From Gloeopeniophorella convolvens (taxonomy: Eukaryota > Basidiomycota > Agaricomycetes > Russulales), in NCBI GenBank assembly GCA_022496205.1, contig WTXD01000012.1:62001-126000 (forward strand): a DNA stretch of 64,000 nt, in the 5' to 3' direction. A program made the translations under genes and the position numbers. This document shows, piece by piece, positions 1 to 64,000 of this stretch (its first letter is position 1; each line of letters begins with the position of its first letter). The notes beneath the pieces were generated by a model that ran no database searches, was not told the origin of the DNA, and was given only the letters and a program-made list of their open reading frames with translations.

Positions 1-762
1 GGGAGCAGGGGTCAACTCGTGTCCCAGAGAGCCAGAGTCCTCCGATCGACCATGTCTCCGAAGACGCTCGCGCCAACTCTTGTGTTGCTTTGGCTGCGGA
101 CGTGTCTTCGCAGCGTTGTCCTGAGACGCGTCTATAGGGGCTGATCTACCCTCAAGGAAGTGATCGACGAGATCTTGTACGGTTTTTGCAGCACCATCAT
201 GCCCAGGAATATGAGAACCAGGTGCACTCTGAGGTGCGAGCGAGGTGTCAACATCCCCGGTGTCAGAATCTGCTTGAAAACAATTAAGTACATTATCCCC
301 ATAATTGCAACGTAGTGTACTACCTGAATTATCGACCTCGGAGTACTGATCAAAGTGTTCTCGGCTATCTTTGGATGTTGGGAAATTTCCAGTAAAGGTA
401 TGCAGGTCGGCACCCGAAGCAGCGATATTGTCCTGAAGGGGCTCCTCGACGACTTGAGTCTCGAAAACACCAGTGGCGGCATACAGTTGAACTGCTGCGT
501 GTCTCTCGTCCTCGCTGGTCTCAAGCAAAGACTCTTCATCGTCCGATGGCGTGGTAGCCCTAGATGCTGGCAGGCGCAAGCTGGCAGGTTCAACTGCGTA
601 CGCTGCCTTCCATGGTTCGGTGAGATAACGTTGTCGTGAATGTTCTGGACGGTCAATGGTCGCAACACTATCGTCCGCAGAAATTGCGCGGTCTCTAACA
701 GAGCTAGCGTGGCCGCTGAGCTCGCGCGATGTGACCCCTGCAGGATTTAAAGGCCGCGACAT
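1..762 (-). CDS. Unknown acidic, Ser/Asp-rich protein (5' part, runs off left edge)
   Basis: On the minus strand an ATG at 762 opens a frame with no stop to base 1, 254 codons. The protein starts MSRPLNPAGVTSRELSG and has acidic stretches (SDDEESLLETSEDE around residues 73-86), a region rich in Ser, Thr and Asp, and a basic segment (KSWRERLRRHGR) near the window edge. A possible 51-nt intron with gt...caag borders (about 274-324) is free of stops and divisible by three, so the frame is open whether it is spliced or not. I recognise no domain or family; no signal peptide or membrane segment is visible. The codon use and the long open frame in a region where the other frames are closed support a real gene. 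Its end and function cannot be judged from this window. Confidence 0.6.
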   Translation of the reverse strand, partial: MSRPLNPAGVTSRELSGHASSVRDRAISADDSVATIDRPEHSRQRYLTEPWKAAYAVEPASLRLPASRATTPSDDEESLLETSEDERHAAVQLYAATGVFETQVVEEPLQDNIAASGADLHTFTGNFPTSKDSREHFDQYSEVDNSGSTLRCNYGDNVLNCFQADSDTGDVDTSLAPQSAPGSHIPGHDGAAKTVQDLVDHFLEGRSAPIDASQDNAAKTRPQPKQHKSWRERLRRHGRSEDSGSLGHELTPAP

Positions 763-2204
763 GAGAGGGAGAAAGAGAGATACCCTCGTGAGATTATTAG
801 GGGGAGAAGGCGATGAACACTCACATGGCCTTTGTAAGTTAGCCGTACGCCTACGCCTGTCAGCTATGGACACTTCCATACCAGGCACTCATGGTCGGAA
901 AGCCGGCAACAGAGGAAGCCACAAGCTTCCCAGTCCTCTCGTGCGCGATGCAGGCATCCATACGTTTGACAGCGTGAGAGAAGATAATTAAAGCATGCTA
1001 TTCAAAGCAAGCTAATAACTCAAAGGGGGATCAGGTGTTCACTGTGAAAGGTCTGTCAATCTATAGTGATGTGTCACGACTCTACATCCCATCACCTGGC
1101 GCGCTTGTCCACCCCGTCAAAGTTATCCGAGCACCCTGCCTTTGATACGATATCGGGGGAGGTGGGTGGACGAGTGATTGTAAGCTGAGAGGCATAAGGA
1201 AGGTTCTGGAGAGTAGGCAGGCTGACTCTAGCATGTTTCGCGGGAATCAAACTGAGTTATGTGTCGGAAGAAGCACGCATGGATCCGGAGAAAGAACCCA
1301 CCTGATTATGGATACATTCTCCGCACGAATCACATACAGACACAGCGTTTAGACTCAACCCATTAACTTGAATGTCCTAGAAAATAGAAGGTGCGTTCGA
1401 CCTCTGTTGCTTCGTGAATCGTCACAGTGGGCCAACCCAGCCATTCGCGATCAGAATGCATTGGATTCTGTGCGAATCGACCCGCGTCTCAAAAAAGAGG
1501 GAGGTCGATACGCGAGTTAAATCTGAGAAAGCGTACCTGTCAGTACGGACCTAGGCTCTAAGCTTGTGAGCGCCCATTGAAAGCGTGAACCATGACCGAT
1601 GAGCGCATACACGAACATTTCCATTGATTGTGGAAACAATGAGACTCGGATAGTCGGGTTACACCGGAATATCCCCCTCCCACCACGCCAGTATGTTGAT
1701 CATTAACGCTGTGGCCAGTACCGTGTAAGATCATGCCCGTAGTGACAAGTATCATTTGCGAGAGAAGTCGGAGGAAACAGCCTCCACCGACCCTGATAGC
1801 TGGAGCGTAAGGGCAAGCTTCCTCACAGGCCTTTCGCGAACCCAATGAGGGCACCTGTGGGTCGCACATTGTGGAAAATGTCCAGCTTGAATGATGGTGC
1901 GGATGTAGATACAGTACGTGCTGCCTTGGAGATGCGGTGAGGAAAGTCTGGAGAAAGACGGGACACAACGGGTGGAAAGGACCAATAAATCCTGCAGCAT
2001 ACGGCAACGGCGCCTAGTGTCGTGGTAGGTTGTACAGTGGGAGTCGTGACTCGGTCAGAGCCGCCACTGCGAGCAGAGCTTCTGGCATTGTGAGCCGACG
2101 GCGGACGCAGCGGGGTCCGGGAATTGCCAGCACAGCCATTGGTCGAGCGCCGCCCGCCAGTTGCCAAACTCTGAGTGCTGTGCCTTCTGTCTCTGTCTGC
2201 CACC
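763..2204. other. Intergenic region, no gene seen
   Basis: About 1.4 kb between the divergent starts of the unknown gene at the left edge and the SNX3 gene. Only short overlapping open frames of low-complexity or unrecognisable translation occur on both strands. The last part should hold the SNX3 promoter. Confidence 0.5.
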
Positions 2205-2915
2205 ATGACCACCGTCTCCCCATTCGCTCGCAGCAGTGCCTTCGATGAGCCGCGACTCCAGAGTCGTGAACAAACGGTGCGCCACATGCTCAAACATCTG
2301 GTCCACAAAAGCTGACACCACGTCAGATCGAAGAGATGTACAGCGTCCCCGAGAGTTTCCTGGAGATAGAGGTGCGGAATCCCCAGACTCATGGTATGTG
2401 ACATCCCGCAAGTGCATCCTCTCCTGCTGAGTGGGTCACGGTCAGGATTCGGCCGCAAGATGTACACCGACTACGAGATCGTGTGTAAGGCGAGTCTCCG
2501 GTTATGGTAGTCATTGTCCGAGCCTCCTTCTCACCCCTTGCTACCTTCCGCACTTCAATCTGCAGACGAACATCCCCGCTTTCAAACTACGGCACTCGCT
2601 CGTGCGTCGGCGCTACTCGGACTTCGAGGCCTTCCGCGACATCCTCGAACACGAATCTACCCGCGTGAACATCCCTCCACTCCCCGGAAAAGTGTTTACA
2701 AATCGATTCTCTGATGAAGTTATCGAGACTCGCAGGGAAGGTCTTGAACGTTTCCTTAGCATCGTCGCTGGGCACCCTCTCCTCCAAGTGCGTCTCTAAA
2801 TCCCTCGCTCTCCATGAGACCACTGTACTGATGCTATTCACGGCACTAGACGGGTAGTAAAGTCTTGTGTGCATTCCTGCAAGACCCTGCGTGGGACAAG
2901 GCTCAGTGGGCATGA
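2205..2915 (+). CDS. snx3: Sorting nexin-3 / Grd19, PX-domain protein
   Basis: A 156-residue PX-domain protein of the SNX3/Grd19 family, which binds phosphatidylinositol 3-phosphate on endosomes and helps retromer recycle cargo to the Golgi. Exons: 2205-2276, 2327-2393, 2446-2489, 2566-2787, 2850-2915; the joined frame is exactly 157 codons with stop. Family signatures are plain: [20 protein letters not shown] in exon 2, YTDYEIVCK, then the PX core [21 protein letters not shown] and [19 protein letters not shown], ending in [13 protein letters not shown]. The basic residues of RRRYSDF and the Lys of PLPGK are the usual lipid-binding positions. The start ATG has a caccATG context and the first exon reads [16 protein letters not shown]. 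The intron at 2490-2565 uses a GC donor (AAG then GCGAGT). Length is normal for the family and nothing looks broken. Confidence 0.95.
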
Positions 2916-3322
2916 GTCCCCCTTGATGATGGGTGAAGACCGTCGTTCTTTGATCGGCACATGCTGGATGCTTGTATGTCTCTGTTTCTTTTATCAATCT
3001 GCATGTTGTCTCCTTTTTTTTTGCTTTTCCCGCAAGCTGTAATGATTAAAGAGTTATGTCATCTTGAGCTGATGCGACGCGTCAAGTGTATGAGATACCT
3101 TCCATTCCATGTCAGTTGGAGCACGGTGCTGGCGTAAGTGACAACCATAGTCAACGACAACTGTCCGTGCTTATTTGCACACTTCCGACAACCTCACCAA
3201 GCTATCGACACCCGAGCTGACTGCGCCATTGTTCCATATCCAAAGTATATGTCATTGACTATATTTCAAGGTGCTTAGTGGTTGTTTTGGATGCGCGCGT
3301 GAAGGCAACGAGACAGGTGACT
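2916..3322. other. Convergent intergenic spacer
   Basis: About 400 bases between the 3' ends of SNX3 (+) and the FAD monooxygenase remnant (-). No open frame of note; presumably 3' untranslated sequence of SNX3. Confidence 0.5.
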
Positions 3323-4838
3323 CTATAGTGCCTCCGGTGACCCCGATGAGTACTTGATGAGCGCTGAGCGTGGGCGCTTGAGCCAGCGCCAGAGGATAAG
3401 TGCGTCTCTGGCATGCGCCTGCAACACATGGTTTGACGGGTGACCTAGGGTACAAGCTGAACAAGCTGACCGCATCTCCGATAATTGCAACGGGGCCATC
3501 TGCAGCATGTGGCAGGTCTTCAATAATATGAATAGCCCACGCAGATGCCGTCTCCAGGCACTATCGCGGACAGAACAAATCAGTTCAAGTACGGGCACAA
3601 GAGCATGGAAACGTACATCGAACAAGGCCTGAATGTCGGACACCCACCTTGCGAAACGCGCGCGCACCTCGTCCACGGAGACATCCTCGACCCATTTGCC
3701 TTCGAAAGTAATGCCCTCAGCGCCAGGAACAGAGTAAAATGCGATAAAGTTGATCAGTGTTGGGCTGATGGGATACGCTACGACTTGCTGTGTAGGTGGA
3801 TTCAATACGTGTGAACAAAGTGACCCTTGCTGGGGTGACGATCACGATCTGGGAGCGCACCTTGCCGTTCCCACAGTATTATGATGGCACAAACACATCG
3901 CATCAGCGATCGAGCAGGAGTGAGGGGACATAGTGTGCCTACATACCTTGAAGTTATTTGTGCACGCCGTGTGGTCCTTTTGCAGCGCGGCCACAGCTAG
4001 CTTGGCCATGCTCACAAAGCTCCGGCACGCAACGGTACCAGTCCACTGCTTGGGTGTAGCTGCAGAGCGCGCAACGCTCCTCTCGCGCACAGGGCGACTG
4101 GTCTCGGCGTACATGCCCGCGCGTACGGGGGAGCGTATGCCGTCCGCGCCAATGAGCACATCTGCTTGTGCAGTCGAGGCGTCCGCAAATGCAAGGACGA
4201 GCGGCGCGCCAGGGTCCGACGGCGCGGTGTACGATACGAGTTTGGCGGACGGGTGGAAGGTAGTGCAGGCTCTTCTCGTTCTCGCTCTTGAGCGCGTCGA
4301 GGAGCGTATTGCGGTGCATCGCGAGCGGACCACCATCTGTGCGGGGTTGCGGTCACTCGGCGGCTCCCATCAGTGTAGGAACGCGCACGTGCCTGGAAGC
4401 GTATGCGTGTATCTGCGTACCCGCCATGGGATCCTCCCCTAGGTGGAACAAAGCTCCTGGCCAGCAACTTGGCGCGATCGTCAGCATACGTGCGCAGGCA
4501 GCACCGGAAGGGGCACCGTGGCAGCGCACCTTCCGACGGCGGCTTGGCCGTGGCGGGGGCGTCCGTGGGCCCCATCTCGTTTACTTGAGAACCCATCGCG
4601 TGCGTTGCCACCGACAGTGCCGACCGCGGGGGCCGAGTCGTACAGATCGACCGCAATCAGGTGCGCGGGGTCGGCGTAGCGCGCGATCGCTGCGGCGAGT
4701 GCGACTCCTGCGGGGCCCGCGCCGCTGCAATGGCCAACGACTCTCCGTCAGCGTCGCGCCCAGCGCAAAGCAAGAGTAATTAAGGGCACTTGCCAGATGG
4801 CGACCCTGAAGCGGGGCGCGGGCAGCTGGAGCGGCCAT
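3323..4838 (-). pseudogene. FAD-dependent monooxygenase (salicylate hydroxylase-like), decayed
   Basis: Translations of the minus strand match the flavin monooxygenase family in order. Near 4796 the nucleotide-binding start reads FRVAIC, then after a GC-AG intron (4725-4793) GAGPAGVALAAAIARY. Around 4230-4140 come TFHPSAKLVSYT and ADVLIGADGIRSPVR, near 4040 WTGTV, and at 3790-3620 AYPISPTLINFIAFYS. The intron at 3561-3616 leads to WAIHIIEDLPHAADGPVAIIGDA. Several faults are seen. No in-frame ATG precedes the first motif; the ATG at 4838 is in another frame. The frame shifts by one base near 4264. The segment after GDAAHA that normally carries the MTPHQG motif is missing, and the protein ends about 30 residues later at 3323. 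In intact relatives such enzymes hydroxylate aromatic acids with NAD(P)H. I infer a pseudogene; assembly errors could explain the shift but not the missing motif. Confidence 0.75.
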
Positions 4839-6641
4839 AACTGGTGTTCCTTGTGTTCGTATCGGTTCGCTTTCCTCCAACTTCAAACACGGCCCTGGTT
4901 CCTGCCGGGCGAGTTCAAGCGTTGAGCAATCATAAGCGATGGTGACACTGTATATATCAGCGCAGCCGGCGGTCGACGGCGATTCAACATCGAAGAGTCA
5001 TTCTTATACCACGCGCAGAACTCTGATGTTATGTGATTCATTGGGACACGACTGACTACAGCTAAACCGAAACCTTAGGCCTTTTCCACTTCTCGGGAAT
5101 ACAGGCCGGGTCTCAATTAGTGTTCGGTTGCTGATGCCGAGACATCCGCCTGCAACACAAAATGATAACCCAGCGTCAAGGACTTAACTTCTTGCTCCGC
5201 TCAGGTTATGTCAGACTCGCGTGTATCTGGGGACAATCGGCAGGGGCCTAAGGTTTCGGTTTTAGCTGTAACCTCAGAAAACTGATGAGAGTTTCTGACG
5301 GCGCAGGCGGCCGGGGCGACCCAAGGAGCACGTTCGGGGCACCGGCGGGCAGGACCGCTCAAGAGCCTGCCTCGGAGCTACGGTCAGCCTGAATGGACCG
5401 AATTTACCAGCGGTAGTCAGGTGCCGCCAGGTGTCGCCATATCACCAGCGATCAGCAGTCGCTTCGCTTCAACTACCACATGGAGGTCCATGGCCATTGG
5501 CCACATGGCATGGAGAGTTGGTCGTTCAAGCGTTCGACTATCGGGTCCAGTATACAGGCAGAGTGTGAGGCGCTGTCGAGCGTCAGGTATCGGGCGTGAA
5601 ACCACAGTCCACTGCCGTGGATCCTCGGGCCCAATGAGCCTGAGACGGTGCAGCCAAGAAGCAGAGAGCAAATTTCGAGGAGCACAGACGTAAGTAACAA
5701 AGCGGCCAAGTTAACCGGCGCTAAGTGCGTTTAGCACCCGCTTATTAGTAGCGGCTCACGTCACGTCACCAATCAGTCCTTCCTTCGCCGGGGCCGAGGC
5801 CCCTGAACCACACCCGCTGTTTCCCTGTTAAAATAAAATGGATTTACAATATCTGTAGAGGCATGCAGGCGCATAAAGCATATACTCGGCAATTCGAACC
5901 GAATCCAAGAAGAGGTATCCTGAGCCCACCAGGCAGCCGTACGTGACACATGTATCGCATGAGCAGCACACCCCACGACAGACATTAAGTATGCGGCTGC
6001 AAGTGACGCTATCATGAACAGCGGGACATACGTAGGTACGACGTACTCGGAGCGCACTACATAACGCGCGTGACGTGTAACAAGGGCGCCGTGCGGCACA
6101 CACTTGCATCCGCTTACAAGCGAGAAGTGCAAGCGCTCGCACGGCGAACAACCGTAGAGGGCGGCGCCAGTTGCCCCACGACCAGAGGGAGGGATGGAGG
6201 GAATAGGGAATCATAAGCGCAAATATCACAGGAAGGAAGATCAAAATCGTACTACGGCGAACATGAAGGGTAAGGCGCAACGGGCATAACAAGAATAGGG
6301 TAAAAGATGACGGAAGGGGGCGTCGTTGGCGAGAAGAATAAGGGTAATAATACGCGCGTCGCGCGGGTGTAGCGGGTGGAAAGTGTACGAGGGGAATAAG
6401 AACGCGTAAGAGGCAAGGTTGGCGTAGATATTGCATACAGATGAGAGGAACAGGATGGAAGAGAGGGCAAGGGAACGAGTGTTGGAGATGCAGATCGGAA
6501 TCGATATGTACAGAACTTGAACGTGGGGACGTCGCGACGTTTCGGTGTTCGTGTCTAGAGCCCTGGCCGGACAGCGGCAGCTGCCAAGGTGAGCGCAACA
6601 CACGCTGCGAAGCGCGGTACGATGCAGCTAGCGGAGTCCGT
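4839..6641. other. Intergenic region with a MITE-like element
   Basis: About 1.8 kb upstream of the monooxygenase remnant and downstream of G-alpha. Apart from the inverted-repeat element at 5057-5270 I see no gene. The long minus frame at 5828-6913 is a shadow: it contains one G-alpha exon and then runs through its 3' flank. Confidence 0.5.
5057..5270. mobile_element. MITE-like element with about 25-bp terminal inverted repeats
   Basis: The left end begins TACAGCTAAACCGAAACCTT and continues AGGCC. The right end (5244-5270) is its reverse complement with one extra base: GGCCTAAGGTTTCGGTTTTA then GCTGTA. The two ends enclose only about 160 bp with no open frame, which fits a non-autonomous DNA transposon (MITE). 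I could not find a clear target-site duplication, and the superfamily cannot be told from this copy. Confidence 0.7.
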
Positions 6642-8013
6642 TCACAGAAGACCGCATTCCCGCAAGTGTATTTGCAGAAGGATGTCCGAGATCGCGTTGA
6701 GCACAACTGGTGGATACCATCAGCGATGCCCGAACATGCCGAGGGGTGGATGAACATACATCGAATCTGGTTGGTATCTGTTGCACAAGTGTAGTGCGCG
6801 TAGATCTGCTTCGTTGCCGCACTCTGGTTGAGACTGACAAAGCGCTGCAGCAAATACTCGCACGCCGAATTGTAATCCGTGCCGCCAGTGAAGTCGGGGA
6901 AATAGTCACCCAACGGTGACCGTGGCAGCTTCTCGGCGAAAAGGTCGATCTTGTTCAGGAACAGAATCTAATGTGGAGTTACACCATCAGGACCCTCTGG
7001 CGATAATGGGAAGATACATACGATCGACGTCTTGACGAACCACCGCGAGTTGCATATCGAATCAAAGAGGGTGAGCGCCTCTTGCATACGATTCTGAAAA
7101 GACGAGGTGAACCACGAGATCAAATATGTGGCCAATATGCAAGACATACCACACTTTCGTCCTCGTACAGCATCTGGTCATATTCGCTGAGAGATACCAA
7201 GAAGACGAGCGCAGTGACGTTCTCGAAACAGTGGATCCACTTCTTACGCTCGCTTCGCTGGCCACCGACGTCGAAAAGCTTGTACGTAAGCTCGCCAATC
7301 TTGAATGCTGTCTCTGTGATACCCGTCGTCTTGACACGGCTACGAAGAATGTCTTGGTCTGACGGCATGTAGCGGGGATCGGCCATGCGGTCAATTGCGC
7401 CAAAGTAGTAAACAGCCGAGTCATTGAGCTGGAACTCGCGGGAGCGGTTCACGGCCTCACGGACACCCTGGTCGCGCCAGAGGCCGCGGACGGCATCCGC
7501 GACGTCGGATGGAAGCACGTCCGACTCTATTTGTGGGGGGAGGGAGAGGACGACCGCGCGGCGGGCGTCATTCTGAGGAGACAGCGAGATATCAAGCTGG
7601 GGCATCGCCTCAAGGATGGCACGCATGGACTGGATGGTGTTCGAGAAGATGATCTCCTTGTACGATTCACGCTCCTGGTCAGTGTAGCCGCCATGATGGA
7701 TGAGCTTCATCTGCTTGAGCACGGTAGACTACGACAGTAGAGCAATGTTTGTCAACGATTTGGCATGACACGCAGTGAGACAACCTCTTACCTTGCCGGA
7801 CTCGCCAGCACCAAGCAGCAACATCTTAATCTCGTTCTTCGCCATGACCTTGTCCCGCCTGAGCTGATTCTCGATCTCCTCATTGCCTGGAGGGGAGGGA
7901 AGAAAATACGGGAGAGGCGGGGCGGAAGGTCAGGCGGGGGGAAAGACGGGAGAGGCAGATCACGCACGGGCTTTTGCCTCTTCGTCCACGGCTGAAGACT
8001 GAACACAACCCAT
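6642..8013 (-). CDS. Heterotrimeric G protein alpha subunit (Gi-like)
   Basis: Six exons (complement 6642-6706, 6760-6967, 7022-7093, 7150-7728, 7792-7886, 7968-8013) join to exactly 355 codons, giving 354 residues, the standard G-alpha length. The N-terminus MGCVQSS carries Gly2 and Cys3 for myristoylation and palmitoylation. The G boxes are complete: GAGESGKST (P-loop), RVKTTGITE (switch I, with the catalytic Arg), [12 protein letters not shown] (switch II, with the catalytic Gln), NKIDLF and TCATDT. The C-terminus RECGLL has Cys four from the end, the pertussis-toxin type site of Gi-like subunits. By family it couples a seven-helix receptor (pheromone or nutrient) to cAMP or MAPK signalling at the plasma membrane. 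Which of the several basidiomycete paralogues this is cannot be told here. A CT-rich tract lies just upstream of the ATG on the coding strand. Confidence 0.97.
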
Positions 8014-9870
8014 TTCTGGAATAAAAAATGCGAACAAGAGTAGAAGAAAAGAGAGCGGACTAGTGAGGAGAGGAGGAAGGATGGAGTGGAAGGCGGGAGA
8101 CAAGGGATGAGGACGGTTGCGAGGAAGCGGCAAAACAAAAATGGGCGGAATCCGACTCCATCGCCTCACACACACACAAATACACCACAACACTCCCATC
8201 ACCTCTCCGTCTCCTCCATCATCCGTCCCAGCGACGCTCTCCGTTTCACACCCCATCCTTCATTCTACTGTCCGGCGGCGGTGCTCGCAACCATCCTGCG
8301 CCCCCCGCGCGCCCTCGCGCCTTTTTATTTCGGGCACACCGCGTCCAACGGCGCGGATGAATCAGCCCCCGCTCGGAAACCGCGGCCCGCAAGTCAATGT
8401 GTCAAGTTGCAACACTCATTCTATCTCTCATCCGACTCGGATGCCCACCCTGCTGCCATTGACCACTACCTAGTACCTACACGCGCGCCCACCCGGTACT
8501 GCCCTGCCCATCGCCCGACGCGTCTGGGTGGCCCCGCCATGTTCGGTGGCACCGTGCTGAGCACTGCGCTGCCACTGTCATCACGCCCGGATATCTCCTT
8601 GATTCATACCGCTGATGGCTCCACACCCGTGTAGGGCGGAGTGCGGGCGAGCCTCCCCTCGGCGGCGCACCGCTCTGGACCCGCTGGTGATGGTCCTTGG
8701 CCAGCGCTTCAGCGGGCATATGCGAAATCATCACGGTCCGCCCGCCCGACTGTGCCATATACCCTTCTCTGCGGGTGCCTATCAGCGGCCAAGCACATAC
8801 CTGCGCTGCTATGAGAGCGCCGTGCTCCAATGCGGTATGGATCAATGGCACTGGCTTGCACGTCCGTGTGCTCGTGATAGTCAGCGTGAGAAGCGGCCAC
8901 CTGCTGTCGTCTGTGGGCGTAGTGCGGTGCGTCTTTCTGGGTTTGAAAGCGCGCGCAGGGTCGAAGAGCTACTGATTGGCGGCAACGCTGGTAAGAACAG
9001 ACGCTCATGGACGCCCCTTCAACAGCTGTGAGCAAGCCTTTTACGCGGGGGCGTTGATGCGCGCCCATTTAAGGCATCGCGTGGATCCAAAGGCAGTAGC
9101 TAGCGCACTGGAGTGATGTCCTGTGTGATCTTTGCTACATGTGGTTGGGAGGGAATCGTGTGGCCTGGGTACTTAGTAAAGAAGAATAGAAGATGATTGG
9201 CATTCCCTCGAAGGAGCAGCCGCTACCTATATGCCGGCACCAGCCGGACACCGCACTCGTCTTCTTGAGCTCGTAAAGCCAACATACTTTTTTGACGTCT
9301 ATCACCTGAGACGTGCAGATCATTCTGATCGATGTCCTGCCAGCCGTAGTAGGCCCGCCGCCCCGCGTGAGACCATCGACGAGCGGCTCAGCGGGAATAC
9401 CCGACGATGCCGGACGACGTAGGTATACAGGTTAGCAGTCTCCAGCTGCCTAGCCTCCACCTCCGACCGTATCAATATTGTAGAGTCTCTCACATGTCTG
9501 CGCACCCCCACTCCTCGATCTTGCCCCGCAGCGCTGAGTCCCCGCCTCGGCTCGGTGTGCGCAATCTGATCTGCTTCCGTCGAGCCTTGGCACATGAGGT
9601 TAGACCCGTAGCGCAAGCCGCCGGCTCAGCAGCGGCCCAGCGACGCAGATCGGCGATGTCGCACATCACGTCATTGCGGCATCGCGCGGGGACGACACGA
9701 TCGTGACAGAAGTCGACAAGCCGTCGCGCGGCAGATCGCGGCCCAATTCAGCACGCCAATCCTCCGCGCGACCCCACGATTGTTGTACGCGATGCAATCA
9801 GCTATAACCTACATACCGTACGTCCGGCATATATATGCCGTCGTGCCGTTGTGTCATCGTTTCCAGCATC
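8014..9870. other. Intergenic region, no supported gene
   Basis: Contains the G-alpha promoter next to 8013, including a polypyrimidine tract (coding strand) to about 8110. Further out, open frames on both strands up to about 180 codons overlap one another and show no domain, so I treat them as chance frames or relics. Confidence 0.4.
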
Positions 9871-10110
9871 CAACTCGAGGCTGACGATTATGTGAGCGAT
9901 CCTGTATTTGTTGGTGTGTGCAGAGCAGCGGAAAAGGTCGCGCGGGCACTGCACGACCACTACATCGTATTTGGAGACCTGTGTCAACCCCACATCCTAG
10001 TTGTCAACAGAGAAGAGGGTAAGGAAGGCGAGAGGGTAATTGACTTTATTCCGACGGCGGAAGAAGGAGCACGGCTGGCACACGCTAGAACGCCCTCGAG
10101 ACGACAGATA
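9871..10110 (+). pseudogene. Relic of a fungal-type protein kinase (FunK1-like)
   Basis: One frame reads ARALHDHYIVFGDLCQPHIL, then VVNREEGKEGERVIDF and EEGARLAHA. This resembles the catalytic part of the large basidiomycete kinase family, where HGDLRxxNILV and IDFDWAGxxGxARYP are typical. The catalytic H/G-D survives as GDL, but the metal-binding DFD has become DFI and the surrounding sequence lacks the rest of the domain. No start or splice model is possible. I infer a decayed fragment; similarity is by memory of the family motifs only. Confidence 0.45.
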
Positions 10111-11050
10111 CTTGAGTACGCTCGCTGGATCGTCTGCATGAGCAGAGTACTGATTGGCTCTAGAGTTTGTAGTACGGGACGTCGGCGAGGAACATCATTC
10201 AGCAAATCGGACAGGTGGCGCGCGATTTGGGCGTCCGGCGACCTTCAATAGTGCACGTCAGTTGCTCGTGTACGTTGTAGTATATAACAGGTCGATTGGG
10301 ATATTTTGGATGCGGCGTATATGTATATAAACCACCCTCACTAGGAAGGCGCGTATTGCTTTGAATGGCAGGGCTGGTCCGTGATAATGACATGACCCAA
10401 AGTTCGCTGGTAGCTCCGGACGTATATGTGTGCACTTTTCCACACCGTGAGCAGGCGGCTGAATTCAGGTGTGCTCACCAAAAGGACGACCTCTGCAGCA
10501 TACCGTGCTTCACATCCCGTGGATACCTCGAACCGGTTGGCGTGCACTGCAGTGGCACCGACAAAGTGACGATGGTCCCTTTGATAATGGCGTGATAAGT
10601 CACGAAGCCGTGAGAACCATGCACGGAGACAAGACCGTACTTACTTAGAGACTGGCGCCTGTGTATCAGCCCGAGATCAACGAAGATGGCTTGGTTGAGC
10701 TCGCGCTGGTTCCAGAAACGAGGCGCGCCTCGTATCATCGCTGGAGCAGGATTGCAACGCAAGACTGCGGATGTGAAGACATGAAGGCGCCAACAAAGAC
10801 CCGGCTCGCGTTCGACACGTCCACATGCACACAGATGAGGGAGCCAGCTATCGCTTCGAAACTGAAACGCGGGAGGTGAAACCGAACTAGGATTCAGTGG
10901 AGCTTCTTCAGGCTAATCATACAAGGCAAAGCATAAAGCATTCATTCTGCAGGAAACGTACGTCTAAGGTGGAGTCAACCACTGCAGGCGCCAGCACTGC
11001 TCGCCCCAAGCGCCATGCTCCCCAACTTCCAGAGGGGGCTGTGCGGCGGC
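10111..11050. other. Intergenic region, no gene seen
   Basis: About 0.9 kb between the kinase relic and the 3' end of Dap1. Short unrecognised frames only; 3' untranslated sequence of Dap1 is expected at the right side. Confidence 0.4.
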
Positions 11051-11693
11051 TCACAGGTTCGCCACGGCCTCCGGCAGATCGGCAACGCGACCAACGATGT
11101 TGTACCGCTTTCTGTAACGCGAGGAAGCAACCTTCAGCATAAAATCGAGAAGGGTGATAGGGGCGACGCACGTGAAAAAGGAGTGCCACTCATCGAGCGT
11201 CTTGCGGTCCTTCTCCTCGAGCGTACTGTAGTCTGGCACAGCATCCTCGGGCTTGAGACTCGAGAGCCCGAGGGCGCGTGATGCGTCCTTGCCTGCGAAC
11301 AACGAGTACGACCCGCCAGGGCCATACGTTTCGCGCTTGTGGGAAACATCGAACACGGTGCCTGCGCAGTCCGAACCCCAGTAAGCAATGAGGAATAGAA
11401 GCGAAAGCAGTCTGCGGCGCACCCTTTATGGCAACATAAACTGGCTTGTTCGCGTCGCTGCCATCAAATGCGCGCAGCTGCTCCTGTGTGAACGGGTCGT
11501 CCTTGGGCGGGGCGAGGTCTTTGCGTGCGGGCTGCATGATAGGTTTGTCGCTACTAGCACTAGCACTGCTGTTGTCTGGCTGAGTCTGAGAGACGGGAGT
11601 GTCCTCTGAGTCGGCAACGTAGCGCTGGAAGAGGACGGCGAGGGGAAAACCAAGGACGAGTCCGTAGAGCGCGACGTCACCGAAGGAGACCAT
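11051..11693 (-). CDS. dap1: Dap1-like heme-binding membrane protein (MAPR family, cytochrome b5 fold)
   Basis: Three exons (complement 11051-11111, 11172-11361, 11423-11693) join to 174 codons with stop, 173 residues. The N-terminus MVSFGDVALYGLVLGFPLAV holds a membrane segment, followed by a Ser/Pro linker. The cytochrome-b5-like domain reads FTQEQLRAFDGSDANKPVYV, then TVFDVSHKRETYGPGGSYSL and FAGKDASRALG, with the Tyr residues used for heme binding in the MAPR family. It ends KRYNIVGRVADL. Relatives (Dap1, PGRMC1) sit in the ER, bind heme, and support sterol-synthesis cytochrome P450s and azole tolerance. Three other genes (Sec2, desaturase, G-alpha) lie nearby on the same strand without sign of coupling. 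Start choice: an upstream in-frame ATG exists (MAVDWTHTM...), but the chosen one begins with the membrane segment as in relatives. Confidence 0.93.
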
Positions 11694-12602
11694 TGTGTGC
11701 GTCCAATCGACGGCCATCGCCGGTCCGCAGTGCGCTCGAGCCTCGTCCATCCGTGTTTGGCCGCTCCTGCCTTTTGCGGTATGCATCGCCCCGCTCAGCT
11801 GCTGAGCGCTGAGCGCTGAGCCTGCTCTGCGGCCGCAACGAGCTCGAGTAGCCCTGTGGCTCAGCCGAGGGCGGGCCTCCGTGCACCCTTCCGCAGACTG
11901 ATACATATTGCATCTAATTTGCGGCGCAGTCTCTCTGACCACCAGGGCAGCGGCTCGGAGAATCAGGATACACGGATGCCAGGATGGAGCCAAAAACTTC
12001 ACAATTCTTAATAACGCACTCGCAGCCGCACTTGCTCCTCCAGCGTGTCTTCGCAGCACCGGTGGTGCCTGCACCAGGGCCGTCGCGCGTCGAGAATGCG
12101 CACAACTTGTCATTGCGCTCACAAAGCTCGACACCGCTTGCACACTGCGCTGACTTGCGCTGACTGACTGCAAGCGCGGTGCTTAGCAAGCTGCCACGTG
12201 CAGGCGCCAGTGAGGGTGGAGTTGGGTGTCCGAGGCACCCGGCGCGCAAGGCGGCTCAGACGCCATTATGTGCCCTACTCCGTTGTATATGCGCCCGTGC
12301 AGTATGGTCCGTGTACGCGTGCTCAGCCCGCTGTAAAAAAGATCCGTGGCGCACCAGGCACGCACGCGGTTGATGAGATACATAGCTATGCGTGAGAGAA
12401 GACAGGAGGAGCTCTGAGCAAGAAGTATGGAGTTATGCCTGCAAGGGGCCGGAACATGTGCATGAGTATGTGAGTGGTGCACGTATGTGTTAATGCGAGA
12501 AGCACAGCGGGCGTGGTACGGTGCCGGAACCGATGCGGTGAGATGTAACAAGAGTAGTGTGCGTCCAGGCGCGAACGGCGACTCAAGCGCACCCAGGCGC
12601 AC
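11694..12602. other. Intergenic region between Dap1 and Sec2
   Basis: Both flanking genes are on the minus strand, so this holds the Dap1 promoter and the Sec2 3' flank. A short direct repeat (GAGCGCT repeated, about 11804-11820) is visible. No gene recognised; a gtgagt directly after the last Sec2 codons leaves open that Sec2 has a further exon here. Confidence 0.4.
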
Positions 12603-14182
12603 TCACCACTTGCCCCAAGGGGTTGCCATCTCGTCTGCAGGCGGCGGCGTGTAGGGCGCGACAATGTGTGGCACCTCAGGCTCCGTGTCCTCACCTGACG
12701 GCGGTCGCGCCCATGGCGAGTCAGGAAATCCGTCCGCCGCTGACGGCGGCGGCGGAGCCGGTGGAGGTCCCGTAGGCCGCAAGTGAGACGGGCGATGTGG
12801 GTGTGGCAGTGGCATCGGCGACCCCGTGCGTGATGCTGGTGCTGAGTCTGCAAGATGCGGCGGCGGCACGTATAACGGCGCGGGAGATGAAGGCACTTCG
12901 TCTGCATCTGCATCAGGCTCGAGCACCTGTATGTTGGTGCTAATCGCGATCGGGGACTGCGATTGCGATTGCGCAGAAGGAGGTGGAGGAGAGGGTGGAC
13001 GCGACTCGTCTCGCAGACTGCTACCTGAGTCGGTGCGCGGACGGGGAGAAACGATGGCTTCACGCGAGGAGGAGCGGGAGTGACCGTTCGTGAGGGCGTG
13101 CGAAGACGCAACGGTGCCATTGACCCGAGAGTACGCGCTTTCTGCACGCAGGCGCTCTTCTTCTATCAGTCGGAGGGCAGACTTCAGAGCCTCCTTCTCG
13201 GCATGAACTTCTTTCAGTTCGTCCTCTGCTTCAGCACGTTTGATGCGTTCCATTGCCACCATTTTGTTTGCCTGTACACCATTATCCCGTCAAGTCGGAC
13301 CGACAAAATCCAGATGAACACACACACCTCCTCAAATAGTGCTTGGCTCAGGCTCTCGAGCTCCCCCTCTAGTTCCTTCTTTTCGTGTGCGATCTTCTCC
13401 GAGTTGCGTTTCTCGACAACGAGTTGCCCGCGCAGCTCTTCCAATTCGTGGTTCGTGGTTGGCGCAACCAGGGACGGTAGCGATGCGGACGTTAGGTGGC
13501 CCGCAGCCGGATGCGATGCTCGTAGTGGCCGTGATGAGCGTGGCGGCGAGTTTGGCGGTTGCGTGGGCGTGGACCGGCCACTGCCCGAAAACCGGAAGCG
13601 AAAGAAACCCGACTCGCTCTGCGCTGTAGGCACAGGCAAGGGGGCGGGAGACGGTGATTGAGCGCGGCTGTCGCGGTCGGTGCCAGGCGAGTCGGCCCTC
13701 TCGTCGCCCTCGTCAATGCTCGTGCGCTGCGACGCGAAGGGCGGGAGCGGCGAGGACGCGCCGGGTTCGCGCGACGACCGGCGCCAGCCGACGTCCTTCG
13801 GGAGCGAGCTGCTCTTGAGCGCGTCCTCGAGCATTTCGTTGTTCGCAAGCGCAAGTTTGAGGTTTGACTGTGCGAGGGTAAGCTGAGTCTCGAGATCTGT
13901 ATTTGTCTGATAGGAGGACTTGAGCATCGCGCACTGCGCCGTGTGCGGTCAGCATGGCATAACATGAAGCGAGGAGGGGTGGCGCCGCGATCTCACCATC
14001 TCCTCCATCCTAGCCATTACACGGCTCAGCGCCTCGCGCAGATCCTCTTCTTGGCCCTGCCGCTGTGCCCGTTTGCAGTCGCGCAGCTCTTCGTCGACGG
14101 AGCTGAAAAAGTTCGCATTTTTAACAGCATTGACGCTGTATGTACGCTGGGGAAGTGGTCGTGCGTTGGTAGGGGGAGGCAT
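12603..14182 (-). CDS. sec2: Sec2-like Rab guanine nucleotide exchange factor
   Basis: Three exons (complement 12603-13271, 13328-13933, 13997-14182) give 486 residues, all junctions in phase 0. The signature is the coiled-coil exchange domain: ELEELRGQLVVEKRNSEKIA, ELEGELESLSQALFEE across the second intron into ANKMVAMERIKRAEAEDELK and EALKSALRLIEEE. The rest is Ser/Pro-rich and disordered. In yeast and animals (Sec2, Rabin) this coiled coil activates the Rab Sec4/Rab8 on secretory vesicles bound for the growing tip. The frame ends MATPWGKW-stop at 12603; since the last bases read tg-gtgagtg, a good donor, the gene could run on into another exon. A middle part (residues 100-200) is low complexity and may be regulatory. 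Confidence 0.85.
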
Positions 14183-14452
14183 GGTCTTAGGGAAGTGCAA
14201 CATGAGGCGGGGCCAGGGTGACTTGCACTGCGCTCTTCTCGACCTGCAGCCGCATTGAGCAATAATATCGCTTGGCACGTGCTTGTCTAGCCGGGTCTTT
14301 CCAAGTTCTGGTTGCGACCCACCACAACGATCTGTAGCGATTCGAGCAGCTAATTTTGCACCACGTATGGCATCTACTATGTTTATGTGACCCGACTGAA
14401 TGGTGACATTATCCAAAATGGAGCATCATGGGCGCTGGCGCCCGGGGGCACT

Positions 14453-16163
14453 CTACTTTTTCCTCCGAACCATAGCCGCCTCCTGCTTGTCCATCTCAGT
14501 GCCACTTGCCCGTCCCGCTTCGTCCGCACATCCACCATCTAGCTCGACCGGCGGTGGTTCTGCCCTCTTCTTTTCACGAGAGGGGCGCTTGACGCGCGCG
14601 AAGATGCCCACGTTCGAGTCCCGGATGAAGTTAAGGGTAATCATGGGCCACGAGGGGTGCGACGGGATGGTGTCGTAGAACTCGGGCGCAAGGGCGCGCA
14701 GGGCCGGCAGCCGTGTCCACGGGACCGAAGGAAAATCGTGGTGTTCGTTGTGATAGCCAACCTAGATTCTCGCGGATTAGCGGTGCTAAGCTCACGCGCG
14801 TCATCATGCAGCGACTAAGACTCACGTTGTAAGCAAGGGTATTCATCCAGCCGTAATACGAATACGTTTCCTGCTGAAGGTTGTCCCATACGTAATGCTC
14901 AGCGATGAAGTGGCCGGCCAGTGGATGCAGACTGCCAGCCCAGAAGCTTGACATGATGAAATATATCACCATATACTTCCCACCGGCGACCAAAGTGATG
15001 AGCAGGTAACTGAAGCATAACTGAGTGGAGATGCCAATGGCATGCCAGTAAGTCGGCTTCTGGGAGCGTACAAATCCCGGGCGGAGGGCGTAAAAGAGTA
15101 TCTGGAATGTGCTGCCCAGCCAGGGTGAATAACACGAAAGGGGGGCTGTTTAGGGACGGCGTTCCTCACCAGAAGAACACTTTGCCGAGAACGTTGTTAA
15201 GACACAGAAGCTCAAGCCTTGTGGGTAGATCCGTGTCGATCCCATCTTCCCCGAGGTATTTATGATGCTCTAAATGGTAGCCCTGCCAAGCTCGAACATG
15301 AGGTGATGGTGTCGAGGTTATCAATCTCGCTCACCTTGAATGTGATAGCATATGGAACCCCGATTGGCAGATTAGCAAAGATCGCTAGTACTTTGTTAGC
15401 CTTTACGCCTTTGAACGCCAGATTATGCGTGATTTCATGAATTGCGAGGAATAAATTGTGGTTTGCCGTGCCGCCAACGATATATGCCGCCACGAGGAAC
15501 TTCCAAGAGAAAGGGTGGCTATCCCGGAGCAGGAAGGCAGTAACAAACTGAAGGAGAACGACCGCGAAAACGGTATATTTCGTAAGTGGTTCGTGGCCCA
15601 TGAGTTTGGTGACCTAGAATGGAGAAGCTCAGAAGTCATTCGAGAAGGAAGGGAGAGTATTTCGTATATGGAAAATGGAGACACTGTGCCAAATTAACCG
15701 GCGAGGATCGGAAGAAGTGTCGTGGGTCCTGAGAGGACTGGGACAATGGATCTTAGAGAACAGCGTGCGCTAGATCTGAGATGCAGGCGCGCTCTTCCTT
15801 CGCAAGTCCGCGAGCGTAGATCGTATAGGAAGGCCTCATGGACAAGAAAGGATATAGGCGACTGCTCACCTCCGGGTGTGCCTTCATGATGACTTTCCGC
15901 CTGGAGCGGTGAGGCTCCTCTGTCATAATCCATAGAAAGTCCGAAGGGTCCTGCGGGCTTGCACCATAGACATCCTGGGAGCTACGAGCGTCTGGGATCT
16001 CTGTGCGCCTTGGTAGCCAAGCGGGAGGTTGCTTGCCCTCCACGAGACTTTCCGCACCACCGAAGAGGCTGAAGTCTTGACAACGAGTTGTTGGTCAATA
16101 ATTGAGTAGGAGAGAGAACGTATACTAACCAATTTCTTCGGGGATCTTTGGAGATGGCGCCAT
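14453..16163 (-). CDS. Sphingolipid delta-4 desaturase (DES1/DEGS family)
   Basis: Six exons (complement 14453-14761, 14826-15111, 15170-15282, 15335-15613, 15870-16075, 16130-16163) give 408 residues in frame. It shows the fatty-acid desaturase fold with the three histidine boxes: HEITHN, HLEHHKYLGEDG and HNEHHDFP. The N-terminal lipid-desaturase motif reads DFLWIMTEEPHRSRRKVIMK. Hydrophobic stretches around residues 85-150 and 200-290 fit four membrane helices. The enzyme puts the 4,5-trans double bond into dihydroceramide in the ER using cytochrome b5 electrons, on the route to glucosylceramide. The C-terminus is longer than in animals and is basic (ARVKRPSREKKRAEP, ending VRRKK); a dilysine-like end could aid ER retention. 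It starts 204 bp from the thymidylate synthase start on the other strand, a shared promoter. Confidence 0.95.
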
Positions 16164-16318
16164 GTCCCCTATGGCCGCTGGCTGCTCTGCTGATGGTTGG
16201 GCAAAACGCTGTGCGGCAGCAACGGTTGCGGCGCCCCCCGCAGTCATAACTTTCTCGTATCATATCCGGAAAAGGAAGTGCCGCCGGCGACACCACTGCT
16301 TATGTCATTGTCGCGTCG

Positions 16319-16324
16319 ACGCGT
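16319..16324. promoter_or_regulatory. ACGCGT (MCB-like) box upstream of thymidylate synthase
   Basis: A perfect ACGCGT lies 44 bp before the thymidylate synthase ATG. In yeasts this MluI cell-cycle box drives G1/S transcription of thymidylate synthase through MBF. Its use here is inferred from the sequence and the target gene. Confidence 0.45.
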
Positions 16325-16367
16325 CTCGTTGGACTGTCTGGCGGCTTCTCTCTTATTGACGAACACC

Positions 16368-17342
16368 ATGTCCCCTTCAGCCCTACCCGTCCGACCTCAC
16401 GACGAGTTTCAATATCTGAATCTCATAAGAGATATCCTCGACACGGGAGAGACGCGTCCCGACAGAACGGGGACAGGAACAATCTCCTTATTCGCACCAC
16501 CATCTCTCCGTTTCTCCCTAGCAAACTCTACCCTCCCCCTCCTCACGACTAAGAAAACGTTCCTCCGTGGGATTATAGAAGAGCTTCTCTGGTTCGTTAA
16601 GGGTCAAACTGATTCGACTGTCTTGTCGAATAAGGGGGTCAAAATCTGGGACGGAAACGGCTCCAAGGACTTCCTCGAAAAGCGCGGACTGGGACACCGC
16701 CGCACTGGAGACTTGGGACCCGTGTACGGCTTCCAATGGAGACACTTTGGCGCCGAATACATCGATGCAGATGCAGACTACAACGGCAAGGGTGTCGACC
16801 AGTTACGTGAGGTGATCCGCAAGATCAAGGAGGACCCCACTGACCGCCGTATCATCATGAGCGCGTGGAATCCAGCAGGTACATATGGAGCTCATTTCTC
16901 GAACCCTACCTCAGCTGATCTTCCTGTAGACATTCCACTCATGGCACTTCCTCCGTGCCACATGATGTGCCAATTCTATGTCCACCTCCCTCCCCCAGAC
17001 GAACCCAACGCACCACGACGGCTATCCTGCCTCATGTATCAGCGCTCCGCAGACCTGGGTCTCGGCATTCCGTTCAACATCGCATCTTACGCGTTGCTCA
17101 CACACATGATTGCGCGTGTAACCGGCACGGAGCCACATGAGCTCATCATTCAGCTCGGGGATGCTCATGTTTACCGAGATCACATCGATGCGCTCAAAGT
17201 GCAGCTCTCCCGGGAACCACGCACTTTTCCGACTCTTTGCTGGGCGCGTGAAGTAGTGGACATCGAAGAGTTCACGTATGAAGACTTCATCGTAGAAGGG
17301 TATGACCCACATCCGGCCATCGCGATGAAGATGAGCGTGTAG
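16368..17342 (+). CDS. Thymidylate synthase
   Basis: Two exons (16368-16878, 16930-17342) encode 307 residues. It methylates dUMP to dTMP using methylenetetrahydrofolate. Motifs in order: [54 protein letters not shown], the catalytic Cys in [33 protein letters not shown], and GDAHVYRDH. The 51-nt intron (16879-16929) has no stop and is divisible by three, so unspliced RNA would read through with 17 extra residues inside the active-site region (between AWNPA and DIPLM). Upstream in-frame codons back to 16197 do not resemble the family; [17 protein letters not shown] at 16368 is the natural start. Length is normal for the fungal enzyme. Confidence 0.97.
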
Positions 17343-20300
17343 ATGGAAATTGAGGTGTCGATCATCTTTTTCCCTTCCTCCGAGATTGTGACTGACGTTT
17401 TTCAGAGCTTTATGAAGTTGTACAATTATTTGTTGTGTGGATCGCCTGCGGAATAATACAAGTTGTCCGGGGTCACGTGATGACGTACAGCGAACCACCA
17501 GTCGGAACGACCAGCCCTTGTATGACCCTGCCAATTGACCACGGCTTGACTTGCCTTACTTCCACATCCGTCGCAGCTATAGGGAGGCTACGGTTGGAGT
17601 GAAGTAATTCCACCTGAAAGAAGGTCGCATATCGATCCGACATGCACCTATCCCGTTATTCGACCGGGCTGCCTGTCACAGTAAGTAGCTTTGTTTGACC
17701 CATAGAAGTTTCTCGTTACAGTTCTCCCGATCTTGGGCGTTTCCGCCCTGATAACACTCAGTGAGCGCCTGCGGTGAAGGCATGGTACAGAATTTCCACG
17801 GCTGTCGCATGCGACTTCCGTGTTCTCTCGGAAAGCAGGTCTCATCGATCCTTAGACGGACTTCTTAGCCGTCCGCATGCAAAGGTAGCACTTTAAAGCA
17901 CGCTTTGGAAGGTAACATTGGGGTCTCTGGGCATGATCACGCGCCATGGACCGCAACAAGCCGTTCAAGCCGTAACCTTTTTTTTCGCTGTTTCCGTTGA
18001 CCAGGGGCACGCTGTATTGTTGAATAACGTCCTCAATTAATATCCCCTTCGCGACGAAGGTTCCCGTCCGTCAAAACGGGGTTTCCCAGCACCATGGTTG
18101 GCGTAAGGAACGTGCTATTCATGCCCGTATAATTCACTCACGATCTTCTCGTCCAGGCCTTTTCCTTTCCTGATACCGCCCGGTATCAATGACTGCCTCG
18201 CGGTGCGTTTCACACCACAATTAGAGTGTGTTTATTGAACACTTATCTCTCTGGGGAAACGCAGTCGCATGAGGTAGAGTCTGGTGGATCCCCCAAAAAA
18301 CACGCGCACTCTGTCACTCTTCTATCCCCGGACGCCTCGTTGGATATGACACCTCAACGACAGCCTGAAGCTCCGCTGTTGTAACATCATCGCCGCAGGT
18401 GGCCGATCAAGCGACGAATACCTAGCGCTGGAATTCGATTGTCACACCTAGTCGTCTACTTTTCTTTCCCCCCCCACTCCCCTCGTCTTCTCAGAATATT
18501 TTCTGCTCCATTGGAAATGCTCAAGCTCTTCAGATGCACCTCTCTTTCAGTCGACCTATCCAACAAAGATCGCATCTGCGAGTGGGAGCTCGCAGCTTCC
18601 CCCAACGTGGGAGCAGCATTTCGAGCTTCTCTTACACCCGTCTGGCCCCGTAACCCACCAAACGATGTTGCCACCGATAGAAAACCTGTACTACTTCCGT
18701 GGTATGCCATCTGGAAGTGGCATACGTCCACCGTTACTTCGCTTTCCCTCCACTCCCGTGACACGGTCCGATGTCCATCACCCCTCGATGACCCCGCCAC
18801 GCGAAGTGGAAACTCTACGCTCATTTCACCTGCACTCGCCGCTATTTGACTGGATTTCACTTCGGGGGAACGCGTAGCTCATGACCTGAAGGTGCGGAAA
18901 TTTTCTAGATCTCATGTTTCGCTTATTGATCTACTCAACTAGAGGGTGCTGCTCGCCGTTGGATGGTTCAAGGTTCTTCTGCACGAGTCAAGCGTCATGC
19001 CGAACCCTTAGATGCAGCTCATTGTCGTACGAGGTACCGCTCCAACTCCCGCAAATATCCGGCCGCCACTACTCGGTACTCAAGGCCCACTCTTCCCCGT
19101 CATGGACGCCCCATAGCCCATTTGAAACGACGTTGCAGACCCACGCGCCGCCTCCACACCAATGATGTACCTCAACCTTAGAGCGGCACGGCATCGCGCA
19201 CTCAATCCGGCGGTTGACAGCCGTGCTTGGCTTCGCTCAAATTTCCAACGTCCTGAGGCGTTCCGGCACTGATGACTCCGTGATGAGCTCGAGAACCTGT
19301 GCGGCAGGCTTCAAACAAAAACGAGTGGCTAGTGTCACTCTCGTACACGACCTTGCCGTATCGTGATAGTCGACTTCCACGGGGACGGCCTGGAGCACCG
19401 CCGCCAGTGGGAGCGGCGTAACACTACGCCCGTCGCCGGGCGCCGATCTGAGTCATTCAACGAGTGTTTGAGCCCAAGCCATCCCCCCCCCTATTACTCC
19501 AGCCAGGAATTGACTCCAGCCCGCCCTTGACCTGCGGACTGAGCAAGTAAAGCCACGTTCGCCTTATAGGGCCGTCCGTATCGGGAGAGGCGCGCTGCGC
19601 GGCGGGGTAGCCACCCCCCGGATGCTCACAGCGTCCGCACTGTGCTCTGACTAACTACTGTATATGCGGCAGTGAACGTGCCGCAACTCCGCGCTTTCTA
19701 CCAACCATGACCGAGAAGCTGGCCGAAGTCTGGAGCGAGAAGGCCCTTACATCGCCGCAGAGCGCCGGCAACTTCGCAGGGTCGCGGTAAGTTGCGTACT
19801 TTGTATCGGCGCTCTAACTTTGCTCTAACTGCTAGATCAGCCAGCTGCACTGTGTGGCTCTTAAGGGCGGGATTATCAAGTCAGCAGCCCTCGGGGTGGG
19901 ACCATTGGAGGGGGGTGGCTCGCCTGGGAGCTCCTGTGCCTTAGTGAGACTGCACGTAGTTAGATGGTATCGTGTAAATGACGATGCTGGAACATACTGG
20001 GGGGAGCCGGCGGGTTGGCCTGACGCGCGTCAACTAGGTGCCGGACACAGACCCATGCCAAGAATCGCTCTTGACTGCCTTGGGTGACAAGTAGTACGTG
20101 TTACACGAGTCTGCTTTTTTTTTTATGATTCCACAAGATGAGTCCGGAGGCGCTGTAAGTGTCGGCTCAGCCGCGGCATGGTGCTGAGTCGCAGCAGGGG
20201 ATGGAAATACTAGTACTCATGTAACGCGCAGTATGGTGGGTAGTGGCCGCAGCCCGGCGAACCGGAAGGAAACGTGGTGCAAAACATGGATATTGAATCC

Positions 20301-20948
20301 ATGAAATCGACTGCGAACATCCATCCAGGTCGCAATTCAATTATGGCAAGCTGCATCCAACACAAGGGAGCCCGGGCATAATCGGGCAGGCTGAGAGAAC
20401 AAGCAGCCGAGCGGACCCCGGAAACCCAGCGGTGGGTTCGACGAGCGTCACTTGCACGAACCGGAACGACAATCAGAGCTTTATCGCCTAGGCTCAATTC
20501 TGGGTTTGCTGCCACCGCGGGACACCCGATCCTCGCGACATCCCTACAGCGCGACTTTTGGTCCATGAAAGGAGGAAAGAGCCGGCTCGGATGGAGAGAT
20601 CCTGCTCTTTGGCGCGCAGTGCAAATTCGTTTGTCAGCTTCCGCCTCCGAGATCCAGTCCACGTATGAAGATGAAGCCAATCGCCATGACGCTCGCTCGC
20701 GCCAGACCGTATGTTCCATCTCGATGCCGGGAACGAAACGGTCAACCGTCTTATGACTGACCCTTCCCAGATCCAGCACGATTTGACATGACTTGCTGGT
20801 TGCCTCGCGCTCCTTATTCATGTGCACAGCGCGTTCGAACTGCCAGTGCTGTTTCATGTACTTTAATCCCTCGCGAGGTATATAAGTATGGACGCCGTCC
20901 CTCCCCAAGCCACTTCTCGATCTTTTCAAACTCTTCGAACCGACCCAG
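17343..20948. other. Gene-poor region of 3.6 kb
   Basis: No family recognised on either strand. Open frames of up to 136 codons near 18440-18860 overlap on both strands and look like chance. One short two-exon candidate at 19707-19944 is listed separately. The end of the region holds the promoter of the zinc-cluster factor. Confidence 0.4.
19707..19944 (+). CDS. Tentative small two-exon gene or gene fragment
   Basis: An ATG starts MTEKLAEVWSEKALTSPQSA then GNFAGSR, ending in a textbook donor (gtaagt at 19787). A 49-nt intron follows with ctaac branch-like motifs and a tag acceptor at 19835. The joined second exon adds about 36 residues to a stop at 19944 and looks less protein-like. The first exon has good coding character, so this may be the surviving first exon of a truncated gene. 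I know no homologue. Confidence 0.25.
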
Positions 20949-23159
20949 ATGGAGTCTGATTCTCCGCGGACGAGCTCCTCCAGCACTCTTCAACGTGGCA
21001 AAGCATGCCTGAACTGCAGGTGCGTAACATCAGTCAGCGGTCGGTGTCCATGGGCCTCTCACGATGCAATGCTTTGTAGGCGCAGGAAAATGGTAGATCT
21101 CCCGCGCATCCCAAATCGTGTCCAACCTGATGTTCTCTTTCTTTTCTGCCGCAGAAATGCGATGGCGTCCGCCCTGTGTGTGGGCCATGCAGTCGAGCCA
21201 ATCGTCCAGATGACTGCGAGTACACAGACGGTCAGGGACGAACGCGTACACAGATGCTCGAGGATACAATATCTCAGCTCGAGGCTCGCGTACAAGAGCT
21301 GGAGAACCCCGATGGGACCTCCCCCTCCGTGATGCTCCACGACCCCCGTTCCGTGTTCCTTCAGACACAACAATCGCCTCCCCCTGGGCCCTCCTTGCGG
21401 TCTTCCCCTCTGTTTTCTCCTATGACGGAATTCTCGCATGGGTCGCATTCATCTAGTGCTTCTAGTCCCTCCGTTGGTGAGCCCACAATGTTATTTTGCG
21501 GTACGAAGGCTCACGTCCGACCTAGCTGGAACTGGGGCATCGTTACAGTCCTCCACTCCGAGGCTATGGGTGACCTCCGATGAACCGCCAGTTCATGTCG
21601 CACAGGAACTGTGCGTAAAAGCTCCTCACAGTGCACAATTCGTCACTGACTTGTTTCGCTGTGACAGCCTCGACGCATTTCTGCAACATGCATCCGATCT
21701 AGGCTTCTTCCTGCACGTTGTTAGATTCCGACACTCTGCTTTCCTCCCACCTGGAAACGCCAATCGCCCCATCTCCGCGCTCATGAACGTAATCTATCTT
21801 TGGGGAATCCATCTCACCGGCAAAGAGGAACTCGCATCCCGGGAGCCTCTCCTGGTATCTCGCATGGCAGCTCAACTAGGGAACGCTGTTCCCGCAACCC
21901 CCTCCCATCAGATCTTGCAAGTGATTCAAGCGAAGCTACTTCTCGCCAATTACTTCCTCCAGATCGGCCATTTTCTCGCTGGGAGACACCAGTCTGATTC
22001 TGCAGCGTCTCTCGCTATTGCGTGTGGGCTACACAAGATCCGGTCGGCGCAGCCCATGCCTGCATTTACGAGCTTTGTCGATCCAATCGACCTTGGCCTG
22101 CAGGAGCCGCGCGATCAAGTTGAGGAGGGCGAACGCATCAATGCATTTTGGGCCGTCTTTTGCATGGATCGCTGCTCAGCGGTCACGTTCGGTGGGCCTT
22201 CGGTGATCTCGGATACAGATGCCTCTGGAATGCAAATCGATACACCTTGGCCTTTGGAGATGGAAACATACGAACGCGTGAGTGCCTGCTTCTTCGATGT
22301 CGCGTTGTAGACCAACGACATTGTTCATTTTTCAGGGACAGATATACCCCAATCTCCGCACTAGTGGGACCCTGCGCAGCTTCTTCACTGGTCTGAACAA
22401 TGGCTGGCCTTGGGAAAACCACGGCCCCCTTACCCAACTCAGCAAGGCGGCCGCACTCTTCGAACGTGCGACACGCTTGGCTGCGACTTGGAGACCAGGT
22501 ACGATGATTGCACGTCGTATAGTGCCATCTGTTTATTTTTCAGCAGAGATCCCAAACGTCGGCTCATTCTACTCGGATTTTGTCGCTATCGACCAGCGCA
22601 TAGATGAATTCAAGTCGCAGCTCCCGCCCCTTGATCAGGTGTCAAGCCGCAGCGCTCCGCTGGTGCACCTTGCATATTGCCTGGGGAATGGAGCAACGAT
22701 GCAACTGCATGCAACGTTCTCCTCCCAGAATACCGGCTCCCGCGCCAAGTGTTTAGCTGCTGTGATGGTCATGATACGTGCAAACCAAGCGGTTCGAGCG
22801 CATGAGTTCAAGTATACGGCCCCAGTTCTCGGCGTGAGTTCACTCTTCTCCGTGATATGAAACGTGTCTGACTTCAGAGCAGACGTTGTGGGCCGCCGGC
22901 GGTCGGGTCATTATCAATGAAATTATCGCGCTGCGCTCTTTCCAAGTAGAACCCACACCGTCTCCTCACCGGCGTGACACAGAGCTACGCAACGCACTTG
23001 AGCAGCTGCAGTCCGTGATGGCGGCGTCTGCGCCCCGCTGCGCTTTGATGAGTGCGTGCCAATACCATTGTTCTCTATATTGTCAATTCCCATGCTCATG
23101 TGCTGCGCTTGGCAGACTATCAACTAGGACGTCTTCAACAGGAGAGTGCTGGGGTCTGA
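20949..23159 (+). CDS. Zn2Cys6 fungal transcription factor
   Basis: Eight exons (20949-21019, 21080-21092, 21155-21476, 21526-22277, 22336-22498, 22544-22833, 22883-23051, 23116-23159) join to 607 residues. The Zn2Cys6 cluster reads KACLNCRRRKMKCDGVRPVC followed by GPCSRANRPDDC. The second exon is only 13 nt and encodes the basic RRKM inside the cluster. A short coiled coil (MLEDTISQLEARVQELE) follows, as in dimeric members. The middle region matches the fungal-specific factor domain: AFWAVFCMDRCSAVTFGGPS, IDTPWP, and helical stretches. Such factors bind CGG-type sites and control metabolic genes; the target cannot be inferred from neighbours. The acceptor at 22543 could also be three bases later. 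The start is the first ATG ahead of the cluster. Confidence 0.9.
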
Positions 23160-24962
23160 TGGTCATGGCGCTGCCAAGGTTATTTCGCCTATACCCTGCC
23201 CACCCAGGTTCTTCACTGGTCACAACATGAGTATATTCGTTAACATATGCATTTGTGCCGTACATCTCTCTGTACTTGAATATGTATGCCCCTTCGCCCC
23301 GTTGTAGGATCCACGCGTAGAATGTCTCTCAGAACTGCGTTCCTGCATAGACTCATGTATTTACTAGCGTCCCATTCCCTGCCCCTAATGATATATTACG
23401 TAGCATGTTTTGCGATGCCCGACGTGCCATGGGCTTGTAATTCGTTTATGGACGATCGAAAGTCTCAGGGAGTGCGAACGCTGCGTCCAGATTTTGGCGC
23501 GATTCGAGCTAGCCCGAGCTTCATCGGGAGAGCCATTCATTCAGGTAGCGTCCCCAGTTGCTTGCAACCACGTGAAGACGATCCCTTCATGCATATGTTA
23601 CCAAGGGAAGGGAAAGGTGGTGTACCGATGGCAGTCTTCATACCGGTATGCATCTCATATTGGCTAAAACGACACCCAAGACAGAGGGACGATAGGACTC
23701 ATTTGAAAAGTGCGGCGCAACACGGCGTAGAGAGGCCTCAAGACTCCTTAGGAATCAGCATACATCCGCGTTAGTGGGGTCCGGCTCTGGATTCTACGTA
23801 CACCGGTCACTACATACCAGTGGCACATCGTGATGCAGATCAGCGAACCCAGTGGCCCTGCAGGTGGGTATCACCAGACCATATCACAGCCTTACTATCG
23901 CTTCTCATACTTATCATCCGCTCCTGGTCTTCTGCAACCCCTCCCTGCCTGGACACCGAGCCGGAAAATTAGAATGGAAGGATGATCGTCTTTTTGCCCA
24001 ACCTGGGCGTCCCGGCCCCTACGCTTGTCCCTACTACTATCAAGTGGGCGGCCACATGAGCAGGCACGGGTCGGTATTAACACCGGCAGGGAGTCTCGAG
24101 GTGTAACGTATGATACGAGTTCGTGTAGTGATCCTGCGTGTGTCCATATCAGTATGAGAAACTAGTCGCAGAAAGGATGCGGGAGTCAGCAATACCGGCG
24201 ACCGGTGATCCAGTGGTATTAGTTGCGCCCTATACTCGGTAGAAATTTTATGGTCAAGTAATCGTTCCACCTTCGTTGACCTAGAATTGGTGCCTGTCTA
24301 AGATTTGGAGGTGCTTCGAAAGGCGTGGTCGTAGCTCGGGCCTTGCTTGTATGCTACTGCCTAGCGCCCACGGGAGGCGGTACCGCCGGAGGTCCTCGAG
24401 AGGCCGGAATTAGTTCAATAGCTCCTCCACACCGGGTTGAAGTACAATGCAACTGCGGGGAAGCCAACATAACGACACCAAGCCCCTCGGTGGTCGGACA
24501 AAACGCATCAGATCGTCCGAGTCGGGGGTTGCCCAAGACGACCGCTATGCCCGAATCGGATCGCAGTCAGCGATCACCACACGCCAATTAAGCCAGACTG
24601 TTTGAGTGTTTCCAAAATAAGTGGCCGGAATGAGAGATGATGTTGCTCAGCTCTGCCCTGAAGCTTGAAAATGACAGCATTGAAGCAACTTGAAAACGAT
24701 GAGAGGCCTCTGACGGGATCGAGGCTCGTCAACGACTACAAAGCTGTCATGTGACCGGTGGCCGACTTCGCGCATGCCACGTGAGCGTCACGTGAAAATC
24801 AAACACGGTCACGTGCAGCCACCCGAACACGCCTGCCAGTTGGTCCACGGTCTCGGACACGAGCGCTGCACGGCGTCTGCAGCCATCCATCTTCACAAGC
24901 ACTCCGGTCAGGGGTGAAGACCAGCAGCATCCGGATTATACCCCTTTGGCGACCTCCTCACC
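23160..24962. other. Intergenic region, promoter of the NIMA kinase at its end
   Basis: About 1.8 kb. Frames near 23286-23774 are unrecognised and probably not coding. The last 200 bp contain three CACGTG boxes, described separately. Confidence 0.4.
24778..24815. promoter_or_regulatory. Cluster of three CACGTG E-boxes upstream of NIMA kinase
   Basis: CACGTG occurs at 24778-24783, 24789-24794 (within TCACGTGA) and 24810-24815, all within 38 bp and about 150 bp before the kinase ATG. Such palindromes are targets of bHLH factors (Cbf1, Pho4 or sterol-regulated types in fungi). Which factor acts here is unknown. Confidence 0.45.
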
Positions 24963-27788
24963 ATGTCCAGTCCATCCTCGTTCTTGGACCAGTACGATGC
25001 ACTCGACGTTATTGGGAATGGGTCGTTTGGAATCATCCGAAAAGTCAGACGGAAACACGACAGCGTCGTGAGTAGTCCTATGATACACCTCTCAAGCGCA
25101 CTAATGTTGTGCCGTAGATTCTTGCCCGGAAGGAGATAGACTTCGAGCGCATGAACGAGCGCGATCGTAAACAGGTCGTCGCGGAAGTGTTCGTTATAGC
25201 CTGCCCGTTGAGCCAGACGTTCGCACTGACACTCCACTAGCAACATCCTCAAGGACCTCGACCATGATCACATTGTCCGGTATCATGACCGATATGTCGA
25301 CCGCGACGCGGGGATGCTATACATCCTCATGGAATATTGCGGAGGCGGTGACCTGTCTTCCGTCATAAAGCAAGCACAGAAACAAACCCGCTTCATACCG
25401 GAAGAGACCGTTTGGCATTATTTTATGCAGATTCTTCTTGCGTTGCACTATTGTCATCACCCAAATGGCAACTCCCGGTCAGGAGGCTCGGGTGCCGAAG
25501 GAGATAGCAAAGAGCGGCGTGCGCCAATCCTGCACCGAGACATAAAGCCAGATAACGGTGCGTGGGAGCACCCGGACGTTTTGACGCCGCTGATTGTCTC
25601 GCAGTATTCCTCGACGAAACCAACTCAGTAAAGTTGGGAGATTTCGGTTTATCCAAGGTACTCACGCAAGCGAGCCTTGCGAGTACCTATGTCGGCGTCT
25701 GTGGTCTTCCTTTCATTGCCGAAGCCATGCTGACAGACAGGTGTCCTTCAGACGCCATATTACATGTCGCCCGAACTCATGCAAGAGAAGGCCTACGATT
25801 CAAAATCGGATATCTGGTCACTAGGATGCCTTGTGTATGAGCTGTGTGCGCACAAGCCACCTTTTCATGAAGCCAAAACACACTCAGAGTTGAGCATGGC
25901 CATCCGGTAGGCGCCTCCATGAATGTCCTTGTATCCTGGGAACTAATCGTGAAATCAGAAACGGTCGGATCCCACCGTTACCACGCGGATACAGTCAAGC
26001 TCTTTCCAGTGTTATCAAGGCAATGCTCAACCTGAACGTAAGGTGTTCCCATGATATTTTTATCCGTCCCCGGTATAACAGACAAGGACAGCCCTCCATG
26101 CGACCGTCTGCGGCACAGCTTTTGCAACACGAGCGACTAGAATTTGCCTACAAGGTCTTCGAAACACAGAAGCAGTATGTATCAAGTGGCTGGATCGAGA
26201 ATGTTTGCTGATGATTTGCAGGTTGGACAATGTGAAGTTCCATAAGGCAGCAATCCTTGACCGTGAACGAGAGCTCGCTACACGGGAGGCCGCGGTCACC
26301 GCCCAAGAAGCAGTACACAATGCAGTTGTCTCGCAAAAGGATGGCCAGATCGCGACTCTTCAAGCACAACTCGCCGACCTAACCTCATCGATTGCAGTTC
26401 AAGTCCACCAGGCGGTCGTAAAGCGAGAAGAGGAGCTTCGCGAGGCGGTGCTCGAGTACGAAAAGATAGTCGGTGAGCGCATGCAACAGCGCGAGCAGGA
26501 GATTATGGATGCCGTGAGTGCGCGCGAGGCTGAGGTATTTGCCGCATGGCAAAGACATGAAGTTGCGGTTCGCGAAGTGTGTGAGGCGGAGCTCGAGGGG
26601 CGATGGCGCGTGGAGTGGGAGAAACTTCAGCTGTTGAAGGACGAGATCGAAGCGAAGGCACGCGCTGTTGAGGAGGCTCAGCGAAAAGGTGCGTTCCGTT
26701 CACCTCCGTTCGGCGGGGTTCTGACGCCTAGCGCAGGACCCAGGAGAGAAAAGACGCCGCTGGAAGAAGTCAAGAACATCCTTGCGCCTCTCGCACAGCT
26801 GGCCAAAGACCCTCAGAGTACCCCTCGCCCTCATCTATCTTCCCCGACGCGCCCTGCGCGACGTCCCTTCGAGACACCGGTTGCTCGCCCCGCAGTCCCA
26901 GTATTCCATCAGGCCGTGGCGTCCGCTATGAAAGGTGTCATCCTTACTGCGACGGGCGAGCCCCTTGCCACGCCGGCGCCAAACGAACTCACCAAGATTC
27001 TCATCGACACGCCCAAAGCATGTGGAGATCTCGGCTTCGCGAAGATTTTCGACTTCGACAAGCTGGACGAGGAGGAGAGTGGAGAGGAAAGTGCTGGCGA
27101 GAGGAGCTCTACGCCGAAGTCACCCTCCAGACGCAAGTCTGCCACTGCCGCCCAGGTCCAAACTCAGACTTCTGTGCCTGCGACATCATCGACACGCGCA
27201 ACATCCGCACCCAAGTCGCCGTCGAAGCGCGTGCCTGTCGCCGGTGCGGCGCGATCTGTCGCCGCGGCTGCGCCTGTCCCTACTCGGGCTGCCCCGGGAC
27301 CACCCACGGGCCGCCTACGACGTCCCTCCGTGTCATCCCGAACGCTCACGCACCCGGGCCGTGCTAAGGCGGCCGCCACATCTTCCGCATCCGAGGCGGA
27401 CGACGCGGCTTCATGCTCCTCCGCGTCTTCGTCCTCGTCCGGATCCTCGGCCGCCACTGCCACCGCCACTGCCACCGTCACTGCCACAGGTGTGGACCCC
27501 GGACGCCCCTCGGGTGTCCCTGCACCGGCACCGGTGTACGACATGCGCGACGAGGAGAACCTCCCGAGTCCATTCCTACGGCGCATCGAGCGCGAGAAGG
27601 GTGGGGTTGCTGTGCCCGCCCGCACGAAGCGTCCGAGCGGAGCAAACCTGCTGCGGGCGGCTGCGGCTGCGAACAACGCGAAGGCTGCGGCAGCTGCGGG
27701 GTCGAGCGCGAGGAGTGCGGGCACCGCGGCGCGATCGTCTGTGCGGCGCGCGGGTGAGGAGGCACGGAAGGCGTTATTGCGGACGTGA
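24963..27788 (+). CDS. nimA: NIMA-family mitotic Ser/Thr kinase
   Basis: Eight exons (24963-25067, 25118-25188, 25241-25557, 25605-25696, 25752-25906, 25959-26037, 26092-26174, 26222-27788) give 822 residues. The kinase domain is complete at residues about 10-310: GNGSFG, the Lys of [31 protein letters not shown] and [14 protein letters not shown] Gly/Ser/charged insert sits just before HRD (after HYCHHPNG). A long coiled coil follows (about 315-460: [20 protein letters not shown] and on), then a disordered Ser/Pro/Ala tail with possible degradation motif [10 protein letters not shown]. This matches NIMA/Nek2 kinases, which promote mitotic entry, nuclear pore opening and spindle work. An Ala-Thr run near residue 685-695 comes from a short GCCACT/GCCACC repeat. 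Start chosen at [18 protein letters not shown], directly ahead of the domain. Confidence 0.95.
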
Positions 27789-30292
27789 CCACCTACTTTC
27801 TTTTGCTTTCACTTTGGAACGCTCTTGTGCTGGTTGGACGTCGCGCCATATCGTCACTTGGATACTAGTATGCTACACTTTCAATTGGATTTTTACACAC
27901 TGTGCATTATGTATATTATTTACACGCATTGTCCTGACATACCATTCATGCATGGATCCGCCTTGTCCATAGCCTCGGTGGGTGTCAGTGAGAAGCACGT
28001 GGCGGTCCGTGCATTGGTATCCCAGTACCTTTCTCACTACGCGTGTTGTAACCGCAGTGCCCGCATAGGACTACGCAGGGTGCATGCGCTTGGGGATGTG
28101 GCTGCCTTCGGCCAGCGCGAGGTTGTGCAAGGTTATGTCCATCGTCAAGATGTATCATATTGGACCCAATACAGGTGTCAGTGTAAATACGGGCGCAATC
28201 GCTTCGTCTTCGTACTCCGCTCGGAGAAACGATTCTGCACATGCAACTATGGCGGGTGGTGCTAGCGCCTCGTTGCAAACATCCGCAGGCTCAGATACTG
28301 CTCAGACCCGCACGTTGCATCCGGTGGTGCATCAAATCCAAATGAACGGCACTCACCAGTGCTAGCTGCAGTTGAGTGTTGCAGCAAGCTGACCTCATTC
28401 CGCGCACTGCATTGTTAAGAACGGATCTATTCACTGGTCTGGGGGTCATAAGAGTGAGGTAGGTCTTTCGAGAGGGAAGCATTTAGGCCTCCTTTGTTTT
28501 CTCTCTCGAATGGACGCCTACAATGACGACTTGTGATACTGCGGCCCGGGAAAGCCGACAACACGCCTGCGCTGTCATCGCAGTTGGATATATCGTGAGA
28601 CGGACTTATGCGCATCTACACGAGGCGCCCAATGCATTAGACCAAAAAGCGCATACAATGGATGGACCACATAGATACCCGTCAATTTGCTTTGAGTGCG
28701 AACAAGCGAGGGGTACTCCAAGCGACAGAGGCTGAGATGGTTGGGGAACGTGGCCGGCCAGCATATTCAAACGTCCTTTCATCGCGCGTTCTAACGTCCG
28801 CGGTGGGGGGGGGGGGGGGCGCGAAAAAGCGAGCAAAGAAGTTTCTCTCGTCGAACACGAGGGCAACTCGTGGGCGTTCGGGGAGATGGGACCGTGTGGT
28901 CGCCCTCGTACGATGTGGCTGTCGGATAGTCTACATCAACTTAAGGGGGTTTGGGTGGGGTACAATTGGTTTCCCGTTTCGGACGAGCCATGTGCCACAT
29001 TCGAAGGGTTGTGTCATTCCTAGTAGCATAATACAGTCACATGACCGGACGCGCCCCCAAGACGCGTCCATTTCCTTTGTCCCAATAATCAGTAAACTCT
29101 GCTCCTTCCATGGGCTCCCTAGTCTTAGTTTCCATTCAGAGGAGAACCAGGGCTATTTTAGTCAATTATCTGTCTACTTGGCGGCCAGATGGGCCATGCG
29201 AGGCAGGTCAACGCTACGGAACCCACGCAAGAAATATGTCAAGACGAACGAGAACAACGAGAACATGGTTTATATATTGACCAGATCAGACCTTTAGGAT
29301 GTCCCTTTGGTGTAGTGGTTTTGTCCAATGGTTGCACATTCGTGAGTATTATGCAGGTTCGAACCCGGATGGGGTGTCTTTTTTATTTGCATTGAGCGAG
29401 TGCTCAGCACATGCCACCCTCATCGTGTCATTGCCGTGATGAGTAGCCGGATATATCACACATTTCTGATTACACGCTACTTCAAAACAATAAGAGACGA
29501 GGCAACGCGATAATCTAAATGAGGAAGGTGTGTGTACCCCCTCAAACCCCTTAAGTTGATGCAGACCTTATCCATCGCGGAACGACTGTCTTCCGCGATC
29601 GGCATAAGGTCGGCAACGGAGACTAGCTGTCGGAGCAGAATTTGGGGGGTATGGATCCAAGTAGGCGCAAGCGGATGGCTGCTTGGCCGAGATTTCCAGG
29701 TACGAGACGGGGCGCTGCCAGTGTTATACGACCGAAGTCAATATGAATGGAGACATCCATGCCATGATTTCGCTTGGAAACCGGGTCCAGATTGATTAGA
29801 TAACTGGCTGATTACAAGGACCCACAAGCGACTGCAAAGGCGTAAGATGTGAATTCTGTGCAGTGAGAGGTCGGAAAAACAGCCAGACGGACGAGTATGT
29901 GATGCCTGCACTTGAGAATGCACCAGTGGGTGCCATCGAAAGGCACAGAGTCCAGGAAACGCGCCTGAGAGGGTTTGATCGGACACGTTTGGCCGCGGGA
30001 AAGGGAGACACGAGCGAGCCAGAGGGATGGTGAGCCTATTGTCCTCAAGAAGGTGTTGGGATTGCTGCCGGGCGGCGGGGCCTTCCTCTTCGGGTAGCGT
30101 CCTCTTTTACCGATACCTCCAGTTCATGGAAAGTGTTTAACTACCCTTCGTTGCGCACTACGTCGATACCCGCGAACTCCAAGATCAACAGTGACCGCAG
30201 GCGTTGTAGGCTGCCAGACGCGTTCAAAGCGATTGTGTGGTCGTGGTAGCGAACAAGCGCGGCGGACCTAAAGCCGCAAGGCGCCGTACAGA
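27789..30292. other. Intergenic region with a poly-G run and a tRNA-like unit
   Basis: About 2.5 kb. A run of about 16 G lies near 28804-28820. A Pol III-type unit at 29298-29384 is listed separately. Other frames are short and overlapping; I see no protein gene. Confidence 0.4.
29298..29378 (+). tRNA. tRNA-like Pol III unit (tRNA pseudogene or SINE head)
   Basis: The sequence contains a perfect A box (TGGTGTAGTGG) and a perfect B box (GGTTCGAACCC) at tRNA spacing. A 7-bp acceptor-like stem pairs GATGTCC (29298-29304) with GGGTGTC (29372-29378) allowing G-U pairs, a TTGG/CCAA D-like stem is present, and a run of six T follows at 29379-29384 as a Pol III terminator. The anticodon arm does not fold cleanly and the T stem has mismatches, so no anticodon can be assigned. 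It could be a decayed tRNA, a tRNA with a small intron, or the head of a SINE. Confidence 0.45.
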
Positions 30293-32042
30293 ATGAGTTC
30301 ACTCTTCATCACCATCCCATCGACTACGACACTTCCTCTCAACCCTTCTCCCTCTCCTGCTCCTACCTGTTCAACCCTCGTGCCGGCTGCCTTGACTATC
30401 ATATCCCATAACACAATGTCAAGTGCCAGCACCAGCGCCACACCCGCTCGAGTCAAGCTAGGCACTCAACCACCTAGGCCACCCAACGCCTGGATTCTCT
30501 ACCGCTCAGAGAAGCTCCAACAACTCCCTCCTCCTCTTCCGGGAAAGCCCAAGCTGACTCAGGCCGAAGTATCAAAGATCATCTCCGCGCAGTGGAAGGC
30601 GGAAAAGGAAGATGTCCGCGCCACTTACGAAAAACGCGCCGAGATGTTCAAGGCAGAACACGCTCGAATGTACCCCAACTACCGCTTCGCTCCTATGAAA
30701 AAGGCTGAGAAGGAACGGATTCGCGAGGAGAAGCGACAGGCTCGAGACAAGGATCGCACTGAACGCAGAAAGGCAGGCCGCGCGAGGCCTTATCCCGCCC
30801 CTTCGACCGCGTCACCTTCAACAACATCTCCAGTCCCTCTCACAGCACCCTTTTTCAAGCACGAGGACGCGTCGCCACCCATCTCGAATGCGTCTTCTCC
30901 CTCTCTCGGCACACCATCCTCTACACCCGTATCGGATGCCACCGCGCTCTCTGGATCCGCGTCGCCCGCCGCGTCTTCGAACCTGCAACTCCCTTCCCCA
31001 GACTCAGATAAGGGATCGTCGCGTTCATCTCCCAATCCTGGCGACACAGTGTCCATATCAGTGCCATTGCCCGCTATTCCGGCCCGTCTTCTGCCTACTC
31101 CGCCGCAATACATTCCTCCTGAGGGCTGGCGGCCGTCCCGCTCGTCTTCTCCTTTGATATCCCTCAGCCCTCTTCACGAATCTCCCGATACCGAATGGCC
31201 ACAGAGTGGTCTGCCGGCGCTTCAGATTCCATACAGTGCTCTTTCGTCATCGCAACCCGTCGCCGAGGCACGTCTGTTCCCTAGTGTGCCTTGCGACATG
31301 ATTGATAACGGATTTGCAGGACCTCGAATTTGACCTAGCTCTTATGGACTATGAACGATGGCAGAACATAGGAGACGATTCACTACTGCCCCCGTACGAA
31401 AACGGCGTCTTGTTATCAAGCTTTCCAAACCATGATCTCACGGCCCCCCCACCCCCTAGCATTTACCTGGACGTTGGTCAGTACCCGTTGGGTACGTTTG
31501 AACCGAGCACCTCTAGCGATGCATCCTGCGGAACTAGCGGGGACACTGGCGGCATGAATTTTACGGCTGAGCAGCTCATCGCATTTGTAAATGCGTTCGG
31601 CCAGCCACAGGTGCAGCAAGAACCTGTTCCATATCTAGATGCGGCGGTTGATGCGTCTGCGCAAAGCTTCAATTTTGAAGAGTATTTGCAAGACCCCGGA
31701 GGCTCGTTCACGGGTTTTGGCTATTCTCAGGACGCGACCAGTGCTTCGTCTACCGCACAGGCCCAAGCAGCTTCGCACGCCCCGTCGCCCGCTCCCTCGT
31801 TGCAGCTTCCGGCCGCCACCCCTACACCATCATTCTACCCTGCGTCGCCTTCGCCTGCCTCTTCAGCGTCGGTGCCTTCACCTATCGCTCATGAGCCCTA
31901 TGTACCTCCGCGTGGCGCTGCGAATGTTAGTGCCCGTCGCGTGGCTGGAACGTGGAAAATTCCGATGGCTGTCTCTCAGGCTCCGTCGCCGGCGGCAAGT
32001 CATCCTGGCGTCCCAACTTCGCGCAAGCGCGCAAGAGCATGA
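30293..32042 (+). CDS. HMG-box transcription factor (MATA-HMG type)
   Basis: The HMG box lies at about residues 60-140 of the long model: PPRPPNAWILYRSEKLQQL, then KLTQAEVSKIISAQWKAEKE and YPNYRFAPMKKAEKER. This is the MATA/mating-type class of sequence-specific HMG proteins, which in basidiomycetes includes regulators of mating and fruiting. The flanks are Ser/Pro/Ala-rich, and the C-terminal half carries acidic and Gln/Ala/Pro segments typical of activation regions. The ORF begins at 30293; an internal ATG at 30416 (MSSASTSATPARVKLG) is an equally good start. Two frames are joined by an intron ending at 31319; the donor is uncertain (31286 gives only 34 nt, 31259 gives 61 nt). With the first, the product is 571 residues. 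It is not next to any homeodomain or pheromone gene here, so it need not be a mating-type locus. Confidence 0.85.
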
Positions 32043-32784
32043 GATTCCCCACGGTCCTTCCTCCTCTTGTCCTGCCTTTTCCCATCATCCACCAGCCGCA
32101 TCCACCTCCGCATCACATTCGAGCCACAAGAACATCGTCTCACGCATCACGCATCATGTATATTGTCGCATCATCTGCTTTCGTCGTTATCTCGCTATCG
32201 TATGCTCTGCCACCCATCTGCATCTCCAATTGTTATCCCTGGACCCTTGAGTTGGGTCTTAGTTGGGTGTCGGGGCACTGTCTTATATTTGCTTCTGTTT
32301 GTTTGTTTGTTTATAGCCCCAGCCTGTCTGCCTTTGTATATTTACGCAGATATCTTACATTCCGTCTACCAAGTTCATCCAGCGCAACTACACCCTTTTG
32401 GACTCACGTCTCTTGTCTCCCGCATTCCCTGGTCCACGTGCTCGTTCTTCGATTATCTTATCCGTTATGAACGTCCCATTCTATTAGTTTCCTCATCCTA
32501 TCTGCCCCAGCACAGAATGAAAAATGAGTTCGTTGGGTTGCCTGTGCGTGAATTGGGTTCGAATTACAAATGAACCGGACGTGATGCGTCGTGCTAAGTT
32601 GCCCTAGAGTATGATACAAGGAAACTGCTGCCCTGTCAAGAGAACAAAGTGGACCACACAAACGATTGTCCGTTGCGACGAGTCCGCCGGATTAACACAT
32701 GCAGCACCCAGCAACGTGAATTGGCAACTAATTAGTCGGACATCGAGTATACAACGTAACGCTGTCCGGGTGTCCCTCCTTGTT
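32043..32784. other. Convergent intergenic region
   Basis: Lies between the 3' ends of the HMG gene and the F-box remnant. CT-rich sequence with a GTTTGTTTGTTTG run near 32300; no gene seen. Confidence 0.4.
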
Positions 32785-34525
32785 CTACCACGCGCTACCC
32801 GTTGGTCCGGAACTGAGCATAGAATTCTGCCGGAGCACAGAGGATGGGCCACTCACTTCAACTCGGACTACGTGATTAACACCCACGCACACGTCCTGCG
32901 CAGGCCCCGGCTGCTTTACTTGAGTTTCGCGGAAAGGCAATGCAGAAACGACACTCTTCACGAAGATGCCGTCAAACTCCATTGTGTTCTGTTCAACGAC
33001 CTTCCCGCCTCCGCCTGCCCGGCGGATGCGATGCGGGTTGAAGTCCACCCATAGCCGCGGGCTAAAATAACGCATGCACATCAGTTCGCCCGAGATGGGA
33101 TTCCCGTATGTGACTCTGTAATCTCCGCTCCACATGGGTATCGCACGTATGTGACAGTGTCTTATGCCCCACTCGTCCCATGTCAGCCTAGACAGGCTGG
33201 GACGTCCTGCGCCCGTCGATAGGCCTAGCAGAGCACGGCGATGAATCACGAAACTAACGGGCTGAGTGTAGGACATCGAGGGCGGCGTTGTACCGGGATC
33301 GCGCTGATACGAGATGTTGATACAGATGATCGATTGGGCAGGATCGTAGTGGAAGAGGCCGCGAGACGCGCGTCGTAGCCTTGCGCTATCAAGAGCGGGT
33401 GGGTCGGCGATAAATTGAGTGCTCATGCTGTGCGACGTTCCGTAGGGCCGGAGCTCCACCGTATCATGAACGGGCGGAAGCTCGAGTACGCGGAGGGTTT
33501 TCAGTGTCGAAGAAGTGGTATCCAGTTTGCAGAGCTCGAGTGCGTTCTCCGGTGCCTCCCTCACGAGCGCGACGATGTCGGGGGAGACCACAATCAGGCA
33601 AGGAGCGTAACCCATCTTGTGCTTTCCGGTTTCCCGCAACTGGAGAGACTGGCGTGAAGATGGGGACTCAGATCAAGGATGCTGGTCAATACGTACGACT
33701 TTCACACTCCCGCTTCTCCAATGGACGAGGGAGATTCGTTCTACATATCCATCTGAGTGATGACCCATGATGATGGCGAGGATGTGATCGCCAAAAATCT
33801 GGATCTGAGCTTTGGCATGTGGGTTGGCTCCCAGCATACGGATTATCGGTATAGCTGCAAGTGGGTGGGGACCTCCATGACTGAAGTCGACCAAGTGCAA
33901 CGCCAGCGCGGCCGGTCCACGACTTGGTGAATCTCTAAGAATAGATGAGTGAAGGCATAACCCTTAGGGTCCTCGGAGAGGCCATACCTCGAGATAACAG
34001 CAGTGAGATTGGACTGCTCGATTGCGAAAGCAATAGACATGCAAATTGGTTGTGCGTGTCCCGGGGGTAGATCAAATAATCTTACGCTACATATACCCTC
34101 TTGTTGCATTGAAGATGAGTGGAGGTTCAAATAGTGATAAGAGCAATAACGCTGCGGGATTGACAGAGAAAACAATTCAACGAAAAACCCGTCTACAATG
34201 AACCAGTCCGTGCTTGAAACGAGTCGGTTATTGTGTTCGAAGTGCAGCTGTGCCAAAGGTTCGCCAGGCGTGTTCAAATTGACCAGTTGACCTCCCAGCG
34301 GCGGAGAGCCTTCAACGGGAGTTGATATGAAGTCCCTCAGGAGGAGGAGTATCAACCAGTCCGTTCTCCCTGATAAGGGTGCAGTATTGTCGTAGCTGAA
34401 TGTCATCGTCAAGCCAAAGGCGGAAGCTGTTGCAGGTCGCCTTGCAAGCAAGGATATCCACAACTGGGAGATAAGAGAGGATCTGGGACAAAATCTCAAG
34501 GGAAGAGAAAGTAAAATTGTGACAT
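32785..34525 (-). pseudogene. F-box family protein, probably broken
   Basis: A minus-strand reading starts with an F-box near 34490: SSLEILSQILSYLPVVDILA, CKATCNSFRLW. Next come segments typical of basidiomycete F-box proteins with a beta-propeller-like body: LFDLPPGHAQPICMSIAFAI, LVDFSHGGPHPLAAIPIIRM, then (after an intron about 33638-33690) LRETGKHKMGYAPCLIVVSP and a C-terminal part to 32785. No in-frame ATG precedes the F-box before a stop. The frame also needs shifts near 34320 and near 33920 that no plausible intron provides. The remaining C-terminal exon is open for over 280 codons. I infer a pseudogene or a gene hit by small assembly errors. Such proteins are presumed SCF substrate adaptors; this family is large and variable in Agaricomycetes. 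Confidence 0.6.
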
Positions 34526-35053
34526 TGGATTTAGAAAGAATCGAGCGATGGGTCGGGACGAGAGCGACTCAGACCCGTTATCATCGCTCGGCCCGATTAC
34601 GCAAGTACGGGCCGCACGCGCACGTGTCGTGTGCGAAACGGGTTTAGATACTAATCATCCAGCCCATACTTACCTTCACAATGGGGAAGACACCCTAGCA
34701 TCACACAACAAGCACATAAAGAAAAGCGAGACTGCGCTCGAATCCATTCGAGACTACACAGCGTACGGGTACGACAACCTGCGCACTAGCGCGGATAAGA
34801 GAAACGAGAACCGGGGCCAGGGGCCAGCGAGAACAAGTAGACGACGAGGGAGGGAAACGCGCAGTGCGCTGCCGCCTGGACAGCGTGCGCAGAAGTGGGG
34901 GTTCGAGAACGGGGCGGCCGGGGCCCCGCGCGCGCCGTCCAGGCGCGCCGATCTACACGTGTATCGTGTATTAACAGATAAAGAGAGGAATAAAAAAGAA
35001 AGACGGGGCAAGGGGCAGCGGCAGCGGCCCCCCGCGCGCAGTGCGTTATTGGA
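34526..35053. other. Intergenic region
   Basis: About 530 bases between the F-box remnant (5' side) and the 3' end of the glycopeptide gene, both on the minus strand. Open frames here look accidental. Confidence 0.4.
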
Positions 35054-36645
35054 CTAATAGGTGTGCCCAGAGCGGCGGTGCGCGCGGTGCGCCGCGGCAG
35101 GGGCCGTCAAGTCGCGCGGGGTGCGGCGCTTGCTCCTCTTCTTGCTCTTGGGCTTGCACGTCTTGCTGGAGCCCGCGCCGGAGCTGGGCTTGGGCGCGAG
35201 CACCGCGCCGCTCGATGCGGGCGGCGGGCTGGCGAAGCTCGAGCTCGGGGTTACGCTCGCCGGAGATGGCACTTCGGAACTGGGTGCCGCGACGGGGGCG
35301 GACGACGGCGGGGCGGGCGCGGGTGGGGCAGGGGAGGAAGACGGTGGAGCGGGCGAGGAAGATGGCGGGGCGGGCGCGGACGAGAAAGACGGCGGCGCAG
35401 GCGCGGGCGAGGAGGACGGCGAGGCGGGCGCGGGCGAGGAAGACGACGGAGCGGGCGCGGGCGCGGAGGACGGCGGAGCGGGCGCGGGCGCAGAGGATGG
35501 TGGCGCAGGGGCAGGGACCGACGATGGCACGGCAGGAGCAGAGGCAGGGGGAGAAGGAGCTGCAGCGGACTGCGTGGACGCAGGAAGCGCGGGCTTACTG
35601 CTGGCAGGGGACTGGGAGGCAGCCGGGGCGGACGCGGGGGCGCCGCCGCTGCCACCTGGGCAGAACGTGATGAGGAGGCCCACCTGTAGCGCGGGTTAGT
35701 ATATGCGCATTCGTCCGGCAGTGTGCGGCGTGAGCGTACGTTGTCGGTCTGGCAGGCGACCTGGGTCTGCCAGTCGTCCGGGTTGTGGAACGCGCCGGCG
35801 CAGTCGGGCGTGGAGCCTGCGCATCATCCCACTCAGCAGCTGCAGCGACAGCAAGCACGTACATAGACTTACAGGAATTTCCCTGGCCATTGCAGCCGTC
35901 GACGTACCTGCAAACCCGCCATCATCAGATCCACACGCGTGCGACACATGCGCGGGGAAAACTTACTCAAAGGCGACGGGGACGTTCAACGCGTGCCTGG
36001 GTTACGATGAGTTCAAAGGATGGTATCATCAGCGCGTGCCATCGTTGGGATCACGTCGAGACGGCGCGACGTACGGATCGATCAGCGAGATGTCCGTGCT
36101 GGAGCCACACCCCTCGCAGCCAGGGGCGGGGTTGTTCAGGTTGAACTCGAGCAGCGAACAATTCTCGCCGTTCAGCCCGCAGTTGCCTGCACGGCGCCAC
36201 GCGACAGTCAGCTCAACCATGGCAGATACAGTGCACGCGGGAGAGGCGCACCAGTCTGCAGGTACCTGGGCAAGGTCGGAGGCGCGGTCAGCGCGAGGTG
36301 CACGGGCGCACAGATAAGGATGCAAGGACCACGCACGCAATACCCGCCTGGGATCCGGTAGTCCAGGGCTCGCCGTTCGAGACGATCTGGCCGCCAATCA
36401 CGATCTGGGGCTACGCGCGCGAAACGATAGAGTATCAGCTCCACTGCTCCAGCGCGTATCGCGCGGCTGCGACGCTCACCGTTCCCTTGCCACATCTGGG
36501 CGCACCGGTCAGCACAAGGCTCTGCAGAGAATCAACAAGACGGGTCTGCGCACTGGTTGTCGAAGCTGATCGTGTGCGACTCGGCGCGCACGGCTGCAGC
36601 CGCGGTGAGCGCGGCCAAGGCGAGTGTAAAGAAGGTAGAGGCCAT
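35054..36645 (-). CDS. Secreted glycopeptide-family protein with Pro/Ala/Ser-rich tail
   Basis: Nine exons (complement 35054-35683, 35740-35816, 35873-35907, 35967-35996, 36075-36186, 36252-36265, 36337-36410, 36480-36495, 36554-36645) join to 359 residues with every junction in frame. A signal peptide (MASTFFTLALAALTAAAAVRA) precedes a Cys-rich domain of about 150 residues: SHTISFDNQCGKGTPQIVIG, AYLQTGNCGLNGENCSLLEF, CGSSTDISLIDPHALNVPVA, EYVDGCNGQGNSC, VACQTDNVGLLITFCPGG. This is the small secreted glycopeptide family found across Agaricomycetes, of unknown biochemical role, perhaps at the cell wall. Four exons are 14, 16, 30 and 35 nt. The last exon adds a tail of about 130 residues of PAP/SSS repeats and a basic end (KPKSKKRSKRRTPRD). 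The tail is unusual; many family members stop soon after the domain. Confidence 0.88.
35280..35565. repeat. GC-rich minisatellite inside the glycopeptide tail
   Basis: Imperfect repeats of about 15-30 bp (GGGCGCGGGCGAGGAAGACG and variants) encode the PAPAPPSS-type repeats of the secreted protein's tail. All three frames stay open on both strands here, which produces several long shadow frames. Confidence 0.7.
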
Positions 36646-38511
36646 GGGGGCAACGAAAGTGGGGCTGTGGAGCGCGAACGGAAACACGGAAGCGGGAGAT
36701 AAGGAGGAGCGCAACGACGTGCGGAGGGGAGGAGGTGAAAGAGAAAGAAAGGGGGAGGAGGTAGGTAACAAGGGGCAGTCCCGGACGGGCGTGATTTATA
36801 CAGCTGCACGCGTGCGGCGCGCAAAAGCTATTTCGAAGATTGGGCGTGCGGAAATAGATCGTTGCTTGCATCACCACTCCTGTCCCGTGGGAGCGACCCG
36901 GCACAAGCACTCTGCAGCTTCCTCGTCAGCGCCAGCCTGCCCTCCGTCACTGCAGCGGGCTTAGAGCGTCCCCTGCACGACCTTCCGGCACGCTGTCGAA
37001 GTCCCCGTTGCTGGCAACGCCAGCCTGCGCGCGCCCACTGCGGGCAGTAGACGGCGTGCGCGCGCTGCACCGTGCACGTTCCTGCGTGCCTGTCATACGG
37101 AGGCTTCATGATGATGTGATCAGCAACCAGGGACTCCCATCCTTGTTTCCGAGCCTGCAGAACGCTTCTGCCTGGACGCGTTGGTTGCCGTGGCCGGGCC
37201 CTCAGCTGCCAGCATAGCGACCGCTCGTCCGCGGTGCTGTTCGGAACATGGGGCGTCCGCGTCAGAGCCGAAAGGTCAGCCTCATCGCGCAGGCCATCCG
37301 AAGAGAAGGAGGCGCAGAGGTCAGGGCATAGCAGGCGGCGCTCGCCTTGACATGATCACGCGTCAACGTTCACTGTGTTCAAGAACAGGCTGTCACCCAC
37401 ATCAGAATAAACCTGTAATGGTAGTACACCTTCCTTGAAAAGCGCGATCTACCCTCGTGCACACGCTATCGATGACCATGCCGCAACGCGTCTGACTCCG
37501 ACGCAACAACCGGCAGGCTGCACCATTCGGCCGCAGCCGGAGGCACCAGGAGCACCTCAAAAACTGGAGCTGACTGAGCTAAGCTGGTCGTCCTCGGGAA
37601 GCGGCTAATGAGACCTCGACGTACCCCAAAGATCGACCCAAAGCCAAACGCACGAGTCCCGATGCTCAGAGTCACGCTGAGCCTGTAGAAAATTCACCAC
37701 TGTCAGTGTCTCCAGTCGACGCCTGGCGGCCGGGGTCAGGGAAGATGTTGGCCAAATGTTGGCAGCCTCACGATAGGCGCTGATCAAGATCTCGGACTCG
37801 GAAACCGGGGCTTAATTATAGAGCAGGCACCGGCGCAGGGGTCACTGCGAAGGACACTCAAAGCACGAGGTAGTACAGAAGCACACCGCCAGGAAGAAGA
37901 ATCTGCAGTCGGCACCGGGCCCGTCCCCAGGGTGTCAGTCGAGGTCGTCGCGCACGTTTGAATATTGACTCTCCTGCAGCGCTAGCGAGTCGAGGAGCTC
38001 ACATATATGTCGCCTGCCACGGGGGTCGCTACTCGAACGCGTGCACGATCCGTGGCTGAATCGTCCCGAGAGGCACAAGGGACGCGGCGCGACGAGGGCA
38101 AACCCGAAGACCAAACATGCGGCGGACGCAGAGCAAACGGAGAAAGAGTCAGTCGTCATGCAGATACGTTGCAACTTTGCAAGCGAGCCCCACGTGCGCG
38201 AGCGAACCCAGACCCCAAGATCTTCACGCACCCTACAGTCTCTCAAATAACACTCAAGGAGTCATCACGTCTGTATAAACCACTATAGCACTGATACACA
38301 TATACAAGTACAGCATAAACCTTTAACCTACTGCTTCTCCCATTACTTACTTTCTCCAGTCTCGCGCGTTCGCCACACCGGCGACGCGACGCGACCATGA
38401 TAGAACCCATGATGTACCAGCGAGCCACCCAGAATAGACATATACGAGGCACCGCCGACGCCCACAAGCGCCCCCAGTCCCAAAAGCACCACCCAAAGCG
38501 GCGTAGACCAC
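36646..38511. other. Intergenic region of 1.9 kb, no gene recognised
   Basis: The left part is the promoter of the glycopeptide gene, with a CT-rich coding-strand leader. A short minus-strand frame at about 38340-38500 (LWVVLLGLGALVGVGGASYM) looks like a membrane segment but has no start or partner exon that I can support. Confidence 0.4.
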
Positions 38512-41500
38512 TCAATCCTGCTGCATCTGTATCCGCTCAGACAGCGGCGCGCCACCGCGCCGCGAGCCCGCACCACCGACATCTCCACTCATGCGCGACA
38601 GCAGCGCGGGCGTCGCAGCCGCCGCGCCGCCGCGTGTGGAGGCCGCAGCTGCCGCGCCACCGCGCGTGGACGTAGAAGCGGCCGCCGCGCCGCGTCCGCC
38701 CCGCCCGCGCGTCCCGCCTCGCCCCGTACTGCCACCAGCCGCCCCGCGCCCGCGCGTTTGCTGCCCGCGCTCCACCGCCTGCATGTCGATGCGGTCGAGC
38801 AGACCGAGCTCCGGCGCGGCGGGTACGGGCGCGGGTGCTTGTAGCGGCAGTGCGTGTTCTGCCGCGGCCAGGGGAGGGGGGAATGCAGAAGGAAAGGTGC
38901 GCGGCGCGGGTGGGGGCGATGGTGCGCGCTGCGGGGGCGCGCGGGTCGGGGGCGGCGTTGCCGCGCGGGGAGGAGGGCGTGCCTGCGGCACGGCGGGTGG
39001 CGACGAGGCCCACTGGAGCGCTGGCGCCTGGCGCGGCGATGATGCGCGGGCTGGCGGCGGCCTAGAGTCCTCCGCCGCACGGCGCGTCCCTGCGGCGTCT
39101 TGAGCCCGATCGGAGTAGCTCGCACGGACGGACGTAGTCGTGCGCGTGCGTGCGTCATCAATGCGGTCGTCGCGTGTGGAGTATGCGCTGTACGTGGGGC
39201 GATACGTATCGGTCTCGAGACGGCGCGCCTCCTGGCGCACTGCTGGGGTTGCCGGCGGCGATTCTCGCGAGTATCGCCGTGCTGAGAGCCTGCGCCACGC
39301 CTCCGGGCTGCCCCCCTCCCTGTCCCGATGCCTGTCGCGGTCGCGCTCACGAGCGAGGAAGCTGGAGCGTCGCCTAGTAGAGAAGTCGACATCGTAGTCC
39401 CTGTCCCTGAAGCGCTGGCGGCGAATGCGCTCTTCCATCTCATAGTCGTCGTAGCGCAGACGTGGCCGGTCCCTTGGAGAATCGTACCTCCGCTGCCACT
39501 CGGGGGTTATCGAGCGTTTGCGCTTGTGCGGGTACTCAGGCAACGGCGACCGTGATCGCGATCGGGTGGCGAAGGCGAAACGGAATACGGGGACCTTGGT
39601 GGCTTGTACGACTCGGGCGAGCTCATGTTCCAGTCTCTAGCAATCGAACGTGGCAGGGATGCGCGGTTACTTTGCGGCGAATTCTGCTGACTGGATGGGT
39701 GGATGGGCGTGCGCACGGGCGGGCGTCCGCGGGGTTCGTGGGAGGTGGAGGTGTACCGTGAGCTACTTTGATCATATGATGAGGGGGCAAGGTCGCGACG
39801 GTACTGGCCGTCAATGCGAGTGGCGTTGGTCGAGCTGCCGCGCGGCCTAGAGTTAGACGAAGCTGAGGGCCGAACACTTCTGGTCCGGCCTGGACTGGAA
39901 CTTCTGGGCGGCGGCTCATGGCGCCGGTTGCCAATGCCAATGGCTTCAGGGGAGGGCTTAAGAGGTAGGGGGTGGATGGGGGATAGAGGGACCTCTTCTG
40001 CGATGGGCTCGCGCTTGACCTCGGACATGGGGTAGTCCGTTTGCAGAGGCTCAAGCTGTGATCGTTGGAAAGCGTCCGCCGGCCCAAGAGGGCTGAGAGC
40101 ACCCTGGAAGTGAGCCTGTTGGTGCTGCGCCTGCAGTTCCGACGCGAGAATAGTCGAGCTTAGAGGAGAGTCTGTGTTGACCGCGCGTCCGGCCTCGGTC
40201 TGCGCAGGTACAAACCCGGTGGGCGGAAGCTTGGCTTTGGAAGTAGTGCTGACCGCAGCCGGTTTCGGGGTGCTGGGTGCATTCTCATTCCGACTCGACG
40301 AAGAGCGGGATATTGGGGCAGCGGTCGGCTGGGAGGGAGGGGCAGGGGTGGGGGTTTTAGCGACGCTGTTTTGCTCGACGGCGCCAGGAGAGATGCTGTG
40401 GGAAACACTAGAACTATGGGATCTAGACGCGGCCTTCTTCTCGCGCTCAGCTTGGATGGACTGCGCTTGCCGCTCGGTCGCACGGCGCTTCGTGGCTAAG
40501 ACTTGAGCGCGCTGCTCGGCGTAGATTTTCTGCCTTTCTGCCTCGGCGGCGGCTTCTACTTCTGCCTTCTTAGTAGCCTCCTGTTCTTCTTGGGCGCGCC
40601 TCGCTGCTTCCTCCTTCGCTTTGCGTTCTTCGAGCTTGCGACGCTCGAGCTGCTGTTGCAACTCCTTCAATCTTGCTTCTTCCTTGGCGGCCAACTCAAC
40701 ACGAGCCTGCTCCGCGAGCTCAGCTTGTATTTGCTCGATGACGGGCTCTTCGCGCGCGCGCAGATTGGAAAGCCAGTCGAAAAGCTTCTTTTCAAAGCGT
40801 GTCATCTGCTCAGAGCGTTCCGTAGAGCGCGATACATGGCCCTTCATGGTCTGGACATTAGCGCACAAGGCATCTGCGGACGCAATCATGCGATCGGCAA
40901 AGTCTCGCGTCTTGTTGCCCTCCTCGATCAGATGTTCGGCCTGGGCACGTGCTTCCTCTGCTAGGGTTTTGAGCGCTTGAATCTGATCGTGAACGGCATC
41001 CGTGGATTGCACTGCGTCTGCAGAGAACGTGGAAAGCTCGCCGGTGCGATGTTCATATATCTCACGATGCTTGGCGATGCGATCCTCGCGCATAGAGGCC
41101 ATCTTTAGGAAATGTTCCACGGGTCGGCGCCCGGCCTCAGGCTCGGAGGAAGTGGTGCTGCGGGTAGTTAGGGAAGGTGTCGAAGATTGGCCGTTGACGG
41201 GAGAAACAGCGCCAATGAGCCCATCCGCGACATCTGTCGCGTCCACGGGGACACCCCCAGGATCGCCTGTCCGGACGTGCTGCGCTACCCGGGAAGGCCG
41301 AGGTGGGTCAATTTCCATCGGGACATGCTGAGATTGCGCGAGGGACGGGGAAAGGGGATTGTCGACTTCGGATGGCGCTTGAGGATACTGGAGATCCGGT
41401 ATAGCAGACATGCGAGCGTGGTCAATGGGAGGGAACAGGGCATCGGGTGGGGAGGCAGCAGCCGAAGGGACAGCAGACGGAGCGGTAGAAGGAATGGTAG

Positions 41501-41858
41501 AGGGAACAGCACGAGGGGCAGCAGCGGAGGGAGGAGTAGAAGGGGCAGCTATAGCAGGAACATAGGATTGGGATTGGTGGGCGACGTGTGCCTTGATAAC
41601 TTTGCTTGTTTCGGTCTGCGGAGCGCTCGATGCCACCGTGGACTGAGATAACGGGGGGCGGGAGCGGGCCTGGGACGGCGGAGGCGGCGACGGCTGGTCC
41701 TGGGCAGGCAGTGGCTCCGGCGAGGGCTGGCGGAAAGCCATGCGGGGAGTGTCGCTCATCCGGTCCAAAAGCGACGGGCTCTGTCCGATAGTGGACCACG
41801 TGAAGCCGCTGAGGGTGGGAGCCGGCGCAGCGGCGGCGATAAGTTTGCGCGATGGCAT
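38512..41858 (-). CDS. Large Ser/Pro-rich protein with long coiled coil and SLLDRM motifs
   Basis: Two long minus-strand frames (41858 down to about 39550, and about 39550 to 38512) read as one protein of about 1,100 residues. The N-terminus from MPSRKLIAAAAPAPTLSGFT runs into SPSLLDRMSD; related motifs recur at the C-terminus (GLLDRIDM, ALLSRMSG, PLSERIQ). Between them lie a disordered Pro/Ser region, a strong coiled coil (residues about 290-500, rich in Glu, Ala, Arg, Lys), then SR/RD-rich sequence (ITPEWQRRYDSPRDRPRL) and RGG-like repeats (GRGGTRGRGGRG). RS and RGG elements suggest RNA binding; this is inference. The junction between the two frames near 39510-39600 is unresolved: a 47-nt intron from a gtttcg donor would join SPYS to YPHKRKRS, but the donor is weak. 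An ATG at 41921 is an alternative start. I do not recognise the family. Confidence 0.75.
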
Positions 41859-42394
41859 GGATTTATAATCGAGAAGCTGAGAGTGCGGGAGGACTTGTGA
41901 AGACCCGTGGGAGCGAATCAAAGGGATCTAAGAGGCGGAACACAAGAGGATGCGCAATCTCAGCCTTGTCAGGGTGATTGGACAGATGAAAAGTGAGCCG
42001 AACCAAAGAAATTGTTGGTGACGATATGCCTTGAAGAGAGACGAGATACAGCTAAGTAGAGAGGGAATCGTGAGTAGCTAAAATCTGGGGGTGAGGAGAC
42101 GAGCTGGGTGGGGGAGATGATGATGGTCGGGGAGAAAGGGGGGAAAGGCGAGGTGGGTAACAAAGGGGCATTATAACCTCGACGCAAGAGCGCAAGTGCG
42201 GCGGCGGCGGACAGAGCCGGGGAATGCCGTTGGCGGAATAGCCGATAAGGTTGGAGATGGAGCGCCGGGCCCATTTCCATCCTGGGCAGACTCTGACCTC
42301 ACCGCTGCAAACCCTCGAGTAGCTTATCTCGAGGCGCACAGAAGGCGCAGGAAGACAACTACGTAGAACTACGTAGCCACTGGTCCCGTACGCG
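41859..42394. promoter_or_regulatory. Divergent promoter region
   Basis: 536 bp between the start of the coiled-coil gene (-) and palC (+). The sequence is CT-rich on the minus strand. No box could be assigned with confidence. Confidence 0.4.
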
Positions 42395-43815
42395 ATGGCC
42401 GGCATCTATCCATTCGACCTCCCCACAACAGGCGCGATCGCCTTTGCAGACTACTTTGCGGACGGGACAGAGTCCTACGCCGCTCAGATCGCCGATGCCA
42501 CTCAGGCCCGCGCAAACCTCCGCGCCGCCCTCAAGGAGAGCCGCCACACCGACGGCGACAAGGACTACCTCAGGCTCGTCAAGGCGCGTCCGCCGCCTAC
42601 CCCCGCCCCGCCCTGCTCACCCCCGCGCAGACGATCGAGGAGTACCTCCCGCATCTCTACGCCATCACCGCCGCCGTCGCCAGCGGCGCCCTCGTGCAGA
42701 CCAAGGAACCAGGTGAGCCCCCGCCCCCGCCCGCGCAGCCCGCAGCCCGCAGCGCACCTGACGCGCCCAGTCTTCAGCTGGCGCACGACGCTCTCCGCAC
42801 ACCTCTTCCGCGACGCGCCGCGGCTCGACGTGCCCGGGCTCGCGTCCGAGCGCGCCTTTGCGCTGCTCACGCTCGCGAGTGCGCTGTGCCGCCTCGCGCA
42901 CACGCACGTCGCTGCGCTCGGCGCGTACGAGCGCGCGCGCGGCGTCTCGGACGCGCAGCGCCGCGCCAAGGACGAGCAGCTCGGCCACGCCGTCGCGCAG
43001 CTCTGCCGCGCCGCGGGGCTCTTCGAGCACGTTGGCGGCGCCGTGCTGCCGCCCATGCGCACGCGCCCGCCCGAGCTGAGCAAGGAGCTCCCCGCCGCTC
43101 TCGCCAAGTGCGTGCCCCGCCCCCCCCCCCCCCATCTACCCCCCACGCCCGCTCACGCGCCGCCGCACCCTCCCGCAGACTCGCCCTCGCCGCGGCGCAG
43201 GCGCTCGCAATCCGCAAGCTCCAGACCAAGTCCGCCGCAGAGAGCGCGATCGCGCCAGGCCCGCCGCTGCCCGCCTCGCACCCGTCCCCCGCGCTGCTCG
43301 CCAAGCTGCACCTCGACGCCTCCGCGCTGTGCGGCGCCGCGTCCGCGCTGCTCGGCGCGGGCATCGCGGAACCGCTGCGCACGCACGCGCGCACCGGCGC
43401 GGCGCTGCACGCGGCGCTCGCGCACGCGTGGCTCGGCGCGGACGCGGGCGCGCACGACGCGCCCGGCGCGGCGGTCGGGTGGCTCGGGTGGGCCGCGCGC
43501 GAGCTCGGCGCGCTGCGCGAGGGCGGCGGCGAGGCCGTTGCGGCGGAGGCGGAGCGCACGGCGCAGTTCCTGCGGTACTACAAGCGCATGAACGACACGC
43601 TCGCGTTCCAGCCCGTGCCGGCGCAGGCGGAGCTGCAGGCGGCCGTGCCTGCAGGACGCCTGGCGGTCGCGCTTCGGGCGTTCGCGCCGCCTGCGCCTGC
43701 GTTCGGGCCTGGCTCGGTTGCGTATGCGCGCGCGCACGGGGAGGATCCTGCGGGGGCGGCGGACGGCGAGGCGGAGGGACGGCCGTCGTACGCAGGCGCG
43801 GGATCTTATTTCTGA
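42395..43815 (+). CDS. palC: PalC-like BRO1-domain protein of the ambient-pH pathway
   Basis: Four exons (42395-42583, 42631-42712, 42771-43107, 43179-43815) join to 414 residues. The BRO1 domain is recognisable: LPTTGAIAFADYFADGTESY, QARANLRAALKESRHTDGDK, TIEEYLPHLYAI, PVFSWRTTLSAHLF, and AKDEQLGHAVAQLCRAAGLF. Further on come QALAIRKLQTKSAAESAIAP and GPPLPASHPSPALLAKLHLD. PalC in ascomycetes links the plasma-membrane pH sensor to ESCRT-III (Vps32) and so to Rim101/PacC processing; Agaricomycete versions have this length. The first intron (42584-42630) needs either a GC donor (AAG then GCGCGT) or a weak gtcaag donor three codons' space earlier, which would drop VK. The gene is extremely GC-rich, with nearly all third positions G or C. 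Confidence in BRO1 is high, in palC good. Confidence 0.88.
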
Positions 43816-44095
43816 ACTAATGGATTAACTGGGAGGAAGCTTCTGTGCTTTTTGTACTTGTGTATCGTGTACTTATGAAGCCCGACGGGGTGGTACGAGA
43901 TCGCGGCAGATCTCACTGGTACCGAAGCACGCTACGTCATACAAGCAACGACAAGCTTCGGCAGTTCCAAGTATGTATGTACAGACCCGACGCAGATTTC
44001 ACCGCGTCCGGTTTTTTTTCGAGGGAGAGCACATCTATGCACATCGGGTACACATACAGCGTCCAGCGCGCATGGCTACAGCCTGACCGCTCAGC

Positions 44096-45060
44096 CTACG
44101 GCGACTCCGGCGCATCCTCAGGCTCGCCCTTGAGCTCCGCACGCACGCGCAGCCCCGCCTTCTCGAGCAGCTGGCGCAGACGCCCCTCGCGGTGCATCGC
44201 GGCGAGGTCGTCCGCGCCGCCGAGCGAGCGCCCGCGCAGGATCGCGTTCGGGAACGTGCCGCGCCCCGTGAGGCGCGTCAGCACCGCCTTGATAAAGTCG
44301 CCGTCGTCTGCAATAATTCCGCCCGCCGTCCGTCTCCAGCCAGGTAGAGCGACAGGCAAAACGGGCGACGCACCTCGCAGGTCGACCTCGATGATCTTGG
44401 GCGGCGGCACGAGGTCGTAGCGCGCGAGGAGGTCCTTGGCGCGCTTGGAGTATCTGCGCGCCAATGGGTCAGGGTCGGCGGGCGCGCGTGCGCCCGGCAG
44501 GCAGGCACCTACGAGCAGTATGTCTGCGTCGGGTCTGGTCAGCACCCGCGCGGCACGGCACACGCGGCGGCGTCCGGGCGGCGCACCTTGCTAAACACGA
44601 TGAGCGGCGCCTCGGCGTCGAGGTGCCGCACGCGCGCGGGCCAGTCCGGCGCGGGGTCGCCGTCCGCGTACACGGTGAGCGGGAGCGCGCGCGTGGGGTC
44701 GGGCGCGCTGTCCGCGGGCATCTCGGACGCGTGCACGGCGTAGTAGAGCAGCCCGCGGAGCTCGTCGACGCGCGGGCGCATGAGGGCGGCGATGCTCGCG
44801 GGGGAGACGGCGCGGAGGCCGCGGAGGGCGGGGGGGAGGCCGAGGAGCTCGTGGGAGGAGGAGAAGAGGAAGGCGCCGAGGAGGGCGAGGGCGAGGAGCG
44901 GGAGGAGGAGGCGGCGCCGGCGCCGGCGGCGCTGGGCGCGGTCCGAGGGCATCTGGAGGGACGGGGCGGTCGGGGGCGGGGGGGCGATGCGGGCGCGGTC
45001 TTTGGCGGCGGGGGATCTGCCGCGGAGGCGGGCGTTGGGGTTAGCTGTGGCGGAGAGCAT
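44096..45060 (-). CDS. Membrane-anchored monothiol glutaredoxin (Grx6/7-like)
   Basis: Four exons (complement 44096-44307, 44374-44453, 44513-44523, 44587-45060) give 258 residues. The N-terminus is basic (RAQRRRRRRR) followed by one membrane helix (LLLPLLALALLGAFLF), as in type II secretory-pathway glutaredoxins. The thioredoxin fold begins APLIVFSK; an 11-nt exon supplies TYC plus two bases, completing the active site CSYS (TYCSYSKRAKDLLARY). The domain goes on with PPPKIIEVDL, DDGDFIKAVLTRLTGRGTFP and ILRGRSLGGADDLAAMH. CSYS is the motif of yeast Grx6, a Golgi/ER glutaredoxin that binds an iron-sulphur cluster; the role here is inferred. The start could be an internal ATG (MPSDRAQRR). It diverges from the HAD phosphatase gene with 473 bp between starts. 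Confidence 0.93.
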
Positions 45061-45533
45061 GGGGGCGTGTGACGAACGTGCGGCCGGGGCAGGGCTGCTA
45101 TTTATGCAGGCTTGGGACAGGCGGCGTGATGGCGGTGGGACTGATTCCTGTGCTCCAAATCCAATCCTGTAATAAAGTATACTTATTGGCGCCCCCCGAT
45201 CGTGCTGCGTTTGGAGGTAAAAAGGCTAGATGGCGATGGGCATCACCGTCTCCTCCGCAGTCCCCGCGGGACACTTTCAACCGCAGCAGCCGGCCCCTGC
45301 ACTCGCTTGAGAGAAAAAGTTCACCTGGGCTGTGCCGATGCATGTCGTCTTCGCATCTACTGCGGACCCTTCTTCCGTGACAGACGTCAAGTGCCTGCAT
45401 TCGGGGTTCTGCATGTCGCGCAGACCCTCCCAGCGAATTGACGGACGGCGATTTGCGATATCTTTCTAGATCTACCAATGCACATCCATCGTCCACTCAG
45501 ATCTACATAACCCTCCCGCCTCTGACTGCTGCA
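45061..45533. promoter_or_regulatory. Divergent promoter between glutaredoxin and HAD phosphatase
   Basis: 473 bp. It is less GC-rich than the two genes it separates. No regulatory box is assigned. Confidence 0.4.
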
Positions 45534-46576
45534 ATGGCCACCCCGCGCGCCAAAATCGAATATGTCATCTTCGACATGGACGGTGCGTCGTCCAGCGTTC
45601 TGATCTGATCGGGCGCAGCGCCACTCATCACCACCTCTCTTGTATCGCTGCGCCCATTTCAGGCTTAATGATAGACTCGGAGCGTGTCTACACAGACGTG
45701 ACCAGTAACTAGCTCGCTCGCTCGCGGCCAGCACCACCGCGCCTCACGCCGCGCACGCAGATGACATCCTCGCCCCGTACGGCGCCACCATGACCTGGGA
45801 CATCAAAGCCGGGCTCATGGGCAAACGTGCGCCGCCTCCCGCCCCACGCACCCGCACGCGCCCTCTGACCCGCGCACGCCCACAGCCGAGCGCGCCGCCG
45901 CCGCGCACCTCCTCTCCTTCTTCCCCGACATCCCGCTCACCGTCGACGCCTACCTCGCGCAGCGCACCGCACTGCAAGACGCGCGCTGGCCGCACGTGCA
46001 GCTCCTCCCCGGCGCCGCGCGCCTCGCCGCGCACCTCGCCGCGCACCGCGTCCCGCTCGCCATCGCGACCGGCTCGACGCGGCGCAACTACGCGCGCAAG
46101 ACCGCGCACCTCGCGCGCGTGTTTGGGCTGTTCGGCGGCCGCGTCGTGTGTGGGGACGACGCCGGCGCGGGCCGCGGGAAGCCCTTCCCGGACACGTACC
46201 TCGCTGCTGCGCGCGGGCTCGGGCGCGCGGTTGGTCCGAGTGCGGAGGGGGACGGCGAGGGCGTCGGGGTGGCGGAGCGCGCTGAGCGTGGGCGGGGCCT
46301 CGTGTTTGAGGACGCGGTGCCGGGCGTGCAGGCGGGAAAGCGCGCGGGCATGCACGGTGCGTCGCGCGCCTTGTTCTCTGCGTGCTGCGCTGACTCTGCG
46401 TGCGCATAGTGGTGTGGGTGCCCGATGCGAACCTGCTCGGCGTAGAGCACGACCCGACGGCCGCGCAGCCCGACCAAGTCTTGCGCTCGCTTGAGGATTT
46501 CGTGCCCGAAGAGTGGGGGTTGCCGCCGTACGACGCGCCCCGGCTGCGGGTGCATGAGCGTGCACGTTGCGTATAG
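45534..46576 (+). CDS. HAD-superfamily phosphatase (pseudouridine-5'-phosphatase / GS1-like)
   Basis: Five exons (45534-45582, 45663-45704, 45761-45826, 45886-46356, 46410-46576) join to 264 residues. Motif I is VIFDMDGLMIDSE (nucleophile and acid/base Asp), motif II is AIATGSTRRNY, motif III is GKPFPDTYLAAARGL with the Lys, and motif IV is LVFEDAVPGVQAGKRAGM. The cap domain begins after the first Asp pair (NDILAPYGATMTWDIKAGLM). The arrangement matches HDHD1/GS1 and related sugar phosphatases such as yeast glycerol-3-phosphatase relatives; the substrate cannot be settled from sequence. An insert between motifs III and IV (GPSAEGDGEGVGVAERAERG) is longer than usual. Exon 2 is only 42 nt. Very GC-rich, like palC and the glutaredoxin. 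Confidence 0.92.
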
Positions 46577-46720
46577 TGGCGTGCTGCGCTGTTGAGCGGC
46601 TGCGGTGATATCTAGCATTGCTGTGACGAACATGAAAAAAAAAACATCTGCATTCCACAAGACTCATCTACGAGGTGCGAACAAGCGGGCCAGACTACTA
46701 CAAAGCACGGCCGAGAAACG
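46577..46720. other. Flank before the repeat array, with an A-run
   Basis: A run of ten A at about 46635-46644 lies between the phosphatase gene and the first repeat unit. Confidence 0.4.
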
Positions 46721-47490
46721 TACTCGCGAAGAGTACAGGGAGGAAAAAATTCACGACAGTCCAAGAGTAGTCTGAATCGAGTTGCACGTCTCCGAAGAAA
46801 CGCGCGCCGCGAAGTGCACTCAAGGACGCCTGCACACCACACACACCATCCACCAAAGGGCCCCTCATACGCCGCGGCCCGCCTCGGGGGCGTCCGACAC
46901 CCCCGCTCCGACTAGGCCTCCCGTAGGAGCCCATCAAGGCGCGCCGTAGCCCGCAGGGCACAGCGCAGGCGGACCGCAGACCCACATGCAACGATGCAGC
47001 CCAACACACGGCCCCGTGACGTCGCGCTGCGACACAGCCTGCAATATCCACCCGCGCCGGTTGAGGAACTCCAGTGTCCACACTACGCGGGGGTACCCAA
47101 CAGCTGTGCCGCGTCGCGCGCACCCCTGCTGGGCACAGAGATGCAACGAAGGAGCCGTGCCCGCCCGCGAGGGGCGGCTGCGGCGCGATAGGGCCCAACC
47201 CGCATGGTAGACGGCACAGCGTCGGCGCGGCAGTGCGCCCGGTCCTCGCGGCGCTCCCAAGCCCGTGCGCCCCCGTGCCCTCGAGCCCCTGGCGGGGGGC
47301 CGTCGTCGGGCGTGCGGGGGCGCGCGGGCGCGGTTTCTGGTGCGCCGCGCCGCGCGTGGGCGCGGGGCCCTGCGAGGGCCGGTCGGGGAGGACGGGACTC
47401 AGACCTTGGCCCGCTCTCGAGGGCGGCGCGGGGAGCGCCGGTGCGGGGAGAGCGTCGCGGCCTTTGGGCTGTCGTGGTTGGGATTGGGCG
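46721..47490. repeat. Repeat unit 1 (type A)
   Basis: Opens with the hairpin TACTC-GCGAA-GAGTA at 46721-46735. Then come the shared blocks AGAGTAGTCTGAATCGAGTT (46763 on) and CGCGCCGCGAAGTGCACTCA (about 46802), and later ACTCAGACCTTGGCCCGCTC (47398) and the closing GCGTCGCGGCCTTTGGGCTG. Very GC-rich. Long frames on both strands are by-products of base composition; no stable coding frame is shared by all five units. Confidence 0.8.
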
Positions 47491-47672
47491 GGCGCGCTTG
47501 CCACGCGGCGTTTTATGTGTGCGTGCGTGTTCTCCACGTGGGACTGCGCGCACGTGCGGCGTTGAAGTTTCCCACTTCTCATGTCCTTTTGTTGGGGTGT
47601 ATGGCATTTGGGACATGTGAACAGAGCAACGGATATTATTCATGAACAGAGTAGGGAAACGACTACGGAAGA

Positions 47673-48400
47673 TACTCGCGAAGAGTATGGTGAGCCCAAA
47701 AATTCACGACAGCCCGAGAGTAGTCTGAATCGAGTTGCACGCAACAAAGCGTGCGCCGCGAAGTGCACTCAAGGACACGTGCACACCGCTCGCTGGATGG
47801 CTCCTCGTACGCCGCCAGCTCCACCCGGGTCTTGTCCCACCGCCGACGGAGTCTCCCCCGCCAGCAGTCAAGCCAGTAGCCAGGCTCAAAGTGCAGCCAC
47901 GCCGCACACCGCTACAGCTCTGCATGCCCCGGAAACCCCCGCAGAGTCGACTCGGCCCAGACGTCATACAAGGGCCATCGAGCTCGGGGGCCGGTGCGGA
48001 GGCTACGGCTACTTCGCCCGCCCGTCCCCGTCGCCGTAGGTATTTCCCAAGACGATAGGACCGAGCACAGGCGCTTCGAGGAAGGGCAGATGCAGGCACG
48101 GTGTGCAGCCCCGCACGGGCAACGCAGCGCGATAGAGCCCGCCCGCTCGCAGTTGTGCGTGCGCCCAGTCCCCGCGGCAATCCCAAGCCCGCGCACCCCG
48201 CCCTCAGGCCGCAAGGCCGTCGTCGGGCATACATGAGGCTGCGGACGAATTTCTGGTGTGCCGCGCCGCGCGTGAGCGCGGGGCCCTGCTAGGGCCAATC
48301 GAGGGGGACGAGACTCAGACCTTAGCCCGCTCTCGAGATGGGGTGCCGGAAGCACCGTGCGAGGAGAGCATCGCGGCTTTCGGGCTGTCGTGGGTTGTGA
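47673..48400. repeat. Repeat unit 2 (type A)
   Basis: Same order of blocks as unit 1, with the hairpin at 47673-47687. It is closest to unit 4 (50803-51540): blocks such as CCGCGGCAATCCCAAGCCCG and GGTGTGCCGCGCCGCGCGTG are identical in both, and many differences are C/T or G/A. Confidence 0.85.
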
Positions 48401-48555
48401 AAGGGAGACTGTTGAAAAAACTAGCTGACGGTGCGCATGTCGGTCACGTGTACTCGGTAACCGGGAACCACGTGGTATAAGATATCAACGGTGCAGAACG
48501 GCCCCTTGCGAGCCATGTAAAGACAGTAGTACATCGAAGACACCCACAGAAAAAT

Positions 48556-49380
48556 GCACCCGCGAAGAGTATGCAGAGCCAAAAATTTGTGACAGCGCGA
48601 GAGTAGTCTGAGCTGGCTTCCGCGCTACGAAAGCGCGCGCCGCGAAGTAAACTCAAAGACGCTGTGCACGTGGACTGTTCAAAGGCTCCTCATACGCCGC
48701 GCGGTCGATCCAAGGCCTGCGCACCCTGGAGCCGAGCTAGAGACCACGCGCGAAGCACAGCCATACACACCACGAAACCTCCATTGGCCCGAGACATATG
48801 GTCTCGACCAATCCCCGCCAAAGACAACCGTATACCTCAGCCGGTATAGCTGCTGGGAAAGCGGCCACAAGCCCAACAGCGCCCGACTGACGCCGGAAGC
48901 CCGACACGGGGACCCAAGTGATCGACAAAATATGCCTCGCCCAACGTGGCAAATGCAGTGTGTTGCCCGAAGGCGTTTGCGGCGCGATAGAGCCTGTATA
49001 CGAATAGCCCATGTGCACAGTGCCTGGCCCTCGTGATGACCCCGAGCTCACGCGCGCTTCCCTCGGGCCACAAGGCCATCATCGGGAATACCGCGCGCGG
49101 GCATTTCCAGTGGGTTCTGGCAGAGTCTACCGGGGAGGACGAAGCTCAGACCTTAGCCCGCTCACAGGAGAGGCGCCAGAGGCACCAGTACGTGGAGAGC
49201 GTCGCGGCCTGCGGGCTGTCGAGGTTGGGGAAAAGGCGGGAATGCGCGAGGATCGTTGGTTTTTGTAGGCTGTAATTGATCTGCCACGTGGGCTACCGTG
49301 GAATATTCTACGCTCCCGTGTGTGCTGCGCTGTGCGATCTGAGGCATAGAGTTACTTCGTTCGGTTGCTTTCCTTAGCGG
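48556..49380. repeat. Repeat unit 3 (type B)
   Basis: Carries a degenerate hairpin (GCACCCGCGAAGAGTATGC) and the type B variant AGAGTAGTCTGAGCTGGCTT (48609 on). The inner part differs from type A, but the ACTCAGACCTTAGCCCGCTC block is kept near 49145. Its 3' end (GGTTTTTGTAGGCTGTAATT, then GCATAGAGTTACTTCGTTCG) matches unit 5 closely. Confidence 0.8.
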
Positions 49381-49509
49381 CGTGTCAAGGTCTTAATATA
49401 TCGGCGTTCTGAGAAGTAAAAAGGAAGCGCACGCTGAGTTTAGATCCAGGTTGCGCAGAGCGACTTGGACTGATGCAGATGATCGAACGTCGCGCAAGTA
49501 ACTCTATAG

Positions 49510-49822
49510 GAAGCTGAGCTTGTGCGGCGAGGACGTGATGCATCGTGCCGCCCTCGGGCGCCAGTCCGTCGTCGTGGCGGTCGCATCGAAAGTGAGTCTT
49601 TTTTAGGATGTCGTCCCCGGCTGGTCGGTGTTCAGGAACGATCTGGTCCCATTTGCGTTGTTCGGCGCGATCGTGCTGCTGATCGTGGAGCAGCCCGGGG
49701 ATGCTCTGGGCCGAGGACAGGCCGGCCACCCGTATCCGCGGTTGGGTCTGGTCGGCTTGTTGAGCAGGAGAGGGTTACACACCAATATCCTGCAGGTAGA
49801 AGTGGTATGTCGGGTGTCCAAT
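49510..49822 (-). pseudogene. Duplicated, decayed fragment of the CBM1-gene body
   Basis: The minus strand matches the last two exons of the CBM1 gene at 52720-53564. YHFYLQDIG survives only as a diverged nucleotide match. LNNANGTKLFLNIDQSGT appears as NNANGTRSFLNTDQPGTT, followed at once by a stop. The secretion signal, CBM1 and linker parts are absent. It stands in the same place relative to unit 3 as the intact gene stands to unit 5, which shows that it arrived by duplication of the whole block. Confidence 0.8.
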
Positions 49823-49869
49823 AACGTGAGTATTACTGAATCCGCGTGAGTAACATCGTCAGCGAGATC

Positions 49870-50750
49870 CACTGGGTGATAGTTCCCTTCAGCGTACCGT
49901 CAACCCGGGGGCGTGCTAGGCGTTGGAGGGGCAGGGTCCCAGTATGGCCGTGCGCGATTGGCCTGCTTGTAAAGTTCAGGATAAATAGTTGCACACTTCC
50001 AGATAGCTCTGTAGAGTGCCTTGAATGTGGCTCGAGAGGGGGCGGGATCGGGCCGAAGCGCTGAATTCGGATATTTGAAGGGCGAGAGGTCCCGGCGGAA
50101 GCCCCCGCAGCACACTGACACGAGGGGAGCATCGGCAGGGGCATCTGTTAGTAGAGGTTCGTGTTCGAGTGCATTGATCCCAGCGGCGTCCACTACGCGG
50201 CCACATCGAGTACTCAACTTGAAGCTCGAACTGACACCAGCGCTCCGCAAGAGGTTAAGCTTTAAGCTTTAAGTTCCGAGGTGGAGCACCTTCGAGGGAC
50301 GACCACGACATGATTGAAAGTTGAACGTGAACTTGAACTTGGGCACGTTTAAACTTTAGCGCTCGTAACGGTATCTGCCCGACCAGGTTTCGACAAGCGC
50401 TGGAAGTTAAGTGACGCACGCAGAGGATGAAAATCACGAGGCAACCCCAGGACGCGTGTCTTCGAATATGGGAGCCACCCGACAGGAGGTTGTCAAAGAA
50501 GTACTTAAGGCGACGTCTACGTGGGGACATGATTTGGAGCCTTGATCGCGGCCGTGCAAGCACGTAGTCGGGAACCGGGTGCGGGGCCGGGGACATGATG
50601 TCGGGGTCACGCGTCTCAAGCTGCAGCAAGAAATCTGCTAGTAGGTCACCTAGCATGCGCGGGCGTCAGCGAGTGACGAGTCTCCCGCTCCTCTTGTGTC
50701 CCTTCGTTAAGATAAATCCTGCCAGTATATAATACCATTTGGGACATGTA
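49870..50750. other. Spacer between the two duplicated blocks
   Basis: About 0.9 kb without a counterpart elsewhere in the window. Short AAGCTTTAAGCTTTAAG repeats occur near 50258. No gene recognised; it may mark what was inserted or kept between the two copies. Confidence 0.4.
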
Positions 50751-50802
50751 AACAAGGCGACAGGTGTTATTCATGAATGGATTAGGAAACAACTACGGAA
50801 AA

Positions 50803-51540
50803 TACTCGCGAAGAGTACTATGAACCCAAAAATTGACAACAGCCCGAGAGTAGTCTGAATCGAGTTACACGCAAAAAAGCGTACGCCGCGAAGTGCACTC
50901 AAGGACACATACACACTGCTCACTGGATAGTTCCTCGTACGCCGCTGGTACCACCCAGGGTTTCCACCCTGCTACTGACGGAGCCTTGCCACGCCAGCAT
51001 CCAAGCCAGCAGCCATTGACTCGAGGTGCGACCATGCAACACCACTACAGTTCTGCATGCCCTTACGTCCCGGATACCTTTGCTTGGTCCATCAGGCCAC
51101 TTTGGCAGCATTCAAGCTCGGGGGCTGGGGTACTCAGGCTATGGCTACTTCACCTGCCCATACCCGTTGCCGGAAGCCATCCCATTGCGAGGATGGACCG
51201 AGAAAAGGCACCTCGGGAACGGGGCAGAGGCAGACGTGGCGTACAGCCCGCAAGGGCAATCGCAGCGCGATAGAACCCACCCGCTCGCAGTAGCGCGTGC
51301 GCCCAGTCCCCGCGGCAATCCCAAGCCCGCGCACCCCGCCTTCAGGCCGTAAGGCCGTCGTCGGGCACACGCGGGGCTGTGGAAGCATTTCTGGTGTGCC
51401 GCGCCGCGCGTGAGCGCGGGGCTCTGCTAGGACCAATCGAGGGGGACGAGACTCAGACCTTAGCCCGCTCTCGAAGAGGGTGCTGGAGGCACCGTACAGG
51501 AAGAGCATCGCGGCTTTCGGGCTGTCATGGGTTGCGGAAG
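50803..51540. repeat. Repeat unit 4 (type A)
   Basis: Hairpin at 50803-50817, then the same blocks as unit 2, including the flank before it (GGGACATGTAAACAAGGCGA here, GGGACATGTGAACAGAGCAA before unit 2). Compared with unit 2 the early part shows runs of G-to-A and C-to-T change, for example CACGTGCACACCGCTCG against CACATACACACTGCTCA. Confidence 0.85.
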
Positions 51541-51723
51541 AGAGATTGTTGAAAATCGGCTGGTGCGTATGTCAGTCACGTGTACTCGGTAACCAGCAAC
51601 CGGTGACCGAAAACCAGACAGTGGTATAAGATACTATCAACAGTGGAGAACATCATGCAGAAGTGACCGGCCCCTTGCGAGCTATGGGAAAACAGCGGCA
51701 CGTCGAGGACACCCACAGGAAAA

Positions 51724-52560
51724 TACTCGCGAAGAGTATGCAAAGCCAAAAATTTGTGACAGCGCGAGAGTAGTCTGAGCTGGCTTCCGCGCTACGAGGG
51801 CGCGCGCCGCGAAATACACTCAAGGACGCTTTGCACAGACTGTTCAGAGGCCCCTCATACGCCGCGCGCTCGACCCAGGGCCTGCGCACCCAGGAGCCGA
51901 GCTCGAGGCCACGCTCGAGGCGCAGCCATCACACCACAAAAGCTCCATTGGTCGAGACATCATCCCGATCAATCCTCGCCAAAGACAACCGTATACCTCA
52001 GTCGGTATACCTGTTGGGTCGTGGCCAAACCCAGCAGAGCACAACTGACGCCGGAAGCCCGATACGAAGACCGATGATCGAGATGATATATCGCACCAAT
52101 GGAAATGCAGCGTGCTGCCCGAAGGCGTTTGCGGCGCGATAGAGCCTGTATGCGAACAGCCCGTGTGCATTCTCGATCCTTGCGGCAACCCAGAGTCCAA
52201 GCGCCCGACCCTCAAGCCATAAGGCCATCGTCGGGGATACGAGCGGGCGCATTCCCGGCGCGCTGCGCCGCAAAACGGGCATGGGGTTCTGCTGGAGTCG
52301 ATCCAGGAGAACGAACTCAGACCTTAGCCCGCTCATAAGAGAGGCGCCAGAGGCACCAGTACGTGGAGAGCGTCGCGGCCTTCGGGCTGTCGAGGTTGGG
52401 AAGAAGGCGAGCATGCGCAGAGATGGCTGGTTTTTGTAGGCTGTAGTTGATCCGCCACGTGGGCTACCGTGGAATGTTCCACGCTCCCGTGTGTGCTGCG
52501 CTGTGCAATCTGAGGCATAGAGTTACTTCGTTCGGTTGCTTTCCTTAGCGGCGTGTCAAG
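51724..52560. repeat. Repeat unit 5 (type B)
   Basis: Hairpin at 51724-51738 and AGAGTAGTCTGAGCTGGCTT as in unit 3. The inner part (CGTATACCTCAGTCGGTATA near 51991; GCGTTTGCGGCGCGATAGAG near 52127) and the 3' end closely follow unit 3. It leads directly into the 3' flank of the intact CBM1 gene. Confidence 0.85.
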
Positions 52561-52719
52561 GTCTTGATATATCTGCATTCTGAGAAGTAAAAAGGAAGCG
52601 CAAGTTGAAAATAGATACAGGTTACGCGGGGCGCCTTGAATTAATGGCCGAGTATCCACACAACGCTGACATTGGTATGCCATATGTACCATGTGTAGAA
52701 GAGCGACCATGCTCTGCGT

Positions 52720-53564
52720 TCAGCACAGGCAAGGCAGATGCAATGACGTCATCGAGCACGTCTGCCCGCTCGGCGTGTCATTGCCCTCCTGGAGGTAAAC
52801 ACTATACACCGTCGGGTCGGACGTCGCGCACGCGAGGAAGTTGAGCTCGCGCGGCGAGGACGTGATGATCGTGTCGCCCTCGAGCGCCCAGTCCGTCGTC
52901 GTGGCGGTCGCATCGAGCGTGAGCCCCTTGTAGGATGCCGTTCCCGACTGGTCGATGTTCAGGAACAGTTTGGTCCCATTGGCGTTATTCAGCGCGATCG
53001 TGCTGCCGATTATGAAGTAGCCCGAGGATACCTCTGGACCGAGGACGGGCTCGCCACCTGTTTCCGCAGTTGGCTCCGGCCGGCTTACTGAGCAGGAAAA
53101 GGTTACATACCGATATCCTGCAGGTAGAAGTGGTACGTCGGGTCGTCGTCAGAGCGAATCTGAGAACCCGTAGGCGCGGGCGCTGTGCTGGTGGTCGTTC
53201 CCGATGACGAGCTGGACTCTGTTGAAGTCGGGAACGATGGTGAGGTAGGAAACTGCGTCGTGGTTTTGGAGCTCGTGCTGGTCGGGGTAGGGATACACTG
53301 AGAATAATCTGCACTTGATTCACGAGGCTATTCACAGGGAGCAAGGAGAAACATACATTCGTTATTGAACGTGCAGGTGTACCCTGACACGCAAGTCGTC
53401 GAGCCAGACCTGCAATCCCATGTAATCTGAGCCTCGTTATGAGTCATGCACAAAGGATTGACGTACCACTCGACGCCTCCGCACTGGGCCCACGCCCCAC
53501 TCTGTGCACTGACGGCCCCAGCGAAGATGACAAGCAAACCGGCAAGAGCACTGACGCGGCACAT
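52720..53564 (-). CDS. Secreted CBM1 (fungal cellulose-binding) protein
   Basis: Four exons (complement 52720-53057, 53111-53308, 53357-53409, 53467-53564) join to 228 residues. A signal peptide (MCRVSALAGLLVIFAGAVSA) is followed by a CBM1: QSGAWAQCGGVEWSGSTTC, VSGYTCTFNNEYYSQC, with the aromatic residues and Cys pattern that bind crystalline cellulose. Next come a Thr/Ser/Pro linker (TPTSTSSKTTTQFPTSPS) and a C-terminal domain of about 140 residues (DDDPTYHFYLQDIG, SSGYFIIGSTIALNNANGTK, LACATSDPTVYSVYLQEGND) that I do not recognise as a known glycosidase. The CBM1 is split over three exons, so splicing decides its Cys pattern. The protein is probably secreted onto plant cell wall. Its 3' end touches the repeat array, and a decayed copy lies at 49510-49822. 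Confidence 0.9.
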
Positions 53565-54174
53565 AGCTACAGTAGCAATGATTCAGAAGGTATGGCGGCA
53601 AACAGCACGTGTATTAGTAGCAGGGCGGAAGCATGCGGGAGATACCTCGCATGAGTCGAAATGGTGAAGGATGAACCTCGGACACCCGGCAGTCGTACTT
53701 GTCATAGTTTTGTGGACCAAGTCATGACGTGACAGCCAACGCATTTGCGAATGACGTTATAGATATCAGAAGCCTGAAGGACAACATCTTGTGGCCCAAA
53801 GCGCAGGTCAAGAGGTCTTCGTGGCCCGCATGACCTGCCTTCTCGGTATCAGGACTCCATGTATTGGCGAATTTAATCCTTTGGCAGCCCGCACATCATC
53901 CGAATAGAATCAGTGAAGAGTAGGGACGGTGAGGCTTCTCTGGCATATTCGGGGATCGGATTTCCCAACGCCACGACCAGGATGGGCGTTGGGGCGGAAG
54001 GGCACGAGTTGCGCTCCCAACGTGGCTCGCATCCGCGTGGTTGTGTCCACGCGGTCACGTGCAAGTTGACGCGAAGTGCAACTTTTGACGCGTCCCCAAG
54101 TCGGACACCATATTGTAACACTAGCCACTACCGCCTCGATAATTCACCTCGCCCGCGCTGAAAGCTATCTCTAG
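53565..54174. other. Divergent intergenic region
   Basis: About 600 bp between the CBM1 gene (-) and the unknown gene at 54175 (+); promoters of both. A TCACGTGC box occurs at about 54055. No gene seen. Confidence 0.4.
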
Positions 54175-56193
54175 ATGTTCGAAAGTAGGGGCCTAGTGCA
54201 CGCTACAGGTGCCGAGCTTTCAGTCGCCAGGATCAACCGTCTCCTCCGCCCGCTCCGGAACAAATGCGCCAACCTCGCCTCCGCAATATCCCGTCCGTCC
54301 GGCTCGTTCGCGTCCATTACCTACGGTTCTAGCTCCTCGACCTATAGAGTGCGCGCCCCGCCATCGCTGGACGTGCTCGGTGATCCTGTGCTCGTCGTCT
54401 CGCTCGCACAACTGGACAGCCGGTCACTACATGGGTCACTGGAGGGTCGGGCGCGCCAGGTCTACGCCGTCGCAGACGCGTATCGCAACATCGTCCAGGC
54501 CTCCTTTCCGGGTGATGCAGAGAGATCTGGCTCTGGGACGCTTGCGCTCACAGATGTCTGCGCGGCGGTAGTAGGACGGAATATCCAAGCCGAGGTCGCG
54601 CGGTGCACAGCCGAATTAGTGGACGAGGACCAGTTCGACGATGCGAAGGAGAAGACGCTCATTGATGAGCTGTACGAATCCGTTCCCTTGCGCTTCCGAA
54701 GGTATGCCCAATCTGCCCCCACATCGTTTGAAATCAACTTCACTTAGGCAATAACCCCTAGATGGTCCCTCGTCGCGCACGCGACCTGCGTCATCGTGGA
54801 AACCTGTCCTAACCAATCTCTACTCATGCTCGCGCTGCTGGGAATTTCCATCTCCCATGGCCTCCTTCATGAGTCTACAACCTTCCTCCGCGGTCTCCTA
54901 ACGAGCATCATCCGTCCACCACGCCCCGGTGCCACGCCCACTATCGCCCACCCTGAGCACCCTTCCTACCTTGTCAACCTCTACACAGAGTGGACGCGCT
55001 CATTCACGCACCGCACTTTCATCTCCGTTGTGTTGGATGTACTGGCCGAGCACGGCACGCCGGAGGCATGGGCATGCAAATCCGTGACCCGCCTCGCACA
55101 GTGCATGCGCACGCGCGACTTTGGCGCCTTCCTTGGTTTCCTCCGCGCGCTCATCGGCGTGCTCTCGCGCCACCCTACCGACGACGCCGCCACCGCGGCG
55201 CTCGCTGCGCGCTTCGCGAAGTGGACGGGCGTGATCATCTCCGACTTCTTCACGGAGACACGGGAACCGGCGGTGGTCGACTACGCGGACCAATTCCACG
55301 CGGTCGTCGAGATCCTCACCTCTGCCCACGCTTGCAGGCTGCACCTCCGCTTCGTGATCGACATCGAGAACGACGATCTTGACCCGCGCGCAACGCTACT
55401 GTGCGCCGTTACGCATACCATCGCTTCACCGCTTTTCCCTACCACCAGCCCTGCGCACCAACGCACGGTCCTCGCACTCTTCCACGAAACGCCACCCAGC
55501 GCAGCATCCTTCACTACGCTTGCAAGCCTCCCGCTCGTCACGCTACGAACGCTCACGGCGTCCCTGCGCGCGAAGGCCCTGCACGAGCACGAGGCTGCAC
55601 TTTGGACGGCCGCGCTGCGCTATGCCGAGCGTGCGGGCGCGGCCGCCGCGCAGAGGGATGCGTTGCGGGACGCACTGGAGGAGGCTGAGCGTTGTGCAGC
55701 GCGCGCGCGCGAATGGGAGTGGGAAGATATGGTCGGCGGGTGGGTGCAGAGGAGCCTCGCAGATGGGCGCCCCCAAAAGCGTGCTCGACGCACGACAGAT
55801 GGCGCCGAGCGGGCGCGGACAGGGCGGCGGGCGCCCTTATCTCGCGCGACGTCTGTCTCGGCGTCGGTGGCGTCAACGCCGCCGCTGTCGTCTGCCTCAT
55901 CTTCATCCTCGTCTTCGACATCCTTGGCGCCGTCGCGCGGGGAGTCGCCGGAGGTCGAGGTGCTGGATGAGGATGCGGCACAGCGCGTGGCCCGAAGGCG
56001 GTCGTCGGCGATGTTCCGGTCGGTGCTCGCGGACGCACTCAAGACGCGGACGGACCTCAATGTCAAGCGGCGCGCCTCGCTGCGCTTCGAGCGGCGGTAT
56101 TCGTCGGACTCCGAAGCCGAAAAGGAAGAAGAGCAGGCTCCGGCTCTGCCAAGCGACGGCGATGTCTTGGATTTGTTCGCGTACCCAGACTGA
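54175..56193 (+). CDS. Unknown conserved-looking helical protein, 652 residues
   Basis: Two exons (54175-54701, 54762-56193) join in frame: the first ends PLRFR and the second goes on RWSLVAHATCVIVETC. The body to residue about 450 is rich in Leu and Ala and looks like helical repeats (for example LLMLALLGISISHGLLHEST and FLGFLRALIGVLSRHP). After it come a charged coiled stretch (AEEAERCAARAREWEWEDM-like), a basic QKRARR patch and a Ser-rich acidic tail (RRYSSDSEAEKEEE), which fit a nuclear or regulatory protein. No known motif, signal peptide or membrane segment was seen. Strong coding bias (G/C third positions) and the clean splice make the gene itself secure; the function is unknown. Confidence 0.8.
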
Positions 56194-56606
56194 GGATCTG
56201 AGCTTGTGTTGATTTAGTTAACTTTCTTGTCTTGTCGCATTTCAGGCTACCTTATTCCATCATACATTTGTACACGTATCTAGGATGTCACGTCGCCTGT
56301 TGTGCAATCTGAGGACATGGCTGTGGCCACTCGAGCAATGGAAAGGGAGTGTGTATTGGCATGACAATCAAAGCAAACTTAAAACAAAGGTAGCGAGCGT
56401 GAGATACGAAATACGAAAGGGATGGGCGAAGCCGGTTCGCCACGGCTTCCGACACGGAACAGAAAAGCCTATGTAGGGAAAGTTAGGCGCGCGGGAGGGT
56501 GGGCAAGCTCGCGCGCGCGCGTGTATGTGAGAGTAAGGCTAATCAGAACCGGTCCGGGACGGCGAGGACTCGGCAGGAGCGACAGGGAGTGCGTGGAATG
56601 GTAGAT
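56194..56606. other. Convergent spacer
   Basis: About 400 bp between two 3' ends. Includes a GCGCGCGCGCGTGTATGTGA stretch near 56511. No gene. Confidence 0.4.
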
Positions 56607-57260
56607 TTAGAGGGACTCTGCCAGGGTCCAGATGTGCCACTGGGCGGTGTAGAGGGCCGGCCTCTGATTGACGTGGATGCAGTCCCCGGAGAGGTGGTCG
56701 CGTGCAACGTGGGTGTATCGGGTGTAGTCTGGTGAGCGGGTGATGATGGGTTCGGAGTGTCCTCGGTTGCGAAGGACACGCCAGAACTGAATTGCAGCGA
56801 CGGGCCAGGACGGGCGGGGAACGTACGTCCAAGGAATGGGGACTGCGAGGACAATCTTCCCAAGTCCAGATTTCTTCGGGCCGGGGCACAGCCGGATGCT
56901 GAAATAGATCCACTCCGCCTCAATCCGCCACACCGACCCGATGCGGACTCTGGCGACGATGCCGTCATCTTCGTCAGCCAGCTCCGTCTCAAAAAGGTCG
57001 CCAAGGAGTCCACACCGGATGCGCATGCTGGGACTACAGAGGATGCTCCACACTGTGGTAGTCTCCTGTGGGGTATTGATGGTGGTGAGTTCCTTCACAT
57101 GTAGAGCTGGGAGCTTGGGGCAGGTGACAGAGGAGAGGGTGAGCGAGGTGTTGGTGAGTGGGCCATGGTGGGGCAATTTTGGGACGTCGACTGTGCGGCG
57201 GAATGGTGTGCGGCCCTGAATAGGGAGGTCAGACAAGGAGGTGCTGCGGCGCAAAGACAT
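56607..57260 (-). CDS. Hypothetical intronless protein, 217 residues
   Basis: ATG at 57260 (MSLRRSTSLSDLPIQGRTPF) to a stop at 56607, no intron needed. The first 30 residues are Arg/Ser-rich and phosphosite-like. The rest alternates hydrophobic and charged residues (IRLCPGPKKSGLGKIVLAVP; YVPRPSWPVAAIQFWRVLRN) and could be a small beta-rich domain. No homologue comes to mind. The length and the good coding character support it, but another frame on the same strand is also open over part of the region. Confidence 0.5.
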   Translation of the reverse strand: MSLRRSTSLSDLPIQGRTPFRRTVDVPKLPHHGPLTNTSLTLSSVTCPKLPALHVKELTTINTPQETTTVWSILCSPSMRIRCGLLGDLFETELADEDDGIVARVRIGSVWRIEAEWIYFSIRLCPGPKKSGLGKIVLAVPIPWTYVPRPSWPVAAIQFWRVLRNRGHSEPIITRSPDYTRYTHVARDHLSGDCIHVNQRPALYTAQWHIWTLAESL

Positions 57261-57819
57261 TCTGAAGGGTAGAGAATGGTGGAAGGAGGCTGACGATTTT
57301 GCCCTGCGGCTACTGCAAGGTTAAAAAGGCGGCATAAAGTAATATCGGCAAAAGGCGCGCCCAAGTGAAACTTCCAGCGCCACAAGAACTTTTCATGGAA
57401 GTGGCGTGGAAGGGCGCTTGAAGGCAAATAAAAACACAACGGAGTTGTACAAGTTTGGCAAGGTTGCCGATTATGGTGGAGGGCAAGGGGATGGGCGCTA
57501 TCAACATAGGGTGTATAAAGGTGTTTGAAAATGAGGGAGGGAGGGCGGGTGCAAATGAGAAGAGGACGAGAGAGCTGGCCTGCAGCTAGTGGAAATGGGA
57601 AAAGGAGAGACGAGATGCATAGGCTTTGTTGTATCTTAGATATGCTTCTTGGCAAGCGCTCGTCCCTCGCACTTGCCTAGATTATCTACACAGGTCAATT
57701 CATTATTTGTACACTCACGAAACGACGCACGGCCTGCGATCAATCGGTGACGCCGAGCGCCTGCCAAAGAGACAAAGTCACGGCCCGGGACACCGATATT
57801 GACCTTGATACGACCCGCT
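57261..57819. promoter_or_regulatory. Divergent promoter region
   Basis: About 560 bp between the starts at 57260 (-) and 57820 (+). AT-richer than the genes. No specific box assigned. Confidence 0.4.
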
Positions 57820-58143
57820 ATGTCGACCGCCGCTGGCAAGACGAAGCCAAACCCGCTCAGCCTCGAGGACACACTGCGTGACCTCGCTATATTGCGCGCA
57901 TCCGATGTAGACCTCTCCGCCATCCTCGCCTCCACTGCACCAGGGTCCGTACCCACATCAGCGCCCAGCACCGACACGCCGACTAAAGTAGATGAATCCG
58001 TCGCGCGCTCGTATGAATTCGTGCGCGAGGCGCGCGCGGCGATAAAGATCAAGAACAGGGGCGACGCAGAGGCGCAGGGCGAGCGTGTGGATGACGTGCG
58101 GAATAAGCTTGAGGACGTGGTGGCGGGGCTGCAGGGCTCCTGA
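57820..58143 (+). CDS. Small hypothetical coiled-coil protein, 107 residues
   Basis: ATG at 57820 opens MSTAAGKTKPNPLSLEDTLR. The protein has two predicted helical parts: LEDTLRDLAILRASDVDLSA near the N-terminus and VDDVRNKLEDVVAGLQGS at the end, with a Thr/Pro linker between. It resembles the small helical subunits of larger complexes, but I cannot name one. An in-frame ATG seven codons upstream (57799) is possible. The strand opposite is open for most of its length as well. Confidence 0.6.
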   Translation: MSTAAGKTKPNPLSLEDTLRDLAILRASDVDLSAILASTAPGSVPTSAPSTDTPTKVDESVARSYEFVREARAAIKIKNRGDAEAQGERVDDVRNKLEDVVAGLQGS

Positions 58144-58149
58144 GCTATT

Positions 58150-58480
58150 CCAAGGTGAGCGACCGCGAGCTACCTGCACTGCCGCGCCAGGTGGATCAAT
58201 CGGTGAAGAGCGTCGCATGATCCGCAGGCCCGCTTCCAATTCACGCTCCAAGTTGCGCCGCTTCTGCCCGGCAGGCGTGTGCGCGCGTTTGGATATGGGC
58301 TTGGGCGGACTCGAGGTCGGGCGGCGGGCGGTCAAAGGGCGCAAGCCCGATGTGGCGCATGGCGCTGGGTGTTCGAGCGCGGACGTTGCGCACGCAGAGC
58401 TAGAGTCGGCTCACCTGCCGGGGTGTGATATATGATAGTTGTCTGTTGGTAGATAAGGCACGCGCGCGGCGCGAGTTCAT
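58150..58480 (-). CDS. Tentative small gene, possibly mitochondrial
   Basis: A first exon candidate (58415-58480) reads MNSRRARALSTNRQLSYITP RQ in one frame, like a mitochondrial presequence, and ends at a good gtgagc donor. Further down the minus strand a frame reads PISKRAHTPAGQKRRNLERE and RIMRRSSPIDPPG, rich in basic residues. Joining them needs an acceptor after GCCCAAG near 58300. No stop is reached before the 3' end of the neighbour gene on the other strand, so the end is unknown. I cannot prove that it is expressed. Confidence 0.25.
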
Positions 58481-58510
58481 ATCCGCTAGCGTAGATCCAT
58501 GACAAAGGAT

Positions 58511-58990
58511 ATCTTCTAGCCTCGAGGCTACCGCGAGGCGCTCACGCGCTACGAAAGCGCCATAAATGGGCAAGGGTGCCCGCAGTGACGCCATTGCGGC
58601 CGGGCACACTGAGAGGAGCGACAGCGGGCCTGAACCGCGTGTTGTGCGCGAGGCTGCGGACCTTGGGATGGGTGTCAACGTTGGGCGGCGGGGGCGCAGG
58701 TGCGGTGGCCACGGCGTGGCTATCGCAGCGCAGAAGGAGAGAATTGTTGGACGTCGGCATCGATAAGACGGCGACGGCGTGCAAGCGAAGTTCTGATCAA
58801 CTCTGTTCACGTTGTTAACTCTTGTTGTGTTGAGCCGGTGCGGCACAGGACCAATCCACGACTTTAAAGGCGCGTGTCGACGCGTCCCGCCCGTTCTCAC
58901 GCGCCTTCGTCGCGGACCGCATCCTCTCCCCCTTTTTCTCTCTTTTCTTTCTCTTTCCTCTGACGCTCACGACCCCCGGCGACGACAATC
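58511..58990. other. Upstream region of the ABC transporter gene
   Basis: About 480 bp. The final 60 bases before the ATG at 58991 are CT-rich (CCCCCTTTTTCTCTCTTTTC), a common leader feature in fungi. No gene. Confidence 0.4.
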
Positions 58991-61900
58991 ATGACAACGA
59001 TCGCGGCCTCCGACGGCGCGATCAGCCTTGCGCTCTTTGCGCTCAGGGTCATTTCCCCTGTCCTCGTCCTCTTTACTACAATCTCTCTCCTAGCCACACG
59101 ACCCCCTCCCCCGCAGGAGCCCTCTCCCATTATCTCGGTTGTCGTCGCCGCTCGTGTTCCCCGTCGTGCTCTCATCTTGTCATGCCTGTCTCTTTCTGCT
59201 TTCACCTACCTCTTCGACGGCCTTGTTTTTGTTATTTACGCCGTCCTCAACAAGTACTGGCCGCAGCACACCGGCATAGACTTTAACGCTCTCGTTGGTC
59301 TCGTTGCCTTCGCCGGCCTCGCCGCTCTGGGAAGCTGGAAGGATGTCAAGGGTGTCGACGTCTGGTTCCTCAAGAGAGTGAAAATTTCAATCATTCTTTC
59401 CTTGATTCTGGACGCGGCATTGGTCGTCCTCTATGGGACTTCCATGCCCAAGGATCGTGTGTACCACCTCTCTCCGTTTTGCACGGAAGCTGAATGCGCT
59501 TCATCACTAGATCACTCCCATCCATATCCCTTCCCGTACACCATTCCGACCCTGCTTCATTTTGTCTTCCCTACTTTCCGCATCCTTCTCCTTGTTCCCC
59601 TTTTCTTTGGGTTGATAAACCCCGTCATTACGTACACCGCGATCGCGTCTGCCGAGACGTTCGAAAGCGAGCCGACGTCTACGTCACTCTTACTTCCTCC
59701 CGAGGCAGGCGTTAACGCTTCGACTGGTCTCAGTGTTGGCGCGGCGAATGGCAGCAAGTACGGGACGTTCCACAGCACCATCTCTGCACCCACCACGGCG
59801 TCCGTGCCAGTGACTCGCCCCCAAACGCCTGATGGCACGGCGAGTAAGATCAAGGTGCGTGCTGCACAGCATTGGGCGCAGGTGGATGACTCATTACGTA
59901 TCCGCAGCCCGCACCCAAGGAAAAGGAGCTGGACCTTGACCCATCGTGGGGCGAGATACTCCGACGCTTGCGGCGCGTTACGCCTTACCTTTGGCCGAAG
60001 AAGAGCCGTGCGCTCCAGGGCGTTGCCGTGCGTACTGCTCTAGTTCCGTGATCGAGTGTTTTGGATTCACGCGCTGCTGTAGTTGCTTTGTGGGGCTTTA
60101 CTCGTCGTTGGCCGCGCAATCAACCTCGCAGTCCCCTTCCTGTTTGCTGAGTTGGTGGCCGTGTTTGAGAAGGACAACGGAAGCTCGCCTTGGCCCTACC
60201 TCTTTGGATATGTTGCTCTCCGCTTCTTGCAGAGCAGCGGTGGATTGTCTGCACTTCGCGATGTGCGTCAAGTGTTCGCCGCTCCGGACGTCTTTGCTGA
60301 TTGATGTTTTTCAGACCCTCTGGGCCCCCGTGATGCAGTACTCGGATCGTGGTGCGTATCTACGCGGGCTATGTTCGGTTTTGATGCTGATGACGGATGC
60401 AGAGATGTCGCAGCTCTCCTTTGACCACCTTCTCAACTTGTCCTTCGCGTGGCACACTCGCCGCAAGACTGGTGAGGTACTCCGCATCCTTGATCGTGGT
60501 GCTGCTATCAACAACGCGCTTGAAGTATGATCAACTCTCCACTGTCCGTTCTGAGTGATACTCATGTATCTGTTTGGCAGCTTCTACTCTTCAACATTAT
60601 CCCGACATTTGTTGATATCGTTATTGCACTCGTCGTGTTCACCTTCGTGCTCGACTGGACTCTCGCATTGGTGATCTTCTTCGTCATGGTCGCATACAGT
60701 CAGTGTTCACCCAAAGCAGCATACCTTTGATGCTTACCCGCTTTCGTTCAGTCATGGCTAGTGTCATTCTTACCAGGTGGCGCACAAAGCTGCGGCGTGC
60801 CATGAACGACCGTGACACAGTGCGTCTTCTTGGGCTGCAACCAGTATAGCTACTCAAAGGGTTACAGATCACGCGCGGGATCCACACTGATTGCCTCCTG
60901 AACTATGAGACGGTCAAGTACTTCAATGGTGAGGCCCACGAAGGTGAGCGCTACCGCGGCGCCATCCGGGAGTATCAGACTCTTGAATACCGTGTCATTG
61001 GTGAGTGACATCATGTGGCTTAGAACCCTAGTCGCCCTGATGCGACATGCCAAAAGCGTCGATGAACTTGCTCAACTTGGTGCAAAGCTTCATTATCGTA
61101 AGCTATGTTTATTCCAGAACTATTGAGCCGAGCTGAGCCAATACCTTTGGTAGACTGTCGGTTTACTGGTCGGGTCCATGATTGTTGCACACCGTGTTGT
61201 GAACGGCTTGCTCAAGCCTAAAGATTTCGTGTTCTTCATCACGTACCTGGCTCAGGTATGCGTTCTTGCCGCACCGCACGATGCACATGTTAATGGTACC
61301 ACAGCTCTATGGGCCGCTCAATATGCTTGGATACATCTACCGCTCCATCAACCAGTCTCTGGTTGACACCGAGAAGCTGCTCAAACTCCTGAATGAACCT
61401 ACCGATGTCAACGATAAGCCCAGTGCCCCCGACCTTGTTGTTTCAAACGGAGAGATCGAATTCGGTAAGCGTCATGTGTCTTGTTCCCTTGTCTGTACAG
61501 TTTCTAAACAAGTCACAGACAACGTTAGCTTACGTATGATGGCCGTCAGCCCGCCCTCCGTGGCGTTTCCTTCCGGGTTCCGAAAGGCGGTTCCGTGGCC
61601 TTAGTTGGCGAGTCAGGCGCGGGCAAGTCGACGGTTCTTCGTCTTCTCTACCGGTTCTATGATTTGAAGGAGGGCGAAGGTCGCATCCTTGTCGACGGGC
61701 AAGATATCCGCGATGTGACGCAAGCCAGCCTTCGCAAGGCCATCGGTGTGGTTCCTCAGGACTCTGTACTCTTCAACGCGAGCATTGCGTACAATATTGG
61801 GTGCGTGTTTCTCATACTTATGTATGTTCCGGCCTTTGACGTGGTACTGATGGCGGATCTTGCAGGTACGGGAAGTTCGGCGCGAGCCAAGATGAGCTGG

Positions 61901-63248
61901 AAGATGCGGCGAAAGCGGCGCAGATGCATGACCGTATCATGACGTTCCCCGATGGGTACGACACCAAGGTCGGCGAGCGTGGAATTAGGCTCAGCGGCGG
62001 CGAGAAGCAACGTGTGGCCATCGCACGTACCCTGCTGAAGAATCCCCCCATTCTGCTGCTTGATGAGGCTACCAGGTTTGCGCTCATATCCCAAGTGGCC
62101 TATCTATGAGTGAATAACGCCTCTATCGCAGCGCTCTGGACACTTCCACGGAACGCGACATCCAGAAGGCTCTACAGAACCTTGTCCAGGGGCGCTCTTC
62201 GCTATCTATTGCCCACCGCCTGTCGGTACGTCTTGTTTTCGTCTCTTTCCGCGTCTAGAACCTGGCGCCCTGACCCACATTTCATTCCAATCTTAGACTA
62301 TTGCTAGTGCAGACTTGTGAGCCATTCCTGTCTAACTTCTTTGACGTGTACTTAGTGCGACCGTAGGATTCTCGTTCTCAAGGATGGCCAGGTCGCGGAG
62401 CAAGGAACGCACAAGCAGCTTCTCGAACTCAACGGCATTTTCGCGGCCATGTGGGCGGAGCAGGTTTCTGCGACAGAGGAACAGCCAGCCTACAGTGCGC
62501 CCGTCGAAGCAGTCAGCGGTTACCAGATCGACGATGCGGCTCCCGCCCCGATGAGCCCGTGACTGCGGAGCTTGATGCCGCGCCCACACAAGACACGGCA
62601 GAACCACCCGTGGAAGCTTTAGAGGCGCCCGTAGACACCGCGCCCGCCAGGACATTACCCCAGAAGACTCCGCCCCCCAGGCAAAGCCCTCACCCGACGC
62701 AGTGGCCACTGTTTCCCAAGTCGACGATGCCCCTGTTGCCTTCCCTTCGTCTGATGTAGACGATGCCCCCGCCACCGATCATGTTCAGCCTGAGGTTGCC
62801 CCTTTGCCTTCCCACCGTCCGACTCTGCGCCCGTTGCATTCCCTGGTGGTGTGTCTGACGAGGCGGCCTCCCAGAAGGCTCCTTCGGGAACGCAAAGTCC
62901 TGGCATCACATTCGCGCCAGAAGTGAGCACACCCGAGCGCACCGGCACCCCCGACCCCGACGCGGAGCCGAAGCGCAAGCGCATCTCGTCGCAGAACTTC
63001 CAGCGACTCGCACGACGTATCTCCGTGACGACGCGACGCGCCGGTTCGGCAACGGGCATCCCGATTCTCCAGAACTGCGCCGCGACTCATCGTCCGCATC
63101 AGCGTCGGCAGCGGGCTCCGTGCAGGCCTCGGCAGACGATGCGGCGCCCAAGGCGTCGACCGAGTCGCCTGCTCCGAGCGTGCAGAGCGAGCCGGATGAT
63201 AAGACGAAGAAAAAGAAGGACAAGAAGAAGAGGCGGACCCTCATCTGA
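58991..63248 (+). CDS. hmt1: HMT1-like half-size ABC transporter (ABCB6/Atm1 class), five single-base frame breaks
   Basis: At least 17 exons starting [20 protein letters not shown]. An N-terminal membrane domain of about five helices (to about residue 240) is followed by a linker and the ABC core: helices [60 protein letters not shown], then Walker [11 protein letters not shown]-loop VVPQDSVLF, signature RLSGGEKQR, Walker B ILLLDEAT and IAHRL. Such transporters move phytochelatins, glutathione conjugates or heme precursors into vacuoles or organelles. Small exons include 60315-60351 (37 nt), 61057-61097 (41 nt) and 62297-62316 (20 nt). The frame is broken near 61534, 62549, 62648, 62813 and 63062; adding one base at each restores a continuous protein with a Pro/Ala/Asp-rich, then Lys-rich tail ending [13 protein letters not shown] at 63248. 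Without repair it ends at 61.5 kb or 62562. Confidence 0.88.
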
Positions 63249-63858
63249 GTGGGCGTGCTGCCCTGTTCTTGTGGACGCGGGAGCTTCTGATTCCCCAGCA
63301 ACCCTATCTCACACATCTACCTCGTATTGCACATTCCACATATTTTCTCGTCCCCTACGTTCCCCGTTCTGTTTTCCGACCACACTCAACCTACTCCGTG
63401 ATGACCTCTCTCCATGCTATCATTGCTTTCTCCCCTCCCGTACCTGCTTGCTTTGCTTTCAATTTGACGACCGGATCTATGACCACCTCTCTAATGACCG
63501 ATATCCCTGCACTTCTGAGTTGTTGTACAGCATCCTATTACACGCTGCTTTAACACCTTCCATGCCATGGTTCTGCGCAGAAGCGCTTCAGCCAAACGGG
63601 GTAGTCCGGTGACCAGGGCCTAGAAGTGCCGAAGCATCGGACGGTGTTTGAAGCGGAGTCTGGAAATCGGGGGCGGAGTATATAGCCTTCGCTGACGCGC
63701 GGTTGTTCCGGACCACGGTCGCACGACCCCTCGTCTCTCACCCCACCCGTCCCGTTCCCGTTTTCCGTCCCCCTTTTCCCAGTCTTTTTCCGTCTGTCTC
63801 GGTTGCAGTTCCGGTCAGGTCTCAGTTTCGTTGTATTATCGCAGTCCGTCAGTCCGTC
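63249..63858. other. Intergenic region
   Basis: 3' flank of the transporter and promoter of the next gene. The last 130 bases are a strong pyrimidine-rich leader (CCCGTTCCCGTTTTCCGTCC and on), as in highly expressed fungal genes. Confidence 0.45.
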
Positions 63859-64000
63859 ATGTCTACGAAGATTTATGTTGGGTCAGTCCGTGCGCGCCTG
63901 TTGATTTGCTCATGTTCCGCCGCGCGCTTCCTTCGTTGTTGCCGTCGTCATCACTCCCTGCTGACGACGACGACTGACGGGGGAAGCGCGTTGACTGATA
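63859..64000 (+). CDS. Start of a probable RRM RNA-binding protein (runs off right edge)
   Basis: ATG at 63859 reads MSTKIYVG with the last codon split by an intron that starts gtcagt at 63882. The first exon is 23 nt. MSTKIYVG is the usual opening of small glycine-rich RRM proteins, where IYVGNL is RNP2. Only the first exon and part of the intron are in the window, so the family is inferred from eight residues and the CT-rich leader. Confidence 0.55.
   Translation, partial: MSTKIYVGSVRARLLICSCSAARFLRCCRRHHSLLTTTTDGGSALTD

Follow-up and report, generated by a model that had tools for sequence, protein, structure and literature searches.

The RNase P RNA Gene Array

The window, a stretch of 64,000 nucleotides from Gloeopeniophorella convolvens in which each position equals the position on contig C24 minus 62000, contains five related units beginning at 46721, 47673, 48556, 50803 and 51724. 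These starts, originally predicted from the sequence alone, were borne out, as was the fixed order of the shared blocks, which were recovered as five-copy repeat families, D1 of 118 nt and D5 of 50 nt. The strand had to be corrected: each unit is a minus-strand gene, and the predicted blocks are CR-V, CR-IV, CR-I and a P1/P2 strand in reverse order.

Three units, all minus-strand RNase P RNA genes, form subtype A. Unit 1 (46744..47474) extends over 731 nt from the 5' strand of P1 to the T6 end; its CR-I, CR-V, P1 and T-run were located and the family models R1 and R2 match it. Unit 2 (47698..48390) has 693 nt, and unit 4 (50828..51527; 700 nt) is its segmental duplicate. Subtype B comprises unit 3 (48581..49221, minus strand; 641 nt), which is matched by R1 and R2, models built partly from unit 3 itself, and its segmental duplicate, unit 5 (51748..52392, minus strand; 645 nt). 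Unit 3 retains the catalytic domain, is altered at P8/P9 and in the CR-II/CR-III region and has a 24-nt gap relative to unit 5. The predicted division into A (units 1, 2 and 4) and B (units 3 and 5) was upheld by the clustering of units 3 and 5 with a bootstrap of 96-100%; in the same tree, the A units form a clade without good support.

The Rfam model RF00009 (gathering cut-off, 28 bits) matched unit 4 with 44 bits over 50839-51525, covering the whole model (1-301), and unit 2 with 40.4 bits over part of its length (48171-48304), a second piece scoring 14.6 bits. A sixth copy, unit 6, located 42 kb beyond the array at C24:156545-157115, was also above the cut-off with 32.4 bits. Unit 1 reached only 13.8 and 11.4 bits, under the cut-off, and units 3 and 5 gave no match at all in the RF00009 search; judging by sequence, these two are placed in the family through their homology to the other units. 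The search with the RNase MRP RNA model (RF00030) found no match in the array. As to family assignment alone, the array units are almost certainly nuclear RNase P RNA genes, most of which are missed by the Rfam cut-offs. The RNA is a known one, and its copy number and divergence are unusual. RNase P RNA, the ribozyme component that trims transfer RNAs, is usually regarded as a single, essential and slowly changing gene.

Conserved Regions and Fold

CR-V, the 3' strand of P4 (TTCAGACTACTCT), lies on the minus strand at 46764..46776 in unit 1 and at 47717-47729 and 50847-50859 in the other A units; it has C as its first base in units 3 (48600-48612) and 5 (51767-51779). CR-I together with the 3' strand of P2 (GCGGGCYARGGTCTGAG) occupies 47398..47414 of the minus strand in unit 1 and 48314-48330, 49145-49161, 51452-51468 and 52316-52332 in the other units. 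The P4 helix formed by CR-I and CR-V has 8 of 8 pairs in units 1-6. At CR-IV, every array copy deviates from the Rfam consensus AGUgCAAUG: the copies have AGUGCACUU or variants of it (AGUGCAC in units 1, 2, 4 and 6), with at least one conserved base altered.

The helices P1, P2, P3, eP15-like and eP19 are present in all of units 1-6, with 51/54 cells paired in P1, 42/42 in P2 and 38/42 in proximal P3. The eP15-like helix reads GGGCCC/GGGCCC in unit 1, GGGCTC/GAGCC in units 2 and 6 and GGGTTC/GAACT in unit 4, and it carries an insert that is different in each copy. When P1, P2, P3, P4, eP15 and eP19 were taken together, 304 of 314 cells paired and 23 two-sided changes were counted, while column shuffles gave means of 282 and 7, and none of 2000 shuffles attained either observed value; the helices and registers were hand-picked for this test, relatedness was uncontrolled and the shifted eP19 of subtype B contributes many of the two-sided changes.

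The two subtypes differ in the specificity domain. Subtype A has P8 with 4-5 of 5 pairs, CR-II as ACCAGAAA and CR-III as CUUGGGA. In subtype B only 3 of 5 P8 pairs form and the motifs are altered, so units 3 and 5 do not have the specificity domain by the same features. Beside CR-V, subtype B also has CAGCTCAGAC in place of the consensus CGATTCAGAC.

Upstream Word, Terminator and Hairpin

The word CACGTG is found upstream of the RNA 5' end at -55 to -69 in each of units 1-6; within the array it lies on the minus strand at 47535..47540 for unit 1 (-66) and at 48445-48450 (-60), 49285-49290 (-69), 51577-51582 (-55) and 52456-52461 (-69) for units 2-5. The probability of meeting it by chance in a 20-bp slot of this sequence is 0.007, and the RNase MRP RNA gene of the same genome has it at -61. 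A run of T5-T6 follows P1 in all six full-length array copies. These signals suggest that RNA polymerase III would transcribe each unit from an upstream promoter that includes CACGTG and that the transcript would end at the T-run. The A-type RNA would then fold into the usual two-domain ribozyme, with a catalytic domain of P1-P4, eP15 and eP19 and a specificity domain of P8-P12, assemble with the shared RNase P/MRP proteins and remove the 5' leaders from tRNA precursors.

The predicted conserved hairpin (minus strand; 46721..46735, 47673-47687, 50803-50817 and 51724-51738) is perfect in units 1, 2, 4 and 5 and altered in unit 3 (48557-48571). It lies 8-10 nt beyond the terminal T-run and thus outside the RNA. 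Five of the seven array copies and the MRP RNA gene have a stem of at least 5 bp within 40 nt past the T-run; by the same threshold, the solitary RNase P RNA gene described below has none, although it has TCGCGAG at the hairpin's place. As this word is common to the solitary gene and the array at the same place, the element may be old. A hairpin after the terminator as a general polymerase III feature was considered and rejected on the counts for U6 (2 of 12 loci, allelic duplicates kept in), tRNA (6 of 25 distinct loci; the 30 that were fetched had also included three duplicates, one locus truncated at a contig end and one lacking a T-run) and background (16 of 82 T5+ runs).

Other RNase P and MRP RNA Genes in the Genome

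A genome-wide search with unit 1 returned 12 matching pieces, every one on the array contig; copy counts from such DNA searches are lower bounds. The family on this contig has seven members, two of them beyond the window, at C24:156.5-157.6 kb. Unit 7, a deleted A/B chimera without CR-I, is plainly dead and shows that recombination has taken place among the units.

The CR-I pattern has seven exact places in the genome, namely units 1-6 and a solitary, deeply diverged second RNase P RNA gene on another contig (C57:205546-206449); two places with one mismatch are in C334 and C355. Among the 12 loci with CR-V-like words that the script recognised, only the one in C57 has CR-I upstream; 18 loci had been fetched, six of which the script's expression missed, and one-mismatch places were covered in part. 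The solitary gene has an 11-bp perfect P1, CR-I, the P8 loop CCCTAGCAGGG, CR-V, 8 of 8 P4 pairs, T7 and a consensus-like CR-IV (AGUUCAAU / AGUUCAAUU). Its RF00009 score was 18.8 bits (21.7 in a shorter search), below the cut-off, and a DNA search with it found nothing but itself. An origin by contamination is unlikely because its 567-kb contig has a repeat in common with C103. This gene could do all the RNase P work, which is a point against a functional A copy. RNase MRP RNA has a separate gene at C246:140586-140941 (101.9 bits), the sole above-cut-off MRP match genome-wide; the metazoan SRP model gave no match.

These searches bear on what kind of repeat the array is. The original prediction offered a novel non-autonomous element, a macrosatellite or a decayed multicopy gene family. 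The copies occur only in two clusters on one contig and their homology extends across the spacers, a pattern of segmental duplication which argues against the first. Polymerase III RNAs are a known origin of SINEs, so a SINE-like mobile element derived from RNase P RNA might be envisaged; it is highly improbable, as the genome searches found no dispersal, all members except the solitary gene lie within ~49 kb of one contig, and the homology runs through the spacers and a neighbouring gene fragment, which is not expected from insertion. The macrosatellite overlooks that the blocks are regions conserved in nuclear RNase P RNA. The third guess came nearest, in that the family is multicopy and some of its members have decayed, but it consists of non-coding RNA genes. 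A match to a known transposon or rRNA-spacer family had been named as what would overturn the prediction; a known family was indeed matched, RNase P RNA, which is neither a transposon nor an rDNA spacer.

Duplication History and Constraint

Units 2-3 and units 4-5 are the two halves of one segmental duplication. Its first copy (about 47605..49815, unstranded) holds units 2 and 3 with a gene fragment, and the second (about 50736..53143, unstranded) holds units 4 and 5 with the 3' side of a fuller, CBM1-domain gene. The unit borders sit inside the duplicated blocks. Between the blocks, repeat-induced mutation gave no clear signal (C>T plus G>A, 156 versus 124 in reverse), and the CpG observed/expected ratio is 1.07-1.09.

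In the core of units 2 and 4, 29 of 328 sites have changed (8.8%) compared with 84 of 447 (18.8%) in the gene fragment and spacers (p = 8.5e-5). A count by domain gave 18/189 changes in the catalytic and 14/174 in the specificity domain. The loop inside eP15 has 100/291 changed, and the 5' flank (13/71) and the hairpin-terminator stretch (6/36) of this pair have changed as fast as the neutral flank. Within the catalytic domain, unit 4 has evolved faster than unit 2 (branch 0.114 versus 0.013). We conclude that subtype A has kept its whole core under constraint since the duplication.

The array as a whole could instead be a pseudogene cluster of dying duplicates, with the solitary gene as the working RNase P RNA. 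The conserved elements of that gene, dead unit 7, the broken P8 of subtype B and the 20 metazoans with RNase P RNA duplicates, in which one copy alone is reported to have kept a promoter (PMC2996960), would all fit. Such a cluster does not account for a core in units 2 and 4 that changes at half the flank rate, for a CR-II in the A copies that is closer to the Rfam consensus than that of the solitary gene, or for CACGTG and a T-run in each of units 1-6, and we regard it as rather unlikely. The array probably consists of RNase P RNA genes of which at least one A copy is functional. Besides the solitary gene, the points that weigh against this reading are the CR-IV deviations of every array copy, the sub-cut-off or missing Rfam matches of units 1, 3 and 5 and of the solitary gene, the faster evolution of unit 4 in the catalytic domain and the neutral pace of the 5' flank and hairpin-terminator stretch in the A pair.

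Subtype B shows another pattern. Between units 3 and 5, only 9 of 191 catalytic-domain sites have changed (4.7%) versus 40 of 143 (28%) plus 33 gap columns in the specificity domain, a contrast that units 2 and 4 do not have (specificity-domain change, A versus B: p = 6.6e-6). The 5' flank of subtype B (22/221) has changed less than the neutral flank (p = 0.003). Since the catalytic domain is kept and constraint on the tRNA-recognising domain is lost, the B copies are, on their sequences, probably not ordinary RNase P RNAs and may be decaying or diverted. They might be a new lineage-specific RNA that has shed its specificity domain, MRP-like, sharing the proteins and acting on another substrate; archaeal type P RNAs are reported to be without nearly the whole specificity domain (PMC4919922). 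This is quite doubtful, given that only two sequences are compared, that gene conversion of the ends could produce the same pattern where unit 7 proves recombination, and that B departs from the consensus beside CR-V. It would be similarly improbable that B is a third, lineage-specific RNase P/MRP-class RNA in the making. On this view B is a duplicate with catalytic domain and promoter kept and the tRNA-recognising domain released, which would recently have paralleled the way RNase MRP arose, in a genome that also divides ordinary RNase P between a solitary and an array gene. The array is best read as an RNase P RNA family, small and duplicating locally, with at least one working A gene and with B copies that are decaying or diverted.

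Comparison with Known Systems

This genome has two RNase P RNA gene lineages that have diverged deeply. One is a birth-and-death array whose copies represent every stage, being constrained, domain-released, chimeric or deleted. As a natural series, these copies lend themselves to the questions of how such a ribozyme is duplicated and of whether an MRP-like RNA might emerge a second time. RNase MRP RNA itself is an ancient paralogue with a catalytic-domain plan in common with RNase P RNA; like subtype B, it is without the RNase P specificity domain, whereas B retains CR-I and CR-V of the RNase P type.

No report of a fungal RNase P RNA array outside rDNA was found in the literature searched, mostly outside subscription journals. 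Auricularia and Inocybe, also Agaricomycetes, have more than one copy of nuclear RNase P RNA genes by way of the repeated rDNA, in whose spacer one gene of ~300 nt per repeat lies with MRP and SRP genes (PMC9849065); the present array is a non-rDNA cluster of strongly diverged genes of 585-731 nt. Other locally duplicated or multicopy RNase P RNA genes are reported to lie inside host genes and to be without polymerase III signals, while the array has T-runs, shares CACGTG upstream of its copies and lies in no evident host gene. Metazoan duplicates and pseudogenes listed with Bcheck likewise stand alongside a functional gene, but one copy per genome is reported to have a functional-looking promoter (PMC2996960), and in the array each of the six full-length copies carries the promoter word. 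Large inserts in fungal nuclear RNase P RNA are known from the unusually long RPR1 RNAs of Candida glabrata and N. delphensis, the latter of 1368 nt (PMC3847288). Those are single genes, and the insert of the array lies in the eP15-like helix and is specific to each copy.

Identification of the Repeats as RNase P RNA Genes

The assembly searched comprised 36.7 Mb in 404 contigs, with the window at C24:62001–126000. Window positions 46001–54000 were compared with all Rfam families using cmscan, and minus-strand matches to nuclear RNase P RNA (RF00009, cut-off 28 bits) were obtained for unit 4 (50839–51525, 44 bits, model positions 1–301) and unit 2 (48171–48304, 40.4 bits). Unit 6 (C24:156533–157117), lying 42 kb past the array, scored 32.4 bits. 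The RF00009 alignment pairs the consensus with AAGGUCUGAG (CR-I), the P8 loop CCUAGCAG, ACCAGAAAU, and AUUCAGACUACUCU (CR-V). Unit 1 and a solitary second gene on contig C57 (205546–206449, minus strand, 904 nt) fell short of this threshold, and even a search with E up to 10 gave zero RF00009 matches for units 3 and 5; these genes were assigned by alignment to the other copies and by their own conserved regions.

The conserved blocks of the original prediction are real, but the repeat it called unexplained is explained by them: apart from the hairpin, they are RNase P RNA regions on the reverse strand. Block AGAGTAGTCTGA is the reversed CR-V, CGCCGCGAAGTGCACTCA the CR-IV region, ACTCAGACCTTAGCCCGCTC CR-I plus the P2 3' strand, and CGCGGCCTTTGGGCTG the P2 5' strand together with that of P1. 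The hairpin TACTCGCGAAGAGTA lies 8–10 nt past the terminal T-run in units 1–6 and 11 nt past it in unit 7. An array-like 5–6 bp hairpin (GACAG-TTCGA-CTGTC) also follows the T-run of the MRP RNA gene (C246, locus L037, after position 860); as about one in five T-runs in this genome carries such a stem, this may be a coincidence.

RNA Anatomy and Putative Promoter Word

The elements are ordered P1, P2, P3, CR-I, specificity domain, eP15-like helix, CR-IV, eP19, CR-V, P1, and T-run. Measured between the P1 5' strand and the T-run end, the RNAs of units 1–6 are 731, 693, 641, 700, 645, and 585 nt, and that of C57 904 nt by the same limits; the variable loop inside the eP15-like helix spans 183–316 nt across the array copies. 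In the hand-chosen helices (P8 outside the count, C57 omitted from P1 and eP15), 304 of 314 cells pair, with 23 two-sided changes, a number inflated by the shifted eP19 of subtype B. The column-shuffle means were 282 and 7, and 0 of 2000 shuffles reached the observed value of either.

Units 1–6 are each preceded by CACGTG, at −66, −60, −69, −55, −69, and −55 respectively, and the MRP RNA gene carries this word at −61; the U6 genes examined lack it in their first 200 nt of upstream sequence. C57 has CATGTGATGTG at about −71.

Family Members and Descent

The genomic family consists of units 1–5 in the window, units 6 and 7, and the C57 gene, whose sequence is deeply diverged from the array copies. 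The exact CR-I/P2 word occurs at seven places genome-wide, namely units 1–6 and C57. Unit 7, a deleted copy at C24:157.3–157.6 kb (positions 5345–5600 of locus L009), has an A-like 3' end (L009 5345–5459) followed by a 93-nt stretch with an 80% match to the loop of subtype B and then by a 5' remnant that lacks CR-I. It is a deleted chimera of subtypes A (units 1, 2, and 4) and B (units 3 and 5), which is evidence for recombination among copies.

L009 4811–5456, running from unit 6 into unit 7, is colinear with units 1–2 (window 47149–47778, 72%), and a single A–A tandem thus gave rise to both C24 clusters. The tree joins units 3 and 5 with 96–100% bootstrap and units 2 and 4 with 72–82%; the remaining nodes are weak.

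Constraint on the Two Subtypes

Selection was tested with one pair per subtype, sites being treated as independent and region limits set by hand; gene conversion could mimic constraint in these comparisons. Between units 2 and 4, 29/328 core sites differ, versus 84/447 sites in the spacers and gene fragment (p = 8.5e-5); in the eP15 loop 100/291 sites differ. The same two units differ at 18/189 catalytic-domain and 14/174 specificity-domain sites, compared with 9/191 and 40/143 for units 3 and 5 (specificity-domain change, A versus B, p = 6.6e-6). On these counts, constraint covered all of A but just the catalytic domain of B. The 5' flank was more alike than neutral flank in subtype B (22/221, p = 0.003) but not in subtype A (13/71, p = 1). 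The catalytic domain of unit 4 evolved faster than that of unit 2, so some A copies need not work.

Genome and Other Loci

The genome is taken to be fungal from its nuclear RNase P, MRP, and U6 RNAs and a CBM_1 (fungal cellulose-binding) domain in the gene at window 53.4–53.6 kb (27.6 bits, cut-off 20.6). This gene and its diverged fragment (window 52888–53564 and 49561–49830) travelled with the segmental duplication relating units 2–3 to units 4–5. An ORF at window 30293–31333 (plus strand) may, by eye, resemble a mating-type-kind HMG-box protein. The genome holds at least 12 U6 loci. U6 pairs and tRNA gene pairs show near-equal spacing on two contigs (C113/C300 and C71/C101), which suggests allelic contigs in the assembly.

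Comparison with Known RNase P RNA Genes

RNase P RNA genes are multicopy in Auricularia and Inocybe, where they sit in rDNA spacers (PMC9849065), several copies lie inside arthropod host genes (PMC4287351), one metazoan duplicate per genome retains its promoter (PMC2996960), and oversized RPR1 RNAs are already recorded in fungi (PMC3847288). Our literature search did not find a fungal non-rDNA RNase P RNA array with two diverged gene lineages.
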